Source: Bradyrhizobium sp. (GTDB lineage: Bacteria > Pseudomonadota > Alphaproteobacteria > Rhizobiales > Xanthobacteraceae). From it: 64,000 nt of DNA. Below the pieces are notes generated by a model. It did no database searches and was not told the origin of the DNA. It saw only the letters and a list, made by a program, of their open reading frames with translations. Of the stretch, positions 1-64,000 are shown piece after piece. The stretch is taken from contig NZ_JAURXB010000072.1 in NCBI RefSeq assembly GCF_030654605.1, positions 78,492 to 142,491 of the forward strand, written 5' to 3'. Position 1 is the stretch's first letter; every line of letters begins with the position of its first letter. The translations under genes and the position numbers were made by a program.

Positions 1-777
1 CGCAACGGCTACGACCTGTCGAGCCTGCAGGTGGTGTTTCACATGGCGGCGCCGATGCCGCCATGGCTGAAGGAGAAGTGGATCGAGTGGCTCGGCCCGG
101 AGCGGATTTTCGAACTTTATGGCGGCACCGAGCGGCAGGGAGCCACGGTGATTTCCGGCGTCGAATGGCTGGCGCACAGGGGCTCGGTCGGCAAGATCGG
201 CGATACCTCGCGCTTGCGCATCATCGGCGAGGACGGCAACGACGTCGCACCGGGCGAGACCGGGGAAATCTATTTCCTGCCCAATGACGGTCCCGGCAGC
301 ACCTATCACTATCTCGGCGCCGAACCGAAGCGCCGTGCGGACGGCTGGGAATCGCTCGGCGACATCGGCCGGCTCGATGCCGAGGGCTACCTCTTTCTCG
401 GCGACCGGCTCGCCGACATGATCCTGCGGGGCGGCGCCAACATCTATCCGGCCGAAGTGGAGGCCGCGGTGACGGCGCATCCCGACGTGCGCTCCTGCAT
501 CGTCGTCGGCTTGCCCGATCCCGAACTCGGACAACGGATTCATGCCATCCTCGAACTGGTCGAGACCGCCGACGCCAGCAAGGTCATCGACGGCATGGGC
601 GGTCTGCTGGCCGACCGGCTCAGCCGCACCAAGCATCCGGAAAGCTATGAAATCGTCAGCGTCGGCCCGCGCGACGATTCGGGAAAAGTCCGCCGCACCC
701 TGTTGCGCGACGAGCGTGCAAGCTGGCTGAAAGAAGGCCGCGACTTCCGGATCGTGCCGCCGCGCGCACCGCGTTGA
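1..777 (+). CDS. AMP-dependent acyl-CoA ligase, C-terminal part (5' end outside window)
   Basis: The reading frame is open from base 1, so the listed ORF start at base 31 is only an internal Met. The product is the C-terminal half of an ANL-superfamily adenylating enzyme, which activates a carboxylic acid as acyl-AMP and then transfers it to CoA. Visible motifs are the A5-type core YGGTERQG, the hinge-region sequence GDRLADMILRGGANIYPAEVEAA and the acceptor-end lysine context SGKVRR. The substrate cannot be told from this part; fatty, aromatic or bile-acid type acids are possible. A second, different ligase of the same superfamily begins at the far end of the window. Confidence 0.85.
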   Translation, partial: RNGYDLSSLQVVFHMAAPMPPWLKEKWIEWLGPERIFELYGGTERQGATVISGVEWLAHRGSVGKIGDTSRLRIIGEDGNDVAPGETGEIYFLPNDGPGSTYHYLGAEPKRRADGWESLGDIGRLDAEGYLFLGDRLADMILRGGANIYPAEVEAAVTAHPDVRSCIVVGLPDPELGQRIHAILELVETADASKVIDGMGGLLADRLSRTKHPESYEIVSVGPRDDSGKVRRTLLRDERASWLKEGRDFRIVPPRAPR

Positions 778-881
778 ACCGACCAACTTCGATCCGAGGC
801 GAGGTTCCAAATCGAAACATCCCGAGGTAGGATGGCCATCGACAACTTGAAGCATCACGCGATGCTTGGGCGAGGTCATTG

Positions 882-1934
882 ATGTCTTTTCGCAAGGACA
901 ATGACGCCTACGATGCCTGGCTGGCGACGCAATGCGACGTCGTGAAGAAGGACATCGCCACCAAGCACCACCGGATGAAGAAGAACGCCTTCATCTTCCT
1001 GCGCGCGACCTATTTTCGCTGGGCCAGGACGATCCCGGCGCTGTGTCCTGATCTGATGGATGCCCCGCAGGTGCTTGGCGTCGGCGATATGCACCTGGAA
1101 AATTTCGGTACCTGGCGCGACGCCGACGGCCGGCTGGTCTGGGGCGTCAACGATTTCGATGAAGCCGCCGTCATGCCGTATCCGCTCGATCTGGTCCGCC
1201 TCGCCGCCAGCATCCGGCTGGCGCCAAAGCTTCATGTCAGCAATGCGGCGGCGGCCGAAGCGCTGCTCAAGGGCTACCGTGAGGGCCTCGACCAGCCGCA
1301 GCCGGCGCTGTTGCACGAAGGCGAGACCTGGCTGCGCCCCTACGCCGAACGCCCCGACGACAGGCCGGAGAAATTCTGGAAGGAAGTCGCTGAATATCCG
1401 AAGGTCAAGCCGCCGCCGCATATTGCCCGCCGGTTGATCGCGAGCCTGCCGAAGGACGTCGAAGGCGTTCGATTCTGCTCGCGCGTGGCGGGCGGCGGCA
1501 GCCTCGGACGGCCGCGCTATGTCGCGGTCGCATTCTGGCGCGGCGGACATATCCTGCGCGAAGCCAAGGCGCTGGTGCCGTCGGCCTGGAGCTGGGCTCA
1601 TGGTGACAAACCTCGCACTTCACATTTTCTTGAAATCGCCAACGGCCGTTACCGGGCGCCGGATCCGTTTCTCGATGTCCACCGCAAGTTCATCTTCCGG
1701 CGCCTTGCCGCCGACTCCCGAAAAATCGAGCTTGGCGCCGACGCCGGCTCGAAGCTGAAGGCCGAGCTGTTCCGGGCGATGGGATTCGACCTCGCATCGA
1801 TCCATGCCGCGGGATCGAACGGCGCCGCGGCCTTGCGGGCCGACCTGAAAAAGCGCCCAGGCGGCTGGCTCAACGCCGCCGCGAAGGCCACGGTGGCGGC
1901 GGTCAAACGCGACTACGAGGAATGGCGTGGTTGA
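882..1934 (+). CDS. DUF2252 family protein
   Basis: A 350-aa soluble protein. The ORF track begins at a TTG (879); the ATG at 882 with CGAGG about 8 bases upstream is preferred. The block GDMHLENFGTW followed by NDFDEA and PLDLVRLAAS is the hallmark of DUF2252, a family distantly reminiscent of the aminoglycoside-phosphotransferase/protein-kinase fold (HxxN and DFDEA resembling catalytic and metal loops). No signal peptide or membrane segment is seen. It stands alone between an acyl-CoA ligase and the HtrA-like gene, with about 190 bp after it. Biochemical function is unknown for the family; kinase-like activity is inference only. Confidence 0.75.
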   Translation: MSFRKDNDAYDAWLATQCDVVKKDIATKHHRMKKNAFIFLRATYFRWARTIPALCPDLMDAPQVLGVGDMHLENFGTWRDADGRLVWGVNDFDEAAVMPYPLDLVRLAASIRLAPKLHVSNAAAAEALLKGYREGLDQPQPALLHEGETWLRPYAERPDDRPEKFWKEVAEYPKVKPPPHIARRLIASLPKDVEGVRFCSRVAGGGSLGRPRYVAVAFWRGGHILREAKALVPSAWSWAHGDKPRTSHFLEIANGRYRAPDPFLDVHRKFIFRRLAADSRKIELGADAGSKLKAELFRAMGFDLASIHAAGSNGAAALRADLKKRPGGWLNAAAKATVAAVKRDYEEWRG

Positions 1935-2124
1935 CCGGAGCGATCAGCCGCAGCCGTCGCGCGTGTCCAGATATTAACGGGTAACGGCCATGCGTCATGC
2001 GCGATCCTGAAGCCGGCTGCATTCGCAATCCGCAGACAATCCCGTCACGACTCTTTCAACAGCGGCGTTTGCGACATAAGATCGTCACCGGTTACGTGCG
2101 CGGAAAGTTGGCCAGGAGAACTCC

Positions 2125-3096
2125 ATGCCCTCATTGACAGAATGGAAAGTGCCGCCAGCGAACCAGCCGCGCCCCGGCGACTACAGCTTCGATCTCGATC
2201 GCGCGCTTGCGGCGGTGGTCGGCCTGCATTCGATCATCCCGACCGACGCCTTCAGCGCGGACACCCTGGGCACCGAGCGCGCCGGCAATGGCGTGTTGAT
2301 CGACGACGGACTGGTGCTGACCATCGGCTATCTGATCACCGAGGCCGAAACAGTGTGGCTGCATCTGGGCGACGGTCGCGTGGTGGAGGGCCATGCGCTC
2401 GGCTTCGATTTCGAAACCGGCTTTGGCCTGGTGCAGGCGCTCGGCCGCATCGACCTCGATCCGCTGCCGCTCGGCTCCTCGGCGGCCGCAGCGGTCGGCG
2501 ACCGCGTCGTGGTCGGCGGCGCCGGCGGACGCACGCGATCGGTCGCCAGCCACATCGTGGCCAAGCAGGAGTTTGCCGGATACTGGGAATATCTGCTGGA
2601 CGAAGCCATCTTCAGCTACCCCGCGCATCCCAACTGGGGCGGCACCGCGCTGATCTCGACCCGCGGCGAGCTGATCGGCATCGGCTCGCTGCAGCTCGAG
2701 CGCGAACGCGACGGCCGGGCCGAGCATGTCAACATGATCGTGCCGATCGATCTGCTCAAGCCGGTGCTCGACGACATCAGGAAATTCGGCCGCGTCAACA
2801 AGCCGTCGCGGCCCTGGCTCGGGATGTACACCCACGAGATCGAAAACAGGGTCGTGGTGGTCGGCATCGCCGGAAGAGGACCAGCGGCGCGCGCCGAGCT
2901 CAAGGCCGGCGACGTCATCCTCGCGGTCAGGGGCGAAAAGATCACGAGTCAGATCGGTTTCTACCGGAAGCTCTGGTCGCTCGGCGCCGCCGGCGTCGAC
3001 GTGCCGCTGACCGTCTACCATGAGGGCGTCACCTTCGACGTGGTGCTGACCTCGACCGATCGCGCCAAACTCCTGAAGGCGCCGCGGCTGCACTGA
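2125..3096 (+). CDS. HtrA-like trypsin-fold + PDZ protein lacking the catalytic triad
   Basis: 323 aa, with AGGAGA just upstream of the ATG. Residues about 45-215 follow the HtrA/DegP trypsin fold and 225-310 form a PDZ domain (RPWLGM ... AELKAGDVILAV). Aligning by motif, the catalytic His (normally LTNNHVV) is Tyr69 in VLTIGYLI, the Asp (DxxTDLA) is Gly99 in DFETGFG, and the Ser (GNSGG) is Trp171 in PNWGG. All three positions are therefore lost, so this is most likely a non-proteolytic pseudoprotease that binds peptides through PDZ. No signal peptide is evident, which is also unusual for HtrA proteins. The next gene starts 17 bp downstream and is probably co-transcribed. Confidence 0.75.
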   Translation: MPSLTEWKVPPANQPRPGDYSFDLDRALAAVVGLHSIIPTDAFSADTLGTERAGNGVLIDDGLVLTIGYLITEAETVWLHLGDGRVVEGHALGFDFETGFGLVQALGRIDLDPLPLGSSAAAAVGDRVVVGGAGGRTRSVASHIVAKQEFAGYWEYLLDEAIFSYPAHPNWGGTALISTRGELIGIGSLQLERERDGRAEHVNMIVPIDLLKPVLDDIRKFGRVNKPSRPWLGMYTHEIENRVVVVGIAGRGPAARAELKAGDVILAVRGEKITSQIGFYRKLWSLGAAGVDVPLTVYHEGVTFDVVLTSTDRAKLLKAPRLH

Positions 3097-3113
3097 AACG
3101 CAAGGACGGCGCG

Positions 3114-4184
3114 ATGAGCGAGGCGGTGGTGGACGACATCGTGGCCGTGCTGCCGCCATTGCTGCAATCGCTCGAGGCGCTCTCCTTCATCGCGCGTCAC
3201 CTCAACCCGGCGGATTTCGGCAGCGTGATGCAAGCCGCGGGCACCCCGGATCAGGCCTTGCAGGCGGTCCTTGCGCGACTTGCGGAGTGGCCGGAGGAAT
3301 TCGCGCATTTGCGCGCGCCGCTGCAGACCGCGAGCGCCGCGGCGCTGGCGGCGTTCGAGGGATTGCGCGCCGTGCAACGTGGCGACGGCGACCTGATGGT
3401 GGTGTTTCGCGCGCTGCGCCACGCCCCCCGCGCGCAGGAGGCACTGTATCCGCTGGCCGCGAGACTGCCGCCGGTTTCCAGTTTCTTCCTCGAGCCCGCC
3501 CTGCGCGACGACGCCGGCCTGCTGGCGCGGCTGGCGCAGCCGGCACCGGAAAACGCCGGCATCCTTCACGACCACAACGAGCCCGGCAGCCGCGGCGGCT
3601 ACTCGCTCTACGTTCCCGAATATTACACGCCCGACCGTGCCTGGCCGCTGGTCATGGCGCTGCATGGCGGCAGCGGCAATGGCCGCGGCTTTTTGTGGAG
3701 CTGGCTGCGCGATGCGCGCAGCCATGGCGCGATCCTGGTCGCGCCGACCGCGACCGGGACCACCTGGGCCCTGATGGGCGACGACACCGACTCGCCCAAC
3801 CTCGCCCGCATCCTCGCATCCGTGCAGGCCCGCTGGAACATCGACCCCACAAAACTGCTGCTGACCGGGATGAGCGACGGCGGCACCTTCTGCTACGTCA
3901 GCGGGCTCGAGAGCGCCTCGCCCTTCACCCACCTCGCCCCGGTTTCCGCCACCTTCCATCCGCTGATGGCGGAGCTGGCCGACGCCGAACGATTGCGCGG
4001 CCTGCCGGTCTATCTCGTGCACGGCAAGCTCGACTGGATGTTTCCGGTGCAGGTGGCGCGGCAGACCCGAGACTTGCTGTCGGCGGCAGGCGCCGATGTC
4101 ACCTACCGCGAACTCGACGACCTCAGCCATACCTATCCGCGCGAGAGCAATGCGGAGATATTGAAGTGGCTGGCACTCAAATAA
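3114..4184 (+). CDS. Alpha/beta-hydrolase, phospholipase/carboxylesterase type
   Basis: 356 aa. The N-terminal 130 residues are helical and not recognised; residues about 145-355 are an alpha/beta hydrolase. LVMALHGGSGNG carries the oxyanion-hole HGG, GMSDGG is the nucleophile elbow (GxSxG), and the acid and His candidates are in VHGKLDW and DDLSHTYP. This resembles feruloyl-esterase/LpqC-type or polyhydroxybutyrate-depolymerase-like esterases. No signal peptide, so probably cytoplasmic. It follows the HtrA-like pseudoprotease by 17 bp (AAGGAC ribosome site), implying an operon and possibly a shared substrate; the substrate is unknown. Confidence 0.7.
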   Translation: MSEAVVDDIVAVLPPLLQSLEALSFIARHLNPADFGSVMQAAGTPDQALQAVLARLAEWPEEFAHLRAPLQTASAAALAAFEGLRAVQRGDGDLMVVFRALRHAPRAQEALYPLAARLPPVSSFFLEPALRDDAGLLARLAQPAPENAGILHDHNEPGSRGGYSLYVPEYYTPDRAWPLVMALHGGSGNGRGFLWSWLRDARSHGAILVAPTATGTTWALMGDDTDSPNLARILASVQARWNIDPTKLLLTGMSDGGTFCYVSGLESASPFTHLAPVSATFHPLMAELADAERLRGLPVYLVHGKLDWMFPVQVARQTRDLLSAAGADVTYRELDDLSHTYPRESNAEILKWLALK

Positions 4185-4235
4185 GGTCGGGTTTGTCGCT
4201 ACGCTGAGCAATCGTTGTCGTTCCAGATGGTGAAC

Positions 4236-4541
4236 TCAAAGAAACGCTCTTCGCGGAGCCTTGTCCGTAATCGCGGCCCCCATCGCAAACGCCAACCGCC
4301 CGCGCCAAAACTCCCACGAGCGGTCATTGATCCAGCCCGGCTCCGCATGCAACATGATTTCCACCAAACGCGGCCGGCCGACCGTCTGTTCCAGCAGAAG
4401 GATATCGTCGTATGTTCCAAGATTCATCGTTTGAGCGATAATCCGATCTTCGGAATGCGGCTGATCTCCGACCGGCTCCCACCACAGGTATTTGCGGCCG
4501 AATTCCGCGATCGTTTCCCTTGAAATATCATTTGTTGTCAT
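4236..4541 (-). CDS. Conserved hypothetical protein (101 aa)
   Basis: The track ORF extends to 4637 but the likely start is the ATG at 4541 (MTTNDISRE). The protein is small and Trp-rich: KYLWWEPV, LGTYDD, and SWEFWRGRLAFA. From memory this layout resembles short proteins encoded beside nucleotidyltransferases of the AbiEii kind, but no such partner is next to it here, so that resemblance is weak. No membrane segment or known catalytic motif. It is convergent with the esterase gene (about 50 bp gap) and divergent from the small membrane protein gene. Confidence 0.5.
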   Translation of the reverse strand: MTTNDISRETIAEFGRKYLWWEPVGDQPHSEDRIIAQTMNLGTYDDILLLEQTVGRPRLVEIMLHAEPGWINDRSWEFWRGRLAFAMGAAITDKAPRRAFL

Positions 4542-4690
4542 GGGGCGATAATTGCCGATCCGGCGTTCGTTTTCCACAGCTGCCCGTGCCCCATCGCGCA
4601 CGAGCCCGTCTACCCCTCCCGGTTTGGAGGCGGGCAAGGGGGAACCTTCCCGGTCCGGTAACGTTGTTCGTTGTCATTGGAGGATTAGCC

Positions 4691-4897
4691 ATGCGCGTGT
4701 TTCTGGGAATGATTTTGGGGGCGCTGCTGCTGACCGCCGGAATCTACGTTTACGATTCGTCGTCGACCTCAACGGTCGCGAACGGCCAGGCGGCATCGGC
4801 CAATCGAACCATCGTCAACTGGGACGTCGCAGCGACCGAGTGGAACGGGCTGAAGAATCGTGCACAGGACGGCTGGGTCAAGCTGTCGTCGAAATAA
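4691..4897 (+). CDS. Small single-pass membrane-anchored protein (68 aa)
   Basis: The true start is the ATG at 4691, preceded by a strong TGGAGGATT site; the longer track ORF from 4520 has no such support. Residues 3-21 (FLGMILGALLLTAGIYVYD) form one hydrophobic helix, either a membrane anchor or an uncleaved signal. The rest is a Ser/Thr/Ala linker and a short amphipathic tail NWDVAATEWNGLKNRAQDGW. No family is recognised. A good Rho-independent terminator follows 43 bp after the stop, so this is a monocistronic gene. Confidence 0.6.
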   Translation: MRVFLGMILGALLLTAGIYVYDSSSTSTVANGQAASANRTIVNWDVAATEWNGLKNRAQDGWVKLSSK

Positions 4898-4939
4898 TCC
4901 CGGCAGTCTTCGACCAAGCAGTCTTCTACCGATTCGATG

Positions 4940-4966
4940 CGCCCTCGTCCCGGACGAGGGCGTTTT
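4940..4966 (+). terminator. Rho-independent terminator after the small membrane protein gene
   Basis: An 8-bp perfect stem CGCCCTCG/CGAGGGCG encloses TCCCGGA, which can itself pair, and is followed directly by TTTTG on the plus strand. The minus-strand side lacks a U-run, so it serves the plus-strand gene ending at 4897; the dsbA-like gene converges on it from the other side. Confidence 0.8.
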
Positions 4967-4977
4967 GTCGTCTACCG

Positions 4978-5652
4978 CTATTTTTTCGCCGCCTTGCGCG
5001 CGTCGGCGATGGCCTGGTCGAACTGCGCCATGGTCAGGATACCCGGCACCCGGAATTTGCCGACGATGAAGGACGGGGTGCCCTTGAACCCGAAGGCCAC
5101 CGCCTGATCGCCGTTGCGCTTGATGATGGCGTCGATCGCCTTGGCATTGGCGGCGAGGTCACGGTCGGCGCGATCCAGGTCGATTCCGGCGCCCGCGAGC
5201 AGTTCGCGGACGCGCGGCGCGGTCAGCTTCGAGGCGACGCCGATCAGCACGTCATGCGCCTGGATGTATTTGTCCTGGTATTTGCTGGCCAGCACCATCC
5301 TGGCTGACATCACCGACACTTCGCCGAGTATCGGCCAGTCCTTGTGCACCAGGCGAACCTTGCCATCGTCCTGCACCACTTGCCGGAGCTCGGGGGCAAT
5401 CTTGCGGCAATACGGGCAATTGTAATCGAAATACTCCACGATCGTGACGTCGCCATCGGGATTTCCGACCACCGGGATCTCAGGATCGCGCAACACCAGG
5501 GCTTCCGTCAGCACCTTTTCGTCGCCCTGCGCCAAAGCCGATACCAACCCCACGTCCGTGCCGAGCATGATCGCGCCAGCCCCGAGCACGCCAAGCGCCT
5601 GACGCCGGGTCGGCGCCTGCCAGGGACGGGCTCGTTCGATCGATTGGTTCAT
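4978..5652 (-). CDS. DsbA-family thiol:disulfide oxidoreductase
   Basis: 224 aa from the ATG at 5652 (GGGAG about 9 bases upstream) rather than the track start at 5706. An N-terminal twin-arginine-like motif TRRQALGVLGAG precedes a hydrophobic stretch, suggesting Tat export to the periplasm. The thioredoxin fold has the active site FDYNCPYCRK and the cis-Pro loop GTPSFIVG. It belongs to the DsbA/DsbG-like family (Com1/BdbD type) and would introduce or isomerise disulfides in exported proteins. The TauE/SafE gene lies 50 bp upstream on the same strand. A dsbB gene, the usual re-oxidation partner, is at 22.6 kb. Confidence 0.85.
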   Translation of the reverse strand: MNQSIERARPWQAPTRRQALGVLGAGAIMLGTDVGLVSALAQGDEKVLTEALVLRDPEIPVVGNPDGDVTIVEYFDYNCPYCRKIAPELRQVVQDDGKVRLVHKDWPILGEVSVMSARMVLASKYQDKYIQAHDVLIGVASKLTAPRVRELLAGAGIDLDRADRDLAANAKAIDAIIKRNGDQAVAFGFKGTPSFIVGKFRVPGILTMAQFDQAIADARKAAKK

Positions 5653-5702
5653 GTGAGGTCTCCCGGCCGCATCCCGATGTATTCCGACTTGGCTATCTAC
5701 GC

Positions 5703-6482
5703 TCAAGATAGGGATAAGTTACGCGCCAGCATATAGAGCGCCACCGCAATAATGACAGCGGCAAACACGATGTTGAGCGCGCCGCGCCGCTCCGACAGCA
5801 GCCGCGCCGAGCGGGTGCCGATCAATCCGCCGGCAATGCCGCCCGCCACGAACAATCCGGCGAGCTCCCACGAGATCAGGCCGGACCAGGCGTAACTGGC
5901 AGCGGTCGTCAGGCCGAACGCCGTCACCGCGACCAGCGACGAGGAGATCGCGTTCATGATCGGCATTCCCGTCGCCAGCATCAGCGCCGGCACGATCAGG
6001 AAACCGCCACCGATGCCGAAGAAGCCGGACAGCGTTCCGGTCGCGAGACCGAGGCCGAGAATGGCGGGTGTGTTGGCCAGCGTCATCTGCACATCGGGCA
6101 GGCCGATTCGCGACCGCGTCTTCAGCATCAATACGGCAATCACCAGCATCAGCAGCGCGAACAGCGCCAGCAGCTTCTGGCCGTCCACCATCTTGCCAAG
6201 GATCGAGCCCGCAAAAGCGCCGGCGATCCCCGCTGCCGCGAACGGCAGCGCGCAGGACCATACCACCGTGCCGCCTCGCGCGTGGTTCGACAGGTTGACC
6301 GCGGCATTGGCGGCCACCGCGATGGCGCTGGTGCCGATCGCCACATGGGCGTCGGGCACGCCCACCACATAGACCATCAAGGGCACCGCGAGGATCGATC
6401 CGCCGCCGCCGACCAGCCCCAGCGAAAACCCGACCAGCGCGCCCGACGCCAGTCCCAGCACGCCCTGCGTTATGGAGATCAT
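5703..6482 (-). CDS. TauE/SafE family sulfite/organosulfonate exporter
   Basis: 259 aa from the ATG at 6482 (MISITQGVLG). Two repeats of about four hydrophobic helices each carry the family signatures GFSLGLVGGGGSILAVPLM near the start and SGFFGIGGGFLIVPALML near residue 150. Members are inner-membrane permeases for sulfite, sulfoacetate or related anions. It sits 50 bp upstream of the DsbA-like gene on the same strand and may be co-transcribed; a sulfur or thiol link is only inferred. Confidence 0.85.
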   Translation of the reverse strand: MISITQGVLGLASGALVGFSLGLVGGGGSILAVPLMVYVVGVPDAHVAIGTSAIAVAANAAVNLSNHARGGTVVWSCALPFAAAGIAGAFAGSILGKMVDGQKLLALFALLMLVIAVLMLKTRSRIGLPDVQMTLANTPAILGLGLATGTLSGFFGIGGGFLIVPALMLATGMPIMNAISSSLVAVTAFGLTTAASYAWSGLISWELAGLFVAGGIAGGLIGTRSARLLSERRGALNIVFAAVIIAVALYMLARNLSLS

Positions 6483-6695
6483 TAAGCTGGCAACCTCGCC
6501 GCCGTGCGGGAATCCTGGAAGGAATTTCTCCAAATCCCTACGCCGGCAGCATAGTAACTGCAATGGCGATCAGTTGGCCTCCCGCCCCTGCAGCGCCTCC
6601 AGCGTGCCGGTCATGGTCGCGATCAGCTGCCCGCGCAAGCGCGCGCAGCTGATCGCCCAATCGGCAGAAAAGCTGCTCGACGATTCCGCCTGAAC

Positions 6696-6723
6696 GCGGC
6701 CGGCCGAAATACCGGCCGGCCGC
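6696..6723 (-). terminator. Strong GC-rich hairpin downstream of the secreted repeat protein gene
   Basis: A perfect 11-bp inverted repeat GCGGCCGGCCG / CGGCCGGCCGC separated by AAATAC lies 17 bp past the stop of the gene ending at 6740. There is no clear U-run, so it may be a Rho-assisted terminator or mRNA-stabilising hairpin. Confidence 0.45.
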
Positions 6724-6739
6724 AAGGTGCTCGACAGGC

Positions 6740-7228
6740 TCAGGCCTTCAGCTTCTTGTTGCATTCGCTCCAGTAGCCGCCGCCCTTCTGGATCCATCGC
6801 AGGCCGCCGGTGGTGTTGGCGGTCTTGTTGACCTTCCATTGGTCGGCGCAGGTGTGCATCCGCGCCTTGCCGGCGGTTTCCTTGGAATATTTCGGATCGA
6901 CGGCGGAGGGAAACACCGCCGGGCCGGCGGGAGCGGCCGGCGCCGCGGCGGTTTCGCCGCCCTTCTTCGACTTCGGCTTGGCGGCCGCCTCCGTCGGCGA
7001 CGCCGGTGCGGCGGCAGTCGTGGCAGCCGGCGCGGCCGTGGCGTCCGCACCGCATTGGGCCTTGCGGAAATCGTTCCACTTCTGGTCGCCTAGGGTACCG
7101 GCGGTCTTGGCAGCCTGGTATTTCGCGCTGCATTCCTGCGGAGTCAGCGCCTGCGCCGGCGATGTCACCGCGAACGCCGCGAAGGCCGACACGGCAACCG
7201 CGCACAATAACTTTGCTCGAAAGGTCAT
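6740..7228 (-). CDS. Secreted protein with two PsiF-like Cys/Trp repeats
   Basis: 162 aa from the ATG at 7228 (GGGGAGA upstream). Residues 1-28 are a Sec signal peptide ending SPAQA. Two short related modules flank an Ala/Pro/Lys-rich linker: CSAKYQAAKTAGTLGDQKW...C near the start and CADQWKVNKTANTTGGLRW...C at the end. The spacing Cys-(K/Q)W-AK-G-W-C is the same in both, so it is an internal duplication. Proteins of this kind are common in Bradyrhizobium and recall the PsiF repeat, whose function is unknown. Probably periplasmic. Confidence 0.65.
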   Translation of the reverse strand: MTFRAKLLCAVAVSAFAAFAVTSPAQALTPQECSAKYQAAKTAGTLGDQKWNDFRKAQCGADATAAPAATTAAAPASPTEAAAKPKSKKGGETAAAPAAPAGPAVFPSAVDPKYSKETAGKARMHTCADQWKVNKTANTTGGLRWIQKGGGYWSECNKKLKA

Positions 7229-7439
7229 CCTTGATTTCTCCCCTGGGGACATGACGATGTGAGGCCCTCATCCTAACGCAACCGAAGCGTGTGACAATGT
7301 GCGGGTCGAGGGTTCGCTCAGGGTTTTGCGAGCACGGTACGTGCAGAAATCTTGCAGACGAAATTGCACAGGACAAAGCGCATTGCTGCGGTCGCGCGAG
7401 CGCATTTGTCCCCGAGGTCCGGATTTGCCATAAGGCGGC

Positions 7440-8525
7440 GTGAGCCTGATCCCCCCATCGATGGCAGCGGCGTTTGCCCGCCGCGGCAAAATCCTCAACG
7501 TGATTGAGACGCTCGCGATCGGCATCGCCGGCGGCGCGCTGTTTCTGTTTGCCCATCTGCCGGGCGGGCTGATTTCCGGCGCCATGATCGCGGTCGGAAT
7601 CGCCGCGATCGCAGGACGGCAGCTCAGCATGCCCCCGATCCTGACCCAGTCGGTGCTGCTGCTGCTCGGAATCTCGCTGGGCTCGCTGGTGTCGCAGCAG
7701 ATGCTGCACAATATGGGCGCCTATCCCCTCACCATCGCGCTCCTGGCGCTCGCGACGTTCTGCTCGACCTTTGGCAGCGGTTTCTACCTGCAGCGTTATC
7801 ATGGCTGGGACCGGACCTCGGCGCTGCTGGCGGGCAGCCCCGGCGCGCTGTCGCAGATCACCATGCTGGCTGCCGAGAAGGGCGCCGACGTCGCGGCGAT
7901 CGCCGTGGTCCAAACCATGCGCGTCATCATCCTCACCGCCGCGCTGCCGCTGCTGCTGGCGCTGACCGGGATAGCCTCGTCTTCGCCGCCTTCCGTGGCG
8001 GCCGCTGTCGCCTCGCCGCTCGAACTCGCCGGCCTGATCGCCGCCTCGGTCGCGGCGGCGCTGCTGCTGCGACTGTTGAAATTTCCGGCGAGCTGGATGT
8101 TCGGCGCGATGATCGGATCGAGCCTGCTGCATGGCACCGGGATGATCGAGGGCGCCTTGCCGGATTGGCTGCGCAATGTGGCGCTGGTCGGCATCGGCGC
8201 CGTGATCGGCACCCGCTTTGCGCGGATGAAGACAAAGACCCTGCTCAGCCACGTCCATGCCGCGCTCGGATCCTTCGCCATCGCCATCATCATCTCCGCC
8301 GTCTTCGTCGCGGTGATCGCGCTTACGACCAACGTGCGGATAGCCGACATCATCGTGGCCTTCGCGCCGGGCGCGATGGACGCCATGCTGGCGCTGGCGC
8401 TGACCTTGCACATCGACCCGATCTTCGTCGGCGCGCACCATCTGTCGCGGTTTGTGTTCGTCTCGATCACGACGCCGGGGATCGTGCATTTGTTCGGACG
8501 CCCGCAGGAAGATGTCGACGATTAG
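7440..8525 (+). CDS. AbrB-family integral membrane protein
   Basis: 361 aa starting at GTG 7440 with TAAGG about 6 bases upstream; an ATG at 7461 is the alternative. Around ten hydrophobic helices in two repeats show the family pattern LPGGLISGAMIAV, GSPGALSQITMLAAEKG and KFPASWMFGAMIGSSLLHG. This is the AbrB membrane family (PF05145, sometimes mislabelled ammonia monooxygenase), unrelated to the transcription factor AbrB. Substrate and role are unknown. It is divergent from the secreted protein gene and converges on xerD. Confidence 0.8.
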   Translation: MSLIPPSMAAAFARRGKILNVIETLAIGIAGGALFLFAHLPGGLISGAMIAVGIAAIAGRQLSMPPILTQSVLLLLGISLGSLVSQQMLHNMGAYPLTIALLALATFCSTFGSGFYLQRYHGWDRTSALLAGSPGALSQITMLAAEKGADVAAIAVVQTMRVIILTAALPLLLALTGIASSSPPSVAAAVASPLELAGLIAASVAAALLLRLLKFPASWMFGAMIGSSLLHGTGMIEGALPDWLRNVALVGIGAVIGTRFARMKTKTLLSHVHAALGSFAIAIIISAVFVAVIALTTNVRIADIIVAFAPGAMDAMLALALTLHIDPIFVGAHHLSRFVFVSITTPGIVHLFGRPQEDVDD

Positions 8526-8599
8526 AAGGTAAGCGGGGTACTTCACCCTCCCCCAAGAGCGAGGATAGGCGATCGCGCGCTGCTCGGGACGATGTTGCC

Positions 8600-9556
8600 C
8601 TACTTCTCCGCCAGCGGATGCAGGTCGCGCACCAGGCTCTTCAGCCGCTCCTCCACCACATGGGTGTAGATCTGCGTGGTCGAGATGTCGGTATGACCGA
8701 GCAGCGTCTGCACAATGCGCAAGTCCGCGCCATTGTGCAGCAGATGGCTCGCAAACGCATGACGCAGCACATGCGGCGAGACCAGCCGCGGCGCCAGCCC
8801 GGCTGCCGCCGCGAGTTCTTTCAGATCGCGGGCGAAATGCTGCCGGGTCAGATGCCCGCTCTCGCCGAATGAGGGGAACAGCCATTTCGAGTTGGCGGCG
8901 TTTTTCTTCTTCTCGGTCTTCAGCGCATCCGTCGCGGCGAGATAATCAGCCATCGCCTGCCGCGACGCCTCGTTCAGCGGCACCAGCCGCTCCTTGTCGC
9001 CCTTGCCGCGCACCACGATCATGCGGGCATCGCGCTGCGCCGCCGAGCGCGGCAGCGCCACCAGTTCCGACACCCGCAGGCCGGTGGCGTACAGCACCTC
9101 CAGCAGGCAATATAATCGCAGCGCGCGAAGCCGCTGCGGCGCGGAGGCTTCCGGCGCCAGCGTGAGTTCCCTGGCGCGCGCCAGCATCCGGTCGACGTCT
9201 GATATCGAAAGCACCTTGGGCAGGCCGCGGCCGCGCTTCGGGCCGGACAGGATGGCGGCGGGATCGTCGCTGCGGATCCGCTCGTTGAGCAGGAAACGAA
9301 ACAGATGCCGCAGCGCCGAGAGCCGTCGCGCCACGGTGGCGGATTTGAAGCCGCGGGCGTCAAGGTCGGCGAGGTAGTGGCGCAGCGCCTCGGTTTCGAC
9401 GTCGGCAAAGCCCTTGCCACTGCCTGCGAGGAATCCCTGGAAATCCGCGAGGTCCCCCCGGTAGGCCTCGAGCGTATTGTCGCCGGCGCCCTGTTCCGCG
9501 GCGAGCATGTCGAGGAACAGGTTGGTCAGCTTGGCATCTGAGGTTTTTGAGCGCAT
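8600..9556 (-). CDS. xerD: Site-specific tyrosine recombinase XerD
   Basis: 318 aa, the normal XerD length. N-terminal SAM-like core-binding domain (residues 10-100) and catalytic domain with the full tyrosine-recombinase set: Arg in ATGLRVSEL, Lys in GKGDKER, HVLRHAFASHLL (HxxR), LGHTDIS and the nucleophile Tyr in TTQIYTHV. With XerC it resolves chromosome dimers at dif. Position beside aroK matches other Bradyrhizobium chromosomes, so this is the housekeeping enzyme, not a mobile-element integrase. A 48-aa gene lies 17 bp upstream. Confidence 0.93.
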   Translation of the reverse strand: MRSKTSDAKLTNLFLDMLAAEQGAGDNTLEAYRGDLADFQGFLAGSGKGFADVETEALRHYLADLDARGFKSATVARRLSALRHLFRFLLNERIRSDDPAAILSGPKRGRGLPKVLSISDVDRMLARARELTLAPEASAPQRLRALRLYCLLEVLYATGLRVSELVALPRSAAQRDARMIVVRGKGDKERLVPLNEASRQAMADYLAATDALKTEKKKNAANSKWLFPSFGESGHLTRQHFARDLKELAAAAGLAPRLVSPHVLRHAFASHLLHNGADLRIVQTLLGHTDISTTQIYTHVVEERLKSLVRDLHPLAEK

Positions 9557-9572
9557 CCGCGCATCCTAGCGC

Positions 9573-9719
9573 CTATTTCTTGAGGAACCTGTCCTGGGGG
9601 ATGGTGACGGTCATCTCCCGCGGTTTCGGATTGACGAAATTCGCCAGCGCGAAAACCACGCCATAGACGATTCCGCCGATGATGGCGACGACCGTCAGAA
9701 AGCGGAACAGGCTGGGCAT
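9573..9719 (-). CDS. Small membrane protein (48 aa), upstream partner of xerD
   Basis: Too short for the ORF track. From the ATG at 9719 the frame reads MPSLFRFLTVVAIIGGIVYG, a single hydrophobic helix, then a charged tail ending DRFLKK and a TAG. It is co-directional with xerD (17 bp gap) and sits in the gap before aroK. Codon use matches its neighbours. No function is recognised. Confidence 0.6.
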   Translation of the reverse strand: MPSLFRFLTVVAIIGGIVYGVVFALANFVNPKPREMTVTIPQDRFLKK

Positions 9720-9863
9720 CCGGGAGCCTCAGGCGGCGAATTAACCATTGAAATCATCGGCGGCTCGACTACCAACATGTTCGCCCCTCCGTTGCAAGTC
9801 TCTCTGGCAACGGTATCGGCGGGGGTAGTATAGGTGGCGCGGAACGCCGCCATCCGCGGCAAA

Positions 9864-10502
9864 ATGAGCAATTCGATGCCCGAGACAGCCACACCGTCCG
9901 GCGCCGGCACCACCCAGGAGGCCGAAATCATTTCGGCGCTGGGAACGCGTTCGATTGTGCTGGTCGGCATGATGGGGGCCGGCAAATCCACCATCGGACG
10001 GCGGCTGTCGGCGCGGCTGCATCTGCCGTTCCTCGACGCCGATGTCGAGATCGAGGCCGCCGCAGGGATGTCGATCCCCGATATTTTCGAAACCCATGGC
10101 GAACCGCATTTCCGCGATGGCGAGGCGAGGGTGATCGCGCGGCTGCTCGACGGCGGTCCCGCCGTGATCGCCACCGGCGGCGGCGCCTTCATGCGCGAGG
10201 AAACCCGCAACCGGATCCGCGACAAGGCGGTCTCGCTCTGGCTCAAGGCCGATGCCGATATCATCATGAAGCGCGTCAAGCGCCGCGCCGATCGCCCGCT
10301 GCTGCAGACCGCCGATCCGGCAGCGACCGTCGGGCGCCTGATCGAGGAACGCGAACCGGTGTACCGGCGCGCCGATCTGACGATCTGGTCGCGCGACGTT
10401 CCGCACGAACGTATCGTCGACGAGTGTCTCGATGCCTTGCATGCCTGGTTGTGCGGCGGCGGGTCCAGGCAGACCTCCAACGCATTGAGTGCCACACCAT
10501 GA
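9864..10502 (+). CDS. aroK: Shikimate kinase
   Basis: 212 aa from ATG 9864 (MSNSMPET); the track uses an upstream GTG at 9834. ATP-dependent phosphorylation of shikimate at O3, the fifth step of chorismate synthesis. P-loop GMMGAGKST, shikimate-binding DADVEIE, GGGAFM (Walker-B-like GGG) and the lid Arg in RADRPLL are all present. The stop overlaps the aroB start by ATGA, giving translational coupling of consecutive pathway genes. Confidence 0.95.
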   Translation: MSNSMPETATPSGAGTTQEAEIISALGTRSIVLVGMMGAGKSTIGRRLSARLHLPFLDADVEIEAAAGMSIPDIFETHGEPHFRDGEARVIARLLDGGPAVIATGGGAFMREETRNRIRDKAVSLWLKADADIIMKRVKRRADRPLLQTADPAATVGRLIEEREPVYRRADLTIWSRDVPHERIVDECLDALHAWLCGGGSRQTSNALSATP

Positions 10503-11647
10503 CCGCGCCGCTGAAGCATTCCGATTCGGTCATCGTCGACGTCGCGCTCGGCGACCGCACCTATGACATCGTCATCGGCCGCGATGTGCTGCAATCGCTG
10601 GGCCGGCGCGTCGCCGCGTTGCGGCCTGGCGCGCGCACCGCCATCGTGACGGATCGCACGGTCGCAAAACACTGGCTGGCGCAAACCGAGGCCTCGCTGT
10701 CGGAGGCCGGCGTCGCCTCGTCGCGGATCGTGGTGGACGAGGGCGAAGGCTCCAAAACCTATGCCGGTCTCGCCCAGGTCTCGGAGGCGCTGATCGCGGC
10801 CAGGATCGAGCGCAACGACCTGGTGATCGCGCTCGGCGGCGGCGTGGTCGGCGATCTCGCCGGCTTCGCGGCGGCGATCCTGCGCCGCGGCGTCGATTTC
10901 GTGCAGGTGCCGACCTCGCTTCTGGCGCAGGTCGATTCTTCCGTCGGCGGCAAAACCGGAATCAATTCGCCGCAGGGCAAGAATCTGCTCGGCGCGTTTC
11001 ACCAGCCGGTGCTGGTGGTCGCCGACACCGCGGTGCTCGATACGCTGTCGCCGCGCCAGTTCCGCTCCGGCTACGCCGAGGTCGCCAAATACGGCGTGCT
11101 CGGCGACGAGGCGTTCTTCGCCTGGCTGGAGGCCAATCACACCGATATTTTCAAGGGCGGCACGGCGCGGGAACATGCCATCGCCACGTCCTGCCGCGCC
11201 AAGGCCGCGATCGTGGCGCGGGACGAACGCGAGAACGGCGAACGCGCGCTGCTCAATCTCGGCCATACTTTCGGGCATGCGCTGGAGGCTGCGACCGGTT
11301 TCTCCGATAGATTGTTCCATGGCGAAGGCGTTGCCGTTGGCATGGTGCTGGCGGCGGAATTTTCGGCCCGGTTCGGCATGATGCCGGAATCTTCGGCGGC
11401 GCGCGTCGAGCATCACCTTGCCGAAGTGGGGCTGCCGACCCATTTGCAGGACATCGCCGGATTTGCCCAGGAGGGCCTCGCCGATGCCGACGCGCTGATG
11501 GCGCTGATGGCACAGGACAAGAAGGTCAAGCGCGGCCGCCTCACCTTCATCCTGCTCGAGGCGGTCGGCCGCGCCGTGATTGCCAACGACGTCGAGCCCT
11601 CGCGGGTTCGCGAATTTCTGGCCGAAAGACTCGCGCGCAAATCTTGA
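10499..11647 (+). CDS. aroB: 3-dehydroquinate synthase
   Basis: 382 aa from the ATG at 10499 that overlaps the aroK stop; the track start at 10424 lies inside aroK. NAD- and metal-dependent cyclisation of DAHP to 3-dehydroquinate. Seen: DEGEGSKT, the NAD-binding glycine motif ALGGGVVGDLAGF, QVPTSLLAQVDSSVGGKTG, and metal ligands including the Glu in RSGYAEVAKYG and the His in LNLGHTFGHA and HGEGVAVG. Length and motif order are normal. The transcript likely continues to the CNNM/CBS gene 56 bp downstream. Confidence 0.95.
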   Translation: MTAPLKHSDSVIVDVALGDRTYDIVIGRDVLQSLGRRVAALRPGARTAIVTDRTVAKHWLAQTEASLSEAGVASSRIVVDEGEGSKTYAGLAQVSEALIAARIERNDLVIALGGGVVGDLAGFAAAILRRGVDFVQVPTSLLAQVDSSVGGKTGINSPQGKNLLGAFHQPVLVVADTAVLDTLSPRQFRSGYAEVAKYGVLGDEAFFAWLEANHTDIFKGGTAREHAIATSCRAKAAIVARDERENGERALLNLGHTFGHALEAATGFSDRLFHGEGVAVGMVLAAEFSARFGMMPESSAARVEHHLAEVGLPTHLQDIAGFAQEGLADADALMALMAQDKKVKRGRLTFILLEAVGRAVIANDVEPSRVREFLAERLARKS

Positions 11648-11703
11648 TTCTGAACATCTTCTGCCGACCGTATCGGGCCTGACACCGGCCTCACAGGACC
11701 GCA

Positions 11704-13056
11704 ATGACCGAGACGATCGTCAATCTGCTGCTTGCCTTCTTCCTGCTCGCCGCCAACGCGTTCTACGTGGCCGCGGAGTTCGCGCTGGTGAAGAGCCGCG
11801 GCTTTCGCATCAACGCGATGGTGGAGCAGAACCGCTTCGCCGCGCGCCTGCTGCAGCAAATGCTGGGGAATATCGAAGCCTATCTGGCGTGTTGCCAGCT
11901 CGGCATCACGATGGCTTCGCTCGGCCTCGGCTGGGTCGGCGAACCGACGGTGTCGGCGCTGCTCGAGCCGGTGCTGGCTCCGCTCGGAATGTCCGACTCG
12001 GCGCGCCATTTCACGTCGTTTCTGGTCGGCTTCCTGGTGTTTTCCTCGCTGCATATCGTGATCGGGGAACAAGTCCCGAAGACCCTGGCCATTCGCGAAC
12101 CGGTGCCGGTGTCACAATGGATCGCCTATCCGCTCTATGTCTCCTTCCTGGTGTTCTACCCCCTGAACTGGCTGCTCAATGCGGCCTCCCGCGCGATCCT
12201 GCAGATGCTGGGCGTCAAGGAGAACTCGAACCAGGAAATCCTGACCGACGTCGAGATCAGGGGGCTGGTGGAGATGTCGGCCGAGCATGGCGAGATGGAA
12301 CAGGGCGAGGCGGAATACATCCAGAACGTCTTCCGCTTCGGCGAGTTGCAGGTTTCCGACGTGATGGTTCATCGCACCGAGATGGTGATGCTGAACGCCG
12401 ACCTTCCGGCCGAGGAGCTGGTGCGCGACGTACTGGCTACCGAATACACTCGGATTCCGCTGTGGCGCGACAAGCCGGAAAACATCATCGGCGTGCTGCA
12501 CGCCAAGGACCTGCTGCGGGCGATCCGGGCCGCCGACGGCGATACGAGCAAAATCGATGTCGCGGCCATCGCGCTGCCGCCATGGTTCGTGCCGGAGATG
12601 CGCCCGGTCGCCGATCAGCTGAAAGCTTTCCGCCGCCGCAAGACCCACTTCGCGCTGGTGGTCGACGAATATGGCGAAGTCGAAGGCATGGTGACGCTGG
12701 AGGACATCCTGGAGGAAATCGTCGGCGACATTTCCGACGAGCACGATGTGGTGGTGGCCGGAGTCCGCGCCCAGCCCGATGGCTCGGTGGTGGTCGACGG
12801 CTCGGTTCCGATCCGCGATCTCAACCGCGCCATGAACTGGCATCTGCCGGACGAAGAGGCGACCACCGTCGCCGGCCTCGTGATTCACGAGGCGCGCTCG
12901 ATCCCGGAGCGCGGCCAGAGTTTCACCTTCCATGGCTTCCGATTCCGCGTGCTGCGCCGCGAGCGCAACCGCATCACCGCGCTTCGCATCGTCCCGGTGC
13001 CGCGCGAAGCCGAAATCGAGGAAAAGAAGCCGAAGCGGGCGGGCACGTCGTTTTAG
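11704..13056 (+). CDS. Hemolysin-family CNNM/CBS transporter-like protein (HlyC/CorC type)
   Basis: 450 aa. Residues 1-190 form the CNNM transmembrane domain with about four helices and the conserved NAFYVAAEFALV and YLACCQLGITMASLGLGW. A CBS pair follows (VMVHRTEMVML ... EYTRIPLW; ALVVDEYGEVEGMVTLEDILEEIVGDI) and a C-terminal CorC_HlyC domain. The family includes magnesium/cobalt efflux proteins; the old haemolysin label is not supported by function. It follows aroB on the same strand and converges with bolA. Confidence 0.9.
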   Translation: MTETIVNLLLAFFLLAANAFYVAAEFALVKSRGFRINAMVEQNRFAARLLQQMLGNIEAYLACCQLGITMASLGLGWVGEPTVSALLEPVLAPLGMSDSARHFTSFLVGFLVFSSLHIVIGEQVPKTLAIREPVPVSQWIAYPLYVSFLVFYPLNWLLNAASRAILQMLGVKENSNQEILTDVEIRGLVEMSAEHGEMEQGEAEYIQNVFRFGELQVSDVMVHRTEMVMLNADLPAEELVRDVLATEYTRIPLWRDKPENIIGVLHAKDLLRAIRAADGDTSKIDVAAIALPPWFVPEMRPVADQLKAFRRRKTHFALVVDEYGEVEGMVTLEDILEEIVGDISDEHDVVVAGVRAQPDGSVVVDGSVPIRDLNRAMNWHLPDEEATTVAGLVIHEARSIPERGQSFTFHGFRFRVLRRERNRITALRIVPVPREAEIEEKKPKRAGTSF

Positions 13057-13076
13057 CGGGGCCGGAACGCGGCCGT

Positions 13077-13352
13077 TCAGCTCCCGGCTTCGCCCGGGGC
13101 ATGCGCCTTGATCGCCAGGGCATGGACGGAGCCTGCGAGTTCCGCCGCCAGGGCCGCATTAATCATGCGGTGCCGCTCGATCCGGCTCTTCCCTTCGAAC
13201 GCCGGCGACACAATATAGACCCTGAAATGCGTCTCGCCGCCCGGCCTGTGGCCGGCGTGGCCCTCATGCAGATGTGATTCGTCCGTGACGTCGAGGCTTT
13301 CCGGCGCGAAAGCTTCGCTCAACTTGTTTGTGATATTGTCTCTGGCGCTCAT
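13077..13352 (-). CDS. bolA: BolA-family protein
   Basis: 91 aa. BolA fold with the nucleic-acid/metal loop region ESHLHEGHAGH and the conserved C-terminal helix pattern RHRMINAALAAEL, followed by VHALAIKAHAPGE. BolA proteins partner monothiol glutaredoxins in Fe-S handling. Extra His residues in the variable loop (LHEGHAGH) fit Fe-S coordination in BolA1/BolA-like members. Convergent with the CNNM gene and divergent from the J-domain gene. Confidence 0.9.
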   Translation of the reverse strand: MSARDNITNKLSEAFAPESLDVTDESHLHEGHAGHRPGGETHFRVYIVSPAFEGKSRIERHRMINAALAAELAGSVHALAIKAHAPGEAGS

Positions 13353-13461
13353 GGCGGGGCAATACGTCCGTAGCGGTGTTTCGTCAATGGCGCGTCAAGA
13401 GAGCGAGGTATTCGCAATGTCAAGACTTGAAGCTTTTCGCATTGCGTTGTCATAGTCAGCC

Positions 13462-14118
13462 ATGCCGATTGATTCATCCAAATTCTTCGACAGCATTCGC
13501 ATCAAGCCCAACAAGCTGAGCGCGAAGCAGCAGGCGGCCGCGCGCGAGGCGTCGGCCCTTTGCGAGTGGCCGGACTGCAAGAACAAGGGGCCGCACCGCG
13601 CCCCCAAGGGCCGCGAGAACTCGAAGGAGTACTGGCACTTCTGTCTCAACCATGTCCGCGAATACAACCAGGGCTACAACTTCTTCCAGGGCATGAACGC
13701 CGATGCCGTCGCGCGCTACCAGAAGGATGCGCTGACCGGCCATCGTCCGACCTGGAAGATGGGCGCCAATGGCGGCAAGAAGGGCAAGGCCGGCGCCGAG
13801 GCTGAAATCGACGCCGCGTCGGACCCGTTCAGCATGTTCTCCGAGCTCAACGGCCGCGGCCGCTGGCGGCCGGGCCCGGGCGGCGCTGCCGGCGAAACCA
13901 AGGTCGAGACCAGGAAGATCTTCAACGCCGAGCGCAAGGCGCTGCAGGTGATGGGGCTCGGCGCTGACGCGACGCTGGAGACCGTCAAGGCGAAGTACAA
14001 GGCGCTGGTCAAGCAGCACCATCCCGACGCCAATGGTGGCGACCGCTCCACCGAGGATCGCCTGATCGAAATCATCAAGGCGTATAATTATCTCAAGACG
14101 GTGGTCCGCGGCGTTTGA
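13462..14118 (+). CDS. J-domain (DnaJ-like) protein with N-terminal Cys/His motif
   Basis: 218 aa. The C-terminal residues 150-215 are a J domain (LGADATLETVKAKYKALVKQHHPDANGG, HPD intact), the Hsp70-stimulating module. The N-terminus has CEWPDCKNKGPHRAPKGR and WHFCLNHVREYNQGYNFF, a possible zinc-binding C-x5-C...C-x2-H arrangement. A Gly-rich linker connects them. This architecture is conserved next to bolA in Rhizobiales. It probably acts as a cytoplasmic Hsp70 co-chaperone; its specific client is unknown. Confidence 0.85.
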   Translation: MPIDSSKFFDSIRIKPNKLSAKQQAAAREASALCEWPDCKNKGPHRAPKGRENSKEYWHFCLNHVREYNQGYNFFQGMNADAVARYQKDALTGHRPTWKMGANGGKKGKAGAEAEIDAASDPFSMFSELNGRGRWRPGPGGAAGETKVETRKIFNAERKALQVMGLGADATLETVKAKYKALVKQHHPDANGGDRSTEDRLIEIIKAYNYLKTVVRGV

Positions 14119-14128
14119 GATGATCGGG

Positions 14129-14268
14129 CTCCTCATCCTGAGGAGCCGCGCGCGCTTCGCGCGGCGTCTCGAAGGATGGCCGCGAGTCCAACCGTCGCAG
14201 CATGCCAGATGGTTCGAGACGCACGCCGGCAGCGCAAAGCGCTGCCAACCTGCTCCTCACCATGAGGG
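14129..14268. repeat. Mosaic intergenic repeat, family A (copy 1)
   Basis: Outer arms CCTCATCCTGAGGAGC and GCTCCTCACCATGAGG and inner arms GTCTCGAAGGATG and ATGGTTCGAGACGC make a bipartite structure of two imperfect palindromes, with internal hairpins such as GCGCGCTTCGCGCG and GGCAGCGCAAAGCGCTGCC. The same module recurs at 20.74, 33.96 and 58.40 kb. Lies between the convergent J-domain and citrate-synthase-like genes. Confidence 0.8.
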
Positions 14269-14329
14269 AGCTGAACTTGCCGCTCCAGACAGCACCGCTC
14301 CCACTTGAGGAGCAAGGCTAACCCCATCA

Positions 14330-15421
14330 TCACTCCGGCATTGGGCCGATATAGGCCGAACTCGGCCGGATCAGCCGGCCGCCGCGCTGCTGTTCGCGGG
14401 CGTGCGCGGTCCAGCCGGCGGCACGGGCTACCGCGAATACAGGCGTAAAGGCCTGGCGCGGGATTTTCAGCGCGTCGAGCAGGATCGCGGTGAAGAACTC
14501 CACATTGGTGTCGAGCGGCCGGTCCGGGTTCTTCCGCCGCAGCGCCGCGCGGATATAGGCCTCGACCTCGCCCGCGAATGGCAGGTCGGTGCCGCCGCCG
14601 GCGAGCCGCTCGATCGCGCCCTTCAGCACGTCGGCGCGAGGATCGCGCACCCGGTAGATACGATGGCCAAAACCCATCAGCCGTTCGCCGCGCGCCAGCG
14701 CGGCGTCGACCCATGGCTTGATGCGCTCGCTCGAGCCGATCGCATCCAGCATTTCCAGCACCGGCTCCGGGGCGCCACCATGCAGCGGTCCGGTCAGCGC
14801 GCAATATCCCGCGGTGACGGCCGCGAACAGATCGGCCTGGGTCGAGGCCACCACCCGCGTGGTGAAGGTCGATGCATTCATGCCGTGATCGCACACCGTG
14901 ACGAAATAGGCGTCGAGTGCGGCCACCTCGCGCGCATCGGGTTTGCGGCCCAGCATCATCGACAACGTATCGGCGGCGTGGCTGACATCGGGATCGGGTG
15001 CGATGGGGTCGCCGCCTTGGCTCTGCTGCACCAGCGCGCCGGCGATCACCGGCAACGCGCCGACGATGGTGGCCTCATGCGGAAGCCCGTTTTCCGCGCG
15101 CAATCCGGCGATGGCGGCGCGGACACCATCGACGATCGACAGGCCGCGGGTAATGCCGAGCAGGTCCGGCAGCCTGGCGAAGGCGCGTTGCCGGGCCGCG
15201 CCCAGGCTGGCGCGCACGGTGGCCTCGGCAACCGGCTGGCCGGTTCCGCCGCTCCACAGCCGCGCGGTCACCCCCTCGAATCCGGTTTGGCGCACGAGGT
15301 CGCCGACGCGTTCGCCGGCGATGATCAGTTCGCCGCGCTCGCCATCGACATGACTGAGCACGGTTTCGGCGGCGGGAATGCCATCCAGCCCGATCGGGCT
15401 CCTGGATATCTGCAGGTTCAT
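14330..15421 (-). CDS. Citrate synthase family protein with Glu at the catalytic Asp position
   Basis: 363 aa, AAAGGAGA ribosome site. Two-domain citrate/2-methylcitrate synthase fold: VCDHGMNASTF (substrate His179), GPLHGG (His214) and GFGHRIY (His253). The third catalytic residue, Asp in the usual N(L/V)DFY, is Glu308 in NVEFF. The family condenses acetyl-CoA or propionyl-CoA with oxaloacetate, or runs related Claisen chemistry. The Asp-to-Glu change could lower or alter activity. It is divergent from a second homologue that carries a DNA-binding domain; the 73-bp gap holds dyad sequences. The TCA-cycle citrate synthase is presumably elsewhere, so this pair is accessory. Confidence 0.8.
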   Translation of the reverse strand: MNLQISRSPIGLDGIPAAETVLSHVDGERGELIIAGERVGDLVRQTGFEGVTARLWSGGTGQPVAEATVRASLGAARQRAFARLPDLLGITRGLSIVDGVRAAIAGLRAENGLPHEATIVGALPVIAGALVQQSQGGDPIAPDPDVSHAADTLSMMLGRKPDAREVAALDAYFVTVCDHGMNASTFTTRVVASTQADLFAAVTAGYCALTGPLHGGAPEPVLEMLDAIGSSERIKPWVDAALARGERLMGFGHRIYRVRDPRADVLKGAIERLAGGGTDLPFAGEVEAYIRAALRRKNPDRPLDTNVEFFTAILLDALKIPRQAFTPVFAVARAAGWTAHAREQQRGGRLIRPSSAYIGPMPE

Positions 15422-15463
15422 GGGTCGGTCTCCTTTGAAGTCTCAAAGGTCGGCTCTCTCGAC

Positions 15464-15493
15464 AGATTGATCAATCTTGATTATGTAAATCAA
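15464..15493. promoter_or_regulatory. Candidate operator in the divergent citrate-synthase promoter region
   Basis: A perfect 14-bp palindrome AGATTGATCAATCT (15464-15477) abuts a second dyad TTGATT-ATGTA-AATCAA (15477-15493) ending one base before the ATG of the HTH-citrate-synthase gene. Both share the half-site TTGAT/ATCAA. The position between two divergent starts, one encoding a protein with its own DNA-binding domain, suggests autoregulation. No Shine-Dalgarno precedes that ATG. Confidence 0.5.
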
Positions 15494-15494
15494 T

Positions 15495-16718
15495 ATGAAA
15501 AAATCCGCTGCCCTGTATTTGTCTGCCCGCGAGGCCTCGGCCGAGCTCGCGATCTCGCCCGCCACGCTCTACGCCTATGTCAGCCGCGGCTTGATCCGCT
15601 CGGAGCCGTCGTCGGATTCGCGCAGCCACCGCTACCGGGCGGAGGACGTCCGCGGGCTGAAGGAACGGCGGGCGCCGTCGCCGGAGCCGCGCGGCATGAA
15701 AAGTTTCGACGCCGATTTGCCGGTGATGGATTCGTCGATTTCGACCATCACCGAGGACGGTCCGATCTATCGCGGCGTCAACTGCATCGATCTCGCCGAA
15801 ACCGACACGCTCGAACATGCCGCGACGCTGCTGTGGGACGTCACCGGCGTCGATCCGTTTGCCTCCGATAATTGTCCGCACGTGTCGGATGAAATGCGCG
15901 CCGTCGCCGACGCCGCGCGTCATGCCGCACCGATCGATCGTACCATTGCCGTGCTGGCGCTGGCCGCCAGCGCCGATCCGCGGGCCTATACCCGCGCCGC
16001 CGACGGCCGCGCCATGGTGGGCGGCCGCATCCTTCGGCTGGTGATCGCGACGATGCTGAACCGCCCGTCGTCGGCGGCGCCGCTTCATCTCAAGATCGCC
16101 AAGGCATGGGCGCCGGACAACAAGCACGCCGCCGACCTGATCCGCCGGGCGCTGGTGCTGCTGGCGGACCACGAACTGAACGCCTCGGCCTTTACCGTGC
16201 GCTGCGCGGCATCGACCGGGCTCAATCTCTACGATGCCATGATTGCCGGCCTGGTGGCGCTCAAAGGCCCGAGACATGGCGGCGCCGGGGTGCTGGCGGC
16301 GCAGCTCGTCAAGACGCTGGTCGACGGCGATGTGGCCCCTGTCATCCGCGAGCGCGTGGCGCTGGGCGAGCGCTTTGCGGGTTTCGGCCACGGCGTCTAC
16401 AAGCACGGCGATCCGCGCGCGCATGCCTTGCTGGAAGCGCTGACGCGCGCGGGAGCGGCGCCAAAACTCACAAAAGAAATTCCGGAGCGAATCGCCGAAG
16501 CCACCGGCGAATTCGTCAATATCGACTATGCGCTGGCGGTGCTGGTGCATACGCTGGGCCTGCCACCCGGCAACGAGCTGGTGCTGTTTGCGATGGCGCG
16601 CACCGTCGGCTGGATCGCGCATGCCAGCGAACAATTACGCCATGGCGGGCTGATCCGCCCCCGCGCGCGCTATATCGGCCCGGCACCGGGCCGCAGCCCG
16701 GCCGCCGGCAGGTCATGA
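15495..16718 (+). CDS. Fusion of MerR-like helix-turn-helix and citrate synthase domain
   Basis: 407 aa. Residues 8-55 (YLSAREASAELAISPATLYAYVSRGLI ... HRYRAEDV) are a MerR/excisionase-type winged helix; residues 75-395 are a complete citrate synthase domain with HELNASAF, GPRHGG (His261), GFGHGVY (His299) and catalytic Asp344 in NIDYA. It may be an enzyme that reports its substrate to DNA, a metabolite-sensing regulator, or a bifunctional protein. No ribosome-binding site is visible, so translation may be leaderless. It overlaps tail-to-tail with the dedA gene by 6 bp. Confidence 0.8.
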   Translation: MKKSAALYLSAREASAELAISPATLYAYVSRGLIRSEPSSDSRSHRYRAEDVRGLKERRAPSPEPRGMKSFDADLPVMDSSISTITEDGPIYRGVNCIDLAETDTLEHAATLLWDVTGVDPFASDNCPHVSDEMRAVADAARHAAPIDRTIAVLALAASADPRAYTRAADGRAMVGGRILRLVIATMLNRPSSAAPLHLKIAKAWAPDNKHAADLIRRALVLLADHELNASAFTVRCAASTGLNLYDAMIAGLVALKGPRHGGAGVLAAQLVKTLVDGDVAPVIRERVALGERFAGFGHGVYKHGDPRAHALLEALTRAGAAPKLTKEIPERIAEATGEFVNIDYALAVLVHTLGLPPGNELVLFAMARTVGWIAHASEQLRHGGLIRPRARYIGPAPGRSPAAGRS

Positions 16719-17360
16719 TGGATGGCTTCGCCGGCGGCGAATGATCCAGGCGGCCATTGAGACCACCAGCGCGCCGCCGATCACCGTCAATATCCAGTAA
16801 TGCTTGCCGATCCCGGTGTGATGCGGAATGCCGGCATATTCGTGCAGCGCGGAGACCGCCAGCACCCCCGGCAGCACATGCGCGGCCGCCCATAGCAGGA
16901 TCGCCGGGATGTTGACGGCGAAGAAGCGCAGCGGCGGCATGCCGAGTGCGCCCGCCGTGACCGGCACGACGGCGCGGATCGGCGGCACGAAGCGCGCGAA
17001 CAACACTGCCGGCGTGCCCCAGCGATGAAAGAACGCCTCGCTCCGGGCGATCAGGCCAGGATAACCAGGATAATTCGACAGCGGCCAGGCGCTCAGGATG
17101 TTGCGCTGGGCGCGATGGCCGATCCAGAACGCCATTCCGTCGCCCAGCATCGCGCCTGATATCGCGGCCGCCAGCACCGGCCCAAGCCGCAACTCGCCGC
17201 CGGGCACCAGCGCGCTCAGCGCCAGAATGATGGTGGAGCCCGGAATCACCGCGCCCAGGACGGGAACGGCCTCCAGCAAGGCGGCCAGGAACAGGGTGAG
17301 ATAGGCAAGCCAGGGATGCGCCGCGATCAACGCAATCCATGGATCGAGGAAGGAAGTCAT
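16713..17360 (-). CDS. DedA-family membrane protein
   Basis: 215 aa from the ATG at 17360 (MTSFLDPWIALI) instead of the track start at 17516. Typical DedA/SNARE-associated features: re-entrant segment AVIPGSTIILALSALVP, GDGMAFWIGH and the family signature FARFVPPIRAVVPVTAGALGM, with 4-5 membrane helices. Members act in membrane homeostasis, including undecaprenyl-phosphate or phospholipid flipping. Convergent with the HTH-citrate-synthase gene. Confidence 0.85.
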   Translation of the reverse strand: MTSFLDPWIALIAAHPWLAYLTLFLAALLEAVPVLGAVIPGSTIILALSALVPGGELRLGPVLAAAISGAMLGDGMAFWIGHRAQRNILSAWPLSNYPGYPGLIARSEAFFHRWGTPAVLFARFVPPIRAVVPVTAGALGMPPLRFFAVNIPAILLWAAAHVLPGVLAVSALHEYAGIPHHTGIGKHYWILTVIGGALVVSMAAWIIRRRRSHPS

Positions 17361-17658
17361 GAAATCCCGGGCGTGTGCTGCAGTCGGTTTGGCCGCAGGC
17401 GCAGTATAAACGATGGAAAGGCCGAAAAAGCCGCCGTTTCCCGGCCACGCGCGGATTCGACGGTTGAAAGTACGGCGTGATTCGCAGAGCAGCCTTCCAA
17501 AAACCGGGGCCAGCACCTATCTTGATGATAACGCAGCGGAACTTTGATTGAGTGGCGGGCTTCTGCCAGCCGTTGCTCTCTGATAGGTTCTTCAAAGCAC
17601 CCATCCGCAGCCATTCGACAAATCTGGTTTCGGGAGCGTCCGAGACCTCGGAGGATTG

Positions 17659-18657
17659 ATGACGACCGCCGCCATGACCAAAGTGCAAGCGCCCGCAGGT
17701 ATGCCCGACATGAAGGTGTCGGTCCGTCAGGTATTCGGCATCGACAGCGACCTCGAGGTGCCGGCCTATTCCGAAGTCGACCCGCATGTGCCGGATGTCG
17801 ATTCGGATTACCGCTTCGACCGCGCCACCACGCTCGCCATTCTCGCCGGCTTCGCCAAGAACCGCCGCGTCATGGTCACGGGCTATCACGGCACCGGCAA
17901 GTCGACCCATATCGAGCAGGTCGCGGCCCGGCTGAACTGGCCCTGCGTGCGCGTCAATCTCGACAGCCACATCAGCCGCATCGATCTGGTCGGCAAGGAT
18001 TCGATCGTGGTGCGCGACGGCAAGCAGGTCACCGAATTCCGCGACGGCATTCTGCCCTGGGCGCTGCAGCACAACATCGCGCTGGTGTTCGACGAATACG
18101 ACGCCGGCCGTCCCGACGTGATGTTCGTGATCCAGCGCGTGCTGGAAGTCTCCGGCCGCCTGACGCTGCTCGACCAGAACAAGGTGATCAAGCCGCATCC
18201 GGCGTTCCGCCTGTTCTCGACCGCCAACACGGTCGGCCTCGGCGATACCTCCGGCCTCTATCACGGCACCCAGCAGATCAACCAGGGCCAGATGGACCGC
18301 TGGTCGATCGTCACCACGCTGAACTATCTGGCGCATGACGAGGAAGTCGAGATCGTGCTCGCCAAGGCGCGGCACTACCGCAACCCGGAAGGCCGCGACA
18401 TCGTCAACAAGATGGTGCGGCTGGCCGACCTCACCCGCAACGCCTTCGCCAACGGCGACCTGTCGACGGTGATGAGCCCGCGCACGGTGATCACCTGGGC
18501 CGAGAACGCCGAGATCTTCGGCGACATCGGCTTCTCGTTCCGCGTTACCTTCCTCAACAAGTGCGACGAACTGGAGCGACCCTTGGTCGCCGAATTCTAT
18601 CAGCGCTGCTTCAATGCGGAGCTGGCGGAATCCGCGGTGAACGTGGCGCTTTCGTAG
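17659..18657 (+). CDS. cobS: Aerobic cobaltochelatase subunit CobS
   Basis: 332 aa from ATG 17659 with GGAGG 5 bases upstream (the track starts at the adjacent TTG). AAA+ ATPase subunit of the cobalt chelatase CobNST, which inserts Co2+ into hydrogenobyrinic acid a,c-diamide in the aerobic vitamin B12 pathway. Walker [10 protein letters not shown], Walker [11 protein letters not shown], sensor [11 protein letters not shown] and arginine fingers downstream are clear. The 298-bp upstream gap shows no recognisable cobalamin riboswitch. cobT follows after a 150-bp repeat-containing gap; cobN is not in the window. Confidence 0.94.
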
Positions 18658-18780
18658 TTGTCGTCCCGGCGCACGCCGGGACCCATACGCCGCGGCTTTT
18701 CGGAAGAGTGATGGTGTCGGATTTCGCGGGAACAATGATCGCCGGTGGTTATGGGTCCCCGCGTTCGCAGGGACGACGGC
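18658..18780. repeat. Palindromic intergenic repeat, family B (copy 1), between cobS and cobT
   Basis: Inverted arms CGTCCCGGCGCACGCCGGGACCCATA and TATGGGTCCCCGCGTTCGCAGGGACG bound a 60-bp core, so the whole can fold as one long hairpin with small stem-loops at each end. Related copies are at 51.42 and 57.02 kb. It may modulate the cobS to cobT transcript. Confidence 0.7.
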
Positions 18781-18810
18781 GGTGAGGATGCGACGGGCGA
18801 TGGGACTCCA

Positions 18811-20709
18811 ATGACAACGTCCAACAGCAAATTCCGAACCGGATCGAAGGAAGCGCCGACCGAGCCGTTCAAGCGCGCGGTGACGTCGTGTTTGCGCGCG
18901 ATCGCCAAGGCGCCGGAGCTGGAGGTGACGTTCGCGGCCGAACGTCCCGGCCTCGCGCCGGGCAAGGCGCGGCTGCCGGAGCCGGCGCGTAAAATGACGA
19001 AACGCGATGCCGCGATCGTGCGCGGCCACGCCGATTCGATCGCGCTGAAACTCGCCTGCCACGATCCGAAAGTGCATCGCAAGCTGATGCCGGGCAATCC
19101 GCAGGCGCGCGGCGTGTTCGAGGCGGTCGAGCAGGCGCGGGTCGAGGCGATCGGCGCGCGGCGGATGGCCGGCGTCGCCAAAAATCTCACCGCGATGCTC
19201 GACGATCATTTCCATCGCGGCAAGTTCGACGAAATCACCGACCGCGCCGATGCGCCGCTGTCGGACGCACTCGCCATGCTGGTGCGCGAACGCCTGACCG
19301 GGCTGGCGCCGCCTCAGGCGGCCCGCAAGATGGTCGACCTCTGGCGTCCGGTGCTGGAGGACAAGATCGGCGCGCGGCTCGATCAGCTCAGCCGCGTCAC
19401 CGAGGACCAGGCCAAGTTCGGCGACGTCGTGCACGATCTGTTGTCGGCGCTCGAGCTCGGCGACGACCGCAACGCCGATTCCGACGACGACGAAAACCAG
19501 GACGAGAATCGCGACGGCGAGAACGACCAGTCCGGCGCCGAGGGCTCGCCGGATTCCGACGCCGCGCAGGAAATGAGCGCCGATCAGGCCCAGGCCTCCA
19601 CCGACGAGATGTCGGAAAGCGCGATGGAAAGCGCGCAGGCTTCGACCTCCGACACCTTCGACGACGGCGAACTCGGCGATGACGAGACGCCGGGCGAGGC
19701 GACGCGACCGAATTCGCGCAGCGCCAACGAGCCGCGCGGCCCGGAATATCACGCCTTCGCCCCGAAATTCGACGAGGTGATCGCGGCGGAAGATCTCTGC
19801 GACCATGACGAGCTGGAGCGCCTGCGCAGCTATCTCGACAAGCAGCTGGCGCATCTGCAGGGCATCGTGGCGCGGCTGGCCAACCGGCTGCAGCGCCGCC
19901 TGATGGCGCAGCAAAACCGCGCCTGGGACTTCGATCTCGAGGAGGGCGTGCTCGATCCGGCGCGGCTGTCGCGCGTGGTGACCGATCCCTATCATCCGCT
20001 GTCGTTCATGAGCGAAAAGGAAGCCACCTTCCGCGACACCGTGGTGACGCTGCTGCTGGACAATTCCGGCTCGATGCGCGGCCGTCCCATCACGGTGGCG
20101 GCGACCTGCGCCGACATCCTGGCGCGCACGCTGGAGCGCTGCGGCGTCAAGGTGGAAATTCTGGGTTTCACCACGCGGGCCTGGAAGGGCGGGCAGTCGC
20201 GCGAGGCGTGGCTGGCGGCGGGCAAGCCGGCCAATCCCGGCCGCCTCAACGATCTCAGGCACATCATCTACAAATCCGCCGACGCGCCGTGGCGGCGCGC
20301 GCGCAAGAATCTGGGCCTGATGATGCGCGAGGGGCTGCTGAAGGAAAACATCGACGGCGAGGCGCTGGACTGGGCGCACAAGCGGCTGCTCGGCCGCTCC
20401 GAGCAGCGCAAGATCCTGATGATGATTTCCGACGGCGCACCGGTCGACGACTCCACGCTGTCGGTCAATCCCGGCAACTACCTCGAGCGCCATCTGCGCC
20501 ACATCATCGAGGAAATCGAGACCCGCTCCCCGGTGGAGCTGATCGCGATCGGCATCGGCCACGACGTCACGCGCTATTATCGCCGCGCCGTCACTATCGT
20601 CGACGCCGAGGAACTCGGCGGCGCCATCACCGAAAAGCTCGCCGAGCTGTTCAGCGAGACCAATGGGGCGGCGCCCACGTCCGGTCGCCGGCGCCGATTG
20701 CATTCGTAA
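18811..20709 (+). CDS. cobT: Aerobic cobaltochelatase subunit CobT
   Basis: 632 aa from the ATG at 18811. Partner of CobS in the CobNST cobalt chelatase. Features in order: N-terminal helical domain, a highly acidic stretch around residues 215-310 ([17 protein letters not shown]), and a C-terminal von Willebrand A domain with an intact MIDAS start [11 protein letters not shown]. The acidic linker is typical for CobT and links the AAA+ ring to CobN. Not to be confused with the bacterial CobT phosphoribosyltransferase. Confidence 0.94.
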
Positions 20710-20739
20710 AGCAACGAGATGATCCGTCGTGGACACTGA

Positions 20740-20872
20740 GGACCTCATCCCCGGACGAGCTTACTTGCGCTCGCTCGGGAGGAGCGGCGGCTTCGCAGCG
20801 TCTCGAAGGATGGGCGGCATCGGGGCCTTCATGGTTCGAGACGGCGCAAGTTGCGCCTCCTCACCATGAGGA
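20740..20872. repeat. Mosaic intergenic repeat, family A (copy 2)
   Basis: Same module as at 14.13 kb: ACCTCATCCCCGGACGAG..., GTCTCGAAGGATGGGC..., ATGGTTCGAGACGGCGC and CTCCTCACCATGAGG. The last arm includes the probable ATG (20866) of the following gene, so the repeat supplies its start context. Confidence 0.75.
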
Positions 20873-21921
20873 ATGAGCATTTCAGCCGCCGCCGCTTCCT
20901 GAAGTTGACGGCGGCGGGGCTTTCGGGCGCGGCGATCCCCGGGGTTGCCCATGCGCGGGAGCCGATCGCGGCGGATGAATTCACCGTCGCGACCCCGGTT
21001 GCGATCGAGGTCAACGCAAGGCCGATTCCTTCCTTCGACAGCAGCGACAAGACGCGCGTCCGCTTCGGCGCGCTGGAATATCGCAGCGGACTGATCCTGA
21101 CATCGCGATTCCGCGGCTTCGGCGGGCTGTCGGGATTCCGGCTCGATCCGAAGGGCGAACGCTTCATCGCGGTCAGCGACCGCGGCGGCTGGTTCACCGG
21201 CCGCATCGTCTATAAGGGCCGCGAGATGACCGGGCTCGACGACGTCGAGGCGGCGCCCCTGCTCGGGCCCGACGGCCGGCCGATCACCGCGCGCGGCTGG
21301 TACGATTCCGAGTCGCTCGCGCTCGATGGAACATTTGTCTATGTCGGCATCGAGCGGGTGCACCGGATCCTGCGCTACGATTTCGCCAGGGGATTCACGC
21401 GGTCGCGGGCTGAGGAAATTCCGCTGTCGCCGGCCTGGCGCAAGCAGCTGCCCAGCAACAAGGGGCTGGAAGCCCTGATGGTGGTGCCGAAGGGGCTGCC
21501 GCTGGCGGGCACGCTGATTGCACTCTCCGAGCGCGGGCTCGATGCCGACGGCAACATCATCGCGTTCCTGATCGGCGGCAAGACGCCGGGCCAGTTCAGC
21601 CTGCGCCGCACCGATAAATTCGAGGTCAGCGACGGGGTGCTGCTGCCTTCCGGCGACCTGCTGGTACTGGAGCGCAAATTCTCCTGGCTCTCCGGCATCG
21701 GCATCCGGATCCGTCGCATCCCGCTCAAATCGGTAGGCCCGGGCGCATTGGTCGACGGCCCCGCGATCTTCGAGGCGGATCTCGGCCAGGAGGTCGACAA
21801 CATGGAAGCCATCGACGCCCACGTCACACCTGAAGGCGACACCGTGCTGACGCTGGTCTCCGACGATAATTTCTCGATGGTCCAGCGCAATCTGATCCTG
21901 CAGTTCACGCTGAGGGAGTGA
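20866..21921 (+). CDS. Tat-exported esterase-like/phytase-like beta-propeller protein
   Basis: 351 aa from ATG 20866; a TTG at 20851 is the alternative. Signal FSRRRFLKLTAAG ... VAHA is a classical twin-arginine leader. The mature part (FGGLSGFRLDPKGERFIAVSDRGGW, YDSESLAL, NKGLEALMVVP, DNMEAIDAHV) belongs to the esterase-like-activity-of-phytase family (PF13449), a predicted six-bladed propeller. Probably periplasmic; enzymatic substrate uncertain. The start codon lies inside a family-A repeat and no Shine-Dalgarno is seen, so expression may be weak or non-canonical. Confidence 0.8.
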   Translation: MRNEHFSRRRFLKLTAAGLSGAAIPGVAHAREPIAADEFTVATPVAIEVNARPIPSFDSSDKTRVRFGALEYRSGLILTSRFRGFGGLSGFRLDPKGERFIAVSDRGGWFTGRIVYKGREMTGLDDVEAAPLLGPDGRPITARGWYDSESLALDGTFVYVGIERVHRILRYDFARGFTRSRAEEIPLSPAWRKQLPSNKGLEALMVVPKGLPLAGTLIALSERGLDADGNIIAFLIGGKTPGQFSLRRTDKFEVSDGVLLPSGDLLVLERKFSWLSGIGIRIRRIPLKSVGPGALVDGPAIFEADLGQEVDNMEAIDAHVTPEGDTVLTLVSDDNFSMVQRNLILQFTLRE

Positions 21922-21974
21922 GGTCCCTCATCCTCTCACTCTCCAGACATGCCTGAACATCCCGCGGCGCGAGG

Positions 21975-22510
21975 CGCCCGGGGTTTGCGTCGGTTTCACC
22001 CTTCCCGAGAAAGAAGGGCGCAGGGAAAGCCGGGCGCCGATTGCACCCGCGGTCGTGCGCACAAAGAGCGCACGAGTAGACCACAGGTGAACCGGATCAT
22101 CCGGCTTTCCCTGCACGACGGTTTACGGCTTATACGTGATCTCCCCGGTGAGCCCTGCACTTTGCCACCGTCGCCGTGCGGATTGACGATGCATCTCGAG
22201 CCCGGTTGAGCCGGATGCATCTCCACACGACTTGACGCCAGCCTTGGGGCGTCGGGACCACACGATTTCGCCGTCCGCGCCCGTCTCGCCAAAGCTCTCG
22301 CCGGACCTCGCGCCTGTCCGGCCAGTTTCGTCGAAGACAGTTTTCAGCGCCGTCCGTCTGCGCGCCGCATGCCGCTCACGAGGTTCATCTCGCCCTGCGA
22401 CTGCACCTGCGCGCCCGACGTTGTCGCGTCCATCGCATCCCGTTCCGACGTCCGTGCGTCCGCGAAACGCCCCTCCTGCTGGGACGGGACGGCGGGGAAT
22501 ATAGACTGAT
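21975..22510. other. Large structured non-coding element (no gene seen)
   Basis: About 530 bp without a credible ORF between two converging genes. It holds a 14-bp perfect long-range stem GCAGGGAAAGCCGG (22020-22033) / CCGGCTTTCCCTGC (22101-22114) that encloses an 8-bp hairpin TCGTGCGC/GCGCACGA (22053-22075). A preceding hairpin is CCCTTC...GAAGGG (21999-22018), and a later stem is GATGCATC/GATGCATC (22188-22221). From memory, related sequence is widespread in Bradyrhizobium and often mis-called as small Arg-rich ORFs. It could be a dispersed repeat or a structured RNA; which strand is transcribed is unknown. Confidence 0.6.
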
Positions 22511-22627
22511 TTTCAATTTCCGAAAATCAGAATATTTTTGTGCGGAGGGCTTGACACGGCTTCTGCTAAACCGAAGTGATTTGCCCGCCGGCGCTCTGCG
22601 AGCTATGGCGGGGCAGGCCCGCGGGCG

Positions 22628-23170
22628 TCAGCGGCGCTGCAGCCGGAAAATGCCCCAGCCTGCGATCGCGGCCATCGCCAGCGAGATCAGGACGTTGTAG
22701 CCGGCCAGCGACAGGCCGAGGAAGCGCCATTGCACCTCGTCGCAGCGGATCACTTTTACGGTGTCGAGGCGCTCCAGCAGATTGCCGGCGCTGCCGAGAT
22801 TGACCACCGGGCCGGAGCAATCGGTCGGCCCCTGCCACCACTTCCATTCGACGCCGGCGTGATAGGCCCCGAGCCAGGCATTGCCGAGCGCGGCAGCCGC
22901 GAGAATGGCGAGCCCCGCCAGCAGCACCGAGCGCGGCGTGTCCCTGGCGGCGGCGAACGCCACCAGCGCGCCGAGCGGGATCGCGAGGTAATAGGCATAG
23001 CGCTGCTCGAGGCAGAGCGGACAGGGCCGGATGTCCAGCACCAGCTGAAAGAACCACGCCCCCGCCAGCGTCGCCGCTGCGATGGCCGTGATCGCCAGCG
23101 CGGCCGACAATGCGGGATTGGCCCGAGGCGCATAGGACTGGCTTGCGATGGCATTCAGCGTCACGGTCAT
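22628..23170 (-). CDS. dsbB: Disulfide bond formation protein B
   Basis: 180 aa from ATG 23170 (MTVTLNAIAS). AGGAG directly abuts this ATG, while it is ideally placed (6 bases) for the GTG at 23164, which may be the real start. Four membrane helices; periplasmic Cys pairs RPCPLCLEQR and PTDCSG ... VIRCDEV match DsbB, which re-oxidises DsbA and passes electrons to quinone. The DsbA-family protein at 5 kb is a possible partner. The structured element lies downstream, and the tRNA-Leu gene is upstream on the other strand. Confidence 0.9.
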   Translation of the reverse strand: MTVTLNAIASQSYAPRANPALSAALAITAIAAATLAGAWFFQLVLDIRPCPLCLEQRYAYYLAIPLGALVAFAAARDTPRSVLLAGLAILAAAALGNAWLGAYHAGVEWKWWQGPTDCSGPVVNLGSAGNLLERLDTVKVIRCDEVQWRFLGLSLAGYNVLISLAMAAIAGWGIFRLQRR

Positions 23171-23390
23171 CTCCTGTGCCAAAGCGTCGTATCCCGCAGC
23201 CAAGGCGCTGTCGAGACAGGGCGCGATCACAGGGGAGTGTTTTGGGGCGGGGGAGACGACTTTGACATGCCGTTCCGGACCACGAAGACGGCTCGAAAGC
23301 CGCTTCCAAACCAACGGGTTGACCCGCCCTCCCCGGCCGCTATATTCCGCCGGCTTCGCGACCCCACGCCTTCCGGCCGGCGTCGCGAAT

Positions 23391-23475
23391 GCCCCTGTGG
23401 CGGAATTGGTAGACGCGCTCGACTCAAAATCGAGTTCCGCAAGGAGTGCTGGTTCGATTCCGGCCAGGGGCACCA
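23391..23475 (+). tRNA. tRNA-Leu (anticodon CAA)
   Basis: 85 nt including encoded CCA. Acceptor stem GCCCCTG/CAGGGGC, D-loop with TTGGTAGAC, anticodon stem CTCGA/TCGAG with loop CTCAAAA (anticodon CAA), a long class-II variable arm and T-loop GGTTCGATTCC. Its 3' end is repeated at 27.58 and 35.88 kb, making it the apparent integration target of the accessory segments that follow. Confidence 0.95.
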
Positions 23476-23478
23476 AGG
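23452..23478 (+). repeat. Direct repeat / putative attachment site at the tRNA-Leu 3' end (copy 1)
   Basis: GTTCGATTCCGGCCAGGGGC followed by ACCAAGG: the T-arm, acceptor 3' strand and CCA of tRNA-Leu. A 27-nt copy with one mismatch is at 27575-27601 and a longer degenerate copy ends at 35928. This is the usual attB position of tRNA-targeting tyrosine integrases. The 570 bp that follow (23476-24048) hold no gene I can support. Confidence 0.7.
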
Positions 23479-24048
23479 GCTTATTTTCCTATAACTATTT
23501 CATTCTAATCAGATTGACTCCGCTTATTGAAAAGAGCGAGTTGCTGCCATCCTGCGTGCATGCGGGCCGATCTCGCTGATGGATCATCCGCGTCGTTCCC
23601 GGCTACTTCCGGTCTACCCCCTATCAACGGATACTCTCAGGCATGTCTCAAGTGTGCCAAGAGGCGTGCCGAGACTGTTCGGGCCTTAAATGGTTCGATA
23701 TCGATCGCAACAGCGGCTTGCGTGCCGTCCGCAGGTGAGCCCGGCGTTTGGCTTCGATGGCCCGTGGATCGCGGCTGCGCAATGCCGCGAGGGGACCAGC
23801 GGAGTTTCATTCGAAGGCGGTCGGCGCGGTGGCCATCAATTGCTCGGAGCCTGGGATTTAGCGGGGGCTGCTGTAGCGCGGTGGCTCCGCCTTACGCAGC
23901 CGCATTGCAATCCGCAGAAAATACAGCCCGGACGCGGATGATGCGCATTTGATCAAGGACAAGAGATCAGATCGACATTTTGGTAAAAAGCAGATTGATC
24001 TGAGCGATTGTTCCCGGGGTTGCCCAGAAGTGTGTCTTGGAGGCTATC

Positions 24049-24402
24049 ATGACGCGACTTGTCGCCACGACCGCCGCAGTTTTCATGCTTATGTTAGGCT
24101 GCGCTCACACTGCCTCCTTTCTTTCGGAACAGCAGGCGCGCGCCAAAGCAATCAATATTTTGCAGGGCGATCCATATGGAAGAACGCCTGATGAGGTTTC
24201 AAAGAACATCAAGCAAGTTCAATTCGCGCAAGACGGAAACACCAAGGCGTGTGGGGCCAAGAAGACTCCAGCATGGGAGTTTCACGTCGTTGTCGTGACG
24301 GCAGACAAAGATCAATACAATAAAGGGACCATCGATGGGTTCCTCGCAGTTGATGCTCGAACCGGCAAGATATTGTGTGCTAATTTGCCGTTGTTGGACT
24401 AG
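24049..24402 (+). CDS. Small lipoprotein, PepSY-like
   Basis: 117 aa from the ATG at 24049, with GGAGG 5-6 bases upstream. The signal peptide ends in the lipobox MLGC, so Cys18 would be lipidated. The rest (SEQQARAKAINILQGDPYG ... IDGFLAVDARTGKILCANLP) has the look of a PepSY-type domain ending in the variant DGxxxVDARTGK. Base composition is visibly AT-richer than the core genes around it, consistent with acquisition. It lies in the first interval bounded by tRNA-Leu repeats. Function unknown. Confidence 0.65.
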   Translation: MTRLVATTAAVFMLMLGCAHTASFLSEQQARAKAINILQGDPYGRTPDEVSKNIKQVQFAQDGNTKACGAKKTPAWEFHVVVVTADKDQYNKGTIDGFLAVDARTGKILCANLPLLD

Positions 24403-24486
24403 GCGGCATCAGAGCGGCTCTCAGTATGATGTGAGTTCCGGGTCGATTTTTCTGCAAGAGTCGATTGAGACGAGCCTCGCCCGCGC

Positions 24487-25266
24487 CTATCCAGGGCGAT
24501 CGATCGCCGAGGGCGTTACCCGGGAGCCGTTTGAAAAATTCGACTCGGGGCGAATCCGCGCCAGGATATCGGCCCCTATGCTGCAACCATCCGGAATCGG
24601 CGCGTAGGCCGTGGCGTATTGCCGGCCGGTTCGTGCGATCCACGAATAGGTGAAGGCAAGACGGTTCGGTTTCTCGTCGTCGATGACTTGAACCGCGTCG
24701 AGTCGCGCCCCCGCATAGCCCCAGACGTGGAGCACGCCGTTCACCAACATGCCACGCCGCCCGACGATCACGTCGCCGGTTCGGAACGTCAAGTGGTCGG
24801 CCATGGCGCAACGCCCGAGCAGCCAGCCGAGGCAGCCGACCGCGGCAATGCCAAGACCGATCCAGAGGAAGATCGTTGCATCGCCCGGATTGATCGCGGC
24901 GAGCACGCTGCAAATCACCACGTCGAAGGCGAGAATGGCGACGAGGATCGCGCGGTGATCGGCACGGGTCGCCTCGCCGGCATGTTCGGCGAAAGCGGGC
25001 CAGTCCTCGGGGTCGACGGTCCAGCGCGCCACCACGTCGCTGCCCGCGACGAGATCGTTCCGCACCCGCACGAACCGGCGAAACAGCATCGCCACGATGA
25101 CCGCCGATATGGCGAGGAAGAGCGCAATGAAGGTGATCGCGAAAGCGGCGCTTCCCAACCGGTCGTGCAGCGCGTCCCCGTCGAGCGCGAAAAGGCCGAG
25201 CCAGGCGACCGCGATCGCGGCCACGCTCAACGATACCCAATAGCCCGTGCGCGGATCGCTTCTCAC
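24487..25266 (-). CDS. Integral membrane protein of unknown function
   Basis: 259 aa beginning at GTG 25266 with GAGGAAAG at good spacing. Four hydrophobic helices (residues about 10-28, 42-62, 106-126, 132-150) with a soluble C-terminal half containing TGDVIVGRRGMLVNGVLHVWG and YSWIARTGRQYATAYAPIP. The layout recalls bacterial PH-like/YcxB membrane proteins but I do not recognise it. It converges with the lipoprotein gene and is divergent from the FecR-domain gene. Confidence 0.6.
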   Translation of the reverse strand: MRSDPRTGYWVSLSVAAIAVAWLGLFALDGDALHDRLGSAAFAITFIALFLAISAVIVAMLFRRFVRVRNDLVAGSDVVARWTVDPEDWPAFAEHAGEATRADHRAILVAILAFDVVICSVLAAINPGDATIFLWIGLGIAAVGCLGWLLGRCAMADHLTFRTGDVIVGRRGMLVNGVLHVWGYAGARLDAVQVIDDEKPNRLAFTYSWIARTGRQYATAYAPIPDGCSIGADILARIRPESNFSNGSRVTPSAIDRPG

Positions 25267-25420
25267 GGTCTTTCCTCACAGCCGACCGTTGATATGATCA
25301 GTGATGGGTGGTGGCTTTGCTTTGATCTATCTCATGTTGTGTGCAAGCAGGCCGTGGCAACCTTTCATGACGTTGTGCAGACGAACCGTCTCGTTCAGCT
25401 TTGCACGGAATTTCAGGTTC

Positions 25421-27340
25421 ATGATGCGCCCCATGTGGTATCGTGCTTTCTTGCTCGCCGGCCTGATCGCGGCCGTGCCACTGCCGGCCGCCGCTTCCGG
25501 GGCCTGGGTTCTGACCGAGGTGACGACCGACAAGCCCCCGATCTCCGAGTCTCCCTGTTATCCGGGAAAGACCATCGATCTGTCCGACGGCTCCGCCCGG
25601 TTCTCGCAGGGCTATGCGGATTGCTCCGGCCAAGGGAGGGTCAAGGGCGGAGAGCGGGCGAACACCACGATCCGGTGGCAATTCTCCCAGCCCGTTCAAC
25701 TCCTCCAGCCGGACACGCCGCTCGTCGTCCGCGTTTCGATCACTCGGGATTCCAATCCCGTGCCCTATCACGGGGGTGGCGCCGCCTATTTCTATTTCCG
25801 CTCGCAGAGCGCGGTCGGCGGAGTCGAACTGAAGGGCTTCCTCGACAATCCGAACTTTGCGCGCTCCATTGATCGCGAGATCAGGCTCGACCGCGTTCCC
25901 GCCGGCCGGGATGGCGACAAGCTGACAATGTGGATGAACGTCAGCGGCGAAAGCGGGGGCGGAGACGTGTTCTACAAGTACGAGTTCCGCCAACAGGCCG
26001 CGGCCGCCCCGCCGTCCCCGCCGCCGGCCAAGGATCCAGCCGATATCAAATGCGGCCAATACGCGCTGGCGGCAAAGAAGCAGGCGTCGGAAAACGTCGC
26101 CAGGGGATGCGGCTACACCGGCGACCGCTGGCAGGCGGACTACCAGCCCCACTTCCTCTGGTGCGAGGCTGCCGCGACGACTGACGAGGAGTTGGCGCGC
26201 GAAACCGGCGCGCGATCCGCCGCCCTCGCCCAATGCCGCCCGACCGTCACTCCACCGACACCCGCTCCGCCACCACCCGCTCCGCCGGCTGCGAGGGATA
26301 GCGGCGCCCGATTCAGCTCCCTCTCGGGCGAAATCGAGGTTCGCCACGATGGAGAGAAGGAGTGGCGCTTCGCGAAGCTCGGCACCGTGCTCCGTGTCGG
26401 CGATCATGTCCGAACCTCCGAAGACAGCACCGCGATCATCGGGTTTGCCGATCTGTCGACGTTCCTGATGAAGCCGGAGTCGGAGATCGTCATCACGACG
26501 CCGCCTGAGCGCGATTCGATGGTCCGGCTGGTCGCCGGCAACATCCTGAAGAACGTCAGGAAGATGTTGAAGGATGGCACCATGGAGGTGGAGATGTCGC
26601 AGGCGATCGCGGGGGCCAGGGGTACGATCTTCGCGGTCGGCACCTCACCCGGGGCCGGCGACACCGCCGCCGTCCTGCAAGGCGCCATCGAGGTCCGTTC
26701 GAAGGCGACGGGCCGGACGATCCTGCTGAATCAGGGCCAAAGGGTCGCGATCACCGCACGCGGATTCTCGCCGGTCGAAAGCTTCGACATCGACGCGGAA
26801 CTCGCGCGCTGGGGCGAGAGGTTTCCCGGTGCGGAGATGGCAGACATTCGGCAAAGGGTTGACGAGTCTCGCGCGCGCCACGCCCCGTCCCGGGACGGGC
26901 CGAGCCGAGGTCCGGCCGCCGACGCGGGCGACGGCCCCTATGGGTACTGGGCCGTGAGCGAAGGCGCAGACGGCGTGAAGATGGGTCTGATCTTCCCCGA
27001 TTACTCCACGACCGAATACGTCGGCGCCCTCTTCTTCTGCGTTCCGCAAGGCGGCGTGCGGGTCTCGGTGGATAGTCCGGGCCGGCTCGTGGCCGGCAGC
27101 AAGGCCAAAGTGACGATCACCGCCGATGCGGCGACGGTCGATTATCGCGGCACCGTGCAGGACAAGATGACTGACGACGGTAGCATCGTCGTGTTCGACA
27201 CGACATTCAACGATCCTATCTTTGAGGATCTCGCCCAAGCGACAACGATCGGCATTGGCATCGACGGACGGAAAGTGCCGTTGCCGATGCGGAACAGCCG
27301 GAAAACGTTCAAGCAATTTTTCGAACGCTGTCACCGATGA
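25421..27340 (+). CDS. Large secreted FecR-domain protein
   Basis: 639 aa from ATG 25421 (MMRPMWYRAFLL); the track ORF from 25301 adds an unlikely leader. Signal peptide ends LPAAASG. N-terminal region (to about residue 190) is an unrecognised beta-rich domain; a Pro-rich linker and a Cys-containing segment follow; residues about 285-420 form a FecR domain (SSLSGEIEVRHDGEKEW, LRVGDHVRTSEDS, ARGTIFAV). The C-terminal 180 residues are unknown. Here FecR is part of an exported, probably periplasmic scaffold and not a sigma-factor regulator, as no sigma gene is adjacent. Largest gene of the first tRNA-bounded interval. Confidence 0.7.
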   Translation: MMRPMWYRAFLLAGLIAAVPLPAAASGAWVLTEVTTDKPPISESPCYPGKTIDLSDGSARFSQGYADCSGQGRVKGGERANTTIRWQFSQPVQLLQPDTPLVVRVSITRDSNPVPYHGGGAAYFYFRSQSAVGGVELKGFLDNPNFARSIDREIRLDRVPAGRDGDKLTMWMNVSGESGGGDVFYKYEFRQQAAAAPPSPPPAKDPADIKCGQYALAAKKQASENVARGCGYTGDRWQADYQPHFLWCEAAATTDEELARETGARSAALAQCRPTVTPPTPAPPPPAPPAARDSGARFSSLSGEIEVRHDGEKEWRFAKLGTVLRVGDHVRTSEDSTAIIGFADLSTFLMKPESEIVITTPPERDSMVRLVAGNILKNVRKMLKDGTMEVEMSQAIAGARGTIFAVGTSPGAGDTAAVLQGAIEVRSKATGRTILLNQGQRVAITARGFSPVESFDIDAELARWGERFPGAEMADIRQRVDESRARHAPSRDGPSRGPAADAGDGPYGYWAVSEGADGVKMGLIFPDYSTTEYVGALFFCVPQGGVRVSVDSPGRLVAGSKAKVTITADAATVDYRGTVQDKMTDDGSIVVFDTTFNDPIFEDLAQATTIGIGIDGRKVPLPMRNSRKTFKQFFERCHR

Positions 27341-27574
27341 GACGAGCATTCATCATCCTGGTCGGTGGCATTGCACCACGATGCTTCACGCCCGCGAACA
27401 TTTTTCGCTCTTCTCCGACCAGCAGACCTGACCTCCGCAGCGCGCCTAAATCGCACAGGAGCCCAAAGCGCCACATTGAGCACCGCAGCCTCACATCAGG
27501 ACTGTGAGTAGACCTGTGAGTAAGTGATATTTATGATTTAGGAAATGGTGTAAAAACAAAGCGTTATGCTGTCA

Positions 27575-27612
27575 GTTCGATTCCGGTCAGGGGCACCAAG
27601 GAATTTATTCCT
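27575..27612 (+). repeat. tRNA-Leu 3'-end repeat (copy 2), putative attachment site
   Basis: GTTCGATTCCGGTCAGGGGC then ACCAAGG matches the tRNA-Leu 3' end with one change, and the next bases TTTATTCCT resemble the native downstream TTATTTTCCT. The remaining 360 bp between the FecR gene and the TPR pseudogene hold no other feature I can support. It splits the accessory region into 23.5-27.6 and 27.6-35.9 kb intervals. Confidence 0.65.
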
Positions 27613-27699
27613 AGCCGTATTTCTTGGCCGAAGCCGTTTCTCCGCTGCCTACATGAGCGCATCTTATCTGGCGGCGATTGGTCCAATTGCACGATCCAG

Positions 27700-28400
27700 T
27701 TAGTTGCACCGATCGAGGACGCTCTTCGCATCCAGCAGATCTGATGCATCAAAGCCCTCATCGAACGATGTGAAGATGGGCTCAAGAGCGGCGCGCGCCT
27801 TGGCCGACTCTCCTTGATCCAGGTAAAGCCGCGCCAAGTCTGAAGCTGCGCGAAGTTGAAACAGGCGCGCGCCTTGGACTTTTGCAAGCTCTTGGGATTG
27901 ACGAAAAAACGTCTCGGCCAGGTCTATTGCACCCTCGTGCTGATTGGATGCCGCGCAACCTGAGCAACTCCGACTTGGTCGTCGGCCCTCCTTCGACCCG
28001 CCGCAATAAACTATCGAGGAGAGAGGCTGCTTCGGATCGGCGTCCTAGTTCAAGCAGGACCTCTGCTTTCATAGAGACGCGCACGGAGAGTTCGTGCGCC
28101 CGCGCAAAGGCTGCTCCGACGGCCTCAGCACCAAAACCGTGAACTGCCATCAGGGCCGATCCGAACCCTATTCGCAAGTCCAGCTCGATCGCATCGCGCT
28201 CCGTCGCGCCTTCCACGCGAGTTACGAGTTCGATGGCACGCCGGAACAGCGCGACAGCTTCCTCCGCCGCCGACCGCCGCGCGGCGCGATGCGCCGCGCT
28301 CCGCCATGCCTGGATTGCCTCAGGCCATGATCCGGCTTCCGTCAGGTGCCGAGCGTAGAACTCGGGCTCCAGCTCCAGCAATGTCGCAACCAAGTGGCGG
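27700..28400 (-). pseudogene. Frameshifted TPR C-terminal remnant of an ATPase/cyclase-type regulator
   Basis: The minus strand encodes TPR-like helices EPEFYARHLTEAGSWPEA ... EEAVALFRRAIELV and then, after a shift of reading frame near 27950, continues as HEGAIDLAETFFRQSQELAK and ends QGESAKARAALEPIFTSFDE to a TAA at 27700. The two frames join into the normal C-terminus of large AAA-ATPase/TPR regulators, many fused to class III cyclases. The AAA and N-terminal parts are missing, so it is both truncated and frameshifted. An intact cyclase gene starts divergently 230 bp away. Confidence 0.75.
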
Positions 28401-28629
28401 CCGCCGGCTAGAGCTGCCAGGTACTTGCTCCCGGTCAACGCCGATGATGCCTGAGACAAGGCCAAAGTGCTCCTGCATCGTGCGAAGAAACACGCCAACG
28501 TCGAGGAGAAATCCGTGGTAATAATATCATTCACGAGGCGTTGTGGATCGCGGTTGCTGGATATGCCACTATCGGGATGGCGCTGGCTTTCGAATGGTTG
28601 CGACAGAGCGCACGCACGAGAGGAGACGG

Positions 28630-30519
28630 ATGAAATCCGCGCCGACGCGAATGACCGATCCCGCACCCAAACGCATCGTGTCCGGGGAACTGAAACCAGG
28701 CAACCTGGCACTTATGCCGACGCTGATGCTGAGCATAGGACTGCTGGTACTGCTGTCGGCCGGCTTGATTGTAGCGGTGAACTGGGTCACCGGCCGCGCC
28801 ATCGTGCAGGAGTTTGCCACCCGCCTCATCGCGCGAGGGCTTTCCATACAGGAGATAGCGCTGCGGCGGCACCTTGATGCGGCCGTCGATCAGGCCACTT
28901 TCATTGCAGATGCAATCGGCGACGGTCGCTATAAACTCTTCGAACCTGCACTTGACGATTTTATCAGCGGCACCATGGCGGCGGCTCCTCAGATCGGGGG
29001 ACTTATCCTCGCCGATCCCAGCGGCAAGGCATTGCGCGTCGTGCGCGGCGCGTCCAACACGACGCTACAACTGGACCATCCGGACATCACAGGAGACCGC
29101 CAGCTTGCGGAGATTGCCGATGAAATCCGGCTCCGCAAAGACGCCTATTGGGGACCGCCGGTCTATCGCGAGAGGGCACAGACGACTTCTCTGAACTATC
29201 GCGTCCCGATTCGAAAAGGAGACGTGTACCTGGGGTTCGTAACTCTCGCGGTCTCGACCCGGGCACTTTCGATCCTTGTAAAGGAACTGAGCGAGCCACC
29301 GCGATCCGCCGCCTTCATGCTGTACGGGCGAGACCGCATTCTTGCACATCGGGCGATGCTCGATGGAAACCGGAAGGCGTCCGAAGACGTTCCGCTACAC
29401 ACTCTCCGAACGTTTGGGGATCGGGTAATCGAAAATTATTCGAGCGCGCAGCCGCTCGACACGGCCGGCATAACGCCGCCGCCCGGAGCCGTGGCGCGTC
29501 AGCAGGCGGTCGATGGTGAACTCTATTTCATCTTTGCCCAGGAAATTTCCGGTTACGGCGACCTGCCGATCTCGACGGGTGCCTACGTTCTGGCGCGGGC
29601 CGTCGATGCGCCTCTTCGGCTGTTCTACTGGGCATCGGTCATTGCGCTTTTCATGCTCGGGGCATCCCTGATCGCGGCCGCGCTGATGGCCGGGACAATC
29701 TCAGGTCCGATCCGCCGGGCAGCGAGAAGCGCTGCCGCCATAGGCACTCTGGACTTCGACAAGGTAGCTCCCCTGGAGTACAGCCGCTTTCGCGAAATCA
29801 ACGACCTGGCGCATTCGTTCAACGCGATGCTCGACGGACTGCGGGCTTTCGGCCGCTACGTTCCGCGAACGTTGGTAACGCGCCTCGTCAAGGAAGGCCG
29901 GGTCGGCGCGGGTACGGAGGAGCGCGAACTCGCCATCATGTTTACCGACATCGTGGGTTTCACCGCAGCATGTGAGAAACTGACCGCTCGCGAGGTCGCC
30001 GAGTATATCAATCATCACCTCGCCCTCGTCGCCGCCTGCGTCGAACAGGAAGGCGGCACCATAGACAAATTTATCGGGGATGCCGTCATGGCCTTCTGGG
30101 GTGCCCCAGGGCGGGTAGAGAACCCGGCAGCGTCGGCTTGCCGAGCAGCCCTTGCCATACAGCTCGAGATAGCCGCGGAAAACCGACGACGGACCGCTGC
30201 GGGACTCGAGCCGGTTCGCATTCGGATCGGCATCCACATGGGAACAGTAGTGGTCGGCGACATCGGCGCGCCCAACCGGATTAATTACACGATCGTCGGC
30301 GACGCCGTGAACGCAACCCAACGTTTAGAGAGCCTTGGCAAGTCGGTTGATCCTGACGCCGAGTCGATCACCCTGGTCAGCCGGGAGGTTTTTGAAATCC
30401 TGCCCGACGGCTTCCATCTCGTCAGCCGGGGATCGCATCGCGTCAAGGGCAAGCTCGATTGCCTTGATGTTTATCAGCTCGTCGCCAAGCCGAAGGGTGG
30501 CTCGGGCGATACGATTTGA
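28630..30519 (+). CDS. Membrane-bound class III adenylate cyclase
   Basis: 629 aa from ATG 28630 with GAGGAGA upstream (the track starts at 28543). TM1 about residues 30-52, a periplasmic Cache/CHASE-like sensor of roughly 280 residues, TM2 about 340-362, HAMP, then the cyclase domain. Catalytic metal Asp residues in MFTDIVGFT and KFIGDAVMAFWG, adenine-selecting Lys in IDKFIGD and Thr in INYTIVGDAVN, transition-state Asn/Arg in VNATQR. It would turn an external signal into cAMP. It lies in the second tRNA-bounded interval; the ligand is unknown. Confidence 0.85.
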   Translation: MKSAPTRMTDPAPKRIVSGELKPGNLALMPTLMLSIGLLVLLSAGLIVAVNWVTGRAIVQEFATRLIARGLSIQEIALRRHLDAAVDQATFIADAIGDGRYKLFEPALDDFISGTMAAAPQIGGLILADPSGKALRVVRGASNTTLQLDHPDITGDRQLAEIADEIRLRKDAYWGPPVYRERAQTTSLNYRVPIRKGDVYLGFVTLAVSTRALSILVKELSEPPRSAAFMLYGRDRILAHRAMLDGNRKASEDVPLHTLRTFGDRVIENYSSAQPLDTAGITPPPGAVARQQAVDGELYFIFAQEISGYGDLPISTGAYVLARAVDAPLRLFYWASVIALFMLGASLIAAALMAGTISGPIRRAARSAAAIGTLDFDKVAPLEYSRFREINDLAHSFNAMLDGLRAFGRYVPRTLVTRLVKEGRVGAGTEERELAIMFTDIVGFTAACEKLTAREVAEYINHHLALVAACVEQEGGTIDKFIGDAVMAFWGAPGRVENPAASACRAALAIQLEIAAENRRRTAAGLEPVRIRIGIHMGTVVVGDIGAPNRINYTIVGDAVNATQRLESLGKSVDPDAESITLVSREVFEILPDGFHLVSRGSHRVKGKLDCLDVYQLVAKPKGGSGDTI

Positions 30520-30704
30520 CCTTGCTTCGCGGTTGGCGAGGAGGACCGGCGTCAGCCCGATGAATGTGTAGAATGTCCGCCTAGGGTCAAACTGAGAAGT
30601 CAGGATACTCAATCGGGAGGTCAGCATTCCCCTCACAACCGGGACATCATCTCGTCATAGCAGCGCATGGTTTGTCATTGGCGAGCACAAAGCTGTAAGG
30701 AGGG

Positions 30705-31148
30705 TCACAGGCCCGCCGCCGCCAACGCTGCACCAGGCTTGTCCTGCTGGGTCGTTACCGCATTGAAATCTCCGCGCAGCGCTTTCAGCGCCATGCGTTC
30801 CTGCTCGATCTCGTGAGCCGTTCGAAATCCCATGCGGCGCAGGACTGGCACCGGAGGACACCAACCCTGGATCGCGTGTTGAAACAGAAACGCGGTTACC
30901 AGTGCAGGAAGCGCAAGCCACCTGCTGTCTCGGGTAACGCCAAGTATAACGCCGGTGAAGGCAAGAGCGGATGCATTCGCCTCGATGGCCCGCTCGATAT
31001 CCCATTCCTCACGGAGCTCTCGGAGCCGACGCGGAATGGCTTCGGGATGCATTGCGAGCTGGTGCACGCGTTCCCGAATATCGTTCCGGATTTGTTGATT
31101 TATTTCTTCGCTCGTATGAGCCGGGACGCGATCGAACGTGCTGGACAT
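30705..31148 (-). CDS. YgaP-like (DUF2892) membrane protein
   Basis: 147 aa with AAGGAGAG before the ATG. The N-terminal half is charged and helical; residues about 60-95 (ALAFTGVILGVTRDSRWLALPALVTAFLFQHAIQGWCPPVPVLRRMG) match the YgaP transmembrane module with its conserved CPP turn. In YgaP that hairpin follows a rhodanese domain; here none is present. Function unknown, perhaps sulfur handling by analogy. Located just downstream of ptxE on the same strand but with its own ribosome site and a 62-bp gap. Confidence 0.7.
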   Translation of the reverse strand: MSSTFDRVPAHTSEEINQQIRNDIRERVHQLAMHPEAIPRRLRELREEWDIERAIEANASALAFTGVILGVTRDSRWLALPALVTAFLFQHAIQGWCPPVPVLRRMGFRTAHEIEQERMALKALRGDFNAVTTQQDKPGAALAAAGL

Positions 31149-31210
31149 AAATGCTCTCCTTCACGGTAAAAAGAGCAAATTCTCTCAAAGCCTGTAAGTT
31201 CCGTTCCGGA

Positions 31211-32092
31211 TTACGGTGGCGGTGCGCTAATTGCCCAGTTCCGCGACGCCTCGAACATCGCCATCGCCGGCGCGGTCGGCGGCAACGCGTCGGGAACGAT
31301 CAGTTGAATCTCCTTGGTGAGGTCGACCCCTTCGACACGCAGCGCCACCAGCCGCCGCGCCGCGACTTCGTCGGCGACCGAGGATTGCATCACGATCGAC
31401 GCGCCGCCACCGGCGCGGACCGCGCGCTTGACGGCCTCGGTGCTGCCGAAGCCATCGACGATCATCAGGGAGTTCGCGGATGGTCCGAACTGGCTGCGCA
31501 GCACATGCCCGGTGCCGGTGCCGGATTCGCCACCCAGCAATGGCTCGCCTTGCAGCTCGGCCACGGACACGGAGCCGAGCCCGGCCCAGCGATGATCGGG
31601 CGCGACGATGACGACCAGCGGCTCGCGCGCAAAGGTGCGCGCGACAAAACCTTCCCTGCCGTCCCACCATTCCATGGCGGCGAGATCGGCTTCGCCGCGT
31701 TCCAGCCGGGCGATGACATCGCCGTTCGATCCGATCCATTGCTCGACCGGAATGCCGGCGCCGCGCCGGAAGGCAGCCAGATGAGGCTGCAGCAGATAGG
31801 TGCCGACATTGCTCGATGCGGCGACGCGCAGCGTCGGAAGCTGGACCAGGCCGCGCACGCGGCCGGCTGTCTCCACCAGCGAACGCGCCAGCGGCAGGAA
31901 ACGCGCGCCTTGGTCGGTCAGCATCGCGCCGCCGCGCCGGCGCAGCACCAGGGGTGCTGCCACAACCTCTTCGAGCTGACGGATGTGATCCACGATGGTC
32001 GACGGCGCCAGATCGAGCTGGCGCGCGGCGGCGCGAACGCCGCGGGCGGCGATCACGGTGAGGAAGGTGCGGGCGTGGGTCAGGTTCAGCAT
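31211..32092 (-). CDS. ptxE: LysR-family regulator of phosphite oxidation (PtxE-like)
   Basis: 293 aa. N-terminal LysR winged helix (FLTVIAARGVRAAARQLDLAPSTIVDHIRQLEE) and a substrate-binding domain from residue 88. It starts one base after the ptxD stop, so it is the last gene of the ptx operon. In Pseudomonas stutzeri ptxE has the same position and family. By sequence alone it is an ordinary LysR protein; the name rests on operon order. Confidence 0.8.
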   Translation of the reverse strand: MLNLTHARTFLTVIAARGVRAAARQLDLAPSTIVDHIRQLEEVVAAPLVLRRRGGAMLTDQGARFLPLARSLVETAGRVRGLVQLPTLRVAASSNVGTYLLQPHLAAFRRGAGIPVEQWIGSNGDVIARLERGEADLAAMEWWDGREGFVARTFAREPLVVIVAPDHRWAGLGSVSVAELQGEPLLGGESGTGTGHVLRSQFGPSANSLMIVDGFGSTEAVKRAVRAGGGASIVMQSSVADEVAARRLVALRVEGVDLTKEIQLIVPDALPPTAPAMAMFEASRNWAISAPPP

Positions 32093-32093
32093 T

Positions 32094-33104
32094 TTATGCG
32101 GTCAATGCGGCGGTCTCTGTTTTCTCGATATTGAGGAGCCCGGCGGGCGGCTGGCCTGCCAGGGCTTGCAGGATGCTCGACGCAGCGGACAGTTCGATTT
32201 CGCGCCGCGCCGACGTCACGGCCGATCCGATATGCGGCGTCAACACGGTCCGCGCCCCCGGCGCGGTCAGTCTCGCATCGATCGACATCGGCCGCTGCGG
32301 TCGCGCCCAGTCCTCGCATTCGAACACGTCGGCGGCATAGCCGCCGAGATGACCGCTCTCGAGCGCATCGGCCACCGCGGCTTCATCGACCAGCGAGCCG
32401 CGCGCGGGGTTGACCAGCAACGCCCCGGGCTTCATCCGGCCGATGGCCCGCGCATCGATCAATCCGGTGGTGGTTTCCGTCAGCGGCAGGCCCAGCACCA
32501 CGAAATCGGACAGCTTCAAGACGTCATCCAATGGCGCCCGGTCGATGCCGGATATTGCGCCGAAGGGCCGGCTGTCGAATGCGACGATGCGGCAGCCGAA
32601 TCCCAGGAGCCGGCGCGCGATGGCCTGGCCGACCAGACCGAACCCGACGATCCCGACCGTCGAGTTGCCGATGCCCGTGCCATACAATTGAGGCCGCCAG
32701 CCGGCGAAGCCCTGACGACGAATGCCGGCATCGCCGAGCGGAATGTGCCGCCCGAGCGCGATCATCAATCCGATCGCCAGTTCCGCGGTCGGCTCGGTCA
32801 AAAGGTCCGGCACGATGGTGACCAGGATACCGCGTTCGCGCGCGGCATCGACGTCGATATTGTCATAGCCCTTCAGCGCGGCACCGATGACTTTCAGTTC
32901 GGGACATCGTTCCAGAAATTCCCGGTCGATGCGGTCGGTCATGAAGGCCATCAGCCCAGTCGCCTCCCGGCACCGTTCGATCACTTCATCCTGGCTCCAC
33001 GGTTCGGAACCCTCATTGGCGTCGATCCGGGCGACGCGTTCGAGCGCGGCGCGCGTTTCCGGGAAAACCCGGCTGGTCAGGACAACGAGGGGCGATTTCG
33101 TCAT
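32094..33104 (-). CDS. ptxD: Phosphite dehydrogenase (NAD-dependent)
   Basis: 336 aa from ATG 33104. A D-2-hydroxyacid-dehydrogenase-family enzyme that oxidises phosphite to phosphate while reducing NAD. The PtxD catalytic set is intact: Lys78 in ALKGYDN, Arg235 in NPARGS, Glu264 in FECEDWAR and His291 in TPHIGSAV. PtxD-typical stretches PDLLTEPTAELAIGL and WRPQLYGTG are also present, and GFGLVG is the dinucleotide motif. An acidic Asp177 at the end of the second strand (AFDSRP) favours NAD over NADP. It starts 10 bp after ptxC. These features set it apart from ordinary glycerate or lactate dehydrogenases. Confidence 0.92.
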   Translation of the reverse strand: MTKSPLVVLTSRVFPETRAALERVARIDANEGSEPWSQDEVIERCREATGLMAFMTDRIDREFLERCPELKVIGAALKGYDNIDVDAARERGILVTIVPDLLTEPTAELAIGLMIALGRHIPLGDAGIRRQGFAGWRPQLYGTGIGNSTVGIVGFGLVGQAIARRLLGFGCRIVAFDSRPFGAISGIDRAPLDDVLKLSDFVVLGLPLTETTTGLIDARAIGRMKPGALLVNPARGSLVDEAAVADALESGHLGGYAADVFECEDWARPQRPMSIDARLTAPGARTVLTPHIGSAVTSARREIELSAASSILQALAGQPPAGLLNIEKTETAALTA

Positions 33105-33114
33105 CGATGCACAC

Positions 33115-33921
33115 TTACTTGAGTGACTTGCGCAAATATGCGCCGACACTGTCGACCATCACGACACAGGCGAGGATCGAAAGCAGGATGGCCGATACCT
33201 GGTCGTAATTCAAAAGCCGCAGCGCCGCGATCAGTTCGAAACCGATTCCGCCGGCACCGACGATGCCGAGCACGGCGGAGGCGCGGAAATGATATTCCCA
33301 GCGGTAGATGGTGACATCGGTCAGCTGCGGCAGCACCTGCGGCAACACCGCGTGCATGATGACCTGCATCGGCGTCGCGCCGGCGGCGCGCGCCGCTTCC
33401 AGCGGCTTGGGATCGACGTGCTCGATCGCCTCCGCATAGAACTTGCCGACCATGCCGACCGAATGCAGCGCCAGCGCGAGAACGCCCGGCAGCGCGCCGA
33501 AGCCGACCGCGGCGACAAACAGCACGCCGAGGATGATTTCCGGCACCGAACGCAGAAAGGCGAGCAAGGTCCGCACCGCCAGATAGACCGCCGGATGCGG
33601 GCTGGTATTGGGCGCGGCGAGCAGCGCCAGCGGCAGGGAGAACACCACCGCGAGCGCGGTGCCCGCGATCGACATCGCCAGCGTATCCAGCAGCGGCCGC
33701 AACCACGTCCGCCAGCGGCTGAAATCGGGCGGCACCATTTCCGAGGCCAGCGTGGAGATCGCGGGCCCGCTTTCGATGAAGCGCTGCGCATCGAAAAAGC
33801 CGGTTGCCGCCAGCGCGGCGATACAGGCGGCGACGATCAGCGCGACCAGTCCCGCCCCGCGCAGGGCGGAGCGTCTCTGGTCGGCGAGAATGGCGTCAAA
33901 GGTCTGCGAAGCGGATTTCAT
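33115..33921 (-). CDS. ptxC: Phosphite/phosphonate ABC transporter permease
   Basis: 268 aa from ATG 33921. PhnE/PtxC-type inner-membrane permease with six predicted helices and the ATPase-contact EAA loop EAARAAGATPMQVIMHAVLP. GAGGIGFELIAALRLLNYDQVSAILL is characteristic of the PhnE family. It would form the channel for phosphite with PtxA and PtxB. A family-A repeat sits in the gap between this gene and ptxB. Confidence 0.87.
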   Translation of the reverse strand: MKSASQTFDAILADQRRSALRGAGLVALIVAACIAALAATGFFDAQRFIESGPAISTLASEMVPPDFSRWRTWLRPLLDTLAMSIAGTALAVVFSLPLALLAAPNTSPHPAVYLAVRTLLAFLRSVPEIILGVLFVAAVGFGALPGVLALALHSVGMVGKFYAEAIEHVDPKPLEAARAAGATPMQVIMHAVLPQVLPQLTDVTIYRWEYHFRASAVLGIVGAGGIGFELIAALRLLNYDQVSAILLSILACVVMVDSVGAYLRKSLK

Positions 33922-33955
33922 CACGTACCTGGAATCATGAGTCAGTATTGAAGCC

Positions 33956-34072
33956 CATCCTTCGAGACGCATCGCTTTGCGATGCTCCCCAGGATGAGGG
34001 TAACCTGTTGAAGCATAAGAACCTCATGCTGAGGAGCGAGCAACGCGAGCGTCTCGAAGCATCGGCAGTAGC
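33956..34072. repeat. Mosaic intergenic repeat, family A (copy 3), inside the ptx operon
   Basis: CCATCCTTCGAGACGC ... CCCAGGATGAGG followed by ACCTCATGCTGAGGAGCGAG ... GTCTCGAAGCATCGG, the same arms as at 14.13 kb. It fills the 177-bp space between ptxB and ptxC, the only sizeable gap in the operon. Confidence 0.75.
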
Positions 34073-34098
34073 GAGTCACCCATCTGACATCGTCGGTA

Positions 34099-34968
34099 CT
34101 ATAGCTTGGCGATGTCGAGTTGCAGCACCTTCGCCATGTCGCGCAGCACGTCGTAATCCTTGTCGGTGGCCGCCGCGATGGCTTCGACGCGGAACAGCTT
34201 CAGGATGGCCGGATCCTTCAGTTCCAGGAACGCCTTCCTGATGGCGTCCTTGAGTTCGGGCTTCAGGTAGCCCTGCATCGTCAGCGGATAGTTCGGAATC
34301 GGATCGGACAGCGCGATCTGCCTGAGTTTTGCGGGATCGACTTTTTTGGTCTCGACCAGAACCCGATAGATCGCTTCGGACAGCGCCCCGGCCGGCACCT
34401 GCCCGGCGGCGACGGCGCGCGCGACCGCATCGTGCTGGCCGAGATGGACGACCTTGTAATCGGCATCGCCGATCAGACCCTTCTTGGCGAGCAGCGCGCG
34501 CGGCGCCAGATGGCTCGAGGTCGAGGCACGGTCGCCGAACGCGAACGGCTTGCCCTTGATGTCGGCGATTTCCTTCACCGGACCGTCCGCGGTGGCGATC
34601 AGGATCGACTGGTAATTGGGCTTGCCTTTTTCGACGCCCACTCCGAACGGCTCGATTTCCGTCGCCTTCGACTTGGCGAGCACGTAGGAGAACGGGCCGA
34701 AATATCCGACTTCGATCCGCCCGAAACGCATCGCCTCGATCATCGAGGAGTAATCGGTGGTGACGATGATCTCGACCGGCTTCTTGAGCACGCCCTCCAG
34801 ATACGCCTTGAGCGGCTGCGCGTTCTGAATGATCGTCGCGGCATTCTCGTCGGGCAGCAGCGCGATGCGCAGCTTGTCGGGGTTGGCCTTGTCGGCGAAT
34901 GCGGGGCCGGCGAGCGCGCAGAGGCCGGTCGCGACCGAAGCCAACAGGAAATCACGGCGTTGAATCAT
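34099..34968 (-). CDS. ptxB: Periplasmic phosphite-binding protein
   Basis: 289 aa, GGAGAAA ribosome site. The signal MIQRRDFLLASVATG ... AFA fits Tat or Sec export. The mature protein closely follows PtxB of Pseudomonas stutzeri as I remember it: LLPDENA, VTTDYSSMIEAMRFGRI, YFGPFSYVLAKSK and GDRASTSSHL, which line the anion pocket in PtxB/PhnD proteins. It would capture phosphite, or possibly hypophosphite or phosphonates, for PtxA/PtxC. Confidence 0.9.
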   Translation of the reverse strand: MIQRRDFLLASVATGLCALAGPAFADKANPDKLRIALLPDENAATIIQNAQPLKAYLEGVLKKPVEIIVTTDYSSMIEAMRFGRIEVGYFGPFSYVLAKSKATEIEPFGVGVEKGKPNYQSILIATADGPVKEIADIKGKPFAFGDRASTSSHLAPRALLAKKGLIGDADYKVVHLGQHDAVARAVAAGQVPAGALSEAIYRVLVETKKVDPAKLRQIALSDPIPNYPLTMQGYLKPELKDAIRKAFLELKDPAILKLFRVEAIAAATDKDYDVLRDMAKVLQLDIAKL

Positions 34969-34998
34969 GTACTTTCTCCATCCTGTTAAAGGGTGCGA

Positions 34999-35757
34999 TC
35001 AGGCGGCGTGCGCCAGGCTCCGGCGTTCCGTCGCGTAGATATGATCGAGCGTGTGGGACCCGAGCTGATCGGGCGGGCCGTCGAAAACGATGCGCCCCTG
35101 GGCGAGGCCGATAATGTGATCGGCGAACTGGCGGGCCAGATCGACCTGATGCAGGCTGACGATCGCGGTGATGCCGTCCTCGCGGCTGATCCGGTGCAGG
35201 TCTTCCAGCACCCGGACCGAGGTGGCGGGATCGAGGCTGGCGACCGGCTCGTCGGCGAGCATGATCTCCGGCTTCTGGGCCATGGCGCGCGCGATTCCGA
35301 CGCGCTGCTGTTGCCCGCCGGAAAGCTGGTCGGCGCGGTTCAGCGCGCGGTCGGCCAGGCCGACCCGGTCGAGCGCCTCCAGCGCCAGCAGGCGGTCGGC
35401 GCGCGGCAAGGGAAACATCGAGCGCAGCGCGCCATGCGCGGCCAGCCGTCCGGTCAGCACATTGTCGAGCGCCGACAGGCGGCCGATCAGATGATGCTGC
35501 TGGAACACCATGCCGGTGCGCCGCCGATGCGCCCGCAACCCGGCCCGGCTGGCGAAGATCGATCCGCGGCCTTCGACGCGAACCTCGCCGGAGGTCGGTC
35601 GCACCAGCCCGTTCAGGCTGCGCAGCAATGTCGATTTGCCCGCCCCCGAGGTGCCGAGAAGGACGATGAATTTCCCGCGCTGGAACACCGCTGACGTCGG
35701 CCGCAGCGCCACCACGCCGTTGGGATATGTAACGGCCACATTCAAGAGCGATAACAT
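34999..35757 (-). CDS. ptxA: Phosphite/phosphonate ABC transporter ATPase
   Basis: 252 aa from ATG 35757 (MLSLLNVAVTYPNG). Walker A LLGTSGAGKST, Q-loop VFQQHHLIGRLS, signature LSGGQQQRVGIARAM, Walker B IMLADEP and switch His in IVSLHQV mark a complete PhnC/PtxA-type ATPase. First gene of the ptx operon, with a Pho box 86 bp upstream. A decayed paralogous fragment is at 37.86 kb. Confidence 0.88.
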   Translation of the reverse strand: MLSLLNVAVTYPNGVVALRPTSAVFQRGKFIVLLGTSGAGKSTLLRSLNGLVRPTSGEVRVEGRGSIFASRAGLRAHRRRTGMVFQQHHLIGRLSALDNVLTGRLAAHGALRSMFPLPRADRLLALEALDRVGLADRALNRADQLSGGQQQRVGIARAMAQKPEIMLADEPVASLDPATSVRVLEDLHRISREDGITAIVSLHQVDLARQFADHIIGLAQGRIVFDGPPDQLGSHTLDHIYATERRSLAHAA

Positions 35758-35842
35758 GTCGAACCCCGGAGAACAGAAGCTGATGTTCGGCTGTTCCGAA
35801 CAAAACGGTCCACCGTTCACTCAGTCCGACTATCAAGTGCCC

Positions 35843-35860
35843 GTGACGGGGGAATGACAG
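35843..35860 (-). promoter_or_regulatory. Pho box upstream of ptxA
   Basis: Read on the minus strand: CTGTCAT-TCCC-CCGTCAC, i.e. one perfect and one 5/7 half-site of the PhoB consensus CTGTCAT-N4-CTGTCAT with correct 11-bp phasing. About 10 bases on is GATAGT, a usable -10. It implies induction of the ptx genes by phosphate starvation. Confidence 0.7.
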
Positions 35861-35864
35861 CGTG

Positions 35865-35928
35865 GGTAGACGGGCCAAGCAAATCGAGTTCCGCAAGGAG
35901 TGCTCGTTCGATTCCGGCCAGGGCACCA
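35865..35928 (+). pseudogene. Degenerate tRNA-Leu 3' fragment (copy 3), putative attachment site
   Basis: From 35880 the sequence follows the tRNA-Leu gene from the anticodon loop to CCA (49 nt) with one substitution (CTCGTTCG for CTGGTTCG) and two single-base losses, one in the anticodon-loop A-run and one in the acceptor G-run. Upstream, GGTAGACG still resembles the D-arm. The 5' acceptor strand is not recognisable, so it cannot be a working tRNA. ORFs called across it are artefacts. Confidence 0.8.
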
Positions 35929-36145
35929 GTCTTGCTTGCGCTGTTCGAGCACGAACGCCGATTGGCATCGCCGAGCCGCGCGCACCCGACGCGAAGCTCC
36001 GGCCGTCAATGTTAGGTTCCACCAGCCGCAAGAGTATAGCAGCTCGAATTGCGTCTATCTTGCCGCCACTCGGAATGAAGCCGCGCGTCATGCGGCACGC
36101 CCAGGCGTGAACCTTTGCCTCCTTCGCGACCCGATCGCTGCCGGA

Positions 36146-36625
36146 TCAAAATTCCAGCGGAGCGTTGTCGACGACTTCCTTCATGACGAAGAACGTCCGG
36201 GTCTGCCGAACGCCGGGTAGTGCGATCAACTGATCGCCATGAATCCGGTTGAAGTCCGCCATGTCCTTGACCCTGATCTTCAGGAAATAATCGAAATCGC
36301 CGGCGACGAGGTGACAATCGAGGACGAATTTCAGTTTCGCGACGGCCTTCTCGAACGCCGCGAAACTCTCCGGTGTCGAGCGATCGAGAACGACGCCGAC
36401 CATGACCAGCGCGCCCCTGTCGACCTTTTGCGGCACGATCATCGCGCGAACGTTCTTGATGCAGCCTTGCTCGAACAGCGACTGGGTGCGGCGGTGACAT
36501 GTTGCCGGACTGACGTCGACCCGTTGCGCCAGTTCGGCGTTGGAGAGCCGGCCATTGCCCTGAAGCAGACGCAGCATCTTGAGGTCGATCCGGTCGAGCT
36601 TTCTGTGCACGGAATATTCTTCCAT
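36146..36625 (-). CDS. acdR: Lrp/AsnC-family regulator of ACC deaminase
   Basis: 159 aa. Lrp-type N-terminal helix-turn-helix (LDRIDLKMLRLLQGNGRLSNAELAQRVDVSPATCHRR) and C-terminal RAM ligand/oligomer domain (VLDCHLVAGDFDYFLKIRV). Divergent from acdS across 147 bp, the standard acdR-acdS arrangement, in which the Lrp-like protein activates acdS in response to ACC. Name rests on this arrangement. About 215 bp separate it from the tRNA-Leu fragment; I see no gene there. Confidence 0.85.
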   Translation of the reverse strand: MEEYSVHRKLDRIDLKMLRLLQGNGRLSNAELAQRVDVSPATCHRRTQSLFEQGCIKNVRAMIVPQKVDRGALVMVGVVLDRSTPESFAAFEKAVAKLKFVLDCHLVAGDFDYFLKIRVKDMADFNRIHGDQLIALPGVRQTRTFFVMKEVVDNAPLEF

Positions 36626-36772
36626 TATTCAATGATAAATTCGAAGTATTTCTTCCTTTCTATACCAAAACCATTGGAGTAGAGCAATATTCCGGATGAC
36701 TTCGGGAGCACCTCTCTCGCCGACAATGTTAGTTTCCGGCGCACCGGAACAACAGGCAGAAGGGCACCTTGC
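36626..36772. promoter_or_regulatory. Divergent acdR-acdS regulatory region
   Basis: AT-rich stretch ATAAATTCGAAGTATTTCTT next to acdR, suited to Lrp-type wrapping, and a perfect inverted repeat TTCCGG-CGCA-CCGGAA at 36734-36749, 24 bp before the acdS ATG. GAAGGG is the acdS ribosome site. No sigma-54/NifA promoter is recognised. Confidence 0.45.
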
Positions 36773-37786
36773 ATGCTGGAGAAGTTCGAACGCTATCCCC
36801 TCACTTTCGGACCTACCCATATCGAGAAGCTGGAGCGCCTCGGCGCCCATCTGGGCGGCAAGGTCGAGCTCTACGCGAAACGCGAGGACTGCAATTCGGG
36901 ACTGGCTTTCGGCGGCAACAAGCTGCGCAAGCTCGAATACATCATCCCCGATGCGATTGCCTCCAACGCCGACACACTGGTCTCGATCGGCGGAGTGCAG
37001 TCGAACCACACGCGCATGGTTGCCGCCGTCGCGGCGAAGATCGGCATGAAATGCCGGCTGGTTCAGGAAAGCTGGGTGCCACACGAGGATGCCGTCTACG
37101 ATCGGGTCGGCAATATCCTGCTGAGCCGGATCATGGGCGCCGATGTCGAAATGGTCGACGAAGGGTTCGACATCGGCATCCGGGAAAGCTGGGAAGCGGC
37201 GATCGCGGACGTGAAGGCCAAGGGCGGCAAGCCCTATGCGATTCCGGCGGGTGCCTCGGTGCACAAGTATGGCGGCCTCGGCTATGTCGGCTTTGCCGAA
37301 GAAGTGCGCGCGCAGGAGAAGGAACTCGGTTTTGCCTTCGACTACATCGTCGTCTGCACCGTCACCGGTTCGACCCATGCCGGCATGCTGGTCGGCTTCG
37401 CCAAAGACGGCCGCGCGCGCAAGGTGATCGGCATCGACGCGTCTTTCACTCCGGCGCAGACCAGGGCGCAGGTACTCGAGATCGCGCGGAACACCGCCGA
37501 CCTCGTCGAACTCGGCCTGGAAATCGTCGAACAGGATGTCGTTCTGATCGAGGATTATGCCTACCCCGCCTATGGTGTTCCGTCGCAGGAAACGAAGGAG
37601 GCTATCCGCCTGTGCGCCCGCCTCGAAGGCATGATCACCGATCCCGTCTATGAAGGTAAATCCATGCAGGGCATGATCGATCTCGTGAAGAAGGGCTATT
37701 TTCCCGAGGGATCGAAGGTCCTCTACGCCCATCTTGGTGGCGCACCGGCGATCAACGGTTACGCCTATAGCTTCCGCAACGGTTGA
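36773..37786 (+). CDS. acdS: 1-aminocyclopropane-1-carboxylate deaminase
   Basis: 337 aa, family-typical length. PLP enzyme that cleaves ACC, the plant ethylene precursor, to 2-oxobutyrate and ammonia. The PLP lysine is Lys50 in FGGNKLRK, the nucleophile Ser77 is in VQSNHTR, and the residues that separate true ACC deaminase from D-cysteine desulfhydrase are present: Tyr293-Glu294 in PVYEGKSM and Leu321 in YAHLGGAP. A plant-interaction trait common in Bradyrhizobium. Regulated presumably by the divergent acdR. Confidence 0.92.
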
Positions 37787-37794
37787 GCGGCCGG

Positions 37795-37883
37795 CGCATG
37801 CCGGGGAGATTGGGAGAGAAGACAGGTTTTCCGCGCCAATTCCGGTATCGTCCACCCCAAGTGAACGCCAGGATTTGCTGCGG
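37795..37883. repeat. 89-bp repeat, family C (copy 1)
   Basis: GCGCATGCCGGGGAGATTGG ... TTTTCCGCGCCAATTCCGG ... AAGTGAACGCCAGGATTTGC. About 90 per cent identical by eye to 41959-42047. It starts 9 bp past the acdS stop and runs directly into the ATPase gene remnant, so it may mark a recombination junction. Confidence 0.8.
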
Positions 37884-38070
37884 CTGCCCGCCGGAAAGCT
37901 GATCGGCGCGGTGCAGCGCGCGATCCGCAAGACCGACGCGGTCGAGCACCGACAGGCGGCCGATCAGATGATGCTGCTGGAACACCATGCCGGCGTGCCG
38001 GCGGTGCTCCCGCAACCGGGCCCCGATCTCGCGCCGCGACGCGGTCCAAGACGCGGTCCAAGGCCGATCG
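37880..38070 (-). pseudogene. Truncated ptxA/phnC-like ATPase fragment with a 96-bp in-frame deletion
   Basis: Minus-strand translation gives AGMVFQQHHLIGRLSVLD joined directly to RVGLADRALHRADQLSGGQ. Compared with intact ptxA, exactly 32 codons are missing between the Q-loop and the signature helix. In ptxA the ends of this interval carry the same heptamer GTCGAGC (35368 and 35464), fitting slippage or recombination between short direct repeats. Walker A and Walker B ends are also gone: one side is cut by the family-C repeat, the other fades into unrelated sequence. Bases 38071-38275 hold no recognised gene. Confidence 0.85.
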
Positions 38071-38275
38071 GATAGAAGCCTTCTAAACTCAATCGGGTGG
38101 AGCCGACAAACAAAATTGCAGAAAAGTGCTGTCGCAACCAGGGCAGCCACGGCGGTGCTGAATCCACATTGATCTCGAACTATTCTAGCCGCCGCTCGCT
38201 GTGCGGGCCGGAACACCTCATGTAAGTCCCGATGCGAACGTCGCCGCGGGCGACGATGTGGGGGCGTGTTGCGTC

Positions 38276-40573
38276 GTGAAGAACTTGAAGCAGGCAGTGT
38301 GCCTTGGTGCCGTCAGCTACCTCGCGCTGTCGCTCAATTCCATCCAGGGGGTGCAGGCACAGTCCTCGCTCCCGGCGATCACGGTGGACCCACCGAACAG
38401 GATTGTACGCGCGGCAACGACGCGGCGCGCTGCGACGACGTCCCCGCGCGCGACCGCGCGACGCGCCGCGCCGGCCGTGCCGCAAGTCCCCGTCGCCGAC
38501 CGGCCCGGCGGCTTCAACTCGACCGCGCAGCTCGGCGCGCCGCCGCCGTCCTATGCCGGCGGCCAGGTCGCTACCGGCGGCCGCGTCGGCCTGCTCGGCA
38601 ATCGCAGCGTGTTCGACACGCCGTTCAGCGTCACCAACATCACCTCGCAGCACATCAAGAACACGCAGGCGGCGTCGCTCAGCGACATCATCGCGGCCGA
38701 TCCGTCGGTCAGAAGCCACTCGGCACGCGGCAGCTACTACGACCAGTATGTCATCCGCGGCTTTCATATCCTGAATGCCGAAGTGCTCTATGACGGGCTC
38801 TACGGCATCATTCCCGACAACACCTTCCCGGCCGAATTCGCCGAACGCGTCGAGATATTCAAGGGACCGAACGCGTTCCTGAACGGCGTCTCGCTGTCCG
38901 GCAATATCGCCGGCGCGATCAATGTGGTGCCGAAGCGCGCCGCCGAGTTCCCGATCACCAGCATCACCGGCTCGTACGCGACCAACTCGACGGGCGGAAC
39001 GCATATCGACTACAGCCGGCGTTACGGGCCGGAAAAGGAATTCGGTGTCCGCGTCAACGGCGTCTACAGGGGCGGCGACAGCGTCGTGAAGGACAACGGC
39101 CACACCATCGGCGCGTTCGCGGTCTCAACGGATTATCGCAGCGACCGTTTCCGCGCGACCGCCGATTTCGGCCGCCAGAACCAGCGCGACACCCGCACGG
39201 CCAGCTTCGTCATGGTGGCGCCGGCAAGCCCGGTGCCAGCGGCGCCGAAGGCCGATACCAACATCGCCCCGCCCTGGACCTATGTGGACAATATCAACAC
39301 CTACGGTCTCGGACGCGCCGAATACGACCTCGCGCCCAACCTCACGATCTTCGGCGCGGTCGGCGGAGCCGACAACAAGTTCGACGGCCTGACGTTTACA
39401 CCGACGGTGCAGAATGCATCCGGAGCCTATAACGCGACGACGTCCTATTACCTGGTCAACAGCCATACGATCTCCACCGAAGCCGGCGTCCGCGCCAAAT
39501 TCGCGACCGGACCGATCACCCACAAGGTCGTCGTGGCCGGAACCTATCTCGACCAGAAATCGCAGATACCGACCCTGCTCTCGCCCGCCGGATTCACCGG
39601 AAATATCTACCGGACCAACAATCCGGCAAGGCCGGCGCTTACGGGCCCCAACACCGGCAGCTCTTCGGCGCTGCAGCTGAGCGGCATTGCGCTCACGGAC
39701 ACGATGTACGCGCTCAACGACCGCGTTCAGCTGACCGTGGGTGCCCGGCACCAGGAGATCGCCGGCCAGGGCTTCTCGCTTGCGGGCGTCCAGACCGCCG
39801 CTTACGACAAATCGAAAGTGACGCCTTCGGCCGGCATCGTGGTCAAGCCGCTGGAGAAACTGTCGCTGTACGCCAATTACATCGAGGCCTTCACGCGTGG
39901 CCCGGTAGCTCCGGTCGGCAGCAGCAATGTCGGCCAGATCTTTGCGCCGATCATGTCGGTCAGCAAGGAAGTCGGCGCGAAATACGATTTCGGATCGATC
40001 GGCATGACGCTGGCCTTCTTCGACATCACGCAACCAACGGGGATCACCGATCCGACGACGCGGCGCTTCGATATCGCCGGCGAGCAACGCAACCGGGGCA
40101 TCGAATACACCATCTTCGGCGAATTGAAGCCGGGCCTGCGCGCGCTCGGCGGCGTCACATTGCTCGACGGCAAACTGGAAAAGACGGCCGGCGGGATCAA
40201 CGACCGCAAGACCGCGTTCGGTGCGCCGGACGTCTCGCTGACCTTCGGCCTCGACGCCGATGTGCCCTACGTGCCCGGCTTTGCGTTGAACGGACGGGTC
40301 ATCTACACGTCGTCGCAGTTCGTGACGGCCGACAACACCAAGCAGATTCCGGAATGGACCCGCCTCGACCTCGGTGCGCGCTACGCTTTCATGTTCGATC
40401 GCACGCCGATGGTCGCGCGATTCAACATCGAGAACGTGATGGGCGACGACTACTGGGCGTCTTCGGCGCGCGGCTTCCTGAGCCGTGGCGCACCGCGCAC
40501 CTTCCTGTTCTCGCTCACGGCGGACCTCAACCCCGCGCTCGATGCGGCTCGCCCGGCGATCTACACCAAATAA
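38276..40573 (+). CDS. TonB-dependent siderophore receptor
   Basis: 765 aa from GTG 38276 (VKNLKQAVCLGAVSYLALSL signal peptide); the track GTG at 38201 would add a charged leader. Plug domain: VFDTPFSVTNITSQHI, VRGFHILNAEVLYDGLYG-type region and EIFKGPNAFLNG. A 22-strand barrel follows, ending in a family-typical AIYTK. Pro/Arg/Thr-rich insert after the signal. Outer-membrane uptake of a ferric siderophore is likely. A PepSY membrane protein gene follows by 36 bp, so the two form an iron operon. Confidence 0.87.
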   Translation: MKNLKQAVCLGAVSYLALSLNSIQGVQAQSSLPAITVDPPNRIVRAATTRRAATTSPRATARRAAPAVPQVPVADRPGGFNSTAQLGAPPPSYAGGQVATGGRVGLLGNRSVFDTPFSVTNITSQHIKNTQAASLSDIIAADPSVRSHSARGSYYDQYVIRGFHILNAEVLYDGLYGIIPDNTFPAEFAERVEIFKGPNAFLNGVSLSGNIAGAINVVPKRAAEFPITSITGSYATNSTGGTHIDYSRRYGPEKEFGVRVNGVYRGGDSVVKDNGHTIGAFAVSTDYRSDRFRATADFGRQNQRDTRTASFVMVAPASPVPAAPKADTNIAPPWTYVDNINTYGLGRAEYDLAPNLTIFGAVGGADNKFDGLTFTPTVQNASGAYNATTSYYLVNSHTISTEAGVRAKFATGPITHKVVVAGTYLDQKSQIPTLLSPAGFTGNIYRTNNPARPALTGPNTGSSSALQLSGIALTDTMYALNDRVQLTVGARHQEIAGQGFSLAGVQTAAYDKSKVTPSAGIVVKPLEKLSLYANYIEAFTRGPVAPVGSSNVGQIFAPIMSVSKEVGAKYDFGSIGMTLAFFDITQPTGITDPTTRRFDIAGEQRNRGIEYTIFGELKPGLRALGGVTLLDGKLEKTAGGINDRKTAFGAPDVSLTFGLDADVPYVPGFALNGRVIYTSSQFVTADNTKQIPEWTRLDLGARYAFMFDRTPMVARFNIENVMGDDYWASSARGFLSRGAPRTFLFSLTADLNPALDAARPAIYTK

Positions 40574-40609
40574 AGCGACCCGCCGACGCCGCAACGACAG
40601 GAGCCAGCG

Positions 40610-41902
40610 ATGCGAACGATTTCGACGATCCTCCATCGCTGGTTCGGACTCGTCACGGCGGCGTTCCTGTTCTTCTCCGGCATCACCGGGGCCATCATCT
40701 CATGGGACCACGAAATCGACGACTGGCTCAACAGGCAGTTCCTCGATGTCGCCACCGAGGGGCAGGTGCGCCCGTCGGTGGAGCTGGCGAAACTGATCGA
40801 GCAGCGGGATCCGCGCGCACAGGTCACTTATCTGGTGATGGCGCCCAAGCCGCAGGAAAGCCTGTCGTTCTTCGTCGCGCCGCGCGTCGATCCGGCAACC
40901 GGCAAACGCTTCGCGCTCGACTACAACCAGATCTTTCTCGATCCGCATACCGGAGAGGAAATGGGGCGGCGCCATGTCGGCGTGGCATGGCCCGTCACCA
41001 GGGCCAATCTTGTCTCGTTTCTGTACCGGCTGCATTACACCATGCACATCCCGGAATTCTGGGGCAGCAACCGCTGGGGCATCCGCCTGCTCGGCATCAT
41101 CGCGGTGATCTGGACGATTGATTGCTTTATCGGTTTCTATCTGACCCTGCCGCCCCGACGGCGTGCCAGCGCCGCGCGCCCCGCTGCCGTCGCGCGTGAA
41201 CTCGATCGCGGCTTCATGGCGCGCTGGATGCCCGCTTGGAAGATCAAGACATCAGGCAGCGCCTATCGCATCAACTTCGACATTCATCGCGCTTTCGGCC
41301 TGTGGACCTGGGCGCTGCTGTTCATCATCGCTTTCACGGCGTTCTCGCTGAACTTGTATTTCGAGGTGTTCTCGCCGATCATGCGCAGCGTCTCGAACTA
41401 CACGCCGAGCCCGTTCGAGCAGCGCGTCGCGGCGCCGCTCGACCGGCCGATCGTGCCGAAATTGTCCTACGCCGATATCATCGAACGCGCCGAGGCCGAA
41501 GCACGACGGCGGGGCTGGACCACTCCGATCGGCGCGGTCGCCTATTCGACCCAATACGGCATCTACAGTCCGCGCTTCTTCAACCCGGACGACGACCATG
41601 GCGTCGGCGGCGTCGGGCCATCGCGGCTGTACTATGACGGGCTTGATGGACGCCTGCTCGGCGAGCGGCTGCCATGGGTCGGAACGGCGGCGGACATCTT
41701 CGTACAGGCCCAGTTCCCCGTGCATTCCGGCCGCATTCTCGGATTGCCCGGCCGCATCCTGATCTCGCTGATGGGATTGGTGGTCGCGGCGCTGTCGGTC
41801 ACCGGCGTGGTTATCTGGTCACGCAAGCGCCGCGCCCGCGAACTGGCGAAAGCCAGAGCCGCGCCATCCCGTGTTGGCACACATTCGGTGCCTGCCGAAT
41901 AG
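40610..41902 (+). CDS. PepSY-domain transmembrane protein, putative ferric-siderophore reductase
   Basis: 430 aa. PepSY_TM architecture: N-terminal helix LHRWFGLVTAAFLFFSGITGAIISW, periplasmic PepSY segments, helices near residues 160, 240 and 390. His pairs in HRWFGL, HYTMHIPEFWG and DIHRAFGLW are suited to haem or metal binding, as in FsrB/PiuB-type reductases that free iron from siderophores. It lies directly downstream of the TonB receptor. Confidence 0.8.
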   Translation: MRTISTILHRWFGLVTAAFLFFSGITGAIISWDHEIDDWLNRQFLDVATEGQVRPSVELAKLIEQRDPRAQVTYLVMAPKPQESLSFFVAPRVDPATGKRFALDYNQIFLDPHTGEEMGRRHVGVAWPVTRANLVSFLYRLHYTMHIPEFWGSNRWGIRLLGIIAVIWTIDCFIGFYLTLPPRRRASAARPAAVARELDRGFMARWMPAWKIKTSGSAYRINFDIHRAFGLWTWALLFIIAFTAFSLNLYFEVFSPIMRSVSNYTPSPFEQRVAAPLDRPIVPKLSYADIIERAEAEARRRGWTTPIGAVAYSTQYGIYSPRFFNPDDDHGVGGVGPSRLYYDGLDGRLLGERLPWVGTAADIFVQAQFPVHSGRILGLPGRILISLMGLVVAALSVTGVVIWSRKRRARELAKARAAPSRVGTHSVPAE

Positions 41903-41950
41903 GCCGCCGCATCTCGACGGCAACTGCACCGTGAACCTTGCGTGAAGCAG

Positions 41951-42047
41951 ATCTCCCCGCGCATGCCGGGGAGATTGGGAGAGAAGACGGGTTTTCCGCG
42001 CCAATTTCCGGTATCATCCCGCTCAAGTGAACGCCAAGATTTGCTGG
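41951..42047. repeat. Family C repeat (copy 2) with flanking hairpin
   Basis: ATCTCCCCG-CGCATGC-CGGGGAGAT is a 9-bp hairpin whose right arm starts the 89-bp repeat shared with 37795-37883. The repeat ends TTTGCTGGGG, and its tail GGGGGAGAT provides the ribosome site of the hydratase gene at 42060. Confidence 0.8.
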
Positions 42048-42059
42048 GGGAGATAACCG

Positions 42060-42845
42060 ATGGACGAACTCGCCGCCCGGCGCGCAGCCGAAACGCTGCT
42101 CGCAGCACACAAAGCCAATGTGCAGTTCAAGTCACTTGATCCACCGGACCGGCCCGCCAGCGTCGCGGACGCCTATGATATTCAGCAGAGGTTCGTCATG
42201 CTGCTGCGGGGGCAGCACGGCGATCCCGTCGGCTACAAAGTCGGGCTGACGTCAGCGGCGATGCAGACATTCTGCGGGATCGACCATCCGATCGCGGGCG
42301 TCGTGCTGGCCAAACGCGTCATGCAGTCGGGAGCGAGCGTCCGGCGCGCGGATTACGGGCGGCTCGGCCTCGAATTCGAAGTCGCGGTTCGGCTCAAATC
42401 GGACGTGCCCGCCACGGGCACACCGTTCACCGCCAAGACGATCGCGCCGCATATCGGCGACGTCTGCGCCGCGATCGAAATCGTCGACGATCGCAGCGCC
42501 GACTATGCCGGCCTCGACGTCAAGTCGCTGGTGGCGGACAATTCCTGGAACGCCGGCATCGTGCTGTCGGAATTTTCGGCCACATGGCCCGATCTGGCCG
42601 ATGTGCCCGGCCGCGCCAGCAGGGACAGGGTCGCGATCGGCGAAGGCCACGGCCGCGACATCCTCGGCCATCCCTTCAATTCGGTGGCGTGGCTCGCCAC
42701 GCAACTGGCGGCGCGGGGCGCGGGGCTGAAAGCCGGCGAGGTGGTGATGACCGGCGCGGTCATGAAAACCGTGTTTCCGGACGCCGCCGCGCGCTATCGG
42801 TTCGAGCTCGAGGGGCTGGGCTCCGTCGAGGTGCAGGTGGCGTAA
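42060..42845 (+). CDS. 2-keto-4-pentenoate hydratase-like enzyme (fumarylacetoacetase fold)
   Basis: 261 aa. YKVGLTSAAMQTFCGIDHPI, LGLEFEVAVRL (metal-binding Glu pair) and CAAIEIVDDR (second Glu) are MhpD/HpcG-type signatures. Members hydrate 2-hydroxypenta-2,4-dienoate or decarboxylate related products in aromatic degradation. No meta-cleavage partners are adjacent, so the substrate is open. The ribosome site lies in the family-C repeat. Confidence 0.8.
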   Translation: MDELAARRAAETLLAAHKANVQFKSLDPPDRPASVADAYDIQQRFVMLLRGQHGDPVGYKVGLTSAAMQTFCGIDHPIAGVVLAKRVMQSGASVRRADYGRLGLEFEVAVRLKSDVPATGTPFTAKTIAPHIGDVCAAIEIVDDRSADYAGLDVKSLVADNSWNAGIVLSEFSATWPDLADVPGRASRDRVAIGEGHGRDILGHPFNSVAWLATQLAARGAGLKAGEVVMTGAVMKTVFPDAAARYRFELEGLGSVEVQVA

Positions 42846-42893
42846 CGCGGCAGGGCGCCGGCATCGCAGGGCGGGCTCGCATCTGGGGGATCG

Positions 42894-44309
42894 ATGAATT
42901 TTTCGAAAGCGCATTTCATTGGCATCGCCGGGAAAGGCATGAGCGCGACGGCGCTGCTGCTCAGGCAGATGGGCGTGCGGATTACCGGGTCCGACGAGGG
43001 ATTCTATCCGCCGGTCAGCGATTACCTGAAGAGCGAGAAGATCCCGTTCGCCGAAGGGTACCACAAAGAGAATATTCCCGATGACGCCGAAATCATCGTG
43101 ATCGGCAAGAACGCAAAATTGACCCCCGAGAACAATGAAGAAGTCCGCGCCGCGATGGATTCGGGCAAGCCGGTCCGGTCGTTTGCGGATCTGCTGCACG
43201 ACATGACCGCCAATTCAGCGACCATCGTTGCGGCGGGCAGCTACGGCAAGTCGACCTGCACCGCCCTGCTGGCGTGGTGCCTGCGGGTCGCGGACAGGGA
43301 CCCCAGCTACTTCATCGGCGAGATCACCAACGGGTTCGATACCCACGCCCATCGCGGCCAGGGCGAGACATTCGTGCTCGAAGGCGACGAGTATCCGGCG
43401 TCGAACTGGGACAACCGTTCGAAATTCCTGCTCTACAACGCAAGGAACGTCCTGCTCACCTCGGCAACCCACGACCACATCAATGTCTTCCCGACGCATG
43501 CGGACTATCTCGCCCCGTTTCGCACCCTGCTCGGCTCCTTGCCGGCCGACGGGCTTCTGGTCGTCAACAGCGGGGAGACGCACGCATGCAGCCTCGCCGC
43601 GGGTCTCGCCTGCCCCATCGTGTTCTACGGACTGGACGACAGGGCGCATTGGCATGCCGAACACATCGAACGCGGCGCGGAAACGGGTTTCGACCTGATG
43701 CGGGGCTTCGAGCGGATCGTCCGCCTGACGACCACCATGCTCGGCGACCACAACATCGAGAACATCGTCGGCGTCAGCGCGATGCTGCTGGAGAAGAAGC
43801 TCGTTTTCCCGAAGGAGTTGAATGCCGGCATCAGCACATTCCAGGGCGTGAAGCGCCGCATGGAACTGCTCTCGCCCTCATCGAGCGTGCCCGTCTACGA
43901 AGGCTTCGGATCGTCATATGAAAAAGCCAGGAGCGCCATCGTCGCCACCAAACTGCATTTTCCCGACCGGCGCCTCATCGTGGTTTTCGAGCCGCATACA
44001 TTCACCTGGCGAAACAGGTCGGCGATATCAGCCTATGATGACGTATTCGAAGGCGCGTCCAGGATCTTCATCTTCGAACCGGCCTCCCAGGGCGCCGGCT
44101 CCCATGCCCAATTGAGCCATGACGAAATCGTCGCCCGCACCAGGGCGGCGGGCTACGATGCCGAGGCGATCACCGACCCGGAACAGGCATTGCAGACATT
44201 GAGCGATGTCCTGCGCCCGGATGATGTCGTTCTGCTGCTGACATCCGGCGAGCTTGGCGGACTGATCCGGAAAATTCCGGAGCTGGTCGAGATGAAATAC
44301 CCTCGCTAG
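42894..44309 (+). CDS. Mur-ligase family protein, Mpl-like, with atypical P-loop
   Basis: 471 aa, three Mur domains. N-terminal HFIGIAGKGMSATALLLRQMG nucleotide-sugar fold; central ATPase with AAGSYGKST in place of the usual GTHGKTT; LEGDEYPASNWDNRSKFLLY closely parallels Mpl (ADEYDTAFFDKRSKF). C-terminal ligase part KRRMELL and FEPHTFTWRN. Mpl recycles murein tripeptide onto UDP-MurNAc. Divergent P-loop and isolated position suggest a specialised or different amide ligase. 48 bp after the hydratase gene, probably co-transcribed. Confidence 0.75.
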   Translation: MNFSKAHFIGIAGKGMSATALLLRQMGVRITGSDEGFYPPVSDYLKSEKIPFAEGYHKENIPDDAEIIVIGKNAKLTPENNEEVRAAMDSGKPVRSFADLLHDMTANSATIVAAGSYGKSTCTALLAWCLRVADRDPSYFIGEITNGFDTHAHRGQGETFVLEGDEYPASNWDNRSKFLLYNARNVLLTSATHDHINVFPTHADYLAPFRTLLGSLPADGLLVVNSGETHACSLAAGLACPIVFYGLDDRAHWHAEHIERGAETGFDLMRGFERIVRLTTTMLGDHNIENIVGVSAMLLEKKLVFPKELNAGISTFQGVKRRMELLSPSSSVPVYEGFGSSYEKARSAIVATKLHFPDRRLIVVFEPHTFTWRNRSAISAYDDVFEGASRIFIFEPASQGAGSHAQLSHDEIVARTRAAGYDAEAITDPEQALQTLSDVLRPDDVVLLLTSGELGGLIRKIPELVEMKYPR

Positions 44310-44339
44310 AACACTTTCCAGCTCATCCGAGCCAGCGCA

Positions 44340-44510
44340 CTTTCTTCTCCCCTCCTCCCGCGAAGCGGTGGGGTCCGAGGCGAGCGAAGCTCGCTCTCGG
44401 GGTCGGGGGTGGGGGGCGCCTCCGCAAATTCGCTGCCAGTCGAATGCGCCGACCCCCCCACCCCCGACCCCTCCCCGCCACGCGCAAGGGCGCGTGGAGG
44501 GAGGTCGCCC
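44340..44510. repeat. Palindromic intergenic element, possible bidirectional terminator
   Basis: An 18-bp perfect inverted repeat GGGGTCGGGGGTGGGGGG (44399-44416) / CCCCCCACCCCCGACCCC (44454-44471), flanked by hairpins GCGAGC-GAA-GCTCGC and CCACGCGC-AAGG-GCGCGTGG. It lies between the converging Mur-ligase and hybrid-kinase genes. Confidence 0.75.
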
Positions 44511-44537
44511 AAGCGATCTCACCGTGCTGCGCTGCCG

Positions 44538-46568
44538 CTACGCCAGCGCCTCCCTGACCTTCTTTGCGAGGTCGCTCCTGCGGTACGGCTTGTTCAGCAG
44601 ATGGACACCCTGATCGAGGGGGCCCTGATGGGGGACGGCGGGGTCCGCGTAGCCCGACGAAAGGATCACGCGCAGGCCGGGGCTGAGCTTGCGGGCCTCG
44701 TCGGCGAGCTGGCGGCCGTTCAATCCACCGGGCATGACGACGTCGGTGAACAGCAGATCGAACCCGCCCTCGCGCTCGAGCAGGTCGAGCGCCTGCGAGC
44801 CGTTGACCGCGCTGGCGACGCGGTACCCCAGATTCTGCAGCTGCATCACCACCATTTCCCGCACCATCGCATCGTCATCGACCAGCAGGATCTTCTCGCT
44901 GCCGCGCGGCAGCGATCCGTCGCGGATTTCACGCGTCGCCAGCGCAATGCCTTCGGCCGCCCTTGGAAGATAAATCCTGACGCTGGTTCCCTGACCGGGC
45001 GCGGAATGGATCCGGACGTGGCCGCGCGACTGCGCGACGAAGCCGTAGACCATGCTGAGGCCGAGACCGCTGCCCTTGCCGACCTCCTTGGTGGTGAAGA
45101 ACGGCTCGAAGGCGCGGGCCAGCGTATCCTTGTCCATTCCGGTGCCGGTATCGGATACCGTGACCAGCAAGTAATCTCCCGGCGCAAGGCCACGGTCCGC
45201 GACGGCGGCCTCATCCATGCGGATGTTGCTGGTCTCGATCGTGAGGCGGCCGCCATCCGGCATCGCATCGCGGGCGTTGATCGCAAGGTTGAGCAGCGCA
45301 TTTTCGAGCTGCGCCGGGTCGACGAAGACATGCCACAGATTGGCCGGCAGCACGGTCCTGATCTCGAGCTGTCCGCCGATGGCGCGCCGGATCAGCCCGT
45401 CCATCTTCGTGATCAGCAGGTTGATATCGGTCGCCTTCGGATCCAGCGGCTGCTGGCGGGAAAAGGCGAGCAGCCTGCCGGTCAGCTCGGCGCCGCGCTC
45501 GGCCGCCTTGCGCGCCACTTCGGCCAGCGCCCGCAGCGACGGGTCGCTGCTTTCCTCGATCAGTTCGGCGTTGCCGATGATGATGGTGAGAAGATTGTTG
45601 AAGTCGTGCGCGATGCCGCCCGTCATCTGGCCCACGGCTTCCAGCCGCAACGACTGCCGCAACTGGGCTTCGACCTTTCGCTGCTGGGTCACGTCCGTCA
45701 GCATCGAGCAAACGGCCAGATGATCGTCCCACTGAATGGCGAACGCCCGGTTCTCGAGGTCGATGAGGGTGCCGTCCTTTCTCTTGCCCTTGAGGTCATA
45801 GAAGGCGGGGACATCGCCGCCTTCCAGGCGCTCCCTGTTGCAGGCCTCGATCCGCTGCCATTCGCCGTCGGCGACGAGCAGCTTGCAGTCGGGCATATTC
45901 TGGATTTCGTCCTTGCTGGCGTAGCCGAAAATCCGCGCCATCTCGCCATTGGCCAGGATCGGCTTGAAGTTTCGATGCACCAGGATGCCGATATTGGCCT
46001 GTTCGATCAGGGTCTCGAGCCGCATGTCGGCCAGCTTGCGATCCGCGATCTCCTGCTGCAGCGCACGGTTCGCGGTTTCGAGCTGGATGGTCTTGTCCTC
46101 GAGTTTCCGCACCAGCGCCGCGCTGTATTGCTTGACGATGTCCTGATCGCTGGCTTCAGGCATATGCACCGATCTGGCGCCGGCGCCGGTTACCCTGGAA
46201 AGCACATGGCCAATCGCCGCCATGAATTCGTCGGGCTCCTTCGGCTTGACGATGAAGGCGTCCGCGCCGAGATTGACGGCCAGCGTTTCATCCTCGGGCG
46301 AAGTGTATGTCGCGGTGTAGACGACGAACGGAACATCCTTGAGATTGTCGTCCTGTCGCCAGTGCCGCAGCAGGGTGTAGCCGTCCATCACCGGCATCAA
46401 CAGGTCGGAGATGACCAGGCCCGGCGGCGAATGACGGGCTTTTTCCAGGGCTTCCGCGCCATGCACCGCGGACTCCACTTCGTAGCCGTACGCGCCAAGC
46501 AGCGTCCGCAAATAATACAGATTGTCCTCGCTATCATCGACAATCAGCACCCGCGGCATGCCCGTCAT
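44538..46568 (-). CDS. Hybrid histidine kinase (REC-PAS-kinase-REC)
   Basis: 676 aa. N-terminal receiver ([10 protein letters not shown], phospho-Asp in VISDLLMP), coiled linker, PAS near 185-300, HisKA with [15 protein letters not shown], HATPase ([29 protein letters not shown]) and C-terminal receiver ([23 protein letters not shown]). The HDFNN box places it in the hybrid family common in alphaproteobacteria. Soluble. It overlaps the preceding receiver gene by 4 bp and is the last of a three-gene signalling operon. Confidence 0.88.
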
Positions 46569-46942
46569 GACGGCCCCCGCCGGAAGAACTTCTCGATCTC
46601 GCTGACGAACGTCTCGGGATCGATCGGCTTTTCAATGTAACCGTCGCAGCCCGCGGCCATCGCCTTTTCACGGTCTCCCGCCATCGCGTAGGATGTCACC
46701 GCGATGATCGGCACGTCGTTCAGGGAGGCGTTGCGCCGAAGCGCTCGCGCCACTTCATAGCCATCGAGCCCGGGCAGCTGGATATCCAGGAGAATGCCCT
46801 TCGGCTGGAAGCTCGACCCGAGCTCAATGCCGGCCGCGCCATCGGATGCGGGCACGACCGAATACCCGTTCTTCTCCAGCAGGAACGTGGCGAGGTAACG
46901 GTTCTGCTCGTTATCCTCTATCAGGAGGATCTTGTTGTTCAT
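46565..46942 (-). CDS. Single-domain response regulator (DivK-like)
   Basis: 125 aa from the ATG at 46942; the track uses a TTG at 46951. Only a CheY-like receiver: LIEDNEQNRYLATFLLEKNG, phospho-Asp in GILLDIQLPGLDGYEVA and switch Thr/Lys in AVTSYAMAG and GYIEKPID. AAGGGGGG in the end of the upstream kinase gene acts as ribosome site. Likely a phosphotransfer shuttle between the two kinases flanking it. Confidence 0.88.
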   Translation of the reverse strand: MNNKILLIEDNEQNRYLATFLLEKNGYSVVPASDGAAGIELGSSFQPKGILLDIQLPGLDGYEVARALRRNASLNDVPIIAVTSYAMAGDREKAMAAGCDGYIEKPIDPETFVSEIEKFFRRGPS

Positions 46943-46947
46943 TGCGG

Positions 46948-49413
46948 TCAAACGCCCCCCTTGAAAGGCAGAACGAGCGTAAAGACGCTACCGCGTCCGA
47001 ATTCGCTCTCCACCTGAATGCCTCCGCCGAGGCGCTCGGCCAGCCGGCGCGAGATCGCCAGCCCGAGGCCAGTGCCCTCGTGCTGCCGGGAAATCCCGGT
47101 ATCGATCTGCCGGAAGGCCTGAAATAACTTCGGAAGATGTTCGGCCTGAATTCCGATGCCGGTGTCCGCGACCCGGACAAGCAAGGCCGGGCCATCCTGG
47201 CCGGCCATCCCGGAAGCGATCGTGGCGGACAGTTTCACGCTTCCCTGTTCGGTAAATTTGACCGCATTGCTCAGGAGATTCAGCAGCATCTGCTCGACGC
47301 GCCGCTGATCGCTGATGAATTCCCGGGGCAGACCCCTGAGGTCGGCCGACAGCGCCAGCCCCTTCTTCTCCGCCATCGGCATGATCGATGCAACCATGCG
47401 TTCGATCGAAGCCGCGATATCGAACGCCTTGAAACTGACCTCCAGTTCCCCCGCCTCGATCTTTGAGATATCCAGAACATCATTGATCAGGGCGAGCAGA
47501 TGACGGGCGCTGCCGCGCACCATGCCAATCTGCTTTTTCTGTTCGGGGTTCAACTCTCCGGCCAGCCCCTGCAGCACGATCCCCGAAAAGCCGATGATGG
47601 AATTGAGCGGGGTCCGCAATTCATGCGACATCGTCGCCAAAAAGGCCGACTTGGTCTGATCCGCCGCCCTGGCCCTCGCCAGCGCGGTTTGCAGATCGAC
47701 GGTCCGCTCGGTGACTTTTCGTTCGAGGCCTTCGTTCAGTTCGCGCAAGGCCTCTTCCGCCCGCCTGCGCTCGGAAATATCGATGCCGACGCCGACCAGG
47801 CAGGTCCTGCCGCCGAAGACGATGCGGCGGCCGGTCAGAAAATACGGCGTCGTGGTGCCGTCCTTTGCCCGCAACGGCGCCTCGACAGACGATTCCCCCT
47901 TCTCGAAAACTTCCTCGATCTTTACCGTCAGGAGCGGCCTGTCGCGTTCGGAAAAGAATTCAGCGGGCCGCATATGCACGATTTCGTGGGCAGCATAGCC
48001 GGTAACCTTCTCGAAGTCGCGATTCCACCGCAGGAACTGGCCGTGCTCGTCGTACAGATAGAGCACGCCGGCCATGCTCTCGATGATCGTGTCGGAGAAC
48101 GCGCGCTCGGCCATGGCGACGACCTCGGCCTGGCGGCGCTCTTCCTCGCGTGCGGCACTGTCCAGTCCGAACGAGATATCGCTCGCGGCCTGCCCGAGCA
48201 GCGCCATTTCCGCGTCCTGAAAGAAATCCTTCTCGTCCGCATTGACCGCCAGCACGCCGGAGACCTTGCCCGCCAGCCGGATCGGAAGCGCGGCCGCCGA
48301 CCGAAATCCGCGCCGCGTGGCCTCGGCCAGCCACGGCCGCATATCCGGATCGGCTGCAAAATCCTCACTGACATGCGGTTTGCCATCGCGAAAGGCTTTT
48401 CCCGACGGGCCGCGGCCCTCCGCGTGGTGATCCGCCCCATAGATTTGAATGGACTGAACATAGCCGCTGTGATCGCCGGCCACGGCCACCGGAACCAGCC
48501 TGGCGGTCTGCGGATCGAACCAGGAGACCCACGCCACGGAAAAAGCGCCTCTGTCGACCAGCGCTTCGCAGACCCGGGTGAACAGTACTTCGCGGCTCGG
48601 CGTCAATACGATGGCCTGGTTGATCTCGCTGAGCGAAGCATAGAGCCGGGAGATTCGTTCGACATCCCGCGTCCGCTTGGTGAGCGCCGTCATGTCGCGG
48701 ACGATTTTCGATGCGCCGGCGATTCGCCCGCGTGCGTCCCGGATCGGAGAGACGGCGATCGAAACATCGACGAGCCTGCCTTGCTTCGTCCGGCGAACCG
48801 TTTCGAGATGATCGACGCGTTCACCGCGCCGCAGCTTGTCCAGGATGATGTCCTCGTCGCCCATCCTGTCGTCCGGGGTCAGCCGGTCAATCGGCGTTCC
48901 CACGATCTCGTCGGCGCGAAAACCGAAGATATTCTCCGCCCCGTCATTCCAGCTGGTCACGATCCCGTCCAGGTCGTTGCCGATAATCGCGTCGGAGGAT
49001 GAGTCGACGATGGCAGCGAGAAGCTCGCGGGACGTCTGGACCCGGCCGATCTCGCCGAAGATGCTCAACCTGGCGCCATCGGCCAAGCCGATCGACGTGA
49101 CATCCACGGCGAACACCGAACCGTCCTTGCGGCGAAACCGTTGCTCCTGGCAATGCGTGGCGCTGCCGGTCGCGGTCAGCGCGGGCGCAATGTCCCGCGC
49201 CGCGGCCTGCACCACGATATCCGAAAGATCCAGCCCGCTCAGCTCATCGCGGGAATAGCCGAGCATCCGGCAGGCCGCCGGATTGGCATCGATAAAGTGG
49301 ACCCCGGAACCGGCCAGCAGGACGCCAACATCCGCCTGCTCAAAGAGATTGAGGAAACCGGCGTCGCTCGCGCGCGCCTGCACATGCAAATCCAGCTCTT
49401 TGAAGTCAGGCAT
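46948..49413 (-). CDS. PAS-PAS-GAF-PAS sensor histidine kinase
   Basis: About 821 aa from ATG 49413 (MPDFKELDLH); ATG 49452 is an alternative. Two N-terminal PAS domains (NLFEQADVGVLL; IVDSSSDAIIGNDLDG), a GAF domain (SREVLFTRVCEALV), a third PAS and a coiled coil, then HisKA (ATMSHELRTPLNSIIGFS) and HATPase (NLLSNAVKFT, DTGIGI, GTGLGLAIS). No membrane segments, so it senses an internal cue. First gene of the operon with the receiver and the hybrid kinase. Confidence 0.88.
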   Translation of the reverse strand: MPDFKELDLHVQARASDAGFLNLFEQADVGVLLAGSGVHFIDANPAACRMLGYSRDELSGLDLSDIVVQAAARDIAPALTATGSATHCQEQRFRRKDGSVFAVDVTSIGLADGARLSIFGEIGRVQTSRELLAAIVDSSSDAIIGNDLDGIVTSWNDGAENIFGFRADEIVGTPIDRLTPDDRMGDEDIILDKLRRGERVDHLETVRRTKQGRLVDVSIAVSPIRDARGRIAGASKIVRDMTALTKRTRDVERISRLYASLSEINQAIVLTPSREVLFTRVCEALVDRGAFSVAWVSWFDPQTARLVPVAVAGDHSGYVQSIQIYGADHHAEGRGPSGKAFRDGKPHVSEDFAADPDMRPWLAEATRRGFRSAAALPIRLAGKVSGVLAVNADEKDFFQDAEMALLGQAASDISFGLDSAAREEERRQAEVVAMAERAFSDTIIESMAGVLYLYDEHGQFLRWNRDFEKVTGYAAHEIVHMRPAEFFSERDRPLLTVKIEEVFEKGESSVEAPLRAKDGTTTPYFLTGRRIVFGGRTCLVGVGIDISERRRAEEALRELNEGLERKVTERTVDLQTALARARAADQTKSAFLATMSHELRTPLNSIIGFSGIVLQGLAGELNPEQKKQIGMVRGSARHLLALINDVLDISKIEAGELEVSFKAFDIAASIERMVASIMPMAEKKGLALSADLRGLPREFISDQRRVEQMLLNLLSNAVKFTEQGSVKLSATIASGMAGQDGPALLVRVADTGIGIQAEHLPKLFQAFRQIDTGISRQHEGTGLGLAISRRLAERLGGGIQVESEFGRGSVFTLVLPFKGGV

Positions 49414-49664
49414 TCGAAATGGCCGGGGGTTCAGCGGCGCAGCCGCGAGCATAGTCCGGTCGAACGCCGGATGGAAGCGGGATCGCCAACGCCGATATCC
49501 GTCAATGCACGCCGTCGTGCCCAGGCAACTCGCGGTCGCCAATTGACGGGGTGGATGCCCTGCTACTCTTTCTTAACCACGCTGAGCAGCTCGGAGAAGA
49601 GCGCGGCGATTCGCCCTCCTCGGAGAATAGCGCTACGGCGGTGACACCCGCGAGCCCTTCGCAG

Positions 49665-51401
49665 CTACCCCCCGCCGTGCAGCATCGCCAGCAGGGCCAC
49701 CACGACCAGCAGCAGCACCGCCGACAGCCCCTTCCAGAACAACAGCGGATTGCGCTCGATCAGGGGCGCCGTCGCGGCATTGACGAACTCCGCATTGGGA
49801 TAACGCAGGTCATGGAGGAATTCGGACAGCGCCTCGTAGCGCTTGTAAGGGTCGGGATGCACCGCCTTCTTCAGCACGCCGTCGATCCACGCCGGAATCT
49901 CGCTGTTGTCGTCGAGCGCCGAACGGTATTTCAGTTTGCGCTGCTGCGATTTGGTCCGGGTCCGCGCCATCTTCGCGCCATAGGGCAGCCGGCCCGTCAG
50001 CATCTGGTAGGTGATGACGCCGAGCGAGAAGATGTCGGAGCGCGACGAGACGTTCTCGCCGATGAAATATTCCGGCGCGGTGTACTGGAAGGTACCGAGA
50101 ATATCGTCGCGGCCGGCCGGCGGCGACGCCTCGACCACGCCGGTGACCCGGGTTGAGCCGAAATCGATGATCTTCACCGTGCCGGTCCGGTCGATCATGA
50201 CATTGTCCGGCCGCAGATCCTGATGCAGCATTTCCTTGCGGTGGAAGGCGCGCAGTCCTTTTGCGATCTGCTCGACGATGCCGCGGATGGTTTCCAGATC
50301 CGGCTTCGGATGGTCGATCATCCATTGCGCCAGCGTCTGGCCGTCGATGAACTCGGTGACGACGTAGAGGTAATTGCGCTTGCGCGACTGCAGGCAGGGC
50401 TTCAGCACATGGGCGCTGTTGATGCGGCGGGCGACCCACTCCTCCATCATGAAGCGCTTCAGGTAGGCGGGGTCGCCGCGCAAATCGATCGACGGAATTT
50501 TCAGCGCGACCAGTTCGTCGTTATCGGCATCGACCGCGAGATAGATGTGGCTGCGGCTCGAGGCATGCAATTCCCTGACGATGCGGTAGCCGTCGAACGC
50601 CATCCGCGCTTCCAATAGCGGCGGCAGCGGCAGTTCGGAGGGTTGGCCGAACACCTCGCTGGCCTCGCCGGCGGGCGAGACATCGATCCGGACGATCTGG
50701 ACGGTGAGATTGTCCGGACTGCCTTGCTCCCAGGCCTGTTCGACGATGGCCTTGGCCGCCTGGTCGAGGTCATCGGCGCCGTCCCTGATCGCCCTCGCGA
50801 TGAAGCGGGCGGGGACATGCTCGTAGACGCCGTCGGTGGCGAGCACGAACACATCGCCTTTCTCGACCTGGTGCGACTGGTAGTCGATTTCGATCTGGGG
50901 ATTCACGCCGAGCGCGCGGCCGAGGTAACTCTGCTGCGATGATATGATGACCCGGTGATCGTTGGTCAGCTGTTCCAGCGCGTTGCCGGAAACCCGATAG
51001 ATCCTGGAGTCGCCTATGTGAAAGATATGCGCGGTGGTCGACTTGATGACCATGGCGCTCAGCGTGCAGACGTAGCCCTTGTCCATGTCGTAGGCGTGCT
51101 GGCTGCGCCTCGTCTGCGCGTGCAGCCAGGAGTTGGTGGCCGCCAGCACGCGTTGCGCCGAGGTCTTCACCGACCAGGCTTCCGAGGTGCAGTAATAGTC
51201 GGTGAGGAACCCCTTGACCGCCGACTCGGCCGCGATCCGGCTGACCGGGCTCGAAGAGATGCCGTCGGCCAGCACGATGGCGATGCCCTTCAGGCCCAGC
51301 AGCGGCTCTTCCGGAACGAGGACGCCATGGAAATCCTGATTGGTCTCCTTGCGACCCTTATCGGAATGCTGCCCGACCGATATTTTCAGTTCACGCGACA
51401 T
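49665..51401 (-). CDS. Bifunctional PP2C phosphatase / Ser-Thr protein kinase, membrane-anchored
   Basis: 578 aa from ATG 51401. N-terminal PP2C domain (KGRKETNQD, VLADGISSS, HIGDSRIYRV, LATDGVYEH, GSPDNLTVQI) and a Hanks-type kinase from about residue 270: VALKIP (ATP Lys), HQDLRPDNVMI catalytic loop (Gln and Arg replace the usual Arg and Lys), IDFGS and TAPEYF. A C-terminal helix ALLAML anchors it with both domains cytoplasmic. Downstream of the formate/nitrite channel gene, a recurrent pairing in nitrate-assimilation loci, so it may gate that channel. Confidence 0.87.
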   Translation of the reverse strand: MSRELKISVGQHSDKGRKETNQDFHGVLVPEEPLLGLKGIAIVLADGISSSPVSRIAAESAVKGFLTDYYCTSEAWSVKTSAQRVLAATNSWLHAQTRRSQHAYDMDKGYVCTLSAMVIKSTTAHIFHIGDSRIYRVSGNALEQLTNDHRVIISSQQSYLGRALGVNPQIEIDYQSHQVEKGDVFVLATDGVYEHVPARFIARAIRDGADDLDQAAKAIVEQAWEQGSPDNLTVQIVRIDVSPAGEASEVFGQPSELPLPPLLEARMAFDGYRIVRELHASSRSHIYLAVDADNDELVALKIPSIDLRGDPAYLKRFMMEEWVARRINSAHVLKPCLQSRKRNYLYVVTEFIDGQTLAQWMIDHPKPDLETIRGIVEQIAKGLRAFHRKEMLHQDLRPDNVMIDRTGTVKIIDFGSTRVTGVVEASPPAGRDDILGTFQYTAPEYFIGENVSSRSDIFSLGVITYQMLTGRLPYGAKMARTRTKSQQRKLKYRSALDDNSEIPAWIDGVLKKAVHPDPYKRYEALSEFLHDLRYPNAEFVNAATAPLIERNPLLFWKGLSAVLLLVVVALLAMLHGGG

Positions 51402-51418
51402 TTTTGACGCCAACTCCG

Positions 51419-51532
51419 TTGTCATCGCCCGGCGTGGACCGGGCGACCCAGTATTCCAGAGACGCCAGCCATCATGCCGGGAAGCCTCGGCGTACTGGAT
51501 CGCCCGGTCAAGCCGGGCGACGACAGTCTTGT
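51419..51532. repeat. Palindromic intergenic repeat, family B (copy 2)
   Basis: GTCATCGCCCGGCGTGGACCGGGCGACCCAGTA ... TACTGGATCGCCCGGTCAAGCCGGGCGACGAC: mirror-image arms around a short core. It lies between the nitrite-channel gene and the phosphatase/kinase gene. Same family as 18.66 and 57.02 kb. Confidence 0.8.
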
Positions 51533-51555
51533 CGTAGCAAGCGTCTCAATCGCGA

Positions 51556-52368
51556 TCAGGCGATCCCGCGCTTCGGCGCGGTCTTGATGTGGGTGGCGTA
51601 CAGCGTCAGTCCGGTGAAGGAGAGGCCGCCGACCAGGTTGCCGATCACGGTCGGGATCTCGTTCCAGATCAGGTAATCCATGATCGAGAATTTGGCGCCC
51701 AGCAGCAGGCCCGAGGGGAACAGGAACATGTTCACGATGGAATGCTCGAAGGTCATGAAGAAGAACAGCATGATCGGCATCCACATCGCGATCACCTTGC
51801 CGCTGACCGTGGTCGAAATCATCGCACCGACGACGCCGGCCGAGACCATCCAGTTGCAGAGCATGCCGCGGATGAACAGCGTCAGCATGCCGCCCGCACC
51901 ATGCGCGGCATAGCCGACGGTGCGGCCTTCGCCGATGGTGCCGATGACCTGGCCGACCTTGTCGGGCGGCGAAGTGAAGCCGAAGGTGAAGACGATCGCC
52001 ATCATCACGGCCACGGTGAAGGCGCCGGCGAAATTGCCGATGAACACCAGGCCCCAGTTGCGCAGCACCCCGCCGATGGTGACACCGGGGCGCTTGTCGA
52101 TCAGCGCCAGCGGACACAGCACGAATACGCCGGTCAGAAGATCGAAGCCGAACAGATAGAGCATGCAGAAGCCGACCGGAAACAGCGCCGCACCGACGAT
52201 CGGTACGCCGGTCGAGACGTTGACGGTCACCGCGAAGGCGGCGGCCAAAGCCAGGATCGCGCCGGCCATATAGGCCCGGATGATGGTGTCGCGGGTGGAC
52301 ATGAAGATCTTGGCTTCGCCGGCGTCCACCATCTTGGTGACGAATTCCGAAGGCGCGAGATAGGCCAT
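51556..52368 (-). CDS. Formate/nitrite transporter family channel
   Basis: 270 aa from ATG 52368 (AGGAAAAAA upstream) rather than the track start 52479. FNT pentameric channel with six helices: AYMAGAILALAAAFAV, LYLFGFDLLTGVFVLCP, the family signature NWGLVFIGNFAGAF and FFFMTFEHSIVNMFLFP with the central-pore His. Likely transports nitrite, by the linked PP2C/kinase gene and the usual locus, though formate is possible. The 380 bp upstream contain no gene I can support; one minus-strand hairpin GGGATG/CATCCC at 52431-52449 is seen. Confidence 0.87.
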   Translation of the reverse strand: MAYLAPSEFVTKMVDAGEAKIFMSTRDTIIRAYMAGAILALAAAFAVTVNVSTGVPIVGAALFPVGFCMLYLFGFDLLTGVFVLCPLALIDKRPGVTIGGVLRNWGLVFIGNFAGAFTVAVMMAIVFTFGFTSPPDKVGQVIGTIGEGRTVGYAAHGAGGMLTLFIRGMLCNWMVSAGVVGAMISTTVSGKVIAMWMPIMLFFFMTFEHSIVNMFLFPSGLLLGAKFSIMDYLIWNEIPTVIGNLVGGLSFTGLTLYATHIKTAPKRGIA

Positions 52369-52752
52369 TAGGTTTTTTCCTGTTGTGACTGAAGCGGATG
52401 AGCGCGTGGGACCGCGTCCGATCGGAAACAGGGATGCACGCGCCATCCCTTGCGGGTGACGTCGCGACGACTGCGCCAAGCTGCCTCTTGAAAGGTCGCT
52501 TCGAGCTGCCCCTGCACTTCAGCCTGCGTCGGCTTCAGCAAATCCGGTGGACGGCAGTCGTCATTGACCTGAGAAAGACAGAGCAATCGACATGCCAACC
52601 TCGGGATTGGCAGATGGTGCTGAAACCATGGAGGGATTTGGCTTGATAATTCGCGGCTTCCGGCAATTGCGCTGCCGTATATTTGGGCAACTGCTCAGAT
52701 GTCGCGCAAGCTTGCAACTCGAGCAGGCAGGCGGAATGCCGGGATGGTCAAC

Positions 52753-53349
52753 TCAATCCAGATCGAACAAACGAATCCGCGGCATCTCGGTGCGCAGCGG
52801 TTCGGAGGCAAATACCGGCCTGGTTTCGGTCTCTTCCCGCACCTTGGCCTCGACGTCGCGCAACTCTTGATCCGGGTCCTCCCGCCGCTGATAGCGCCGT
52901 TTCTCGGACCATTGCTGACGGCGCTCGGTGCGGCGTTTCTCGGTCGCGGCGCGCTTGATATCGACGTCTTTGGCCTTGGCCAACGCATCCTCGGACGGCG
53001 TGGCGGCGGGCTTCCGTGCGGCCGGCGGTGATGCTGGAGTTTGGGTAACGGGAACGGCGGGCTGTGTCGCCGCCATGGTATCAGATGGCGTAGCAGCCGG
53101 CGCGATTTTGGCTTCGGTCTGCGCCGGAGGCGGTGCGGAAGCCGTAGAGGCCGCGGCCGGCGCGGGTTCCGATGGTTCGGCTTTCACCTGTATCGGTTGC
53201 GACGACATCCGCTGTTCCAGCCGGGTCATCTCCTGCCTGGGAGCTTTCGGGCTGACCATGTCCGCAAACAGCAGTCCGCCGCCGATACCGCCGACGATCG
53301 CGACGATCACGGTTCCGGCTCCTGCAAAATAGGCCGTCGAAGCGCGCAT
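52753..53349 (-). CDS. Hypothetical protein, single TM with Ala/Pro-rich linker and basic tail
   Basis: 198 aa, AAGGAG ribosome site. Residues 8-28 form a Gly/Ile-rich membrane helix; residues 50-115 are a low-complexity Ala/Pro/Thr linker; residues 125-165 are strongly charged (EKRRTERRQQWSEKRRYQRRED). Probably anchored at the inner membrane with the tail in the periplasm. No family recognised. Confidence 0.6.
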   Translation of the reverse strand: MRASTAYFAGAGTVIVAIVGGIGGGLLFADMVSPKAPRQEMTRLEQRMSSQPIQVKAEPSEPAPAAASTASAPPPAQTEAKIAPAATPSDTMAATQPAVPVTQTPASPPAARKPAATPSEDALAKAKDVDIKRAATEKRRTERRQQWSEKRRYQRREDPDQELRDVEAKVREETETRPVFASEPLRTEMPRIRLFDLD

Positions 53350-53539
53350 GGCGAAACTCCTTCGGCTGAAAACGCGCCTGTCGTACCGAATGTTCCGGCG
53401 GCGCGGTGCTGAACCCCGCCTGAACGGCGGGCATTCAAAGAAGCCTCCATGGCCGTTGCCCCCATGAACATGGCTGTCGCCAAACCGGTTCCCGAGGCTA
53501 AACTGTCTCTGCCACGGGAAGGCAGCCGGGACAGAATGG

Positions 53540-54217
53540 ATGAGTGTGTTGAGCGATCAGGGCGCTGCGCAGCCGATCTCGATCTTGCTGGTCGAGGACG
53601 ACGCCCCGACCTTGTGGCGGCTGCAGGACGCGCTGGCCAAGGCCGGATTCCACGTCACCTCGGCAGCAACCCTGGCCGAGGCCCGCGCCAGCCTGGCGCA
53701 ATCCGGACCAAAGGTGCTGTTGACTGATCTGCAGCTGCCGGACGGCCACGGCAATGAGCTGATCCGCGAGACCAGGCAGCGCTATCCCGACACCGAAATC
53801 ATGGTGATCTCGATTCTCGGCGACGAGGAGAGCGTGATCTCCGCCATCACCGTCGGCGCCACCGGCTATCTCCTGAAGGATGCGTTTCCGACCGACATCG
53901 CCGCCACCGTCCGCGAACTGGTGGCCGGACATTCGCCGATCTCGGCGTCGATCGCACGCTTCATCGTGCGCCGAACCCAGAGCACCGCCGAACCGCCGCC
54001 CGGCCCGCCGCTCAACACGGCAAAGCTGACGCCGCGCGAGATCGATATCCTCTGGGGCATCGCCAAGGGTTTCAGCTATGCCGAGATCGCCGGCCATCTC
54101 GGGCTGTCGCGCCAGACCGTTCCCGGCCACATCAAGAACATCTACCGCAAGCTGGAAGTTCATACCCGGGGCGAGGCGGTGTTCGAGGCGCTGCAGCAGG
54201 GCCTGATCCGGTTGTGA
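53540..54217 (+). CDS. NarL/LuxR-family response regulator
   Basis: 225 aa. Receiver (LLVEDDAPTL, phospho-Asp in VLLTDLQLPDGHG, switch Ser in VISILGD) and C-terminal LuxR-type helix-turn-helix (LTPREIDILWGIAKGFSYAEIAGHLGLSRQTVPGHIKNIYRKL). The usual VxxH of the recognition helix is VPGHIKNIY, as in the family. It overlaps the kinase gene by 4 bp (GTGA), so the pair is translationally coupled. Confidence 0.9.
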   Translation: MSVLSDQGAAQPISILLVEDDAPTLWRLQDALAKAGFHVTSAATLAEARASLAQSGPKVLLTDLQLPDGHGNELIRETRQRYPDTEIMVISILGDEESVISAITVGATGYLLKDAFPTDIAATVRELVAGHSPISASIARFIVRRTQSTAEPPPGPPLNTAKLTPREIDILWGIAKGFSYAEIAGHLGLSRQTVPGHIKNIYRKLEVHTRGEAVFEALQQGLIRL

Positions 54218-56157
54218 GCGACGCGGCGCCGACGACCGCCTCTTCCGGCCGCCGCCGCTGGCCGAAGCGGGCCACGCTGCTGGTGCAGTATCTGTTGCTC
54301 CAGCCGTTCATCATCGTGCTGTGTCTGGTGGTGCTGCGTATCCCGCCGCCGGAGCCCTCCCCGCGCTATCTCGTCACCGATTTCAGCCTGCGCGAGAACG
54401 GCGTCGAACAATCGGTGACGCTGCCGCACTTCACCGCTTCGCGCTATACGATGAACGATCCGCCGCTCTACAACGGCCGCTTCACACGGCCCGGCAGCGA
54501 ACCGCAAGGCGCGTGGTCGGTCATGTTGCCGCGCTTCACCAACGGCGTCGAAGTGGCGGTCAACGGCGTCGTGATCCTGGACAGCCGGCGCAACCCCGCC
54601 GCCAACCGTCCCGATCGCAATACGCCTGAAATCGCGGTGATCCCGGCGTCGCTGTTGCGCGACGGCGCCAACGATCTTTCGATCCGGCTGTTCGTATGGG
54701 GACCGATCACGGGCTTTCTCGACCGCCTCTTTGTCGGTCCGGACGAGATGCTGCGGCCGAGCTATAACGCGCGGACGCTGCTGTTCGTCACCTTGCCGGT
54801 GGTATTTTCGGCGTGGCAGGCGATCCTCGCGGTGATCCTCGGCATCATGTGGGCGATGCGCCGGCACGAGCCGGCCTATGGCGTGCTGGCCGCGGCGATG
54901 GCGATCGGCGTGACCCAGGCGTTTTTCCAGACGCCGCTGCAGGACTCGGCATATTCCAGGTTGAACTCGATGCTGATCTCTGCCGCGCCCCTGGAAAGCG
55001 CGTTCGTGCTGACCTTCGCATTGTTGTTCTTCGGCTGGAAGTGGCCGCGTTACGGGTGGGTGATCTTCGTGCCCGGCCTGGTGGTAGCGGCCGCGACAAT
55101 GGTCGGCGATGCGACGCTGAGCCGCAAAGCCTTTCTGCTGGTCGGCGCGCCGGCGGTAGGCTTGTGTCTGATCGCGCTGGCGGTGGTGGCCGGCCACTCG
55201 GTGTGGCGGCGGCAGGATGCGGCCAGCGTCATGCTGGGCTGCGCGCTGACGATCGTGCTGACCTGTTGGGCGCTCGACCTGCTCTCGGTGTTTCAACTCG
55301 TGCCCAACCGGCGCATCCTGCTCGCGCGGCTGTCCTATTCGGCCATGCTGGTGGCGATCGGCGCCGCGCTGACCTGGCGCTTCGCCCGCGCGCTCAACCA
55401 GGTCGACGGTTTTGCCGCCAGCATGGTCACTCTGGTGCGCGAGGCCGAGGAAAAGCTGAAGGCCAGTTTCGTCAGAGAGGAAGAACGCGCCCGCGCGGCG
55501 GCGCTGGCTCGCGAGCGAACCCGGCTGATGCGCGACCTGCATGACGGCCTCGGCGGTCAGCTCGTCAGCATCGTCGCGCTCAGCGAGCGCGGCAATGCCG
55601 GTGCCGGCATCGGCGACGCGGCCCGGGCGGCGCTGAAGGATCTTCGTCTCGTCATCGATTCCATGGACGATATCGGCGGCGACCTGATGCTGGCGCTGGG
55701 CTCGTGGCGCGAGCGGGTCACCGCGCAGCTGCGGCCGCATGACATCGCGCTGGTTTGGCGGGCGGTCGGCCCGCAGGGTCTGCCGGTCCATCCCGAACTC
55801 AGGCCCTGGCACGTCATCCAGATCGTGCGGCTGCTCGACGAGGCCGTGACCAACGCCGTCAAGCACGCCGGGGCGCGGCGCATCACCGTGAGCATCGAGA
55901 CATCAAGTGATGCCCAGGGAGTCGATGAAGGCATCGCGCGTGGCCGCATCACCATCGAGGACGACGGCAAGGGTTTCGAACCTGGTCCAAATGGCGAAGC
56001 CGCCGCCGGGCAACATGCGGCGCGCGGCTTGCGCAACATGCGAAGCCGCGCCGCACGCTGCGGCGCGGAGCTGGAGCTGACCTCGGACGCCGGCGGCACC
56101 CGCGTCAGGCTGACATTGCCCCGCCGCTTTCCCGACAGCGATGCCGCTGCCGGTTGA
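54214..56157 (+). CDS. NarX-type sensor histidine kinase with 7TM-like module
   Basis: 647 aa beginning at GTG 54214 within the regulator stop. TM1 at 24-44, a periplasmic beta-rich domain of about 140 residues (NGVEVAVNGVVILDSRR), seven predicted helices from 188 to 395 (7TMR-DISM-like layout), coiled coil, HisKA_3 with LMRDLHDGLGGQLVSIVAL and HATPase (EAVTNAVKHAGA, DDGKGF, GLRNMRSRA). Senses an external or membrane-dissolved ligand and phosphorylates the coupled NarL-type regulator. Confidence 0.88.
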   Translation: MSDAAPTTASSGRRRWPKRATLLVQYLLLQPFIIVLCLVVLRIPPPEPSPRYLVTDFSLRENGVEQSVTLPHFTASRYTMNDPPLYNGRFTRPGSEPQGAWSVMLPRFTNGVEVAVNGVVILDSRRNPAANRPDRNTPEIAVIPASLLRDGANDLSIRLFVWGPITGFLDRLFVGPDEMLRPSYNARTLLFVTLPVVFSAWQAILAVILGIMWAMRRHEPAYGVLAAAMAIGVTQAFFQTPLQDSAYSRLNSMLISAAPLESAFVLTFALLFFGWKWPRYGWVIFVPGLVVAAATMVGDATLSRKAFLLVGAPAVGLCLIALAVVAGHSVWRRQDAASVMLGCALTIVLTCWALDLLSVFQLVPNRRILLARLSYSAMLVAIGAALTWRFARALNQVDGFAASMVTLVREAEEKLKASFVREEERARAAALARERTRLMRDLHDGLGGQLVSIVALSERGNAGAGIGDAARAALKDLRLVIDSMDDIGGDLMLALGSWRERVTAQLRPHDIALVWRAVGPQGLPVHPELRPWHVIQIVRLLDEAVTNAVKHAGARRITVSIETSSDAQGVDEGIARGRITIEDDGKGFEPGPNGEAAAGQHAARGLRNMRSRAARCGAELELTSDAGGTRVRLTLPRRFPDSDAAAG

Positions 56158-56168
56158 GCGCTGGTGGT

Positions 56169-56468
56169 TCAGCGGCGGCCGACGCGGTTGACCGGGCCGC
56201 CGCGATTCATCGGTGTGCCGGCGCGGACGCCGACACCCGGCGCGCCAACCCCCGGCGTCGCCACCGCGGCGGCAGCCACGGGCGCCGCGACCACCGGCGC
56301 TGCAACCACCGCAGCGGTCGGCCGAACCACGCAGCCCTTCGGCACGCCGACGGTCTTGCAATAGACCACCGCGGCTTCAGCGGTGGCGGCACCCAGTGAA
56401 ATCGACGTCAGTGTCGCAAGCGCCGTCAAGGTCAAACCGGCGCCCAGCCATCCTGCCTTCTTCAACAT
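56169..56468 (-). CDS. Small secreted Ala/Val/Pro-rich protein
   Basis: 99 aa from ATG 56468 with GGGAGA upstream. Signal peptide MLKKAGWLGAGLTLTALATL ... ATAEA. The mature part starts AVVYCKTVGVPKGCVVRP, a two-Cys loop, then low-complexity VAAPV repeats and a Gly/Arg tail. Common hypothetical type in Bradyrhizobium; role unknown. Convergent with the kinase gene. Confidence 0.6.
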   Translation of the reverse strand: MLKKAGWLGAGLTLTALATLTSISLGAATAEAAVVYCKTVGVPKGCVVRPTAAVVAAPVVAAPVAAAAVATPGVGAPGVGVRAGTPMNRGGPVNRVGRR

Positions 56469-56751
56469 CTCATCTCTCCCGATTGGTCGTGCAGCCCAGG
56501 CGAACGACCGGACGGTCATCGCCGCTGACGTGGGATGTTGGTGAACCATCGCCGCGCGCGAAAACATCCCATGAAGATGGGGTGATGGCCGGCGCGACCA
56601 TTCAGCCCCTATTCATCGCGCCAGCCCTTCGCCAAAGACGACATCAGGCGGATCGCCTGATGCCATGAACATGGCATGGACCGCGGTCAACGCGGCGGGG
56701 ATGTTCCCGCCACTTGCAAATCCAACCCGTCAAATTGTCCAGAGGTGATCC

Positions 56752-56979
56752 ATGAACAAGTCGGTGTTTGTCTCACTCGTCCTGCTGATGGCCGGCGGCG
56801 CATCCGCGGGCGCGCAATCCGGACCGAGCCCGCAGGAGCAGATGGCCTGCCGTTCCGATGCGGGAAAATTCTGCGCCGAGCATATCGGCAAGCCGCCGCA
56901 GATGAACGCCTGCCTGAAGGAGAACAAGACCAGGCTGTCGGATTCCTGCCGCAAGGTGGTGGAATCGCGCGGCGGTTGA
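56752..56979 (+). CDS. Small secreted cysteine-rich-repeat protein (75 aa)
   Basis: GAGGTG ribosome site. Signal peptide of about 21 residues (ASAGAQS). Mature protein has four cysteines: MACRSDAGKFCAEHIG and NACLKENKTRLSDSC, the spacing of the Cys-rich repeat (PF00839, Golgi-apparatus-protein repeat) present as one unit. Periplasmic, two likely disulfides; function unknown. Confidence 0.7.
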   Translation: MNKSVFVSLVLLMAGGASAGAQSGPSPQEQMACRSDAGKFCAEHIGKPPQMNACLKENKTRLSDSCRKVVESRGG

Positions 56980-57017
56980 GGGACGCATCCGTCACTTCGC
57001 GCGGAGGAAGAGATTGA

Positions 57018-57171
57018 ACTCCGCTGTCATCGCCCGGCCTTGACCGGGCGACCCAGTACGCCGCGGCTTATCGGCTTATCGCTGGCGTCTCTGGAATACT
57101 GGGTCACCCGCTGGAGCCTGTCATCGGGCGGCGCGAAAGCGCCGACCCGGTGGCGGGTGACGACAGCTTGT
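57018..57171. repeat. Palindromic intergenic repeat, family B (copy 3)
   Basis: GTCATCGCCCGGCCTTGACCGGGCGACCCAGTACGCCGCGG ... AATACTGGGTCACCCG ... CCCGGTGGCGGGTGACGACAG, same arms as at 51.42 kb with an extra hairpin GGCGGCGCGAAAGCGCC. Fills the gap between two converging genes. Confidence 0.75.
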
Positions 57172-57210
57172 GCTGTTTGGCAAACCGCCAGATTGCGGGC
57201 GAACGCCGCC

Positions 57211-57876
57211 TCAAATCATCGAGGCGACTTTTTCCAGACCGATGATGCGGGCGAGCGTGCGCACTTCGCGCTTCTGGTCTTCGCGCAGCTGGAACAACAG
57301 CGGCATCGCCGCCGACTTCAGCTGCTGGACTTCTTCGGCATCGGGATCGATCAGCGCGCCGGGATCGGACTTGCGGCTTGCGTGGATCTTGCGGGCGATG
57401 CCGCGCAACGCGGTTTCCACCGCCGGCCAGTAGGATTGCTGTGAGGAAGAAAGCTGGAGGCGTTCCTTGATGCCGGCGATCTGCGCGTCGCTGAGCAGCG
57501 CGTAGGGCTTTTGAACCGGGGCCTGCGGCTTGGCGACGACCTTCGGCTTCTGCGGCGCCTGCGGAGCGGCGACCGGCGGCGGCACGAGGTCGGCGGGGCC
57601 GGCGGCGGCAAAGGCCTGGCGCAGCGGTTCGCTCAGGGGGGCGTCCTGCGGCGGTCCGAACGAGGCCAGCGCGAAGGTGGCGGCAACCGTCAGCTTGTCC
57701 TGCTTGGCCGCCTTGTTGGAGACAGGGCTTTGGGAAAGCGACGCGGCGGCCATTTCCAGCCGGGCGCCCGGAACGCTGTCGCGCCCGGGAATGCTGTCGC
57801 GGCCGAGAATGCTGGCAGCGGTGGCGCCGAACACGAGGAAACAGGTCAGCGCAATGATCGTCGTTACCCGCGTCAA
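57211..57876 (-). CDS. Exported hypothetical protein with LTxxQ-like C-terminal helix pair
   Basis: 221 aa starting at TTG 57876 (GGAGAG 6 bases upstream; no nearby ATG). Signal peptide about residues 1-25, then a tandem GRDSIPGRDSVPG, a Pro/Ala linker, and a helical C-terminus LSDAQIAGIKERLQLSSSQQSYWPAVETALRGI that resembles the LTxxQ repeats of Spy/CpxP-type periplasmic proteins. Function unknown; relation to Spy is tentative. Confidence 0.6.
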   Translation of the reverse strand: MTRVTTIIALTCFLVFGATAASILGRDSIPGRDSVPGARLEMAAASLSQSPVSNKAAKQDKLTVAATFALASFGPPQDAPLSEPLRQAFAAAGPADLVPPPVAAPQAPQKPKVVAKPQAPVQKPYALLSDAQIAGIKERLQLSSSQQSYWPAVETALRGIARKIHASRKSDPGALIDPDAEEVQQLKSAAMPLLFQLREDQKREVRTLARIIGLEKVASMI

Positions 57877-58004
57877 GCAGCTCTCCGTTTCCTCAAGGCG
57901 ACCCTGATCACTTCTAGCGATAACTGGGAATTAATTAAGGCCTAACCATGAAGGCGCCGCGGCAGGGCCCAATTCGGGCAGAATCGTCGCCAAAATGGTT
58001 AATT

Positions 58005-58250
58005 TCAGGCCGCGACCGCCAGTTCGTAGGCTTCCTGGATGTCGGCAACGATATCGGAGGCCTCCCACAGCGCGTCCGGCGCCACCGACTTCAGGCTGAT
58101 GGTCCAGTTGCCCTTGGGGGTGCGGGGCATCGGGACGATGTCGAATTGCACGCTGCGGCACAACGGGTGCCGGTCGAGCGCATAAGCAACCCGCGTCCAG
58201 ATTTCATCCAATGTGGCCGGGGTTTTGGCATCAAGCGTCTCGAGATCCAT
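58005..58250 (-). CDS. Conserved hypothetical protein (81 aa)
   Basis: AAGGGGA ribosome site. Acidic, soluble, containing DEIWTRVAYALDRHPLC and WTISLKSVAPDALWEASDIVADIQEAYELA. No membrane segment and no known motif. It stands alone upstream of the exported hypothetical gene on the same strand with a 128-bp gap. Confidence 0.55.
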   Translation of the reverse strand: MDLETLDAKTPATLDEIWTRVAYALDRHPLCRSVQFDIVPMPRTPKGNWTISLKSVAPDALWEASDIVADIQEAYELAVAA

Positions 58251-58401
58251 ATCGCATCCCCTTGAGCGGCGGCTCTGACCGTGCCGGCGCGGTTGGCGAC
58301 GGAAGGGCCTGGAACCGATTCTTGGAGCGAGACGGTTAACGGCGCGTTAAGCCGGGGTGAATCCGTAGTGTCACGGTGCGCAGAGTCTGTGAATGAATTC
58401 G

Positions 58402-58452
58402 GACCTCATGGTGAGGAGCGCGGCACCGCCGCGCGTCTCGAACCATGCGGCC
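58402..58452. repeat. Half-copy of the family A intergenic repeat (copy 4)
   Basis: ACCTCATGGTGAGGAGCGCGGC ... GCGCGTCTCGAACCATG: only one of the two palindromic modules found at 14.13 and 20.74 kb. It ends 10 bp beyond the ilvD stop on the opposite side and may serve as a transcript-end structure. Confidence 0.7.
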
Positions 58453-58461
58453 ATGGATGCG

Positions 58462-60306
58462 CTAATCCGGCACCACCCGCACCGCGCCGCGGGCGGCGCT
58501 GGTGGTCAGCGCGGCATAGGCCTTCAGCGCCATCGTGATCTTGCGGGGTCGCTTCTTCGCCGGCTTCCATGCCTCGGCCCCGCGGCCCAGCATCGCCGCG
58601 CGGCGTTGCGCCAGCACCGAATCGTCCACCAGCAGGCTGATCGAGCGGGCGGGAATGTCGATGCGGATGCGGTCGCCGTCCTCCACGAGCCCGATCAGGC
58701 CGCCTTCGGCGGCTTCCGGCGAAAGATGTCCGATCGAAAGCCCCGAGGAGCCGCCGGAGAAGCGGCCGTCGGTGACCAGCGCGCAGACTTTGCCGAGCCC
58801 TTTCGATTTGAGGTAGCTGGTCGGGTACAGCATCTCCTGCATGCCGGGACCGCCGCGCGGCCCTTCGTAACGCACCACGACGACGTCGCCGGGCTTGATC
58901 TTGCCGCCGAGAATACCCTCGACCGCGGCGTCCTGGCTTTCGAAAATCCGCGCCGGCCCCTCGAATTTCAGGATGCTCTCGTCGACCCCGGCGGTCTTCA
59001 CGATGCAGCCGTCGAGCGCCAGATTGCCCGAGAGCACGGCGAGGCCGCCGTCCTTCGAATAGGCATGCGCGATGTCGCGGACGCAGCCCGCCGCGCGGTC
59101 GGTATCGAGTTCCTCGAAGCGGCGTTCCTGGCTGAAGGCCACCTGCGTCGGCACGTTGCCCGGCGCCGCCATGAAGAATTTTCGCACACTCTCGCTTTTG
59201 GTGCGCTTGATGTCCCAACGGGACAGGGCGTCCTCCAGCGACTCGGCGTGCACCATCGGCAGTCCGCGATTGAGCAAGCCACCGCGGTCGAGTTCGCCGA
59301 GGATCGCCATCACGCCGCCGGCGCGATGCACGTCCTCGAGATGCACGTCGGGCACCGAGGGCGCCACCTTGCACAGCACCGGCACCCGGCGCGACAGCCG
59401 GTCGATATCCTGCATGGTGAAGGGGATCTCGCCTTCATAGGCGGCGGCCAAAAGATGCAGCACGGTGTTGGTCGAGCCGCCCATCGCGATATCTAGCGTC
59501 ATGGCATTCTCGAACGCCTTGAAGCCGGCGATCTTGCGCGGCAGCGCGCTCTCGTCGTCCTGCTCGTAATAGCGGCGCGCCAGATCGACGATCAGGTGAC
59601 CGGCCTCGACGAACAGCCCCTTGCGGTCGGCATGCGTCGCCAGCACCGAGCCGTTGCCGGGCAACGCGAGGCCCAGCGCCTCGGTCAGGCAGTTCATCGA
59701 GTTGGCGGTGAACATGCCCGAGCACGAGCCGCAGGTCGGACACGCCGAGCGTTCGATGGTCTCGACATCGGCGTCGCTGACCGACTCGTCGGCGGCCGCG
59801 ACCATGGCGTCGATCAAGTCGACCGACCTGATCTTGCCCTTGATGCTGACCTTGCCGGATTCCATCGGCCCGCCCGATACGAACACGGTCGGGATGTTGA
59901 TCCGCAGCGCCGCCATCAGCATGCCCGGCGTGATCTTGTCGCAGTTGGAGATGCACACCATGGCGTCGGCGCAATGCGCATTGACCATGTATTCGACGCT
60001 GTCGGCGATGATTTCGCGCGACGGCAGGCTGTAGAGCATGCCGTCATGGCCCATCGCGATGCCGTCATCGACCGCGATGGTGTTGAATTCCTTGGCGACG
60101 CCGCCGGCCTTCTCGATCTCGCGCGCCACCAGCTGGCCGAGGTCCTTGAGATGGACGTGACCCGGCACGAACTGGGTGAAGGAATTCACCACCGCGATGA
60201 TCGGCTTGCCGAAGTCCTCGTTCTTCATGCCGGTGGCGCGCCACAGGCCGCGGGCGCCCGCCATGTTGCGGCCGTGGGTGGTGGTCCTGGAGCGGTAGGC
60301 TGGCAT
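58462..60306 (-). CDS. ilvD: Dihydroxy-acid dehydratase
   Basis: 614 aa, normal length, AGAGGA ribosome site. Dehydrates 2,3-dihydroxy-isovalerate and -methylvalerate to 2-oxoacids in valine, isoleucine and leucine synthesis. Fe-S cysteines are in [10 protein letters not shown] and [10 protein letters not shown] together with the N-terminal region; [26 protein letters not shown] and [10 protein letters not shown] are family blocks around the Mg and substrate site. Single gene with no other ilv gene adjacent. Confidence 0.95.
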
Positions 60307-60503
60307 GGGCGTTCCTCTGGGTCGGACAGGTTTGGAGGTGTTCTATACGGTGTGGCAGGCGGCTTGAAAGCGCTTTGTCGCAGGGGCGCCATGCGATAGC
60401 CCGTGCTATCGCGCTGCAGCGGCGTGGTACCCGGCCGGCGTCTGCACCATGATAGCTGCAACCGGCCGCCTCAGAGGGAAATGACCCAGATCAAGGCTGC
60501 TGA

Positions 60504-60553
60504 CGCAAATTTGCGATTCATTGACTCGATCATTGGATGATTCAATCATTGGA
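60504..60553. promoter_or_regulatory. Palindrome plus TCATTGG direct repeats upstream of the CZB-GGDEF gene
   Basis: A perfect 12-bp palindrome CGCAAATTTGCG (60504-60515) followed by three TCATTG(A/G) units at 60518, 60530 and 60546, the last two identical over TCATTGGA and 16 bp apart. All lie within 80 bp of the ATG at 60581, so they are candidate regulator sites. Confidence 0.4.
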
Positions 60554-60580
60554 TCGCAGCCTCGGATCGGGAGACGGAAA

Positions 60581-61504
60581 ATGGCTATTCCCAACATGTC
60601 CGATGAGCAAATGCGCATGGCGCTGAAGGAGCTCGAGCAGGCCATTTACAATCACAATCAATGGGCCGAAGCGATATTCAGCGCCTTGATTTGCCGCCTC
60701 CCGCCGGACCAACGGGATACCCGGGCCGATGCTCATCACATGTGCCGGTTTGGCCAATGGTTCTACCAGGTCGGAAATACCGCGCTCAAAGACCATCCAG
60801 GCTTCGCGGAGATCGGGCACGAACATGAGCGCATGCATCAATATGCCGCCGATCTTCTGCGATCATCCATTGAAGGCGTACCGATTTCGATCACGGACCT
60901 CGATCGGTTCGTCAACGCCCGGAAACGCCTGCATCTGGAAATCGCAACCGTCCAGCACGAATTCGAAGTTGCGCTGTTCAATCTCGACCCTTTGACGGGA
61001 ACGCCGAGCCGCACCGGAATGCTGAGCACCCTTCGAGAACAACTGGAATTTGCAAGACGCGAGCGCGCCTGCGCCGTGGTGATGATGGACCTGGATCACT
61101 TCAAGTCCGTCAATGACAAATACGGGCATCCCGCCGGAGACCAGGTCTTGATCGGCTTTGCCCGCCACATCATGGCGCATCTACGTCCCTACGATAAGTT
61201 TTTTCGATATGGCGGAGAGGAGTTCCTGATTTGCCTGCCGGACACCGACCTGCACACAGCTGGCAGCGTCATTGATCGACTGCGTCAGGAGCTGGCAACG
61301 TTGTCATTCGAGGCTCAGGACAAGTCACGTTTTCAAGTTACCGGCTCCTTCGGAATGTGCCTTCTGGACCCGGATATGCCGGTGGAACAATCTATCGAGC
61401 GTGCCGACAAGGCTCTGTACGTTGCCAAGGAGTCGGGAAGAAACCGCGTCGTCCACTGGGATGCGTCAATGGGGTTGTCGGGCGGGCCCGGAAAATTGGC
61501 TTGA
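60581..61504 (+). CDS. Diguanylate cyclase with N-terminal zinc-binding CZB domain
   Basis: 307 aa from ATG 60581 (GGGAGA upstream). Residues 15-135 are a CZB chemoreceptor zinc-binding domain: NHNQWAEAIF, CRFGQWFY and HEHERMHQYA supply the His/Cys ligands. Residues 150-300 are a GGDEF domain with active site RYGGEEF and an allosteric I-site RPYD five residues before it, the PleD spacing. This is the DgcZ (YdeH) architecture, in which zinc inhibits c-di-GMP synthesis. Cytoplasmic. Confidence 0.9.
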   Translation: MAIPNMSDEQMRMALKELEQAIYNHNQWAEAIFSALICRLPPDQRDTRADAHHMCRFGQWFYQVGNTALKDHPGFAEIGHEHERMHQYAADLLRSSIEGVPISITDLDRFVNARKRLHLEIATVQHEFEVALFNLDPLTGTPSRTGMLSTLREQLEFARRERACAVVMMDLDHFKSVNDKYGHPAGDQVLIGFARHIMAHLRPYDKFFRYGGEEFLICLPDTDLHTAGSVIDRLRQELATLSFEAQDKSRFQVTGSFGMCLLDPDMPVEQSIERADKALYVAKESGRNRVVHWDASMGLSGGPGKLA

Positions 61505-61515
61505 GGGTTTGCAGG

Positions 61516-62508
61516 TCAGGGACGGAGCTGTCGCCCACGCGCATCGGCGGCACCGTATTCGGCAATCGTCTGCGCCACGAGGTCGTCGACCGACAGCACC
61601 GCAGTGACCCCCGAGGTGGAATGCCCGGCACTCCAGATATCGCGCCAGCGCGCCGGGCGGCCGTCGCGGGCGCCGATGTCGATATCCTTGCCGATGTCGA
61701 TCGCGCCGCGCTGCGGCAGGTTCTCAGGGTCGAGGCCCGCAGCGGCAATCGAGGGCCGCAGCATGTTGGTCTGCAGGCCGGTGAAGGCCGTGGTCAACAG
61801 GATATCGTCGGCGCTGCTGGCGACCAGCATCGCCTTGTACCTCGCGTCGGCCATGCTCTCGGCTGTGGCGATGAATTTGGTGCCCATATAAGCGAGGTCG
61901 CAGCCGAGTGCCTGCGCGGCGCGCAGCGCATGGCCGTCGCCGATGCCGCCGGCCAGCACGATCGGGCCGTCGAAGAAGGCGCGCACGGCGCGCACGAACA
62001 CGAAGGGGTTGAGCCAGCCGGTCTGACCGCCCGCCCCCGCCGTCAACAACACCAGCCCGTCGGCGCCTGATGCCACCGCGCGCTCGGCATGGCGGATGCT
62101 GGCGACATCGGCGAAGACAATCGCGCCGGCATCATGCAGCGGCGCCAGCACCGGCGCAGGTGAGCCGACCGAGGTGATGACGATTTCGGGGCTGTGCCGA
62201 AGCAGTACCTGCAGATCAGCTTCAAGCCGCGCGTTGGAACGGTGCACGATCAGGTTCGGACATATTGGTGCTGCAGGCTTGCCGGTTTCATCGGAATGAC
62301 GGCGCAGCCGGTCCTCGATGTCGCCGAGCCAGCCATCGAGCTGTTCGGGGCTGCGGCAATTTACCGTCGGAAACGACCCAATCACGCCGTTGCGGCAGGC
62401 CGCCGCCACGAGGTCAACGCCGGAAACCAGAAACATCGGCGCCGCGATCAGCGGCAGGCTGAGGCGGTGCTGAAAGCGCGCGAGAAGATCGGTTTTCTCC
62501 AAAGTCAT
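61516..62508 (-). CDS. Nitronate monooxygenase-like FMN enzyme
   Basis: 330 aa from ATG 62508 (GCGGGGA upstream). TIM-barrel flavoprotein of the NMO / 2-nitropropane dioxygenase family: PLIAAPMFLVSG, NLIVHRSN, LTAGAGGQTGW and GPIVLAGGIGDGHALRAAQALG with the FMN phosphate loop. Members oxidise nitronates or act as NADH:quinone reductases. Divergent from an acyl-CoA ligase gene across 104 bp. Confidence 0.85.
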   Translation of the reverse strand: MTLEKTDLLARFQHRLSLPLIAAPMFLVSGVDLVAAACRNGVIGSFPTVNCRSPEQLDGWLGDIEDRLRRHSDETGKPAAPICPNLIVHRSNARLEADLQVLLRHSPEIVITSVGSPAPVLAPLHDAGAIVFADVASIRHAERAVASGADGLVLLTAGAGGQTGWLNPFVFVRAVRAFFDGPIVLAGGIGDGHALRAAQALGCDLAYMGTKFIATAESMADARYKAMLVASSADDILLTTAFTGLQTNMLRPSIAAAGLDPENLPQRGAIDIGKDIDIGARDGRPARWRDIWSAGHSTSGVTAVLSVDDLVAQTIAEYGAADARGRQLRP

Positions 62509-62612
62509 TGTCCCCGCTTCCGCACTGATGCTAGCGTTTTCCCAACACTGGCACGACGGACCGCCCAAGACAAAGCAAGCGACAAAGCCAGTGACAAATT
62601 GCCGGAGGAAAC

Positions 62613-64000
62613 ATGTCCGATCCGCTCCACGCCTTTCCGACCGCCTGCGCGCAGACGCTGCGGGCGCTGGCGCGCTATCCGCAGCGCACGGCGTTCTCCT
62701 GGTCCGGCGGATCGGTCAGCTACGCCGGCGCCAGCGACCTGATCGGCCGCATCCAGAAGGTGTTCATGCAGCTCGGGTTGCAGCCGGGCGCTCGGGTCGC
62801 CTTGTTATCGGCCAACCGCGCCGACAGCTGGTGCAGCGGCGTCGCCGCTCAACTGGCGCGGTTGTCGGTCACCTCGCTGCATCCGCTGGGCTCGCTCGAC
62901 GATCAGCTGTTCCAGCTCGAGGATTCCGAAACCCAGGTGCTGGTGGTCGACGCCGATACCTTTCGGGACCGCGGCGGCGAACTCGCGGCCAGGGCATCGA
63001 ACCTGAAGCACGTGTTCACGCTCGGTCCCGCCGGTTACGGCGTCGACTTGCTGGCCGCGATCGAAGCCGCCGGCAGCGCCAACCCACGTAATTTTGCCGG
63101 CGCCGACGACATCGCGACGCTCAATTACACCGGCGGCACCACCGGCAAGTCGAAAGGCGCGCTGCGCTACCATCGCGAATATAGCGGTTTTGCAAATGCC
63201 ATCCTGGCCGATTTCGAAATCCCGGATACGCCTGTTTATCTCGCGGTGGCCCCAATCAGCCACGTCGCCGGCACCAAGGTGCTGCCGACGCTGATGCGCG
63301 GCGGCACCGTGCATTTGCTCAAGGGCTTCGATCCCGAGGCGGTTTTCAAAACCATCGCACGCGAGCGGATCAATTTTGCACTGCTGGTGCCGACCATGAT
63401 CTACGTGCTCCTGGATCACCCCGCGCTCGACAAGACCGACTTGTCCTCACTGGAATTGCTGCTCTACGGCGCCTCGGCAATGTCGCCGAGCCGGCTGATC
63501 GAGGGCATCGGGCGGATCGGCCCGGTGTTCTCGCAGCTCTACGGCCAGACCGAATGCTACCCGGTGTCGGTGCTGCGCAAGCGGGACCACGACCCGAAGA
63601 CGCCGGAGCTGTTCACATCCTGCGGCTTCCCGATCGCCGCCTGTGACGTCAAGGTGCTCGACGACAATGACAGGGAAGTCGCCACCGGCGAAGCCGGCGA
63701 AATCTGCGTGCGCGCACCGCATGTGATGGCCGAATACTGGAAGCGGCCGGAACAGACCGCCGAAGCCCTGAAGAGCGGCTGGCTGCATACCGGCGACATC
63801 GCCCGCGCCGACGAGCGCGGCTATCTGTTCATCCTCGACCGCAAGAAGGACATGATCGTCTCCGGCGGCTTCAACATCTTTCCGCGCGAGGTCGAGGACG
63901 TGCTGTCGCAGCATGCCGACGTCGCGATGGTCGCCGTGGTCGGCGTGCCCGACGACAAATGGGGCGAGGCCGTCACCGCGGTCGTGGTCGCGCGCGAAGG
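62613..64000 (+). CDS. AMP-dependent acyl-CoA ligase, N-terminal part (3' end outside window)
   Basis: Absent from the ORF track because it has no stop in the window. GGAGGAAAC precedes the ATG at 62613 and the frame is open for 462 codons. ANL-superfamily adenylation motifs: P-loop NYTGGTTGKSKGA (A3), LYGQTECYP (A5), GWLHTGDIARADERGY (A7) and the hinge DRKKDMIVSGGFNIFPREVE (A8). Only the last residues with the catalytic Lys are cut off. A medium- or long-chain or aromatic acyl-CoA ligase; substrate unclear. Confidence 0.9.
   Translation, partial: MSDPLHAFPTACAQTLRALARYPQRTAFSWSGGSVSYAGASDLIGRIQKVFMQLGLQPGARVALLSANRADSWCSGVAAQLARLSVTSLHPLGSLDDQLFQLEDSETQVLVVDADTFRDRGGELAARASNLKHVFTLGPAGYGVDLLAAIEAAGSANPRNFAGADDIATLNYTGGTTGKSKGALRYHREYSGFANAILADFEIPDTPVYLAVAPISHVAGTKVLPTLMRGGTVHLLKGFDPEAVFKTIARERINFALLVPTMIYVLLDHPALDKTDLSSLELLLYGASAMSPSRLIEGIGRIGPVFSQLYGQTECYPVSVLRKRDHDPKTPELFTSCGFPIAACDVKVLDDNDREVATGEAGEICVRAPHVMAEYWKRPEQTAEALKSGWLHTGDIARADERGYLFILDRKKDMIVSGGFNIFPREVEDVLSQHADVAMVAVVGVPDDKWGEAVTAVVVARE

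Follow-up and report, generated by a model that had tools for sequence, protein, structure and literature searches.

A helix-turn-helix–citrate synthase fusion in Bradyrhizobium with a conserved DNA element at its start: a probable self-regulating transcription factor

We analysed a window of Bradyrhizobium sp. DNA (the whole stretch of 64,000 nucleotides, to which all coordinates refer) in which a gene for a helix-turn-helix–citrate synthase (HTH-CS) fusion lies divergent from a second citrate synthase gene, with 73 bp between the two. The features of this locus are as follows.

14330-15421, minus strand: CitA-type citrate synthase of 363 aa (PRK12350/NF009005), the presumed regulated partner
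15430-15436, minus strand: Shine-Dalgarno sequence AAAGGAG of the partner gene, from the sequence
15459-15464, plus strand: predicted -35 hexamer TCGACA of the fusion gene (TCGACA or TCGACG in 88 of 90 sequences, 17-bp spacer)
15467-15474, no strand assigned: extra half-site completing TTGATCAA, inner part of a 14-bp palindrome (invariant in 90 distinct genus sequences)
15471-15493, plus strand: candidate operator TCAATCTTGATTATGTAAATCAA, 23 bp, conserved across lineages
15482-15487, plus strand: predicted -10 hexamer TATGTA, within the candidate operator (from 90 genus sequences)
15495-16718, plus strand: HTH-CS fusion gene, 407 aa, proposed one-component regulator (open reading frame, Pfam, tree clade)
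15516-15671, plus strand: N-terminal helix-turn-helix, residues 8-59 (Pfam, AlphaFold, Foldseek)
15714-16664, plus strand: citrate-synthase domain, residues 74-390 (Citrate_synt, PF00285)

The citrate-synthase domain was matched by PF00285 with 210.8 bits against a cutoff of 27, while the HTH_17 match at the N-terminus was sub-threshold in the same protein (22.9 bits, cutoff 27), as was MerR_1 (18.3 bits, cutoff 21.6). In most of the relatives tested the HTH match rose above threshold (28-44 bits), and MerR_1 reached 22.5-31.3 bits in four of five. An AlphaFold model of this region (pLDDT 80) gave a beta-HTH-beta-hairpin-helix fold whose top Foldseek matches were BldC, RacA, SoxR and phage Xis (E ~0.01-0.05, probability 1.00). 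Because these are its best matches, we take the domain to be of MerR/BldC type; both the relatives over the MerR_1 cutoff and the fold match point to a MerR-type winged HTH. The coiled-coil helix that typically follows the HTH in MerR proteins was not seen in the low-confidence model, where residues 60-100 are unreliable, and the predicted spacer of the fusion promoter is 17 bp, in contrast to the 19-20 bp of MerR promoters. A full-length AlphaFold model (46 close orthologues) was too poor for use (pLDDT 44).

The initial annotation had described a MerR-like HTH joined to a citrate synthase with its three catalytic residues intact, and both points were borne out by the Pfam results above and by the presence of His261, His299 and Asp344. 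The protein further keeps the residues that bind oxaloacetate, His226, Arg308, Arg369 and Arg388, and each of the seven residues is conserved in 44-47 of 47 HTH-CS proteins (the Bradyrhizobium window protein and 46 from distant genomes). In a midpoint-rooted tree built with the helix-turn-helix removed and containing some long branches, the 47 proteins formed a single clade (support 100/100) that excluded gltA/prpC and 21 partner citrate synthases. This domain make-up and intact active site were computed directly. The closest record, from a Bradyrhizobium sp. MAG, is 98% identical over the protein, and RefSeq plasmid orthologues carry the NCBI name 'citrate synthase family protein', a label that implies an enzyme and leaves out the HTH and the operator.

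An active site this well preserved could belong to a working citrate or methylcitrate synthase whose HTH represses its own promoter, that is, a bifunctional protein like PutA or BirA. The conservation of the seven residues across the family is in keeping with such a role, and the best structural relatives of the fusion are indeed citrate and methylcitrate synthases, yet alignments with most solved enzymes cover only residues ~198-402, and no NCBIfam citrate-synthase model accepts the protein, the best score falling far under its cutoff (TIGR01800, 157 vs. 421). The genome also holds two other citrate synthases, one of them adjoining the fusion, and the prp loci where relatives of the fusion occur already have a full prpC (725 bits). 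We regard a bifunctional enzyme as a possible but rather unlikely explanation.

The adjoining gene product scored 438.6 bits against PRK12350/NF009005 (cutoff 332) and belongs among the CitA-type citrate synthases, with CitA of B. subtilis and of M. tuberculosis. It was found in every same-genus genome with the fusion and was absent from the 10 that lack it. The third citrate synthase, elsewhere in the same genome (466 bits), is probably the housekeeping gene. In the partner protein Glu replaces the catalytic Asp, as it does in all 21 alignable divergent partners; we rejected the idea that this marks a dead enzyme, since both the B. subtilis and the M. tuberculosis CitA share the Glu. The citA gene of B. 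subtilis is divergent from that of the LysR-type regulator CitR, whereas the regulator proposed here has a citrate-synthase fold.

Three claims about the intergenic region had been made from the window: that it holds a perfect 14-bp palindrome and a TTGATT/AATCAA dyad, that the fusion gene has no ribosome site, and that the fusion has its own likely operator here. The palindrome, AGATTGATCAATCT, is at 15464-15477 and the dyad, TTGATT-N5-AATCAA, at 15477-15482/15488-15493, one base ahead of the fusion ATG, so that both are present. A comparison of 90 distinct intergenic sequences from the genus showed where the constraint falls: positions 15467-15483 are 99-100% conserved and 15486-15493 nearly as much, save 15487 at 83%, with spacer bases 15484 and 15485 variable and the outer palindrome bases 15464-15466 at 84, 68 and 82%. 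The window contains eight perfect 14-bp palindromes, so that one of them by itself carries little weight, and with the outer three bases of this one varying we ruled it out as the operator. Judged by conservation, the conserved unit is instead TCAATnTTGAT-N7-ATCAA. What stands of the operator claim is thus a conserved 23-bp site at 15471-15493, and not the palindrome as its unit. The extra half-site of TTGATCAA also occurs in some distant loci, e.g., L187, L191 and L195. A third perfect dyad, CCTTTGA-AGTC-TCAAAGG at 15432-15449, overlaps the ribosome site of the partner gene; it is not conserved in relatives and was ruled out as a conserved site.

The predicted promoter of the fusion gene, a consensus guess, follows the pattern TCGACA-N17-TAnnTA in the genus; in 86 of the 90 sequences a 7-bp gap separates its -10 from the ATG. 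A Shine-Dalgarno-like site precedes the partner gene in 90 of 90 distinct genus sequences and the fusion ATG in 0 of 90, in agreement with the missing ribosome site noted earlier. From the close -10 and the lack of a Shine-Dalgarno sequence we predict a leaderless fusion mRNA, which would account for that absence. Since in Bradyrhizobium the conserved block includes the predicted -10 and abuts the start codon, it might be a mere promoter or leaderless-start element that has no specific protein partner. However, the conserved TCAA, TTGA and ATCAA fall outside the hexamer consensus, the motif in other lineages is mostly 20-80 bp upstream of the fusion start, and ahead of other genes it occurs at no more than chance level; we give a promoter-only role very little credence.

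Conservation of the dyads beside orthologues, proposed as a check in the initial annotation, extended well beyond the genus. In 46 distant loci, with orthologues ~40% identical, the core TCAATnTTGA was present as one copy in 40, compared with an expected 0.0019 per locus, and the full TCAATnTTGA-N8-ATCAA was present in 36 (expected 0.0005), on the same strand throughout. The chance rates were taken from the rest of the same loci. Because these loci share ancestry, and may include horizontal transfer, the count of 40 of 46 does not translate into a simple probability; gene starts were picked by script. Of the six loci lacking an exact core, two have a single mismatch and another carries the motif in rearranged form. 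A Deinococcus homologue is also preceded by the motif.

The element is also closely tied to the fusion gene genome-wide. Searching 398 genomes of the order for the exact motif, we found 102 sites, of which 78 precede a fusion gene by 2-62 bp on the same strand and 24 lie elsewhere; the 306 genomes of the order without the fusion gene contain 16 exact sites in all. In the 5.66-Mb genome that the window comes from, 15471-15493 is the sole exact match, and we rejected a wider regulon there, the weaker matches resembling coding background. With almost no extra genomic sites, the proposed regulator looks local and single-site. A different regulator could in principle bind the element, leaving some other function to the fusion HTH. 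The half-sites TTGAT/ATCAA look like FNR boxes, and FixK-type regulators are common in Bradyrhizobium, but the spacing, TCAA-N2-TTGA-N9-TCAA, does not fit TTGA-N6-TCAA, and we rejected the identity of the element as an FNR/FixK box. Exact sites almost limited to the fusion gene, and a motif that accompanies this gene across phyla and partners, likewise make binding by a different regulator, such as one of FNR/FixK type, very improbable.

These partners change between lineages. Many Alphaproteobacteria have a CitA-type citrate synthase as the divergent neighbour; elsewhere this neighbour is a family III CoA-transferase, prpB followed by prpC, acnD (1782 bits), DUF2332, or a 2-hydroxyacid dehydrogenase clustered with a tripartite tricarboxylate transporter protein; in Deinococcus it is a pyruvate carboxyltransferase. 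In one prp-linked set prpB is divergent in 22 of 24 loci and the motif is present in all 24. On this comparison, the motif tracks the regulator and not the partner.

We consider it probable that the fusion is a one-component regulator that binds TCAATnTTGAT-N7-ATCAA and regulates both its own gene and the divergent one, with the citrate-synthase domain as sensor. Its DNA-binding, self-regulating role is strongly supported by the comparative evidence. Metabolite sensing can reasonably be inferred from the intact active site and the partner genes, with the caveat that an ordinary enzyme would show an intact active site too. In the proposed mechanism, the MerR/BldC-type HTH would bind a site that overlaps the fusion gene's own -10 and sits between the divergent genes, which would allow control of both. 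With the predicted -10 of the fusion promoter lying inside the element, self-repression would be the simplest case. The citrate-synthase domain would dimerise, and its ligand would be oxaloacetate, an acyl-CoA or a product resembling citrate; the open/closed movement typical of the fold would then alter DNA affinity. In Bradyrhizobium the regulator would act on the neighbouring CitA-type citrate synthase gene; elsewhere, relatives sharing the operator are found beside prpB-prpC, acnD, CoA-transferases or 2-hydroxyacid dehydrogenases.

The partners also bear on the ligand. Among known PrpR proteins, the signal is either 2-methylcitrate or propionyl-CoA (PMC9765439). The partners whose function is known mostly act on acyl-CoA, 2-hydroxy or tricarboxylic acids. 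Together with the PrpR signals, this makes the citrate-synthase domain a probable sensor for a substrate or product of such chemistry. More broadly, we lean towards a widespread unnamed family in which a citrate-synthase-fold sensor (for 2-methylcitrate, citrate-like acids or acyl-CoA plus oxaloacetate) would have retained a single, almost invariant operator from Alpha-, Beta- and other Proteobacteria to Deinococcus, even as the genes under its control were exchanged.

PutA, BirA, NadR, ROK repressors and MocR are all enzyme-fold regulators; to our knowledge none is built on a citrate-synthase fold. Like the PutA- and BirA-type autoregulators, the fusion is a single polypeptide with both a predicted DNA-binding domain and an enzyme domain, and the control region of its gene contains a conserved site. 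Our literature search found no description of an HTH-citrate-synthase regulator. Suvorova et al. reportedly treated propionate regulators in Proteobacteria in J Bacteriol in 2012, and that work could contain the HTH-CS family. In one clade HTH-CS takes the position of prpR, divergent from prpB-prpC, although the fusion has none of the AAA+, GntR or Fe-S regulator domains of the PrpR types (sigma-54/Fis, GntR and the M. tuberculosis Fe-S type), the Pfam scan giving HTH_17/MerR and Citrate_synt only, and the family is also found with non-prp partners. Known methylcitrate regulators belong to other families (PMC9765439, PMC3223726, PMC6765138). Judging from gene order and motif, the HTH-CS gene beside prpB probably encodes a methylcitrate-cycle regulator that has gone unrecognised. 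No prpB over cutoff was found in our Bradyrhizobium genome, and the prp link therefore comes from relatives only. Divergence from prpB, with the same motif, was seen in L187, L191, L192, L258-L265 and L267-L275.

If this regulator reading is true, many 'citrate synthase' annotations would be transcription factors and metabolic models would be misled by them, and the citrate-synthase fold would join the enzyme folds that serve as gene-regulatory sensors. It would also give the methylcitrate (propionate) pathway a regulator in those bacteria that have the fusion beside prpB, and it would offer a biosensor candidate, its operator being short, nearly fixed and defined to the base.

We inspected 12 of the extra exact sites in other genomes; none encodes the fusion or the partner, and beyond L243, L240 and L241 they appear random. 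The L243 genome has the fusion gene, and its second exact motif (~position 3002), which may mark an extra target, has an MmgE/PrpD-family gene 135 bp away and precedes an ABC transporter by 387 bp. In L240 and L241, two same-genus genomes, the motif at position 2989 (motif strand) lies ~160 bp before a hemN-like gene; one of these two genomes has the fusion gene elsewhere, with a degenerate motif (L150). In L266, from a distant genome of the same phylum, the fusion is much closer to that of Bradyrhizobium (55-66% identical over two pieces); an apparent frameshift splits the gene, and the motif is retained.
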